Assembly (NCBI GenBank): GCA_021162425.1
Contig: JAGGYQ010000026.1
Coordinates: forward strand, 1 to 35,125
Direction of reading: 5' to 3'
Origin: Candidatus Aenigmatarchaeota archaeon
GTDB lineage: Archaea; Aenigmatarchaeota; Aenigmatarchaeia; QMZP01; QMZT01
Length of the DNA stretch: 35,125 bases
The translations under genes were made by a program, and so were the position numbers. The notes below the pieces were generated by a model, which had not been told where the DNA came from, made no database searches, and saw only the letters and a list, made by a program, of their open reading frames with translations. Shown piece by piece: positions 1 to 35,125 of the stretch (the stretch's first letter is position 1; every line of letters begins with the position of its first letter).

Positions 1-1
1 C

Positions 2-244
2 GTTAATTATGGGTACATACCAGGAACTAAAGCTCCCGATGGAGAAGAAATAGATGTATATATATTGGGTTTAGAAAAACCTGTCCGAACATTTGAAGGA
101 TTATGTATAGCTGTTTTACATAGGAAAAATGATAATAATGATAAATTGATAGTTGTACCTGAAGGCGTGAACCTCACAGATGAAGAAATTTTAGAAAAAA
201 CTGAATTCCAGGAGAAGTATTTCGAGGTTGAGATGATCCGTTAG
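2..244 (+). CDS. Inorganic pyrophosphatase-like protein, C-terminal part (5' truncated by window edge)
   Basis: Frame 2 read by eye: VNYGYIPGTKAPDGEEIDVYILGLEKPVRTFEGLCIAVLHRKNDNNDKLIVVPEGVNLTDEEILEKTEFQEKYFEVEMIR*; NYGY(I/V)PGT.APDGEE(I/L)D pattern of short PPase-like proteins. Confidence 0.75.
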   Translation, partial: VNYGYIPGTKAPDGEEIDVYILGLEKPVRTFEGLCIAVLHRKNDNNDKLIVVPEGVNLTDEEILEKTEFQEKYFEVEMIR

Positions 245-1422
245 AAGAATTTTGATTTCTTTTTCTTCTTTTTCTCTTTTTTAGCCTGCTCATCTACCCA
301 TTTCTCGACTTTTTCTGCATCTTTACTTGTGTTACCAACACCTGAAGTGTTACCAACACCAACTATTATAACTCTTTCGCCTTTCTTTGATCTCCCAACA
401 GCTTCCTTCACTTTTTCTATTACTTTTGGGACAGCATCTTTTATTTCTTTCTTCATGGGTGTTATTGCCTCTTCTGATCTCATCTTAACTATGATAGAAT
501 CCAGAGGTATTTTGTTTTTCACAGCCACTTCTTCTATATAGGTTTTCTCAACACCTGGACCGCCCATCGCGACACCAACACCTTCTGCAATACTTCCTGT
601 CTTTTCTCCCTCAAGTTTGGCTGCGGCATCTATCGTTATTATTCTGGATATTTTGTATTTCTTAACAAGCTTCTCTACTGCCTTTCCAGGTCTTCCGAGC
701 CTACCACCTGGTCCTTTTGCCTTGATGACAAAACATTTCCTTCCATTCATATCAACCTCTGCCATAACCACATCTTCTTCTATTTCTTTGGTTTTTTTGT
801 TTCCTATGAGTTTTGCGGCCACCAGCGGACCGAATCCATCTCCTACTGGTTCACCTTTGGTTAATGCTTTCGTTCCCTTGAATATGGCTTTTGCGATTCG
901 TTCTATCAACGGGAGCTGCATCTGCAAAACCAGTGCTATTTGATATGATTTTGTCTGTTTTATCAATTCGACGTAATGCCTTACGATTTTCGCTATTGTA
1001 TGCAGCTCTATGCCGCCTGCCAACCCCATCTGTATATTTGCTTTCCTTTCCTCGTCCATTTTCGGGGCGATCTGGTTGACAAAATACTTGAACCTCTGTT
1101 TCTCGTTCTGTATTATGAAGTCGAGTTTTTTCACGATGCCGAAGGGGTCAAGGCTTACAGGCTCTATTACAAAAAACTCAAAGAAGTTTGACACCGAATC
1201 CTTTAGTTTCTTGTCATGATTTGATGATATTTTCTTTGTTATAAAAATCTTTGCCTCGTTAGACATATTCTCCAAATCTTCTGCAATCCTTTCTATCTTC
1301 CACATTATTTGCGAGAGCATCAACCTTGGATAGAAAAAGAAGAATCCACCCCAGAATATTAAAAAGAATAACCACGAAAGCCAGTTGTCCCCTGCCCCGA
1401 GCTGAAATAGAACGTATACCAT
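241..1422 (-). CDS. DUF1512-like archaeal membrane-anchored protein
   Basis: Full-length 393-aa ORF, N-terminal hydrophobic segment LSWLFFLIFWGGFFFFYP, Lys-rich C-terminus; resembles the archaeal DUF1512 family. Confidence 0.7.
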   Translation of the reverse strand: MVYVLFQLGAGDNWLSWLFFLIFWGGFFFFYPRLMLSQIMWKIERIAEDLENMSNEAKIFITKKISSNHDKKLKDSVSNFFEFFVIEPVSLDPFGIVKKLDFIIQNEKQRFKYFVNQIAPKMDEERKANIQMGLAGGIELHTIAKIVRHYVELIKQTKSYQIALVLQMQLPLIERIAKAIFKGTKALTKGEPVGDGFGPLVAAKLIGNKKTKEIEEDVVMAEVDMNGRKCFVIKAKGPGGRLGRPGKAVEKLVKKYKISRIITIDAAAKLEGEKTGSIAEGVGVAMGGPGVEKTYIEEVAVKNKIPLDSIIVKMRSEEAITPMKKEIKDAVPKVIEKVKEAVGRSKKGERVIIVGVGNTSGVGNTSKDAEKVEKWVDEQAKKEKKKKKKSKFF

Positions 1423-1485
1423 ATCATCACGAAGTTTATCTTTTAGTTATTCAATTTATATTTTTATTTGTGCGTATAGTTAAAT

Positions 1486-2022
1486 ATGAAGAGGGTTCTA
1501 ATATTCATGGTAACGTTGTTGATAGTCACATCCATACTTCCCACGCATGCAAGAGCAGAAGGACTTCTGTCTGATTTTTTCAAGATGATAAAGAGATGGT
1601 TTGAGTCATCTCCGCTTGGAAATATATTTTCCATGCCTGTTAAGAGGGTCGAGGAGATAAAGCTTGTATTCTATCCCAAGAACTTTACCATCGCGGCTAA
1701 TAACTACGTAAACATCACATCAAATACTACCGAAATCATAAACTTTGAAGGAAAGGTTTACATGGACATGGCAAACAAATATATGCTTTTGTCATCAAAC
1801 TCTCCCTTGAAAATAAAGCAGAAATTAGGCGAAATACGCATGTCAGGTGTAAATATTGGCTCAATGGAAATAAGTAACATGAAACTCGTGCTTATGTCAG
1901 GTAATTGGAACGAAACGACAGAAAACGGTTCTTTAACCATAAAAGATTTCCTCGGTGAATGCATAATCAAGACCGACCACATCGAACTTCACGGGAACGC
2001 GTCCAAAATAATAAAGAAATAG
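1486..2022 (+). CDS. Hypothetical secreted protein
   Basis: 178-aa ORF with signal peptide-like N-terminus MKRVLIFMVTLLIVTSILPTHARA. Confidence 0.6.
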   Translation: MKRVLIFMVTLLIVTSILPTHARAEGLLSDFFKMIKRWFESSPLGNIFSMPVKRVEEIKLVFYPKNFTIAANNYVNITSNTTEIINFEGKVYMDMANKYMLLSSNSPLKIKQKLGEIRMSGVNIGSMEISNMKLVLMSGNWNETTENGSLTIKDFLGECIIKTDHIELHGNASKIIKK

Positions 2023-2025
2023 TGG

Positions 2026-3828
2026 CTACCTTCTCCCTGCACTCATTTCTATTATTTTTGCGTATGCAGGTCTTGTTATAAGTATACCCACTAAAACACC
2101 AACTATCGTTGTTATGGCAAATCCTCGAACCAGTCCGACACCTATCAACATCATCGGAAACATCGCCGCAATTGTTGTGCTTGCGGATCCAAATATGATA
2201 AAGAATGCGCGCTTTATCTTGTCCTTTATCGTATAGATTATCTTTTCTTCTTTTCTGCCAGAGAGTGTCTCATCAGCGATTATTATCATATTATCCATCC
2301 CTGTTCCTATTGCTGCAATTATACCGCCTATTGCCGGCAAATCGATTGTCCAAGAAAGCAGCCCGAGAATCGGTATGAGCATCGAACCTATCCACGCCGT
2401 AACATCTATTTCCTCTTTTTTCCACCAAGCCAGTAACAGTAAAAAGACCCCACCGAACAATGCACCCATCCAAATGAACCAGTCGTTTGTTGCCGCCACG
2501 CCGAGTATTATTATGACTTCTGATAATCCCGTTAGTATGAGCGGAACCGCGACCCTTAAGCTTCTGTATCTTACGAATGTTATCATTACAACAACTAATG
2601 CAGCTAGGGCAGCCGCTACTATAGCTGATGCAATAAAACCTCTGCCAAGATTCGGTGATATCACGCCTACAGAGACCGTCTCGAGGCTTACAGGTAATGC
2701 ACCAGACCTTAAAATTGTCTGGAGTCTGAGTTTTTCCTGCAACGCATCATCTCTTGTTTCTCTTCCGCCTGTAATCTGTGGTGTGGTGTAAACCTTTCCA
2801 CCAAGAGTTGATGCTATTCTTAAACCAGAAACAAGCTGTTTGTCCAAATAAAGCAATATTTTTGAGTCTTTGAGATAGTACTCGCCTGAATTCAGGTCAA
2901 GCTGCGATGGTATTCCAGATGTTATCTTGGCGAAACGTTTCGCCCCATCCTCTGAAACCAAAATACCGAAGTAAAACTCGAAATAGTTTTTTCTGGGGAT
3001 GAGACCTGAATGCTGTGCATCTGTATACACGAGTTGTATATCATCTCCACGATACGCTGTTCCCATAAATATAAGCGTATTTTCATCAGCTGTTACATTA
3101 ATGAATTCAAATTCTATATCATCGAGATTGAATGTCTCGTTCGTGTGTATTGTCATATTTGCAAGTCTTATTGTTTCGTTGCCAAGGTATTCAATAGTGT
3201 ATTTGTTTTCGCCGAGGTCGAATATTCCCTTACCATTATCCAGATAAACAGGCTTGACGATCTTTGCCTCAAAGTTTCCTTGTTTTGATAATAATTCATC
3301 AACAACCTCCCTTCCCAAACCAGCTGCCTCTATCTGAACGAAATAATTCCCGCCAAGTCCTTTCACTGGAATAAATCTTATCTCCTTCAGCCCGTATATA
3401 TTGGCTCTGGTCTGCAATGTTGCTATTATCTGTTCAAGCATTTGGGAAGATGCATTCTCCTTCGGCTTCAGAAGTATTCTCGTTCCGCCCTTTATATCCA
3501 AGCCGAACTCGAGATTTGTCATGTCAAGGTCTATAACATCTATCCCTATGGTCTCGTTAACGTGAAATTTATAAACTCTCCCGTTGACCTTTAGGGTCAC
3601 GTTTCCGCTGTATTCCTTCATTATCCTGTTCCACTCGTCGGCCGACTCTACGCGTTTTCCGTTGACCTCAGATATTATCATTCCCTGCTGAAGGACGTTT
3701 TTTGCGGGAGAGATATCTGAAACATACGCTATCTGAACACCTCGATAGTGTGGTTTCAAACCGATAGCTAACAAAGCACTAACAACCATTATTAACAGCA
3801 GCCATAGCCTCCAATATTTCAACATCAT
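2026..3828 (-). CDS. secD: Preprotein translocase subunit SecD with PDZ-like N-terminal segment
   Basis: FGLDIKGGTRILL motif, C-terminal TM block with AIGTGMDNMIIIADE; 4-nt overlap with secF. Confidence 0.92.
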   Translation of the reverse strand: MMLKYWRLWLLLIMVVSALLAIGLKPHYRGVQIAYVSDISPAKNVLQQGMIISEVNGKRVESADEWNRIMKEYSGNVTLKVNGRVYKFHVNETIGIDVIDLDMTNLEFGLDIKGGTRILLKPKENASSQMLEQIIATLQTRANIYGLKEIRFIPVKGLGGNYFVQIEAAGLGREVVDELLSKQGNFEAKIVKPVYLDNGKGIFDLGENKYTIEYLGNETIRLANMTIHTNETFNLDDIEFEFINVTADENTLIFMGTAYRGDDIQLVYTDAQHSGLIPRKNYFEFYFGILVSEDGAKRFAKITSGIPSQLDLNSGEYYLKDSKILLYLDKQLVSGLRIASTLGGKVYTTPQITGGRETRDDALQEKLRLQTILRSGALPVSLETVSVGVISPNLGRGFIASAIVAAALAALVVVMITFVRYRSLRVAVPLILTGLSEVIIILGVAATNDWFIWMGALFGGVFLLLLAWWKKEEIDVTAWIGSMLIPILGLLSWTIDLPAIGGIIAAIGTGMDNMIIIADETLSGRKEEKIIYTIKDKIKRAFFIIFGSASTTIAAMFPMMLIGVGLVRGFAITTIVGVLVGILITRPAYAKIIEMSAGRR

Positions 3829-4697
3829 ACCATGCCCTTCCTTTTACAATACCACTTAAGCACAACTGAGTTCATGAGCCATGTGTTCATTATATCAAAT
3901 ACCAAACCCATGAGGAGAACAGATGCTATCTGTGAGAGAACTGGTGATATCGCTGATAGTAACAACGCTGTCAAAGCGCCTATGGTTGTCAATGTCATTG
4001 TCAATCCTGTCTTCAATGCATTTGCGAGCTTCTCGTTCAGGTTTCTGGATTCATATTCCTTAAGCAGTCGTGTTGTCAGCATTATATCGGTGTCAACAGA
4101 ATAACCTATAAGCATGAGTAACGCAGCAAGGCCCGCGAGCGAAAGCTCGATGCCAAAAATTTGCATAAATGCCAGTGTCATCAAAATATCCGACATCGCC
4201 GACATTATAACAGCGATTGATGGAACAAAACTCCTGAATATAATGAAAACTATTATACCCATGAAAATGAACGCCACAACAACGGCTATTTGAGCCTGAT
4301 GCCAGAAAGAGCTGCCAAGAGATGGTCCTATTCTTTCGATAGAATAATCAGTTATTTCCACGCCGAGCTTTTCCAACTCTGCTATAACCCTTTCTGTATC
4401 TGCATCAGAAGACAGCTCTATCGTGAGACCATATCCTTCCAAGCTCCTCACCTCTCTCACGCGAACATCCTTAAACATCTTGACGAGGAGCGATTCTATT
4501 ACTGGGACATTTACTCTCTTTTGTGTGGTTAGTGTTATCATGGTTCCACCTCTCAGTTCTATTGACCTCTGGAACCATTCCCCAGTTTGTGTGTATTGAT
4601 TTACGAGAACAAAAACAGAGAGTAAAAGCATAGCTATGGGAACAAGAAGCAGAAACCTGTAATCAAACGGCAACATCTCGAAAATTTTCATACCCAT
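3825..4697 (-). CDS. secF: Preprotein translocase subunit SecF
   Basis: IELRGGTMITL, LIGYSVDTDIMLTTRLLKE; directly upstream of secD with ATGA overlap. Confidence 0.93.
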   Translation of the reverse strand: MGMKIFEMLPFDYRFLLLVPIAMLLLSVFVLVNQYTQTGEWFQRSIELRGGTMITLTTQKRVNVPVIESLLVKMFKDVRVREVRSLEGYGLTIELSSDADTERVIAELEKLGVEITDYSIERIGPSLGSSFWHQAQIAVVVAFIFMGIIVFIIFRSFVPSIAVIMSAMSDILMTLAFMQIFGIELSLAGLAALLMLIGYSVDTDIMLTTRLLKEYESRNLNEKLANALKTGLTMTLTTIGALTALLLSAISPVLSQIASVLLMGLVFDIMNTWLMNSVVLKWYCKRKGMV

Positions 4698-4750
4698 AAT
4701 ATCATCTAAAGTAGGTCATGGTTTAAATTAGTAGTGTTTAAAACTTTAAT

Positions 4751-5779
4751 ATGTTTGATGTCCTCGTGGTCGGCGCAGGTCCTGTGGGTCTGTATTCAGC
4801 CAAATTATGCGAATCTCTCGGATTGAACGTCGCAATTCTGGAAGAACATAAAGAAATAGGCAGACCCAAACACTGTTCAGGTCTCGTGTCGACAAATATA
4901 AATAAGTTCTTCCCTGATATAGAATCGTGGGGCGTGATTGAAAATAAAGTAAATTATGCGGTTCTTCATGCCAACGGAATCAAGCTAAAGCTCGATAAGA
5001 GACATGTCGCAGCGTATGTCATAGACCGTGTAAAATTCGATAAAAAAATACACAGCATGGTAACCTCGAAAGTCTTTATGAAACATAAAGTGATGAGTAT
5101 TGGGAAAAAAGATGACCATATCTTCGTGAATACAAACAGAGAAAGACTTGAAGGGAAAATTCTTCTGGCATGTGATGGTTCATATTCAACCATAGCCAGA
5201 ATATTAGGCATTTCACCGAAAGAACGCATAAGAGGATTAATAGGGATAACCAACGAGCAATCGCGCGAAAATCATGTTGATTTGTTTTTCGACCTCTCGA
5301 GGCTGAAAGACGGTTTTTTTTGGAGAATACCTAGAGGTGAAACAACAGAATATGGTGTGTTTGGCAGGGATGTTAAGCTAAATGAGTTGAAAGGTTTTTT
5401 CAAAAAGAAACCCAAGGAAATTTATGGCGGCACCATACCCATTGGTCTCAGCAATAAACTATATCTTGATCGTATCCTTCTACTCGGAGATGCAGCTGGG
5501 ACGGTCAAACCATGGTCTGGTGGCGGTGTGATTTATGGATTGATATCGGCAAGAATTGCATATAAAATTATAAAAAAATCGTTCGATAAAAACGATTTTT
5601 CAGAGAGTACGTTGAAAGATTATGAGCACTTGCTTAAAGTTGCAATAGGGAAGCAAATAAATATTGGCTTGATGTTAAGGAATTTAATGAAAGTTATGAA
5701 CAATGGTATGTTATCATTTTTATTCAAATATTCATCTCTTCTTCCATTGAGCTGGCTCGATATGGATTTTATATTTTAA
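4751..5779 (+). CDS. Geranylgeranyl reductase family FAD-dependent oxidoreductase
   Basis: N-terminal FAD motif VVGAGPVGLYSAKLCESLGLNVAILEEH, GRPKHCSGLVS, LLLGDAAGTVKPWSGGGVIYG. Confidence 0.88.
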   Translation: MFDVLVVGAGPVGLYSAKLCESLGLNVAILEEHKEIGRPKHCSGLVSTNINKFFPDIESWGVIENKVNYAVLHANGIKLKLDKRHVAAYVIDRVKFDKKIHSMVTSKVFMKHKVMSIGKKDDHIFVNTNRERLEGKILLACDGSYSTIARILGISPKERIRGLIGITNEQSRENHVDLFFDLSRLKDGFFWRIPRGETTEYGVFGRDVKLNELKGFFKKKPKEIYGGTIPIGLSNKLYLDRILLLGDAAGTVKPWSGGGVIYGLISARIAYKIIKKSFDKNDFSESTLKDYEHLLKVAIGKQINIGLMLRNLMKVMNNGMLSFLFKYSSLLPLSWLDMDFIF

Positions 5780-5794
5780 AAAATCAAGATATTT

Positions 5795-6364
5795 TTGATG
5801 TTGTTGAAAAAAATGATAAAGGCGTTCGAAATCGATAAAAGATCTGATTATTCTATTGTTGATGTTCTATACGCACTCTATCTGCTTTATGAAAAACCGA
5901 TGGGGAGATTTTCTTTAATGAACGAACTTGGATTGAATGAGGCAAGCATAAAGACTTTGTTGAAAAGAATGAAATCTTATGGCTTGGTTGAAAAAACAAC
6001 GAAAGGTCACGCCTTAACAGGAATCGGAAAAAACATTGCAGGTGCGTTAAGAAAGAAGATAGCATTGATTTATCCATATAGACATGAAATTTTTGATGGT
6101 AAGAATGTTGTGCTTGCTGTTGTTAAAAATGCGTGTAAAAAGGTTAAAACTGGCATAGAGCAAAGAGACGCTGCAATGAGGTATGATTCATTCATCGTTA
6201 CTCTTATTTTCAATAAAAAGGTGAAATTCCCGGACACGGACAAAGTCGTTAAAGGTTTTGATGATGTCGTGTTAGAAGATAACGACGTGTTGCTATTATC
6301 CAACGCCAAAAACAGGCATGATATGATAAAAGGTGTTTTTTCCGCTTTTCTCACCTTGATATAA
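5795..6364 (+). CDS. Winged-helix predicted regulator (DUF4443-like)
   Basis: N-terminal wHTH-like region (YALYLLYEKPMGRFSLMNELGLNEASIKTLLKRMKSYGLVEKTTKGHALT) plus C-terminal domain; start could be 5798. Confidence 0.55.
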   Translation: MMLLKKMIKAFEIDKRSDYSIVDVLYALYLLYEKPMGRFSLMNELGLNEASIKTLLKRMKSYGLVEKTTKGHALTGIGKNIAGALRKKIALIYPYRHEIFDGKNVVLAVVKNACKKVKTGIEQRDAAMRYDSFIVTLIFNKKVKFPDTDKVVKGFDDVVLEDNDVLLLSNAKNRHDMIKGVFSAFLTLI

Positions 6365-7261
6365 AGATGGGAAACCATCATAAAAACCATTGCCTACAGC
6401 TAATTGCATGTATGAGGGTAGTTTTGATCTGTTCAATATACCTTTTTGTACCATCGATATCATTGCATATTCATCCAGACTCCCGCCACATGATGTTTCA
6501 TCCGTCTCTGTTTTTAATCTAAATTCGACGACATCGCCTTCTTTTATCTTCATCTGATCTATGGGTCTATCTGCAAATTCGCCATTTATCAAAACTTCCC
6601 AATATGTGTTCGTCCCTTTTTTATATGTAACTTCTTCACCTTCCAGCAAGGCATCCCTTTTCCCGTCTAAGCTTTCGATGTATTTGACTTTTTGGCCGTT
6701 GAAGGTTTTTTCTGTTATTTCAACATCTACTCCTTTTTCATTTTTGAGATTTTTCAACAAATCGTAAACCGTTTTATGCCTGTGCTCGCTCTCCACAAAA
6801 ATTTGCTGATAAACTTTATGGTTGCCTGATTCAAGAGGTTTTCTGTACTCAATGTTTGCAAAATTTTCATCGATGTGTTTTATTTCCAAATCATTTCTTC
6901 TAAATTCTTTTTCAATAGTTTCGTAGTTTACATGTTCGTCTTCGCGTACGTTTTTTTCCACTTTTTTCTCTTTTGTGTCTTCAGCGTATTTCTCTTTGAT
7001 TTTCTCCTTTGATTGTTTATTTTGTGAAAAAACATTCTCATATGTTTCTTCTTCCTCATCGTTTTCTTCTGAATACTTGCCTTTTTTCTTTTTTCTTTCC
7101 TCTGCTTTTTTCAAAAATTCTTCTACCATTTCTTTAAAGTTTATTTTAATCTCTGAATTGAACTTTTTCATTTCCTCTTGAATTTCGAAAAACATTACGG
7201 ATTCTGAAAATGAAATTTCTCTGAAATCTTCGCTGCCCCAAAACCTGGATAAATTATCCAT
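6296..7261 (-). CDS. Hypothetical coiled-coil protein with C-terminal DUF4430-like domain
   Basis: 321-aa ORF; Lys/Glu-rich N-terminal half without a signal peptide; C-terminal TVYDLLKNLKNE...NTYWEVLINGEFADRPIDQMKIKEGDVVEFRL resembles DUF4430. Confidence 0.6.
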   Translation of the reverse strand: MDNLSRFWGSEDFREISFSESVMFFEIQEEMKKFNSEIKINFKEMVEEFLKKAEERKKKKGKYSEENDEEEETYENVFSQNKQSKEKIKEKYAEDTKEKKVEKNVREDEHVNYETIEKEFRRNDLEIKHIDENFANIEYRKPLESGNHKVYQQIFVESEHRHKTVYDLLKNLKNEKGVDVEITEKTFNGQKVKYIESLDGKRDALLEGEEVTYKKGTNTYWEVLINGEFADRPIDQMKIKEGDVVEFRLKTETDETSCGGSLDEYAMISMVQKGILNRSKLPSYMQLAVGNGFYDGFPSLYQGEKSGKNTFYHIMPVFGVG

Positions 7262-7299
7262 ATTGTTAATGTGACCGAATCATATAAATACTTTTGGTT

Positions 7300-7710
7300 T
7301 TATTTTTTCACCGGTCTGAATTTGAATCCGTACAGAATAAGACCAGAATCATTTTCGCTTCTTATTCTTCTGAAGCAGACCTCAACAGGCATGCCTATCC
7401 TCACTTCATCCACCTCGCAATCAACAATCTGGGAAAGAACTTTTGCGCCCTCGCTAAGCTCGACTATCGCTATGATATATGGAACAAACTCCCTAAAGCC
7501 TTCAGGCGGAACGCGTATCACAGTATACGAATACACCTTGCCCTTGCCCGAAAATTTAACATCCCTGATTTTGCCTGCACGTCTGCATTTAGGGCATATT
7601 GTGCGTCTTGGATAAAAATATTCCCCACAATGCTCACATTTTGAGCCGAGGAGCATATATCGTTCTTTAAACCTTCTCCAATGAAACGGGACAGCGAATT
7701 CTTTTGTCAC
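7300..7710 (-). CDS. Zn-ribbon/OB-fold DUF35 protein (acyl-CoA-associated)
   Basis: CEHCGEYFYPRRTICPKC zinc ribbon and OB-fold; GTG start at 7710 preceded by GGTGAT preferred over the ORF-track start, which overlaps the thiolase. Confidence 0.88.
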   Translation of the reverse strand: MTKEFAVPFHWRRFKERYMLLGSKCEHCGEYFYPRRTICPKCRRAGKIRDVKFSGKGKVYSYTVIRVPPEGFREFVPYIIAIVELSEGAKVLSQIVDCEVDEVRIGMPVEVCFRRIRSENDSGLILYGFKFRPVKK

Positions 7711-7714
7711 AACA

Positions 7715-8902
7715 TCACCTTTTGTTTGAGAGTATATGAACAGTAGCGGTCGCCCCAGAACCGCCGACATTATGAGCCAATCCTACTTCAGCTCCACTCA
7801 CCTGTCGTTTACCTGCCTCTCCTCTCAGTTGTTTAACAATCTCTACTATTTGGGCGATACCTGTCGCTCCCACAGGATGACCTTTTGCCTTCAACCCGCC
7901 TGACGTGTTTACAGGAATTTTGCCGCCGATCTCTGTCTGACCCTCTTGTATAAGTTTTCCGCCCTCGCCTTTCTTTGCGAAGCCAAGGTCTTCGTATGCG
8001 CATATCTCGGCGATGGTGAAGCAATCGTGAACCTCCGCGAGGTCAATATCATTCGGCGATACTCTCGCCTGTTTATAAGCGGATTTAGCAGCCATGACAG
8101 TCGCATCCAGTGTTGTGATATCCCTTCTTGCAAACAGGCTCAACGTGTCAGATGCCTGTGCCGACGCCTTTATATAGATTGGTGTATCCGTGTATTTTTT
8201 AGCGATGTCCGCTGATGTTAAAATCACGGCAGCTGCGCCATCTGTTATAGGTGAACAATCCAGCAGTCTCAATGGATCCGCCACCAACGGCGAGTTCAGC
8301 ACATCGTCAACAGTTATGGGTCTTCTGTATTGTGCGAATGGATTTTCAAGTGCGTTTTTATGATTTTTGACTGAAACCATCGCAAGTTGCTCGCGAGTTG
8401 TTCCGTATTGATACATATGCCTCTGCGCAATCAATGCGTATATGCATGGGAACGTTGCCCCGAAATACGCCTCTGTTTCGTAGTCCATTGCCCCTGCTAA
8501 TGCCGTCGTGGCCTGTGGTCCGTAAACATCTGTCATCTTCTCAACACCACCTGCAACAACAATGTCGTAAAGTCCAGATGCAACCGCAAGATAACCAACA
8601 CGAACAGCCAAACCACCCGAAGAGCATGCCGCTTCTGTTCTTATTGCAGGAGTTGGTGTCAGTCCAAGGTAATCCGCCAATAATCCTGCCCCATGCTCCT
8701 GTCCTACAAACAATCCGCCAGACATATTCCCCCCGACAACGAGCTGTATATCTTTACCTGATATGCCAGCATCGTCAACCGCTTTCATACCAGCTTCAAC
8801 AGCGAGGTCACGCAGTCCTAGCTTCCAATGTTCGCCGAACTTTGTTATTCCTATTCCTATGATCGCCACTTCTCTTTTTGGCTTCAGCTTCTCGAGATTC
8901 AT
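7715..8902 (-). CDS. Thiolase family protein (acetoacetyl-CoA thiolase / acetyl-CoA acetyltransferase)
   Basis: [16 protein letters not shown] active-site Cys region, [29 protein letters not shown]; 4-nt overlap with HMG-CoA synthase. Confidence 0.93.
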
Positions 8903-9942
8903 ATTCTAACACCCTTTATTTTTCTTCTATACTTTGCGTATTGCGCATAGCCTATGTATTTTTTACGCTCTATATATGATTTGACTGGGAGCGACTTCTT
9001 TCTTTTGTTTTCAATCGCATCTTTGACAAGGATTGAAAATGAATCCGAACCCGCACCAGACCCGAATGATGTGATGAGAATTCTTTCATCGGGTTTTGCC
9101 ACGTCAAGGATATTTGCCAGTCCCATGAGACTTGACGCCGAATACGTATTGCCTATATAGGGGACAACGAGCCCATGTAATACCTTATCTTTCGGTATGT
9201 CGAGCATTTTGGCAACTCTCAGCGGGAACTTTTCATTCGGTTGATGGAACACAAAATAATCATAGTCTTCAGGTGTTCTTCCGAGTTTTTCAAGAAGACC
9301 TTTTGTTGCAGATAAGACATGTCTGAAATATGCAGGTTCCCCCGTGAAGCGACCTGCGTGTCTTGGAAATTCCTCCCCCTCCCTCCTCCAGAAATCAGGA
9401 GTATCGGTTGTGAAGGAATACGTATCCTCTATTTCTGCTATTATGTCTTTTTTTCCTATTATAAATGCGGCAGCACCTGCCGCTGCCGTGTACTCAAGTT
9501 CGTCGCCCGGTCTTCCCTGGGCAGTATCAGAACCTATTGCAATGCCATATTTTATTATATCCGACTTAACCAAGCCTAATAACATTTGAATTCCAGCAGT
9601 CCCGGCTTTGCACGCGAACTCGAGGTCAGCTGCTGTCATCTCAGGCGTTGCCCCTATTGCCTCTGCAACGATAGACGATGTTGACTTGACGGCGTATGGA
9701 TGTGATTCGGACCCAACATAAACAGCTCCTATATCTTTTGCATTCACACCTGACATTTTTAAGGCGTTTCTGGCAGACTCGACCGCCATAGTTACGCTGT
9801 CTTCATCTAAATCAGGCACACTTTTCTCGTGCAAAAGTTTTTTCAAACGCTCAACATCAGAACCCCATATACTTGCTATCTCCTGCGCCTTTATACGAAG
9901 TCTCGGTATGTATACGCCGTAACCAACGATGCCTACTGTCAT
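8899..9942 (-). CDS. Hydroxymethylglutaryl-CoA synthase
   Basis: [54 protein letters not shown]. Confidence 0.94.
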
Positions 9943-10006
9943 AAGTATTATAGGGTCATAAAACGTTTTTAAATGTTCGCGGCGGAATTCGTCAATCGTT
10001 TAATCT

Positions 10007-10022
10007 CAAATTTAAATACACT
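10007..10022 (+). promoter_or_regulatory. Archaeal TATA-box promoter for aglB/stt3
   Basis: AAATTTAAATACACTT roughly 20-30 nt upstream of the ATG at 10040 in a divergent intergenic gap. Confidence 0.5.
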
Positions 10023-10039
10023 TCATACTATAAGAGATT

Positions 10040-12319
10040 ATGGAGCTGCCAAAGTTAAGCGACTGGGTTCTAAAAAATTATTGGGTGTTCCTGCTTGCGT
10101 TTATATTTTTGATAGGGCTTTATCTTAGATGCATACCCGGGACCAAGCTGACATATCCGAAACTTCAAGCAATAGACCCATATTTCATCTACAGGATGGG
10201 TGAAAACATAATACAAAATGGGACAGTCCCGAAGCACGACTCTTTGGCTGCATGGGGGACAATTCCAGGCGGGCCTGACAGGACAAAGGAGCATCTTGTA
10301 GTTTTCTGGGCATATCCTGTGATGTATTTCCTTCTGCATCCCTTGTTCGGCGTGTCTTTCTATTGGATAGCTGTATGGGTGCCTGCGTTTTTCGGGGCGA
10401 TACAAGTTTTACTGACATATTTTCTCGCAAAAGCGCTTTTCGATGATAGAAGAATTGCTCTTCTTTCCGCATTCTTTGTCGCCATCGTGCCGGGCATACT
10501 CTACAGGGTCGCGGCAGGATTCATAGAAAAAGAACCTGTCGCGGGGATATTCATGCTGCTTGGTCTGTATTTCTTTATCAAATCCGTAAAAACTGAATAT
10601 CGAGAAAAAAAGTTTGCCCTGTTCAGGCTGCCAAAAGGCAGGGAAAATTTATTTGTAAGCGTTATTTACGCGGTTTTTTCTGGTCTATCCCTCGCATTGA
10701 TGGCTGGTGCATGGGGCGGTGTGAGGATTCCGCTTATAATAATAGGTGTTTTCGTGTTTTTGATTTCGTTTTTAAACAGGCACGTAAACCGTCTTCTTGT
10801 TTCGCACATCTCAATGTTTGTTGTTTTCTTCGTTACGTCCAGAGTATTCCATGTCTCTCCTAATCTTTCGTCAGCCTCTGTCGTGCTTAACACAGGTGTC
10901 GCTTCGCTTCTCATTATAAGATATGCCGTTGAGAAACTGTCTTTGGTTCAAAAGGAGAATTTGAAGTATGTCATGCCAGCGATAGCCATATTCAGTCTGA
11001 TTTGTGTCTTTACAGTCGCATATATCGAACCAGATATCGGCAGGTGGATCGGAGACAATATAGCAAGAGTAACGAACCCTATATCATTGGGCGTAATACC
11101 ATCAACAGTAGCTGAATCCCAGCCTGCTGGTCAATTTCTCCGCAACACCCTGACAACGTTTGGTACAGGTTACGCTGTAACTGTCTTCAAGCTGCCTGAA
11201 TTCATTACATTTCTCTCGATAATATATTTCGCTTTCCTTGGCGTGTTTCTGATGGTTTATGAATTCTTGTATCGGAAATTTGGGTTTGAGTATGTTTTCG
11301 GTGTAATATTTTTCATTCTGTGTATGGCCCTCGCTATGGGGGCAATAAGGCTCAACTATGTTTTTGCATTCCCTGTTTCGATATCTGCCGGCTATTTCTT
11401 TGTAAGGGCAGGTTCATATGTTATGCAGATTCTCAAGAAGACAGAAAATAGAAATATTGCAAAATACGTGAAAATAACAGGCATTGTTCTTGTATTTGTT
11501 GTGTGCTCTGTGAATTTTCTTTCTGGTTTTGTAATGGCAAGTAACATATATCCTTCGCTCGACGATTCGTGGTATAATGCGTTGATTTGGTTGAGGGATA
11601 ACACATCCAAGGATTCTGTCATACTTGAATGGTGGGATTTTGGGTGGTGGTTCCACGAAATAGCAGAAAGAAGAACGCTCGTTGACGGGGGTTATCATAG
11701 CAATATCCCAACAAGGGATGTTGCAAAGTTTTTCACAACCCCGCTGTCAAATAAAAGCCTGAATTTTTTGAAAAATTTCTCAGTAACATATGTGATGGTC
11801 TCGCCTGACCTCATACCGAAGTTCGGGGCAATGTCGAAGATAGCGAATTGGGGCACAAAAGTCGATGTTTTACCTGTTTTCACGTTATCAAATACGTATC
11901 AGGAGGGTAATAAGGTGCTTCTCGAATATTCTGCAGGCGGACAAAAAATCATTGTTGCATATTCCATTGTCAAAGAAGGCAACATGACGGGCATGGCAAA
12001 TATCACAGCGCTCGTTAAGACAGGATATGGGCAGGCATATATAAGAGATATTGGCGTCAACGGAGAAAGGGTAATAAGAACGGACAAACCAAACGCCATA
12101 AATGCGATGGTCTATCTGGCAGGGAACAATGTCATATTCATTCCGGGTGCAGTAGAAGATTGCGTATTTGTTAGACTTTACTTATTCAACGGCAAGGGGC
12201 TGGAAAATTTGTTTGAAAAGGTATACGACAGCGCTGGGATAAAAATTTACAGAGTCAGATATGAAAACTTCCCCGATAGCGTAACAGGCGAGTACACGCC
12301 GTATGGAACTGCTACATGA
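10040..12319 (+). CDS. aglB: STT3/AglB oligosaccharyltransferase
   Basis: Multi-TM N-terminus, catalytic LEWWDFGWWFHEIAERRTLVDGG (WWDYG-type motif). Confidence 0.93.
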   Translation: MELPKLSDWVLKNYWVFLLAFIFLIGLYLRCIPGTKLTYPKLQAIDPYFIYRMGENIIQNGTVPKHDSLAAWGTIPGGPDRTKEHLVVFWAYPVMYFLLHPLFGVSFYWIAVWVPAFFGAIQVLLTYFLAKALFDDRRIALLSAFFVAIVPGILYRVAAGFIEKEPVAGIFMLLGLYFFIKSVKTEYREKKFALFRLPKGRENLFVSVIYAVFSGLSLALMAGAWGGVRIPLIIIGVFVFLISFLNRHVNRLLVSHISMFVVFFVTSRVFHVSPNLSSASVVLNTGVASLLIIRYAVEKLSLVQKENLKYVMPAIAIFSLICVFTVAYIEPDIGRWIGDNIARVTNPISLGVIPSTVAESQPAGQFLRNTLTTFGTGYAVTVFKLPEFITFLSIIYFAFLGVFLMVYEFLYRKFGFEYVFGVIFFILCMALAMGAIRLNYVFAFPVSISAGYFFVRAGSYVMQILKKTENRNIAKYVKITGIVLVFVVCSVNFLSGFVMASNIYPSLDDSWYNALIWLRDNTSKDSVILEWWDFGWWFHEIAERRTLVDGGYHSNIPTRDVAKFFTTPLSNKSLNFLKNFSVTYVMVSPDLIPKFGAMSKIANWGTKVDVLPVFTLSNTYQEGNKVLLEYSAGGQKIIVAYSIVKEGNMTGMANITALVKTGYGQAYIRDIGVNGERVIRTDKPNAINAMVYLAGNNVIFIPGAVEDCVFVRLYLFNGKGLENLFEKVYDSAGIKIYRVRYENFPDSVTGEYTPYGTAT

Positions 12320-13334
12320 GCAGAAATGCAATCGCACCTATTGTAAACTCAAAAAATATTATGCACAGGGTGATTTCGTATTCTTTCATGGGTTTAATCT
12401 TCATGAAAACGTGAGTAAGTGAGTATATTTTTTTGTAAGGTGCCTTTAGCGTCCCGTCTGTCCGCAGGTCACCCAGGCTTCTCGCTCTGAACCTCGAACG
12501 GAGCTTCAGGAACGCCTCTATCATCCAAGGCGTGAAAAGCACTATCCCAAATTTTTCAATATTCCCTATTATAACAACAGATGCATACGTAGCACCTATC
12601 AGGTATGTTAACGAATCACCTGGCAAGAACTTTGCCGGATACCAATTCCACTTAAGAAATGCCAGCAGCGAGAATGACGTTATGAACGCGAGAATGCACG
12701 CATCTATCCTGCCTGCAAAGAATGTGTAAATACCCAAAAAAAAGAGACTGATTGACCCAAGCCCTGCCTCCAGTCCGTTCATGCCTGCGAGCATGTTAGT
12801 TGCATTGCTCACCACAACGACTCCTACGGGAACGAGGAGAAGCGGGTAGAGTAAACCGAAGTTCACAGTCCCGATAAACGGTAGTGACATGCTGGACGTT
12901 CCAGCCATCACAGACATAAGGGGAACAGCAGCAGGTAATGTGAGAAGTGGTTTCTGCCATTGCTTGAGCCCGACTCTCAAATCACTAACCCCTTTGTTCT
13001 TCTTCGGGCGCCTGGCAACATGAATATCGTCTAGAAACCCTATAAATGTTATTATCAGTATCGAGCAATATGCCGCCAGCAGATATGTCATATCAACATG
13101 CAATGGTGTCAAAAATGTGTTCACCGCTATGAAGAAAAAACCACCAAGAAGCACTCCTGTCATCACGAGGACACCGCCAGATGTTGCCATCTTTGGTCTT
13201 TCATGTTTCTGCTGGTCAATGCCCACTATTTTTACTTTCTCCATGAATTTTTTCATCGAGGGTGCAAGAAATGCGACTGCAAAAAATGATATCATTGATG
13301 ACAAGACTATCAGTATCACTAACATATATTCCAT
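12312..13334 (-). CDS. GPT/MraY-family UDP-GlcNAc:dolichyl-phosphate GlcNAc-1-P transferase-like protein
   Basis: Multi-TM; FLDDIHVARRPKKNKG, SNATNMLAGMNGLEAG, KFLPGDSLTYLIGATYA. Confidence 0.88.
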   Translation of the reverse strand: MEYMLVILIVLSSMISFFAVAFLAPSMKKFMEKVKIVGIDQQKHERPKMATSGGVLVMTGVLLGGFFFIAVNTFLTPLHVDMTYLLAAYCSILIITFIGFLDDIHVARRPKKNKGVSDLRVGLKQWQKPLLTLPAAVPLMSVMAGTSSMSLPFIGTVNFGLLYPLLLVPVGVVVVSNATNMLAGMNGLEAGLGSISLFFLGIYTFFAGRIDACILAFITSFSLLAFLKWNWYPAKFLPGDSLTYLIGATYASVVIIGNIEKFGIVLFTPWMIEAFLKLRSRFRARSLGDLRTDGTLKAPYKKIYSLTHVFMKIKPMKEYEITLCIIFFEFTIGAIAFLLM

Positions 13335-13348
13335 ATTAACATCGTTAT

Positions 13349-16030
13349 TTATATGGATTTTAGTTTCACGGCGACCCGGTCTTTTATCATTATAATCACA
13401 AACATAAGCAAAGATATTGCTGAAATTTCAATCCAATCCACCGTATTAAGCGGGACTGTCCCGAATGCTGTCTGAAGTAACGGGATATACAGGACAACTA
13501 ACTGAAGCAGAAGGCTCGCAGTAATTGCGTATATCAACTTCATATTTGAGAAAACACCAACCTTATATTTCAATCTGACGCTCTGAACCCTGACCATTTC
13601 AAGGACCACAAGCAACGTAAATGCAACCGTTCTCGCCTTCTGTGAACCCTCTGGTATATTTATCACAAACAAAAAAAGCGTGCCTATGCACATCAGTATG
13701 CCAATAAAGAATATATCAAAAAGCATTGACCTGTTGAGTATGTCCTCCTTTGGGTCTCTCGGTTTCCTTTTCATTATATCCTTGGCAGGTGGGTCAACCC
13801 CGAGCGCGACTGCGGGCAGCCCGTCTGTAAGCAGGTTTATCCAGAGCAGTTGTATAGCACTCACGGGTATAATCACCAACCCTGTTGTTTGGTCTCTGAA
13901 CCCTATCATCATCGCGATAAACACGACAAGCACCTCGCCAAGATTGCTCGAGAGAAGATATTGTATGAATTTCACAATGTTATCGTATATTGCTCTTCCA
14001 CTTTCGACAGCTTTGACGATGGTCGAAAAATTATCATCTTTCAGTATCATGTCCGATGATTCTTTGGCTACATCTGTCCCTTTTATTCCCATCGCAACCC
14101 CTATATCGGCGCTTTTCAATGCGGGTGAATCATTGACTCCGTCGCCTGTCATCGCAACAACATGGCCTTTTCTTTTGAGCGCTTTCAGTATCTTGACTTT
14201 GTGAAGAGGATTCACACGGGCGTAAACCTTTACAGATTCTATAACTTCGAGCAGGTCGTCTTCGCTCATCCTGTCGAGCTCTTCTCCTGTGAGAACATGC
14301 TGGTTTTTCTTTTCTATTATTTTAAGCTCCTTTGCTATGGCAACTGCCGTGTCTTTATGGTCGCCTGTAATCATAATGACATCTATACCTGCCTTTTTGC
14401 AGGTTGCAATATCCTCTTTAACACCTTCTCTTGGCTGGTCTATCATCCCCTGAAGACCAAGGAACACAAGCCCTTTTTCGAGCTCTGATTTATCTGCGTC
14501 ACTCGTTTCTTTAAACGCGAAGGCGAGGACACGTAAAGCTTTGCCTGTCATCGACTTGTTCGCATTCCTTATTTTTTCTACATCCGCCCTTGTTAGTTTA
14601 TACACTCTGCCTCTTTTCATTATATGGGTGCACAAGCCGAGTATTACCTCGACCGCACCCTTTGAAAAAACATATTTTTTCCCGTTTTTATCCGAAACCA
14701 AGACAGACATCATCTTCCTCTCCGAGCTGAACGGTATTTCTTTCAGTCTTTTATATTCACTAACGAGCCTGTGTATATCCATCGCCTTCGCAGCCGAAAC
14801 GAGCAGAGCGCCCTCTGTTGGGTCTCCTATTATTTCCCATTGGTGCTCGCCTCTCCTCAATTCAGCATTGTTGCAGAGCGCGCCGTTTATCAAGGTCAGT
14901 TTCAATGCCTCGTCTTCTCTTGGGTCTATTTTCTTTCCTTTCGCAATAAAAGTCCCCTTTGGTGTGTATCCGCTCCCGGAAACAGATACACGTTGCTCAT
15001 TTGCGTATATTTCGCTTACAGTCATTTCGTTTCTTGTGAGCGTCCCTGTCTTGTCTGTGCATATCACTGTCGTGCATCCAAGTGTTTCAACCGCGCTCAA
15101 CTTTCTTACTATCGCGTTTCTGTTAGCCATTATTTTCAGACCGACAGCCAATGTTATGGTCACAACCGCGGGCAGACCTTCTGGTATTGCCGCAACTGCT
15201 AGAGCTATACCTGTCATGAACATTGTCATAAAAGGTTCACCTCGTATAAGACCGACGACTATTATCACCGCGCATATAGCAAGTATCAAAACACCGAGCT
15301 TCCTTCCGAACTCCCCAAGCTTCTTTTGCAGTGGTGTCTCTTCCTTCTTCTCTGTCTGAACCATTCTTGCTATCTTGCCGATTTCTGTTTCCATGCCTGT
15401 CGTGACGACCACTCCAATTCCGCGTCCGCTGGTCACCACTGTCCCCGTAAACGCCATGTTTTTTCTGTCAGCAATCTGTGTTTCTTCTGGGAGAGTGCAT
15501 GCCTCTTTGCTTACAGGAATGGATTCTCCTGTGAGACTCGCCTCGTCTATCCTTAGGTCAGATGTCTCGATGAGTCTTATGTCTGCGGGAACTTTTGTTC
15601 CCTCTTCGAGAACGACAACATCACCGGGAACAAGCAACCTGCTGTCTATTTCGGTTTTTCTGCCGTCCCTCAAGACTATGCTTGTTGGGTTAGTGAGTTT
15701 TTTCAATGCTTCCATTGCCTTCTCCGCGTTGTATTCCTCTCTGAAACCCAAAACCGCGTTTAGCACGATTATGACAAAGATGACAACTGAATCTATCCAG
15801 TTTTCTATAAAAATCGATATGACAGCCGCGACCAAAAGTATTGCTATAAGGATGCTTTTGAATTGCTCGAGAAATAGTTTCCATTTGTTTATTTTTTTTG
15901 TTTGGGTCAGTTCGTTGTGTCCGTATATCCTGAGTCTTTCTCTTGCCTCCCCACTCGATATACCGTCTTTCGTTGTCTTCAGTTTTTTGAAAACATCTCC
16001 TGTTTTTAACGAGTGCCATGGAATGGACAT
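13349..16030 (-). CDS. P-type cation-transporting ATPase (SERCA/PMR1-like Ca2+-ATPase)
   Basis: ICDKTGTLTRNEM phosphorylation motif, TGES, MTGDGVNDSPALKSADIGVAMG, AAIPEGLPAVVT. Confidence 0.95.
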   Translation of the reverse strand: MSIPWHSLKTGDVFKKLKTTKDGISSGEARERLRIYGHNELTQTKKINKWKLFLEQFKSILIAILLVAAVISIFIENWIDSVVIFVIIVLNAVLGFREEYNAEKAMEALKKLTNPTSIVLRDGRKTEIDSRLLVPGDVVVLEEGTKVPADIRLIETSDLRIDEASLTGESIPVSKEACTLPEETQIADRKNMAFTGTVVTSGRGIGVVVTTGMETEIGKIARMVQTEKKEETPLQKKLGEFGRKLGVLILAICAVIIVVGLIRGEPFMTMFMTGIALAVAAIPEGLPAVVTITLAVGLKIMANRNAIVRKLSAVETLGCTTVICTDKTGTLTRNEMTVSEIYANEQRVSVSGSGYTPKGTFIAKGKKIDPREDEALKLTLINGALCNNAELRRGEHQWEIIGDPTEGALLVSAAKAMDIHRLVSEYKRLKEIPFSSERKMMSVLVSDKNGKKYVFSKGAVEVILGLCTHIMKRGRVYKLTRADVEKIRNANKSMTGKALRVLAFAFKETSDADKSELEKGLVFLGLQGMIDQPREGVKEDIATCKKAGIDVIMITGDHKDTAVAIAKELKIIEKKNQHVLTGEELDRMSEDDLLEVIESVKVYARVNPLHKVKILKALKRKGHVVAMTGDGVNDSPALKSADIGVAMGIKGTDVAKESSDMILKDDNFSTIVKAVESGRAIYDNIVKFIQYLLSSNLGEVLVVFIAMMIGFRDQTTGLVIIPVSAIQLLWINLLTDGLPAVALGVDPPAKDIMKRKPRDPKEDILNRSMLFDIFFIGILMCIGTLFLFVINIPEGSQKARTVAFTLLVVLEMVRVQSVRLKYKVGVFSNMKLIYAITASLLLQLVVLYIPLLQTAFGTVPLNTVDWIEISAISLLMFVIIMIKDRVAVKLKSI

Positions 16031-16060
16031 AATATTAAATTGGAGGGTTATATAGAAAAT

Positions 16061-16384
16061 CTATTTATCTTTCAGTTTCATTATTGCCTCTGCTATGTCT
16101 TTGGTTTGGGTAAGGGTCTGCTTCGCCTCTTCAAATGAAACCCCAGCCTGCTCAGCGACCATTTCAATGTCTTCGTCTGTGAACTCGCTTCTTGGCTTCT
16201 CAGAAACGTCGCCTGTTATCTGGAATGTTTCCTTGCCCATTATGTTGACCTTCGAGACCTGAGGATTTTTTATTATTATGTCTTTATCAGGTGTGCGTAT
16301 TATAACTTCCTCTGCGTCTATATTCGCCATGCTCATGCCCATTTGCCGCATCATTCGTTCGAGTTGCTTGGGATTTATTTTCAT
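16061..16384 (-). CDS. nac: Nascent polypeptide-associated complex protein (NAC, with C-terminal UBA)
   Basis: MKINPKQLERMMRQMGMSM..., IIIKNPQVSKVNIMGKETFQITG, UBA-like DIEMVAEQAGVSFEEAKQTL. Confidence 0.93.
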   Translation of the reverse strand: MKINPKQLERMMRQMGMSMANIDAEEVIIRTPDKDIIIKNPQVSKVNIMGKETFQITGDVSEKPRSEFTDEDIEMVAEQAGVSFEEAKQTLTQTKDIAEAIMKLKDK

Positions 16385-16423
16385 ATATCATATTTCTGGT
16401 TCTGTTTTAAAAACTTGCGTTCT

Positions 16424-16753
16424 CTACTTTTCGTCTGTCTGTTCTATGAATTCCAAAATTTTTTCGTATGAATTCAAAGAGAAAACGGAATTTCTCCCTC
16501 CGTGTAATCTTCTTCCAAAAACGTCACAATAGCAATTTTCTTCTCCGGGTGTCTGAGCGCTAATTGTATAACATCCCTTTGCTGATCAATACCCGGGTGA
16601 ACAAGAAGAACATCCAGCTCTTGAATATCAACTTGCGATTCCAGTTCATCCAACCGACGCGCATAATACAGTTTATACCCCCCTATGGAACAACTTCAGA
16701 TATATTTCTGATATATAATCTGTGTAGTCAACCAGCCCTATTTTCTTAACCAT
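16424..16753 (-). pseudogene. Frameshifted small alpha/beta (receiver-like?) protein gene
   Basis: Three collinear fragments on the minus strand: MVKKIGLVDYTDYISEIYLKLFHRG / YKLYYARRLDELESQVDIQELDVLLVHPGIDQQRDVIQLALRHPEKKIAIVTFLEEDYTEGEIPFS / LNSYEKILEFIEQTDEK*. A 108-aa frame is restored by G6->G5 and removal of one CT from TCTCTTTG; span 330 nt = 327 + 3. Confidence 0.75.
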
Positions 16754-16823
16754 TATTCATTGTTTGGTAGTGAAATTTAAATATTTATCGCCATATGAAT
16801 CTTAAGTTTTCCAAACTATAGAT

Positions 16824-19508
16824 TTGGGTAACGAAATGGTTTTATTGTTTGGTGTGATAAATCTCTATATGCTCCTTCAGGTCTTGGATGTGGACTATGC
16901 CTTGGTGAACGAGAAACCAATAATCAGAATATTCGGCAGGACCGAAGCAGGAGAAACAGTATGCGTATTCTACGAGAATTTCATGCCTTACTTCTATGTC
17001 ATGGGGGACAACGTAGAAGATACTCTCAAAAACGAAGGAAATGTCCTTGCTGTTGAAAAAGTAAAACGCTTCATGCCAATTGGTTATCAAACAAAGATGA
17101 CCGAGCTTTATAGAATAACGCTTAAAAACCCTGCCCGCACGCCAGAGTTGAGGGACCGCTTGATACTGAAAGGGTTCAAGGTTTTTGAGGCAGATATCCC
17201 GTTTAAATACAGGTTCATGGCTGACCATGATGTCGGGGGTATGGGCTGGATTGACGTCGAAGTGCTGAAAAGCGTGAACACAAACACGGTAAAAACCAAA
17301 CTCAAAGTCCATGCAAAAAACATTAAAAACATCAATAAAGACGAAATGTGCAAACTGAAATACCTTGCAGTGGATATTGAGTGTATACCGAGAAAGGGCA
17401 TCGGCATACCTGATAGCAAGAGCGACCCCATAATAATGATATCGCTCGCCTTCAGCGAACCATATAAAGGCAAAGACTCTATTGTTCTTGCGACGAGGCC
17501 GGACAATGATGTTATGTATTTTGAACAAGAAAAGGAAATGCTTGAAAAATTCATAGACATTGTGACAGACTATGACCCGGATATAATCACCGGCTACAAC
17601 GTGAACAATTTCGACATGCCTTATATAATAGACAGGCTTCAGGAGAACGGTATACCTCCGCTTTTCGGGAGGTGCAACAAAGCTGTGATGAAGAAGCAAT
17701 TGATGGGCAGGTTCAAAATCAACATAACAGGAAGGGCAATAATCGATACATATGAAATAATAAAAAGGGACTTCTCTTTCAAGCGATATGACCTAAACAC
17801 CGTATCCGAAGGGCTTCTGAACGAACAAAAGGAACCCGTCAAAAAATCGCAGATTGCAAAATACTGGAACGGGACACAAAACGAATATAAAATGCTCATC
17901 AAATACTCGATAAAAGACGCTGTTCTCGCGTTGAAACTTCTGCTGGAAAAAAATCTCCTTGACAAATATATCGGATTATCCAAGGTATCTGGTCTGCTGC
18001 TTCAGGACGTGCTTGATTCGGGCGAGACTTCGAGAATAGAGTTTCTCTTGCTAAAAGAATTCAACAGACAGGGTTTCATCCTGCCGTGCAAACCCACCCA
18101 GGTCGAAGTGAAAAAAAGGGAGAAAGAGAAGGTCTTGGAAGGGGGTTTTGTTGTTGAGCCAGAAAAGGGTCTCCACAAATCTGTAATTGTTCTCGACTTC
18201 AAATCAATGTACCCATCGCTTATACGGACTTACAACATATGCCCAACAACTCTTATTGTTGACGGCGGCGAAACCAAACACATCGTGTCACCCTCGGGCG
18301 CGAAATTCGTTTCGGAAAATGTGAGAAAAGGTATAATACCGCGAATATTAGAAAAACTCATGGCAGAGCGACAAAAAGTCAAGAAACAGATGAAAACCGA
18401 AAAAAATATAGAAAAAGTAAGGGAGCTGTCCGCAAAGCAGCTCGCGCTCAAAATAATGTCAAATGCATTTTATGGTTATTTCGGTTACACACGAGCAAAG
18501 GTATACTCTGTTGACATAGCCAACAGCATAACCTCGTTTGGCAGGGAAACCATTAAAAAAACTAAGAAATATATAGAGAGCAAATTCGGTTATAAAGTCG
18601 TTTATGGCGACACAGACTCTGTAATGGTGAAAATCGGCAAGAACGATATTGAAGATATAAGAAAAATTGGGATTGAAATATCAAAGGACGTCACAAATAT
18701 TCTGCCCGGTGTCATGGAACTGGAATTCGAAAAAATCTTTATGAGGTTTCTTCCGCTGACAAAAAAGAGATACGCTGCATGGTCTTTTGAATGGGATGGG
18801 GAAAAGTGGGTCGAAAAAATAGAGACCAAGGGAATCGAGACTGTTAGAAGGGACTGGTGCGATTTGACATCCGAGACCATTGAACAAATCTTGAACATTA
18901 TCCTCAGACGTGATGACATCAAAGCAGCGGTTGAATACTTCAAAAAAGTTGCAAACGAAGTTGCAAAAAACAAAATTCCTATAGAGAAACTCGTAATAAC
19001 AAAAACCATGACAAAAAGCGCTGATGGCTACGCCGGTGTTCAACCACATGCCGAACTTGTGAAAAAAATAAAAAAAAGGAACCCAGCCGAAGCACCGGGT
19101 ATAGGCGATAGGATCGGTTATGTCATAATAAAAGGACTAGAAATGATTTCCAAGCGGGCAGAGGACCCATCGTATGTATTGGAAAAGGGACTTGAGATTG
19201 ACTCAAAATATTACATAGAAAACCAATTGCTCCCCCCTCTGGAGAGAATATTCAACGCACTTGGTATATCCAAGAACGAGTTATTGGGCAAGGGAAAACA
19301 AATAAATCTCATTGGCGCGATAGCCAATGGTCAATCAAACAATGTTAACATTGTCGATGAAATATCATCAGATGAATTTACAGGGTTTGTGTGTCTGAAA
19401 TGCCACAAGACGTATGATATTCCACCATTATCCGGTTCGTGTGTCTGTGGAAATGAGCTTCTCTTCTCTTCACCAAAAGGTCCTGCAAAGAAGATAAAGT
19501 TTGCGTAA
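16824..19508 (+). CDS. polB: Family B DNA polymerase
   Basis: Exo motifs AVDIECIP, YNVNNFDMPYI, YSIKDAVLAL; Pol motifs VLDFKSMYPSLI, LKIMSNAFYGYFGY, VVYGDTDSVMV; C-terminal CLKCHKTYDIPPLSGSCVCG. True start may be 16836 or 16869. Confidence 0.96.
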   Translation: MGNEMVLLFGVINLYMLLQVLDVDYALVNEKPIIRIFGRTEAGETVCVFYENFMPYFYVMGDNVEDTLKNEGNVLAVEKVKRFMPIGYQTKMTELYRITLKNPARTPELRDRLILKGFKVFEADIPFKYRFMADHDVGGMGWIDVEVLKSVNTNTVKTKLKVHAKNIKNINKDEMCKLKYLAVDIECIPRKGIGIPDSKSDPIIMISLAFSEPYKGKDSIVLATRPDNDVMYFEQEKEMLEKFIDIVTDYDPDIITGYNVNNFDMPYIIDRLQENGIPPLFGRCNKAVMKKQLMGRFKINITGRAIIDTYEIIKRDFSFKRYDLNTVSEGLLNEQKEPVKKSQIAKYWNGTQNEYKMLIKYSIKDAVLALKLLLEKNLLDKYIGLSKVSGLLLQDVLDSGETSRIEFLLLKEFNRQGFILPCKPTQVEVKKREKEKVLEGGFVVEPEKGLHKSVIVLDFKSMYPSLIRTYNICPTTLIVDGGETKHIVSPSGAKFVSENVRKGIIPRILEKLMAERQKVKKQMKTEKNIEKVRELSAKQLALKIMSNAFYGYFGYTRAKVYSVDIANSITSFGRETIKKTKKYIESKFGYKVVYGDTDSVMVKIGKNDIEDIRKIGIEISKDVTNILPGVMELEFEKIFMRFLPLTKKRYAAWSFEWDGEKWVEKIETKGIETVRRDWCDLTSETIEQILNIILRRDDIKAAVEYFKKVANEVAKNKIPIEKLVITKTMTKSADGYAGVQPHAELVKKIKKRNPAEAPGIGDRIGYVIIKGLEMISKRAEDPSYVLEKGLEIDSKYYIENQLLPPLERIFNALGISKNELLGKGKQINLIGAIANGQSNNVNIVDEISSDEFTGFVCLKCHKTYDIPPLSGSCVCGNELLFSSPKGPAKKIKFA

Positions 19509-19524
19509 GTTCACATACTTTTAC

Positions 19525-19694
19525 ACACCCCTTCATTTCATGTGGAAATACGTGAATTTCGAACCTGCACCCGCGAAAAAAGTAATCTGCGATTAACGTG
19601 AAATAAACGTGAACCATCATTTCCTGTGGAAAAATAAAGGCTTAACATAATCTACGTATGCTTGTTTTTGTCTTCTCCATGTGAAATAATGGGG
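19525..19694. other. Cluster of three ORB-like origin recognition elements (candidate origin part 1)
   Basis: Minus strand 19525-19549 TTTCCACATGAAATGAAGGGGTGTG; plus strand 19620-19640 TTTCCTGTGGAAAAATAAAGG; plus strand 19674-19694 TCTCCATGTGAAATAATGGGG. Same dyad and G-string register, in a convergent gene gap where promoters are not expected. Confidence 0.6.
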
Positions 19695-19695
19695 T

Positions 19696-20904
19696 TCATA
19701 TGAACATATAGCCAGACAAACCGGAGAAATAAACAATCGTAGGTATAAGCAGGAACCCCATCATATACGCGCGCCTGACGCCAAATGATATTGTCACCAA
19801 TCCTATGGACAAGCCGCATATCATCGTAATCAGACCCACGATCCCTGTCTGCAAAGTTATCGTTAACACAAGGAATATCATCACCATAAATGTGAGTCTT
19901 GAATAATTTATATTCGCCATTCTAATCGAGATTCGTTTCGCTATGTACAGGGTAGCGGCAGCCGAAAGTAGCGATGCTGCAATCGAAGATATTATAACAA
20001 GAAACATTAATCGCATACTAATCTCCCCAAACACCTGAGATATAAACCATGCAGCACCAGAACGTGTCTTACCGATTAAATAAAGACACATAAATGTAAA
20101 GAAAATATTTGATGTGTTTATACCGCCAAGGGCTATCATGAACTCTTTTATATCCGCCCTTAATATTTGGGAAGCTATAACACCTGCCTGCGATGAACCT
20201 ATTCCTGGCAGCAATGCAGAAAATACCCCAGCCAGCCATCCCGCTACACTCCCTTTAAACCAGTCACATTTGATATTCACATTATGTGTTTGTTTTGGTA
20301 TGTTTACACGTGAATACATACTAACAACAAGCGCGCTCATACCAAACATTCCCGTAAGCGAAGGGAAGAGTAATGTTTGAGAATTTGTGTTCAAAGCAAT
20401 TATCCCAAACAAGCCTGACATCACCAACACGAGCAATGCCTTCTTTCTTTTGCCCTTCTCGAAAAGCAACATCCATATAATAACTGCAATCAAAACAATG
20501 TGGATTATCGGCCTGATCGCACCATATACAATAGGCAGTATGAAGAATAAAAACGGCAAGCCTGTCACAACCAGTACCATACTACCAAGTCCTCCGACTA
20601 CTGTTAAAAAAACTGCCTCGTAACCCCTTCCATTCAAAAGCATTCTGTGCCCTGGCAAAATTGAGAGTATAGAATCCTCTTCTGGTGCGCCGAACAAAAT
20701 GGACGGGATAAAATCAACAAAAGTGTTCGCAACTGCCAAAGAAACTGCAAAGACAAGCAACGCTTCATTTCCCAATCCTTGAAAAAGAAATACACTCATC
20801 GCAACAAGGGTAAACACAGTATTCGGATGAAAGCCCGGGATAAGTCCTGTCGCTATCCCTACCAACACGCCCGATAAAAGACAGAGCAACAATACCGGAA
20901 ACAT
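19696..20904 (-). CDS. TctA-like (COG1784-type) membrane permease
   Basis: Multi-TM, GIATGLIPGFHPN repeated as GVFSALLPGIGSSQAG, SILFGAPEEDSILSILPGHRML. Confidence 0.8.
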   Translation of the reverse strand: MFPVLLLCLLSGVLVGIATGLIPGFHPNTVFTLVAMSVFLFQGLGNEALLVFAVSLAVANTFVDFIPSILFGAPEEDSILSILPGHRMLLNGRGYEAVFLTVVGGLGSMVLVVTGLPFLFFILPIVYGAIRPIIHIVLIAVIIWMLLFEKGKRKKALLVLVMSGLFGIIALNTNSQTLLFPSLTGMFGMSALVVSMYSRVNIPKQTHNVNIKCDWFKGSVAGWLAGVFSALLPGIGSSQAGVIASQILRADIKEFMIALGGINTSNIFFTFMCLYLIGKTRSGAAWFISQVFGEISMRLMFLVIISSIAASLLSAAATLYIAKRISIRMANINYSRLTFMVMIFLVLTITLQTGIVGLITMICGLSIGLVTISFGVRRAYMMGFLLIPTIVYFSGLSGYMFI

Positions 20905-20976
20905 TTATTTAATTTTAAGGTTTTGAACTTATTTTTTGCATGGATTGTATTTAAATAATTAACGTATATTTATACT

Positions 20977-21699
20977 ATGGTTGACGAAATCGGGATTTCA
21001 CGTGAAAGGCTTGCGAAGGAGATTGTGAGTGAAATAGTCCTCTCAGATACACCTGAAAAGGTTATGAAAAAATGGAGGGAAATTTTCAATTTCTCTCAGA
21101 AAAAACTTGCGAACCATATGGGTATCACGTCGTCCGTAATCTCTGATTATGAGTCAGGTAGAAGGAAATCTCCGGGTATAAGCATAATAAAAAGGTATGT
21201 CAACTCTCTTTTAAATCTGGATATAAAAAGAGGCGGTAGTGTTATAAAGACGTTCGTGCAGTCAAATACCCGTATCCCGCTCGCGAAAGCTGTGATAGAT
21301 ATAAGAGAATTCTCAAACGGTGTCAGTGTTTCAGACTTCTGTAAAGTTGTTAATGCATATGTTTTAACAAGAAAAGTTCCCGCGCTTGAGCGGAAAATAT
21401 ATGGATACACCATCATAGATTCTGTGAGGGCGATATCTGAATTGTCGTTTCACCAGCTAATCAGCCTTTACGGCTCAACCACGCAGAGAGCCCTGATTTT
21501 TACAGGCGTTACAACAGGGAAAACACCAATGGTTGCAATAAAGCTAACTAATCTCCAGCCTGGGCTGGTTGTTCTTCATGGAATAAGCAGGGTAGATGAA
21601 GTTGCAATGAACATAGCCGAAGCCGAAGGTATTCCTCTTGCTGTGACACGTTTGGAATCGATTGATGACGTTGCTCTATCGTTAAAGAAATTCACATAA
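20977..21699 (+). CDS. Archaeal HTH (Xre-type) transcriptional regulator
   Basis: WREIFNFSQKKLANHMGITSSVISDYESGRRKSPGISIIKRYV HTH plus conserved C-terminal domain; TATA-like TTTAAATAATT upstream. Confidence 0.85.
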   Translation: MVDEIGISRERLAKEIVSEIVLSDTPEKVMKKWREIFNFSQKKLANHMGITSSVISDYESGRRKSPGISIIKRYVNSLLNLDIKRGGSVIKTFVQSNTRIPLAKAVIDIREFSNGVSVSDFCKVVNAYVLTRKVPALERKIYGYTIIDSVRAISELSFHQLISLYGSTTQRALIFTGVTTGKTPMVAIKLTNLQPGLVVLHGISRVDEVAMNIAEAEGIPLAVTRLESIDDVALSLKKFT

Positions 21700-22369
21700 T
21701 TTTTTTTATTTCACATTTTATGTCTTTATCTATGGTAACCAGTCCATAATACCCTTCGTAGGAAACACCTGGGTAAAATATCACAGTATCACCCACCCTA
21801 TCCGTGCCGCTTGATTCGTGTATGTGAGCGGATATTGACAAAAGCGGCTGCGTCTTCTCTATGAATTCGCGAATGGCTTTCGACCCAACATGTTTGCCTG
21901 CTTCAATTCTGTCAACATTCGTTCCATAAGGTGGATTGTGTGTAACGAGAATGAACTTCCCACTCGTCTTCCTATGCAAACGCTCAAGGTTTGTTTTGAT
22001 TTCTTCCTCTGTTGGCTCGAACTTTGTATTGAATGGTGTAAGTGCTCCTCCAAAACCCATTATTTCAAATTTCCCTATTTTTTTTATCGTTCCGTGAATA
22101 TTCACGTTATACTCATCGAAGAGCTCCAAAATATCATACGGGTCGTGATTGCCCGGGACGCAGAAAACAGGTTTCTTGAAAGACAAAAGTTTTTGCAGGA
22201 TTATCTCGGCTATATCTACCTGTGAAAATCCTTCAGGGACATTGAACATATCACTAAAATCTCCAGGTGAAACAACAGCATCGAATCTTTCTTTCGATAA
22301 TTTTTCTATAACCTTGGATATCAACTCTACCTCACCATGCATATCCGCTATAACAAGCAGCCTCAACAT
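21692..22369 (-). CDS. Calcineurin-like metallophosphoesterase
   Basis: MLRLLVIADMHGE, VSPGDFSD, VPGNHDPYD, VTHNPPYGT, SAHIHES; start at internal Met 22369 preferred. Confidence 0.9.
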   Translation of the reverse strand: MLRLLVIADMHGEVELISKVIEKLSKERFDAVVSPGDFSDMFNVPEGFSQVDIAEIILQKLLSFKKPVFCVPGNHDPYDILELFDEYNVNIHGTIKKIGKFEIMGFGGALTPFNTKFEPTEEEIKTNLERLHRKTSGKFILVTHNPPYGTNVDRIEAGKHVGSKAIREFIEKTQPLLSISAHIHESSGTDRVGDTVIFYPGVSYEGYYGLVTIDKDIKCEIKKIM

Positions 22370-22394
22370 AATATAATACTGTACTTGTGATAAT

Positions 22395-23267
22395 TTAAAT
22401 TTTCTCGAGTAACACTTCTCCTTTCTTTGTTTTGTATATTGCATGCGTTCCTGGTGCTGTTGATATCACAACAACCCCTTTGTAATTTGCTGACCAGTTA
22501 TCCGTTCGGTTGAAAAGCCATATAAAATTAGGTATCTCCTTTATCAATGTTGTTTTCATATCGTTAATTTTAATTGTCCTTTTCTTTAGGAAATTTATGA
22601 CCTTCTCTTTGTCTGCGTTTGTTTTCAGCGCAATTGCCTTTATTTCTTCGTCACCCGCCCTTACTAACAGTTCTGCGAGGTCTGCTGTTATTTTTTTGCG
22701 GATATCTTGTATTGAAATTTCTGGCTCTTTCTTGTCCAATAGATGAATAGTAATGTCGCCGGTGCGTCTACCAACCTCTGTTAATGGTATGTCTGGCCAT
22801 ATTATTTTTTTCGCAAAAAAAATTCCATCTCGCGTGAAACCTGAGACCCCTAATACATCCCCTTTTTCTATATCATCGTCATTTGTGATGACAGGCACGC
22901 TTCCTGTCACATCCTCTATAACAAATCCGTTGTTTGTGATTTCGGCGACTCTTCCTATTATTGTTGATGATGGGAGTTTTTTTGCCTTGTCTATGGAGAC
23001 TGCGTTGATTTTTTTTAGTATGATTTCTTTAAGGGTGTTGTAGTTGTTTATTGTTTCCTCTATGAATTCATTTACATCCATTGTCTCTCTCTGCTTGTTG
23101 TTGACTACTATCTCGATTTTCTTTGGCATTTGTTTTTTTGTTTTTTTGTTAAGATGTTTGCTTAGAAATTCCATGTAGTTTTGTTCGTTTATGGTTTCGA
23201 GCTCTTCGGGGGAAAGAAGTATGTTGTGTTTCAAAAACTCCATTACTATACTCTTTTTGTCGACCAT
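22395..23267 (-). CDS. DNA polymerase D small-subunit (DP1)-like OB-fold protein lacking a recognisable phosphoesterase domain
   Basis: IIGRVAEITNNGFVIEDVTGSVPVITNDDDIEKGDVLGVSGFTRDGIFFAKKIIWPDIPL resembles the DP1 OB region; none of the DP1 metal-binding motifs seen in 290 aa. Confidence 0.6.
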   Translation of the reverse strand: MVDKKSIVMEFLKHNILLSPEELETINEQNYMEFLSKHLNKKTKKQMPKKIEIVVNNKQRETMDVNEFIEETINNYNTLKEIILKKINAVSIDKAKKLPSSTIIGRVAEITNNGFVIEDVTGSVPVITNDDDIEKGDVLGVSGFTRDGIFFAKKIIWPDIPLTEVGRRTGDITIHLLDKKEPEISIQDIRKKITADLAELLVRAGDEEIKAIALKTNADKEKVINFLKKRTIKINDMKTTLIKEIPNFIWLFNRTDNWSANYKGVVVISTAPGTHAIYKTKKGEVLLEKI

Positions 23268-23288
23268 AAGGTTAATTTTCTGTAAAAC

Positions 23289-24506
23289 TTAAAAAAACCA
23301 TGTGCTGAAAATGTTTTTGATTCTCTCCTTCACGTCCTTCGAAAGGTCAAGGTTTATTTCTCTTGTTCTTCCATATCTCCCTTTTGATATGACCTTGGCG
23401 TTAACCACACCGAACATATCAAGTTCTGATATGAGGTCTGAAACCCTTCGTTGCGTTAATGGTTTGAGATTATTTTTCTTACACAATCTTATATAGAAAT
23501 CGTACACGTCTCCTGTCTGTATATTTCTGTGTCCATCCTCTGCCAACATTAATATGGAGAGAAAGACACATTGAGATTGTTTCGGTTGGTTTTTTATTAT
23601 TTCGATTGTCTTGTCTGTGTCGAGCTTTTTCTCTGCCATATCAACATGTTCTTCGAGGACTTTATTGCTCCCCATTCTCTCTGCTATCTCACCTGACACC
23701 CTCAACAAATCCAGCGCTTTCCTTGCGTCACCGTGCTCCTGTGCAGCGAGCGCAGCACATTTGGCAACAACTGACTGCGTTACAGCACCAGGGAAAAAAG
23801 CCATTGCCACTCGCTCTGATAATATGTCTCGGAGCTCTGCTGCATTGTATGGCGGGAAAATCATCTCCTCTTCTGACAATGATGACTTGACACGTGGATC
23901 CAGTGTGTTTACGAATGATATGTTGTTTGAGATTCCTATCAATGTAAGTTTTGTTTCTTTTAGTTCTTGGTTTATTCTTGTTAGGTTGTACAGCACGCTG
24001 TCGCCTATCTTCTGGACAAGTGCGTCTATCTCATCCAAAACCAAGACTAAGTTGTATGCGTTTTCATTTAATATGTGGAAGAATTTTTTGTATACTTGCT
24101 CTGTCGGAAGACCTGTATATGGAACATCGACCCCAAAAGCTGAAATTATCTGTGAAACCATTCTGTATTCTGTATCGGCTACCCTGCTCATTTTACAGTT
24201 GATGTATATTGTTTTTATTTTGTTGTTTTTGTTTCTTTTTGCCACGTTTAACAATGTGTTGAGTGTGTGTTTTATACATAGTGTTTTTCCTGTTCCGGGT
24301 TTCCCATATATAAATATATTAGATGGCTTCTCGTCTCGCAAAATCGGCGCCAATATAAGGCCTAATTGTTTTATTTGATGTTCTCTGTGTGGTATGTTTT
24401 CGGGTGTGAATTGGATTGATAATATATCCTTGTTTTTGAATATTGTCTTCTTATTAATATAATTCTCAAAAATTTCATTTAAGGATATTTGGGTCATAAT
24501 TTCCAT
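23289..24506 (-). CDS. cdc6: Orc1/Cdc6 replication initiator
   Basis: AAA+ FIYGKPGTGKT, LVLVLDEIDALVQ, HGDARKALDLLRVSGEIAE, C-terminal winged helix; start may be the second Met at 24497 (MTQISLNEIF). Confidence 0.95.
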   Translation of the reverse strand: MEIMTQISLNEIFENYINKKTIFKNKDILSIQFTPENIPHREHQIKQLGLILAPILRDEKPSNIFIYGKPGTGKTLCIKHTLNTLLNVAKRNKNNKIKTIYINCKMSRVADTEYRMVSQIISAFGVDVPYTGLPTEQVYKKFFHILNENAYNLVLVLDEIDALVQKIGDSVLYNLTRINQELKETKLTLIGISNNISFVNTLDPRVKSSLSEEEMIFPPYNAAELRDILSERVAMAFFPGAVTQSVVAKCAALAAQEHGDARKALDLLRVSGEIAERMGSNKVLEEHVDMAEKKLDTDKTIEIIKNQPKQSQCVFLSILMLAEDGHRNIQTGDVYDFYIRLCKKNNLKPLTQRRVSDLISELDMFGVVNAKVISKGRYGRTREINLDLSKDVKERIKNIFSTWFF

Positions 24507-24561
24507 ATGAAATAAAGGTTTAAATTCTTAACACCCTCACCCTTCTATTTCGTTTGGAATG

Positions 24562-24588
24562 ATTTCTTATGGAACTTCCATAAGAAAT
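24562..24588. repeat. Perfect 13-bp inverted repeat with 1-nt spacer (paired mini-ORB)
   Basis: ATTTCTTATGGAA C TTCCATAAGAAAT; arms are exact reverse complements. Confidence 0.9.
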
Positions 24589-24593
24589 TTTAT

Positions 24594-24612
24594 ATTATAA
24601 CAGTGTTATAAT
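24594..24612. repeat. AT-rich inverted repeat (8-bp arms, 3-nt spacer) in the putative unwinding region
   Basis: ATTATAAC AGT GTTATAAT. Confidence 0.85.
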
Positions 24613-24711
24613 AATTATGATAGTTCAAAAAGACGAATTTTATATTTCCATAGGAAATTAAGGTCTGTGTGTTAAATCATTTGAATCTACACCCAAAAAT
24701 CAAACCACATG

Positions 24712-25890
24712 TCAAAGTCGATGGAATTCTTTATTTAAATATTTTTCAATTCGCTCAAATGCTTCAACTATCTTCTCATAAGATGTTGCATATGAGCATC
24801 TTATATAACCCTCACCATGTTTTCCAAACTCAGTTCCAGGAACAACAGCAACCTTTGCTTTTTCAAGAAGCAATTTTGAAAACTTAAACGAAGACATACC
24901 AAAACTTTTTATATTCGGGAAAACGTAAAAAGCACCTTTTGGCTCAATACATGAAAAACCTTGAATCTCATTCAACCGTTTAACTACATATTTCCGCCGT
25001 CTGTTGTATTCGCAAACCATTTCTTTGACCGCTCTCTGCGAACCCTTCAACGCTTTCAACGCGGCAAACTGCGAGACTGTGGGGGCGCATATTGTAGAGT
25101 AAATATGTATTTTTTTCATGGATTTGATCAACCATTCAGGTCCAGCTGCATATCCTATTCTGAAACCAGGCATTGCGTATGTCTTAGAGAATGTGTGCAA
25201 TGTCAATACTCTGTCTTCAAGGCCGTTCAACGAACCTATAGATACGTGTTTCACATCGTCGTAGATAAGTTTTTCATACGCTTCGTCCGATATTATTAGA
25301 AGATCATACTCGTTCGCAAAGTCAGCAATTTCTTCAAGTGTCCTCCGATCGAAAACAACCCCAGTAGGATTCGATGGCGTATTTATTATCATAACATTTG
25401 TTTTTTCAGGTATTATGACCTTTTTCGCTTTATCAATGTTGAACTGGAAACCATCGGACTCATGATGTGGTATTGGAAGAGGCATACCATTCAACAATTC
25501 AATGGTTGGTTTGTACCCAAGAAAACCAGGGTCAGGGAGCAACACACCCTCGCCTGGGTCTATTGTGGAGAGCAACGCAAGCAGAATAGCCTCTGTCGAA
25601 CCTGTCGTCACAATTATTTGTTCAGGCGAGACATCTATTTTATTTTCTTTTTTAAGTTTCTTACATATCACCTCTCGTAACTCCTCCCTGCCCTCTGGGG
25701 GCGAATAATGTGTAAAACCTTCCTTCAGTTTTTTACATGCAAAATTCACGATGGCAGGCGGTGAATCGAAATCAGGTTCACCCGGACCGAGTGATATGAT
25801 GTCTTTGCTCTCTTCTGCAATTCTAATAAGTTCACCTATTGTGGAAATGGGAAGCTCATCTCCACGCTCAGACATCAGACATCTTCTCAT
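24712..25890 (-). CDS. PLP-dependent class I/II aminotransferase (aspartate aminotransferase-like)
   Basis: SLGPGEPDFDSPP, NTPSNPTGVVFD, SDEAYEKLIYD, FSKTYAMPGFRIGY; internal Met 25890 (MRRCLMSERGDE) preferred. Confidence 0.92.
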   Translation of the reverse strand: MRRCLMSERGDELPISTIGELIRIAEESKDIISLGPGEPDFDSPPAIVNFACKKLKEGFTHYSPPEGREELREVICKKLKKENKIDVSPEQIIVTTGSTEAILLALLSTIDPGEGVLLPDPGFLGYKPTIELLNGMPLPIPHHESDGFQFNIDKAKKVIIPEKTNVMIINTPSNPTGVVFDRRTLEEIADFANEYDLLIISDEAYEKLIYDDVKHVSIGSLNGLEDRVLTLHTFSKTYAMPGFRIGYAAGPEWLIKSMKKIHIYSTICAPTVSQFAALKALKGSQRAVKEMVCEYNRRRKYVVKRLNEIQGFSCIEPKGAFYVFPNIKSFGMSSFKFSKLLLEKAKVAVVPGTEFGKHGEGYIRCSYATSYEKIVEAFERIEKYLNKEFHRL

Positions 25891-25995
25891 AATATAAAAA
25901 TTATCATAACACAATTTAAATCCCCACCGCATACAAAATCACAACCACACCGAAAAGCGCAATAAAAATTAATATCAAACACACAAATATTCTTT

Positions 25996-27372
25996 ATGCA
26001 AAAAATGGATTATTTCTTCAAACCAAAGAACGTTGCGATTATTGGGGCGTCGCGCGACCAAACAAAGGTTGGGCATGTTATATTCAGAAATTTTATAGAA
26101 GGCGGGTTTAAGGGGAAGGTCTTTCCCGTGAATGTTAAAGCAAATAAGATTCTCGGACGAAGATGCTATTCAAGCGTATTGGATATAAACGAGAGGATCG
26201 ATCTTGCAGTTGTTTGTATCCCGTCAAAAGTTGTACCGAACGTAATGGAGGAATGCGGTAAAAAGGGGGTTCATGCCGTCATAATAATAAGTGGGGGATT
26301 CAAAGAAGTAGGCAACAACGAGCTTGAGGAGAACACACGAGACATAGCCAAAAAACACCATATGAGGGTGATAGGGCCAAATTGCCTCGGGGTTTTTGAT
26401 TCACGGACAGGCGTTGACACAATATTCCTCCCGAGGTATAAGCTTGAAAGACCTGAAAAAGGTGAAATAGCGTTCATCACCCAATCAGGAGCGGTTGGCT
26501 CGGTTGTCCTTGACTGGATGGCGAAAAGAGGGTATAAGGTTTCGAAATTTATATCATACGGGAACGCGGTGGATGTAGACGAGGCAGACCTTATAGAATA
26601 CCTATCCAAAGACGACGAGACAAAGGTTATATGCGCGTATTTCGAAGGGGTCAAAGAGGGACGGAAATTCCTCAATGTATCAAAAAAAGTTACAAAAAGA
26701 AAACCGATAATTGTTCTAAAAGGCGGGACAACTAATGCGGGAACAAAGGCAGTTTCCTCACACACAGGTTCGCTTGCAGGGTCATTTGAAATCTACACAG
26801 CCGCGTTCAGACAATCGGGAATTATACAAGCTGATAACATGGAAGAGATTTTTGATTTCGCAAGGACCCTCTCCAAGCAACCGCTCCCGAAAGGTAGGCA
26901 CGTCCAAATAATAACGGACGGCGGAGGATTTGGGGTTCTGCTCGCGGACGAGATAATAAAAAACGGACTGGAACTAGCGGAAATGAGCAAAGAGAGTATA
27001 GAAAGAATGAGAAAAGAAATGCCGCCGTATGTTGTTCTAAAAAACCCGATAGATTTGACAGGCGACGCCGACACAGAGATGTATAGAAGGGTGTTGGAGT
27101 CCGCAATAAGCGACAGAAACGTTGATATGATAGGGTTAATAGTCCTGCTTCAGGTACCAAGACTTGGGGGAGATGTTGTAGAAACTGTAATAAACGCCTT
27201 CAAATCGAGCAACAAACCAATTTTTGTTATATCGGCTGGGGGTGAATACACCGAAGTACTGAAGAAATCACTTGAGGATTTTGGTGTGCCGACGTTTTCC
27301 TACCCTGAAAGCGCAGCAAGGTCAATGAAGATTTTATATGACTTTGCGCAAAAAAACAAGGCGAACAAATGA
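25996..27372 (+). CDS. Acetyl/acyl-CoA synthetase (ADP-forming) alpha subunit-like CoA-binding protein
   Basis: KNVAIIGASRDQTKVGHVIFRNF, GPNCLGVFDSRTGVD, ITQSGAVGSVVLDW, SSHTGSLAGS catalytic His region. Confidence 0.92.
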   Translation: MQKMDYFFKPKNVAIIGASRDQTKVGHVIFRNFIEGGFKGKVFPVNVKANKILGRRCYSSVLDINERIDLAVVCIPSKVVPNVMEECGKKGVHAVIIISGGFKEVGNNELEENTRDIAKKHHMRVIGPNCLGVFDSRTGVDTIFLPRYKLERPEKGEIAFITQSGAVGSVVLDWMAKRGYKVSKFISYGNAVDVDEADLIEYLSKDDETKVICAYFEGVKEGRKFLNVSKKVTKRKPIIVLKGGTTNAGTKAVSSHTGSLAGSFEIYTAAFRQSGIIQADNMEEIFDFARTLSKQPLPKGRHVQIITDGGGFGVLLADEIIKNGLELAEMSKESIERMRKEMPPYVVLKNPIDLTGDADTEMYRRVLESAISDRNVDMIGLIVLLQVPRLGGDVVETVINAFKSSNKPIFVISAGGEYTEVLKKSLEDFGVPTFSYPESAARSMKILYDFAQKNKANK

Positions 27373-28688
27373 GGAAAAATGTTTTAATAATGGGCGCTGC
27401 CGGAAGAGATTTTCACAACTTCAACATACTCTTCAGAAACAACAGAGAATACAACGTTGTTTGCTTCACAGCAGGACAGATACCAAACATAGCGAACAGG
27501 AGATATCCAAAAGAACTTACAGGTTACAAAAAAGGCATACCAATATACCCTGAAAAAAACATAAAAACAATTATAAAAAAATACAATATTCACGTCTGTA
27601 TCCTGTCCTATTCTGACCTCTCGTACAACGAAGTTATGAACAAGGCAAGTGATGTGAATTCTGCAGGATCGGATTTCCTCTTGGTAAGCCCATACAAGAC
27701 AATGATAAAGAGCAAAAGACCTACAATATCCGTTTGTGCCATTAGAACAGGCTGTGGAAAATCACAAACAACAAGAAAGATATGTTCGATTCTCAGAAAA
27801 ATGGGAATAAAAGCAGTCGTCATTCGACACCCAATGCCGTACGGTGATCTAAAAAAACAGATTGTCCAGAAATTCGCGAAAGAGGAAGACATGGAAAGAT
27901 ATAATTGCACAATAGAGGAAAGAGAGGAATATGAACAACACATAAAAAACGGGTTCACGGTGTTCGCTGGTGTGGATTATGAAAAAGTTTTAAAAGCAGC
28001 TGAAAAAGAGGCAGATGTTATTATATGGGACGGCGGGAACAACGACACACCTTTCATCAAACCAGACCTTCATATAGTCGTTGCAGACCCGTTCAGGCCA
28101 GAACATGCCATAAAATATTATCCAAGCGAGACAAACGTTGCAATGGCAGACGTCATCGTTATAAACAAAGAAAATACAGCAAAAAAACGCGAAATAAACA
28201 AGACGGTCGCGGTTGTTAAAAAAATAAATAAAAAAGCGATACTTATTCATGCTGACTCCGTTATAGAGGCAGAAGAACCATCTTTAATAAAGGGTAAGAA
28301 GGTCTTGGTCATCGAAGACGGTCCGACATTAACACACGGCGAAATGAGTTTTGGTGCTGGTTTTATAGCTGCAAAAAAATACAAAGCAAAGGCGATAGTT
28401 CAGCCAAAAAAATATGCGTGCGGCTCAATAAGGAAATTGTATGAGAAGTATCCGCATCTTCGGAATGTCTTGCCTGCAATGGGTTACAGCAAAGAACAGA
28501 TAAAAGATATGGAGAAAACCATAAATAGATCGCCATGCGATACGGTCGTTGTGGCAACGCCAGCCGACATCACAAAATTAATGAACATAAGAAAACCTGT
28601 TGTGAGGGTAAGTTATCATCTCAAAGAGAAGGGGGCTCCCAACCTCGAAGATGTTGTGAAGAGTTTTTTGAGGAGAATGAAAATCTAA
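27369..28688 (+). CDS. COG2403 / cyclic 2,3-diphosphoglycerate synthetase-like predicted nucleotide-binding protein
   Basis: VLIMGAAGRDFHNFN, VCAIRTGCGKSQTTRKI, VIIWDGGNNDTPF, VIEDGPTLTHGEMSFGAG. Confidence 0.8.
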   Translation: MRKNVLIMGAAGRDFHNFNILFRNNREYNVVCFTAGQIPNIANRRYPKELTGYKKGIPIYPEKNIKTIIKKYNIHVCILSYSDLSYNEVMNKASDVNSAGSDFLLVSPYKTMIKSKRPTISVCAIRTGCGKSQTTRKICSILRKMGIKAVVIRHPMPYGDLKKQIVQKFAKEEDMERYNCTIEEREEYEQHIKNGFTVFAGVDYEKVLKAAEKEADVIIWDGGNNDTPFIKPDLHIVVADPFRPEHAIKYYPSETNVAMADVIVINKENTAKKREINKTVAVVKKINKKAILIHADSVIEAEEPSLIKGKKVLVIEDGPTLTHGEMSFGAGFIAAKKYKAKAIVQPKKYACGSIRKLYEKYPHLRNVLPAMGYSKEQIKDMEKTINRSPCDTVVVATPADITKLMNIRKPVVRVSYHLKEKGAPNLEDVVKSFLRRMKI

Positions 28689-29326
28689 AGCAGTTTCTCT
28701 ATTTTTCTTACCTCTTCAACAGGAGAGAAAATCGTGAGTATATCACCTTCTTTTACTTTCGTGTCAGGCTTTGGTATGAAACATTTGTCATCTCTGTACA
28801 CGAAGGCTACAACAAAATTTTTGGCAAATTCAGATATCTTCTTTCCTATAATTTTTGAGTCTTCTCTGACACTAACCTCAAAAACCTCTCCTTTACCACC
28901 CGCCACGATATTGCTCAACTGTTTCCCCGGCCTTTCAAGTGCCTGTTTGAAAGCAAGTACAGATAAACGAGTTGTATCTATTATGTTGCTGATGCCAATT
29001 TTTGTGAATATCGTTTCGTTCTCCGAGTTGTTGATTCTGGTTATGATGGTCGGGACATTTGCATTTTTTGCTATTTCGCAGACCATCAAGTTTGTTTTGT
29101 CATCTCCTGTTACTGCGACAACAGCGTCTACGTCCTGTATATTGGCATCTTTAAGTATATTTTTATTCGAGCCATCCCCATGAAGCACAAGGGCATCAAG
29201 TTTTTCAGCAAGTTCTTCCGCAAGCTTTTCATTTTTTTCAATAACAACAACATCGTGCTTTTCCTTTATCAGCAGCTGTGCCAATGCTTCTCCCAGCTTT
29301 CCACCACCAATTATCACAACTTTCAT
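28685..29326 (-). CDS. TrkA family NAD-binding K+ transport regulator
   Basis: MKVVIIGGGKLGEALAQLL Rossmann motif, LHGDGSNKNILKDANIQDVDAVVAVTGDD, TrkA-C-like C-terminus. Confidence 0.92.
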   Translation of the reverse strand: MKVVIIGGGKLGEALAQLLIKEKHDVVVIEKNEKLAEELAEKLDALVLHGDGSNKNILKDANIQDVDAVVAVTGDDKTNLMVCEIAKNANVPTIITRINNSENETIFTKIGISNIIDTTRLSVLAFKQALERPGKQLSNIVAGGKGEVFEVSVREDSKIIGKKISEFAKNFVVAFVYRDDKCFIPKPDTKVKEGDILTIFSPVEEVRKIEKLL

Positions 29327-29362
29327 ATTCTCCCTTTAATTTATGCAATACATCTTTAAATT

Positions 29363-29827
29363 TTACCATACAGTAACAGTTAATTTGCTTATTTTACCGT
29401 TAAGCAGACCTAACCGTTCGATACTTGCACTCGGTAGAGCCGGGGTTTTGCCACATGTAAATATCGTGTTGTTTGATGTGTTCAAGGTTATACTGATATC
29501 ATGCATCACCAATCCATACTCCCTTTTTTCATGCAAACCAAAATCATTTATCATTTTTGCGTAGCCGTTCCCGTTGCAGTAAATGTTCTGGAAATCCTGT
29601 ATTTTTGTTTGATTGAATACGTTCGCGTCTGATACCAGTGAGACAGGCGAATGTTCATTCATAAGCATTTCGGATATTTGCACGACCTTGTCATTAAGCC
29701 AGTCCTGATAAAAGTTAGCCGAAAACATACGAACATTCGTGTTCATATAGTTTATGGAATATAACACGACCGCAAAAAACAAAAGCCCCGCAACAAGGAA
29801 TTCGAATATAAATTGTCCTTTCATCAT
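29363..29827 (-). CDS. Archaeal pilin-like protein (class III-type signal peptide)
   Basis: Internal start MMKGQFIFEFLVAGLLFFAVVLYSINYMN: short basic head, GQxxxE followed by a hydrophobic stretch; ORF-track extension overlaps the divergent lipoprotein gene. Confidence 0.65.
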   Translation of the reverse strand: MMKGQFIFEFLVAGLLFFAVVLYSINYMNTNVRMFSANFYQDWLNDKVVQISEMLMNEHSPVSLVSDANVFNQTKIQDFQNIYCNGNGYAKMINDFGLHEKREYGLVMHDISITLNTSNNTIFTCGKTPALPSASIERLGLLNGKISKLTVTVW

Positions 29828-29885
29828 ATAGAAATACTTTGTTCGGAACGAATAAAAATAAATGGTTGACCAACAATTTATAATT

Positions 29886-30920
29886 ATGAAGGAAATGCTC
29901 ATCATTCTTCTTGTTGCCACAGGGCTTGTTTTCGTCTCTGGCTGCACAATACCTGGACTTGACGTTGATATACCCTTTCTCCCAGACATTTTCCCGGGAA
30001 CGCAGATGAAAGAAGAACGGCATGACATCGTAGCAATAGAGGCTTTGAGGGCCATACCGTCAACAATCGTGAGGTCTGGTCAAACAATAAGGCTACAATC
30101 ATTAATCAAGGACCTGCAAAAACCAGAATACGAACCTGTAAATGTTCGAGTTAACCTATACAACGATTGTGGGTTGTTTGATACAAGGCTAGAGCTGTGT
30201 TCAGGTGGATTAAAAAAGGGGGATACATGGTGTGAATTCAAAATGTACCCGCAATCAACAAATATAGTTGAATGGGTGATGAAGGCAAAAGATGTGAATG
30301 TTGAGACGCCATGTGATGTTGGAGTCATGGTTGAGTATTATTACAAGACACCCACCACGAGCTCTGCTACATTTGTCAACAAGCAGGAACTTGAAAGACT
30401 TGTCTCGAGCGGAAAGGGTGTAAAAGAGATAGGAAAGGCAGTAATAGGTGAAGGTCCGATTAAAACATACATTGAGGTCAAACCACAACCAATTGTGGTC
30501 GGCCCGGATGAAGAAGGCAGCGCTGTTTTAACATTCTGGGCTGAAAACAAAGGGGGCGGCTTGATAGATTCGATACCATACGAAAACGGTAACCTTGAAT
30601 TCGGTAATGTACCCGAAATGAATAGCCTTGGTTTCGACGTGAAGAAAAAGGTCTATATCACAATAAACGGAGATAATATAAAGACAGTCAGCGGAAAATC
30701 CATCGAAGAATGCGTAAAAGAGAAAATGAAAAGCAACGGTGATAAATATTCATTCTATTTAATAGGCAGAAAGACACCCAGATATTCGTGTTCAATCACA
30801 GCGAAAGATGCAACGCGCATAAAACAGGAAAAGACATATCAAATAACATCCGAAATAGGCTACTGGTATAAATTTACAAGAGAAATAAAACTGACAGTCC
30901 GGCCAAAAATACGACTGTAA
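29886..30920 (+). CDS. Lipoprotein, tandem array member 1
   Basis: MKEMLIILLVATGLVFVSGC lipobox; VEYYYKT...KQELERLV...GEGPIKTYIEV...YSCSITAK...EIGYWYKFTREIKLTV. Confidence 0.8.
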   Translation: MKEMLIILLVATGLVFVSGCTIPGLDVDIPFLPDIFPGTQMKEERHDIVAIEALRAIPSTIVRSGQTIRLQSLIKDLQKPEYEPVNVRVNLYNDCGLFDTRLELCSGGLKKGDTWCEFKMYPQSTNIVEWVMKAKDVNVETPCDVGVMVEYYYKTPTTSSATFVNKQELERLVSSGKGVKEIGKAVIGEGPIKTYIEVKPQPIVVGPDEEGSAVLTFWAENKGGGLIDSIPYENGNLEFGNVPEMNSLGFDVKKKVYITINGDNIKTVSGKSIEECVKEKMKSNGDKYSFYLIGRKTPRYSCSITAKDATRIKQEKTYQITSEIGYWYKFTREIKLTVRPKIRL

Positions 30921-30953
30921 AAGAATATAAAACATTGCCTACAATAGTTTTTT

Positions 30954-31904
30954 ATGAAGCAAGCGTTGGATGGCATAAAATTCCTTTTGCTGTTATCTAC
31001 AGTATTCCTAGTTATCTTCTCTTCAGGATGTGTGACAACTGGGAAAGAGAGGACAGGCGGACCAGGTATAGTCATAGAGAAATTCGAGCCTAGCTTGTCG
31101 ATGATAGAGTCAGGGGAGCCCGTATCGTTGAGACTCGAAGTGAGAAATGTCGGCGGTTACAATAATGCGCCTGTGGTGGCGGAGATAATGGATATTGACC
31201 CGACAGAATGGCAGGTAAGTGGAGGGACAATACGAAGTTTAGGAACATTGCTCATGCCGGACCCAGAGTCAAACACACAGGGACAAAAAGCATCTGCAAC
31301 ATGGGATTTAATAGCGCCGTATCTTAAAAGAGGACAGGAACTTCCATATCAAGCGCGGGCAAGGGTATATTACTATTACGAAACTATAGCAACAAAGCCC
31401 GTGTGGTTTGTAACAACAGATGAACTCAGAAGAATTGTCAGGATGGGCGAGGCGCTTCCGAGCGAACCAACCATTTACACCAATGGTCCTTTGAGTGTGA
31501 CGATAGACGCTGGTCAATTCGTCAAGGCAAGAGAGTGGAGAGAATCAAAATTCCAGCTGCAGATAAGAATCGACAACAACGGCAACGGTCAGGTATTAGG
31601 TAGGAATTATCCGGTCGGTATTGAGGTGAAGTGGCCATCTTGGGTGACACCTGTCGGCGGCATGTGCCCGGCCCAGACAGTTACGCCGTTGTTTCAGGAT
31701 GTACCACCAGGATTACCACAACCGACAACAAGCAGATATATATTACTCTGGAATGGAAGATATGCAGACATCACATGTGAATTTATGATAACACAGCCGC
31801 CATCAAGCAGAACCAAAGGAAACTTTGAAGTGAAACTTGCCTACGATTATTTCACAGACGCGACGACCCAAATAACAGTAAAAGGAACAGAGGAGTATAT
31901 GTAA
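30954..31904 (+). CDS. Lipoprotein, tandem array member 2
   Basis: FLLLLSTVFLVIFSSGC lipobox; GIVIEKFEPSLSMIESGEPVSLRLEVRNVGG; RVYYYYETIATKPVWFVTTDELRRIV. Confidence 0.82.
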   Translation: MKQALDGIKFLLLLSTVFLVIFSSGCVTTGKERTGGPGIVIEKFEPSLSMIESGEPVSLRLEVRNVGGYNNAPVVAEIMDIDPTEWQVSGGTIRSLGTLLMPDPESNTQGQKASATWDLIAPYLKRGQELPYQARARVYYYYETIATKPVWFVTTDELRRIVRMGEALPSEPTIYTNGPLSVTIDAGQFVKAREWRESKFQLQIRIDNNGNGQVLGRNYPVGIEVKWPSWVTPVGGMCPAQTVTPLFQDVPPGLPQPTTSRYILLWNGRYADITCEFMITQPPSSRTKGNFEVKLAYDYFTDATTQITVKGTEEYM

Positions 31905-31905
31905 A

Positions 31906-31928
31906 CCCTTTTTTATTTGTTTTTTCTC
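31906..31928 (+). terminator. Poly-T rich candidate terminator between lipoprotein genes 2 and 3
   Basis: CCCTTTTTTATTTGTTTTTTCTC just after the stop codon. Confidence 0.4.
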
Positions 31929-31940
31929 AATTATATAAAC

Positions 31941-32903
31941 ATGAGTAGGCGAATCTCTTTTTATGCAACGGCGTCTATCCTGTTATCTCTGATTCTCGTT
32001 TCTGGATGTGTTATACCTTCGCAGGAACCATTCGAAAGCAACACGCCGGTAGGCAGCGGTTTGGTGATAGAGTCATTCGGGTCTGATTTTCAAGAGGTTT
32101 ACGGAGGAGAAGAGGTCACGTTCAGGGTGAAATTCAAAAACACGGGGTCTGTGAAAGCGGAGGATGTATTTGCAGAACTGCTTGGGCTTGACCAGCTGTG
32201 GGAACCGGGAGAGAACACAATAGTGTATAACGGTGAGGTTTTGCCAGATGAACCGGAATGCAGATATACAATCCGAAAAGTAATGCTTTCCCCGCCAGAC
32301 CCCGAAAAGGGAATAGAGGGTGGGGAGAAGATTTGCACATGGCGTTACATCGCGCCACAAGTAAAGCTGTCGATTGTGGCTGAACCGCATGTGAGACTTT
32401 ATTACACATACAAAACACTTCTCTCAAAAGCCATAACTATAGTCCCGCAAAAAGAGCTTATTGACATGCAAAACCAAGGAGTCCCACTACCAACAGAGAC
32501 AGTAAGTGTGACAAAATCACCGATATCTTTTGATGTGACTGCGGATACGCCGATAAGGGCGTATGGTTCGAGTGTAACATTCCCAATAGTGATAAGAATA
32601 AATAACATAGGCGGCGGAACAGTATGCGGGAGTGATGGTTACTCATGCAAAAAACCAGGGCAAGAATGGAACCATTTCACGCTAGATATAAAACTTCCTG
32701 ACGGCTGGTCTTTTGAAACATGTAAAAACAAAGAGGAGATTTACCTTGCGCATGGGAAATCACAGACCATTACATGCAAGGTCCGTGTATCCACGCCTGT
32801 GACAGGTCTGCGCCAAGACATCGTTAAGGTTAGTGCGAGATATGGATATTTCATAGACAAGACCGGTTATGTCAAGGTTTTGCCATCTATAGCAAATCAA
32901 TAA
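31941..32903 (+). CDS. Lipoprotein, tandem array member 3
   Basis: MSRRISFYATASILLSLILVSGC lipobox; GLVIESFGSDFQEVYGGEEVTFRVKFKNTGSVKAEDVFAEL; RLYYTYKT; ARYGYFIDKTGYVKV. Confidence 0.82.
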   Translation: MSRRISFYATASILLSLILVSGCVIPSQEPFESNTPVGSGLVIESFGSDFQEVYGGEEVTFRVKFKNTGSVKAEDVFAELLGLDQLWEPGENTIVYNGEVLPDEPECRYTIRKVMLSPPDPEKGIEGGEKICTWRYIAPQVKLSIVAEPHVRLYYTYKTLLSKAITIVPQKELIDMQNQGVPLPTETVSVTKSPISFDVTADTPIRAYGSSVTFPIVIRINNIGGGTVCGSDGYSCKKPGQEWNHFTLDIKLPDGWSFETCKNKEEIYLAHGKSQTITCKVRVSTPVTGLRQDIVKVSARYGYFIDKTGYVKVLPSIANQ

Positions 32904-32927
32904 AAATGTCATTAAGATAATTTAAAG

Positions 32928-33833
32928 ATGAGAAATATCTGTGCAGTTTTAATTACCATACTTCTTGCATTTTCTGTGTCAGGGTGTATAGCGCAAAAAG
33001 GAGCAGAACACAACGGGGTCATCATCGAGAAATTCGAGCCGGATTTAAAGGATGTCTTCTCAGGCGAAGATTTTCAAATGCTACTTATGGTGAGGAACAC
33101 AGGGTCATCGGTTGCGAGGAATGTTTACCCAGAGCTTTATAATGTTGGTGGTGTTCAGTCAGAGACCAGAATATCATGTGTAAAAAAGTCATGCGCATCT
33201 CCTTTTAACCTCTACCCACCAGACCAAGAAATAGGGACCACAGGCGAATCGCGCGTATGCGTCTGGCAATGCTCAGCACCCCCTGTCGAGAGAGGAATAT
33301 CTATGACATTTAACCCTGTTGTCCGTGTTTATTATGCATACGAGACAGATACAGTCAAAACCATAAATCTCGTGCTGCGTGATGAAATAAGAAATGTCAA
33401 TCTCGATAAACTTGAGCTGCCACCCGAAACAGCAACATCGACGAAAGGACCAATAAAGATAACGATTGTCACATCTGGCCCTATGAGATTCGCTAAAAAA
33501 CAGTCAGAGCTTATTTTTCCTGTTGAAATACTTGTGGAGAATGTTGGTCATGGAGTTGCATGCATCTCGGATTGTAAAACCTCACAGACGAACGAAAGAA
33601 ACAAAATAAGGCTCTATTTATCATCAAAAAGCATGAAATTTTACGACTGTGACTTGGAGAGAGGAGAGGCTGCCGTTGATTTATGGGAGGGAAAGACAAG
33701 CAAACTCACGTGCAGCGCTCATGTGTATGTCAATCCGAAATCAAAAATAATACAGAAGAGTATTGAGATAAAAGCGGAGTATGGATACTATATTGATAAA
33801 ACAACATCCATCCTTGTGAGAGGAATACAATGA
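32928..33833 (+). CDS. Lipoprotein, tandem array member 4
   Basis: MRNICAVLITILLAFSVSGC lipobox; GVIIEKFEPDLKDVFSGEDFQMLLMVRNTGSSVARNVYPELYNV; RVYYAYETDTVKTINLV; AEYGYYIDKTTSILV. Confidence 0.82.
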   Translation: MRNICAVLITILLAFSVSGCIAQKGAEHNGVIIEKFEPDLKDVFSGEDFQMLLMVRNTGSSVARNVYPELYNVGGVQSETRISCVKKSCASPFNLYPPDQEIGTTGESRVCVWQCSAPPVERGISMTFNPVVRVYYAYETDTVKTINLVLRDEIRNVNLDKLELPPETATSTKGPIKITIVTSGPMRFAKKQSELIFPVEILVENVGHGVACISDCKTSQTNERNKIRLYLSSKSMKFYDCDLERGEAAVDLWEGKTSKLTCSAHVYVNPKSKIIQKSIEIKAEYGYYIDKTTSILVRGIQ

Positions 33834-33840
33834 GCATTAG

Positions 33841-35037
33841 TCAACGCAAAACGAGTTTGCCGTAAACACCGTCGTAGCCTGGTTTTATTTCGATTCGCCC
33901 TTTCCTCATTTCATCAATGATTTGTGCGATTTTTTTGTTTGCTATATCTTCTATCTTACTTATGTCGTATGTCAAGAGAACGCAAAGTTCTGAGCCAGCC
34001 GCCGATATAAGACGGTTGTATATTTGCCATACAGTTTGCGATGTTATCCCTCTATTCATAACAGAAGATATGATTTCAGATAATGGAAGCAATCTTATGA
34101 ACATTTTTGCGTTCTTTGGCCTGTATCCTTCTGGTCTGTCCGCAAGCTCCTCTACTCTGTGAAGCACACCTATGGTTAACGGCTTGCCACAGACAGGGCA
34201 TACGTTGTGGTATTTCTTGGACAATTTCGGGGGCAAACACACACCGCATTCCCTATGCCCGTCATAGTGATATTTTCCGTAGTTTGGGTCAACTTCTATT
34301 GTTCCAATAAGGCCGTTCTTCGTTATTATGGCATTCGTCAGATTTTCGTATGTGAGCCTTTCGAGCTCGAATATTGTTGCCTCTCTACCGATTCGCCACG
34401 GCCAAAACGAATGTGCGTCAGAGAATGAAACCAAGGCAAATCCATCCCACTTACTCACCCGCCATATCATTGGTGGGTCAGCACTTAACCCTGTTTCCAA
34501 CGCATAGATATGCTTGGCTTGGTCATGAAAACATTCCTCTACGCTGTCAAAACCAGATTTGCTACCAAACACAGAAAACCACGGGGTGAGACAATGCGAA
34601 GGTATTATCATTATTCGTTTTGAAATCCCTATCAAATTTTCAACCAGTTCAGGGCAACTGAAACCAAAAACAGGCCGACCATCATAGTCGAGTCTTCCTT
34701 TTTTGGACAACCAAGAGTTTATCTGTTCAACTGTCTCGAAATCAGGCGCAAGAATGATATTATGTATCTTTCTTATCTTACCTTTCTCCTTGTATATATT
34801 GGAGACTTCGGTTGACAATATGAAATTGAAACCTTCCCTGCTTTTAAGAATTCCACAACCCTCATCTCTCAAATTTTCTTTTAAAATTTTCAGCCATACA
34901 GGATGTGTAAAGTCACCAGTTCCTATTATGTCCAATCCCTTAATTTTTGCATATTTTACAAGGTTGTTGATTGTGATATTTTTACTTGTTGCACGAGAGA
35001 ATCGGGAGTGTATATGGAGATCAGCGATGAATCTCAT
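33841..35037 (-). CDS. Endonuclease Q-like PHP-domain protein (TIGR00375-type)
   Basis: MRFIADLHIHSRFSRATSKN, IGTGDFTHP, SFSDAHSFWPWRIGREAT, zinc site CGVCLPPK...CPVCGKPLT, ELADRPEGYRP. Confidence 0.9.
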   Translation of the reverse strand: MRFIADLHIHSRFSRATSKNITINNLVKYAKIKGLDIIGTGDFTHPVWLKILKENLRDEGCGILKSREGFNFILSTEVSNIYKEKGKIRKIHNIILAPDFETVEQINSWLSKKGRLDYDGRPVFGFSCPELVENLIGISKRIMIIPSHCLTPWFSVFGSKSGFDSVEECFHDQAKHIYALETGLSADPPMIWRVSKWDGFALVSFSDAHSFWPWRIGREATIFELERLTYENLTNAIITKNGLIGTIEVDPNYGKYHYDGHRECGVCLPPKLSKKYHNVCPVCGKPLTIGVLHRVEELADRPEGYRPKNAKMFIRLLPLSEIISSVMNRGITSQTVWQIYNRLISAAGSELCVLLTYDISKIEDIANKKIAQIIDEMRKGRIEIKPGYDGVYGKLVLR

Positions 35038-35070
35038 ATTATACTTTCCATGGCGGAGGTTAAAAATGAG

Positions 35071-35125
35071 TGGGCTCGAGGGGAATTTCGAAATTTCGAA
35101 CCCCTGACCTCCGGCTGTCTCATTC
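35071..35125 (-). tRNA. Partial tRNA-like 3' half (truncated by window edge), anomalous T-loop
   Basis: Minus strand: ...GCCGG AGGTC AGGGG-[TTCGAAATTTCGAAATT]-CCCCT CGAGCCC A; T-stem, variable AGGTC and acceptor 3' strand present but loop is 17 nt, not 7. Confidence 0.5.

Follow-up and report, generated by a model that had tools for sequence, protein, structure and literature searches.

A predicted distal initiator-binding module 3' of polB in a candidate two-part replication origin of Candidatus Aenigmatarchaeota

The convergent gap between polB and a TctA-family membrane protein gene of a Candidatus Aenigmatarchaeota archaeon contains three predicted Orc1/Cdc6 binding sites (ORBs), and we infer that the neighbouring Orc1 binds them. 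We favor, with a probability of roughly 60%, the reading that this cluster is the distal initiator-binding module of a two-part oriC1-type region, where it would modulate the origin near cdc6 through either titration or bridging. The cluster probably helps control the timing with which DNA copying starts. The window, the whole stretch of 35,125 nucleotides that was analysed, is a complete contig (C65); the genome it comes from has 954 kb in 75 contigs and an estimated completeness of 92.6%. An Rfam scan of the window returned no family at its threshold. The relevant parts of the window are as follows.

16824-19508, plus strand: polB, with its stop at 19508 and a C-terminal Cys motif; assigned to the B6-aenigma type from its features and the literature
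19509-19695: gap between the convergent polB and TctA genes, with the ORB cluster; 187 bp, GC 0.37, lowest 50-nt GC 0.30
19526-19548, minus strand: ORB g1, TTTCCACATGAAATGAAGGGGTG; 33.9 bits, top match of the 954-kb genome, G-string facing polB
19610-19632, minus strand: ORB g2, TTTCCACAGGAAATGATGGTTCA; 22.8 bits, core kept in the five aligned family members
19674-19696, plus strand: ORB g3, TCTCCATGTGAAATAATGGGGTT; 27.8 bits, G-string facing TctA, its end coinciding with the TctA stop codon
19696-20904, minus strand: TctA-family membrane protein gene, convergent with polB, stop at 19696
22395-23267, minus strand: DP1-like gene, its likeness to DP1 confined to the OB region (E 0.04)
23289-24506, minus strand: cdc6/orc1 initiator gene; top PDB match 2qby_A, S. 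solfataricus Cdc6-1 (E 1e-113)
24500-24522, plus strand: ORB c1; 25.1 bits, overlying the cdc6 start codon
24538-24560, minus strand: ORB c2; 21.0 bits, cdc6-side arm of an inverted pair
24561-24644: candidate AT-rich unwinding element amid the inverted ORBs; the 50-nt window from 24580 has 14% GC
24645-24667, plus strand: ORB c3; 23.2 bits, far arm of the inverted pair

ORBs were scored with a position weight matrix (PWM) trained on 39 polB-gap sites from relatives, with the window left out. Exactly six sites in the window exceeded 8 bits, three in the polB/TctA gap and three upstream of cdc6. A sequence-only covariance model agreed, as 5 of its top 6 window matches were the ORBs called by the PWM. 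Genome-wide, the only matches to TTCCANNTGAAANNNNGGGG with zero or one mismatch both lie inside the gap and are its outer sites. In each gap site a G-string follows a dyad core, the layout known from other archaeal origins (consensus TTCCANNKGAAAYRARGGGGT). Helical phasing of the ORBs was considered and rejected, as spacings of ~28-31, 57-61 and 101-103 bp fit whole turns too poorly.

A first-pass annotation of this DNA had described three dyads in the gap, and all are present. It had assigned them to the minus, plus and plus strands. The outer two assignments hold, but the middle site is on the minus strand. The PWM gives it 22.8 bits there and 1.5 bits on the opposite strand, and the order is therefore minus, minus, plus. 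The annotation's view that these sites are of the same type as those near cdc6 is borne out by the gap-trained PWM, which recovers the three cdc6-upstream sites of the window. The gap motif also occurs upstream of cdc6 in other archaea (loci L025, L026, L028 and L029). Because the gap-trained motif finds cdc6-upstream ORBs outside the phylum, among them those of Archaeoglobaceae, Thermoplasmatales and Nanosalinarum loci, it can be tied to the ORB family already described. The Cdc6 encoded nearby belongs to the Orc1-1 type of initiators, and its gene is 3.6 kb from the gap ORBs.

The convergent polB/TctA gap is syntenic across most of the order. Thirty polB loci were read, two of which (G008 and G033) stop at a contig edge, leaving 28 assessable loci by hand count. 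An ORB of at least 16 bits was present 3' of polB in 23/28 (also a hand count). Three more genomes (G017, G031 and G039) have lost the close adjacency to polB and retain the ORB cluster beside or near TctA. At the same PWM cutoff no ORB was found in the polB gap of G005, nor downstream of polB in G027, where polB is located elsewhere. When the gaps are aligned, the conserved blocks consist of the ORBs and the sequence directly beside them, while the spacers have diverged. Conservation of both the gap and its dyads, the comparative half of the test that the first-pass annotation had proposed for its interpretation, was thus observed, and its opinion that the sites are unlikely to be promoter operators still stands. 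Its overall reading, a bipartite origin or an initiator titration site, is partly supported.

The ORB search was extended to 151 genomes of the class, most relatives being fragmented MAGs, with counts taken from the best 150 matches listed. Of these 150 matches, 80 were upstream of cdc6; another 49, from 33 genomes, were within 700 bp of the polB 3' end. The training set comes from the order, so the matrix may underrate sites in distant families. ORBs 3' of polB were also found in families f8, f13, f15, f22, f23 and f27, and the loci read from these families have the order cdc6, DP1-like gene, then polB directly. The G-string points away from polB in 39/49 polB-3' ORBs (nominal p 4e-5, which overstates the evidence because the sequences are related). 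The arrangement of ORBs is fixed within a family, being tandem and 101-102 bp apart in f5 and minus/minus/plus in f1. PolB-gap ORBs are tandem in most relatives, and the outward G-strings reported by the first-pass annotation are accordingly a property of the outermost gap sites in the window rather than a general rule. In one single-contig relative (G034), strong ORB-like sites were also seen at C1:517140-517162 and 531473-531495, far from both cdc6 and polB.

The two clusters differ in base composition. Upstream of cdc6 the DNA between ORBs is AT-rich, with a mean GC of 0.29 and a lowest 50-nt value of 0.13. In the polB gap it is not (mean 0.41, lowest 50 nt 0.31). Within the window the lowest 50-nt GC is 0.30 in the gap vs 0.14 upstream of cdc6. 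The cdc6-upstream cluster is built like a canonical oriC1, with inverted ORBs and outward G-strings around AT-rich DNA adjoining cdc6, and this module is commoner across relatives than the gap module. GC skew in the single-contig relatives G020 and G034 gave no usable origin signal.

Short, partly palindromic motifs are easily spotted by eye, so a chance resemblance within an AT-leaning intergenic stretch had to be considered. No site of at least 20 bits appeared in 10 Mb of simulated second-order Markov sequence, the best matches of the genome are in the gap, and the sites are conserved across families though the spacer DNA has diverged. Simulation and conservation together rule this explanation out for practical purposes. 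Binding by a different conserved protein, for instance the HTH regulator encoded close by, a terminator protein or a fork-pausing factor, is very unlikely. The window has an adjacent gene for an HTH_3 protein, with synteny in close relatives, but the motif is also present at L012 and in G020, with no HTH homologue detected in their vicinity. The motif is moreover that of the cdc6-upstream ORBs, outside the phylum too, and fits the ORB architecture in the literature, a dyad with a G-string.

A more serious competitor, though still a doubtful one, is that the gap cluster is itself a working (or second) origin and that the ORBs upstream of cdc6 mainly autoregulate cdc6. With a matrix trained on cdc6-upstream sites, gap sites score the same or slightly higher (mean 24.9 bits vs 24.4 bits), a sequence score for sites that were picked with the gap-trained motif. 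The outer gap ORBs of the window are inverted with their G-strings outward, like a canonical oriC1. Another point in favor of a gap origin comes from G020, whose 742-kb contig has a single strong ORB pair, the one in the gap (33 bits per site). Against it, a GC scan of the gap, in the window and in relatives, found no AT-rich unwinding-type tract, the majority of gap clusters are tandem rather than inverted, and the full canonical anatomy and the wider spread belong to the cdc6-upstream module.

We therefore return to the reading of the gap cluster as a distal module. Under it, the cdc6-upstream module would be the most likely place of melting and MCM loading. Orc1 monomers would occupy the DUE-less polB-gap module, ~5 kb off across cdc6, and gap-bound Orc1 would modulate the cdc6-proximal origin, either because initiator is held there (titration) or through a bridge to the proximal complex. 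We infer this regulatory effect. The fixed spacing and orientation of the sites suit a structured complex better than simple titration, which keeps bridging in play. Two observations go against an auxiliary role. Some relatives, G005 for example, have no gap ORB, and G020, assembled as one contig, has no cdc6-upstream ORBs and retains the gap pair, which would not be expected of a purely auxiliary site. In G020 the gap module may be able to act alone, or there may be a problem with the assembly.

A LAGLIDADG-type gene was observed 3' of polB in 14 relatives (G002, G005, G011, G021, G060, G064-G067 and G126-G130). It separates polB from TctA or, in family f26, from the NAC gene. The polB/TctA gap of the window has no LAGLIDADG gene. 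The loci are listed below.

L181:1501-2115: LAGLIDADG-type gene
L182:1501-2094: LAGLIDADG-type gene
L183:1501-2178: LAGLIDADG-type gene
L180:1501-2142: LAGLIDADG-type gene
L184 and L186-L194: ten more LAGLIDADG loci

The catalytic acids of both LAGLIDADG motifs are missing in 14/14 polB-linked members, as judged by eye from an alignment, which rules out an active homing endonuclease in these gaps. At least one catalytic acid is retained in 4/5 unlinked comparators (L197, L200, L202 and L203), and L196 has none. The structure predicted for the G005 protein has a mean pLDDT of 92, and its fold matches those of I-Tsp061I, a homing endonuclease, and WhiA, a transcription factor. Perfect direct repeats of 33-47 bp, overlapping ORB-like sequence, flank or overlap the gene ends in G002, G005, G011 and G021. 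ORBs in gaps with a LAGLIDADG gene are often weak or missing. Strong ORBs (at least 20 bits) were present in 3/14 such gaps vs 19/20 LAGLIDADG-free polB gaps of the order by hand count (Fisher p 1e-5, a value that ignores relatedness and the order-trained motif). An extended version of the two-part model can be put forward, which we consider unlikely. In it, a DUE-less module 3' of polB, the replacement replicase gene, and the module near cdc6 would cooperate as a true two-part origin. In several lineages, a catalytically dead LAGLIDADG protein whose gene lies within the gap module would have assumed some of the initiator's tasks at that module.

The gap module adjoins polB, a replicase gene. 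According to Kazlauskas et al. 2020 (PMC7544198), most Aenigmarchaeota have had their DP2 replaced by a zinc-binding PolB (B6), and DP1 is inactive; the polymerase swap was therefore already known. Our DP1-like and DP2 findings agree with that report. No phosphodiesterase domain was found in the DP1-like gene at 22395-23267, and neither DP2 nor a Pfam-type DP1 was found in the genome containing the window. Across the class DP2 was present in 10/151 genomes, all of family f32, and 0/10 of these had a match to the polB of the window at the threshold used.

Judging from the titles and abstracts of the papers found, a replication origin of Ca. Aenigmatarchaeota has apparently not been described. 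The present analysis locates a strong candidate origin with two conserved modules predicted to bind the initiator, and the lineage is one whose replicative polymerase has reportedly been exchanged (PMC7544198). Origin control in DPANN archaea becomes testable.

In bipartite bacterial origins, clusters of initiator boxes are found around the initiator gene. The two ORB clusters around cdc6 resemble such a layout, for example that of Helicobacter pylori oriC (PMC8235120). Unlike that origin, the candidate described here uses archaeal Orc1 and ORBs and has wider spacing, and bridging between its clusters is our proposal. Archaeal oriC1 regions, such as the ORB3-DUE-ORB2 arrangement of Sulfolobus (PMC12141716) and haloarchaeal oriC1 (PMC4010727), share with it the ORB sequence type and the inverted cdc6-upstream ORBs around AT-rich DNA adjoining an Orc1-1 type gene. 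They differ from it in that an additional conserved ORB module occupies the polB/TctA gap here, has no AT-rich DNA and is usually tandem. In Haloarcula hispanica, oriC2D comprises 11 ORBs directly after cdc6E, has no origin activity and restrains oriC2 (PMC3936714). Like oriC2D, the gap module lies downstream of the initiator gene as a second ORB cluster, and the presumed origin proper is on the upstream side. It has one to four strong ORBs rather than 11, and lies several kb away past other genes, at the polB 3' end. Negative control has been demonstrated for oriC2D, whereas the function of the gap module is predicted from sequence. Of the systems tested by experiment, oriC2D is the closest precedent for the gap module.
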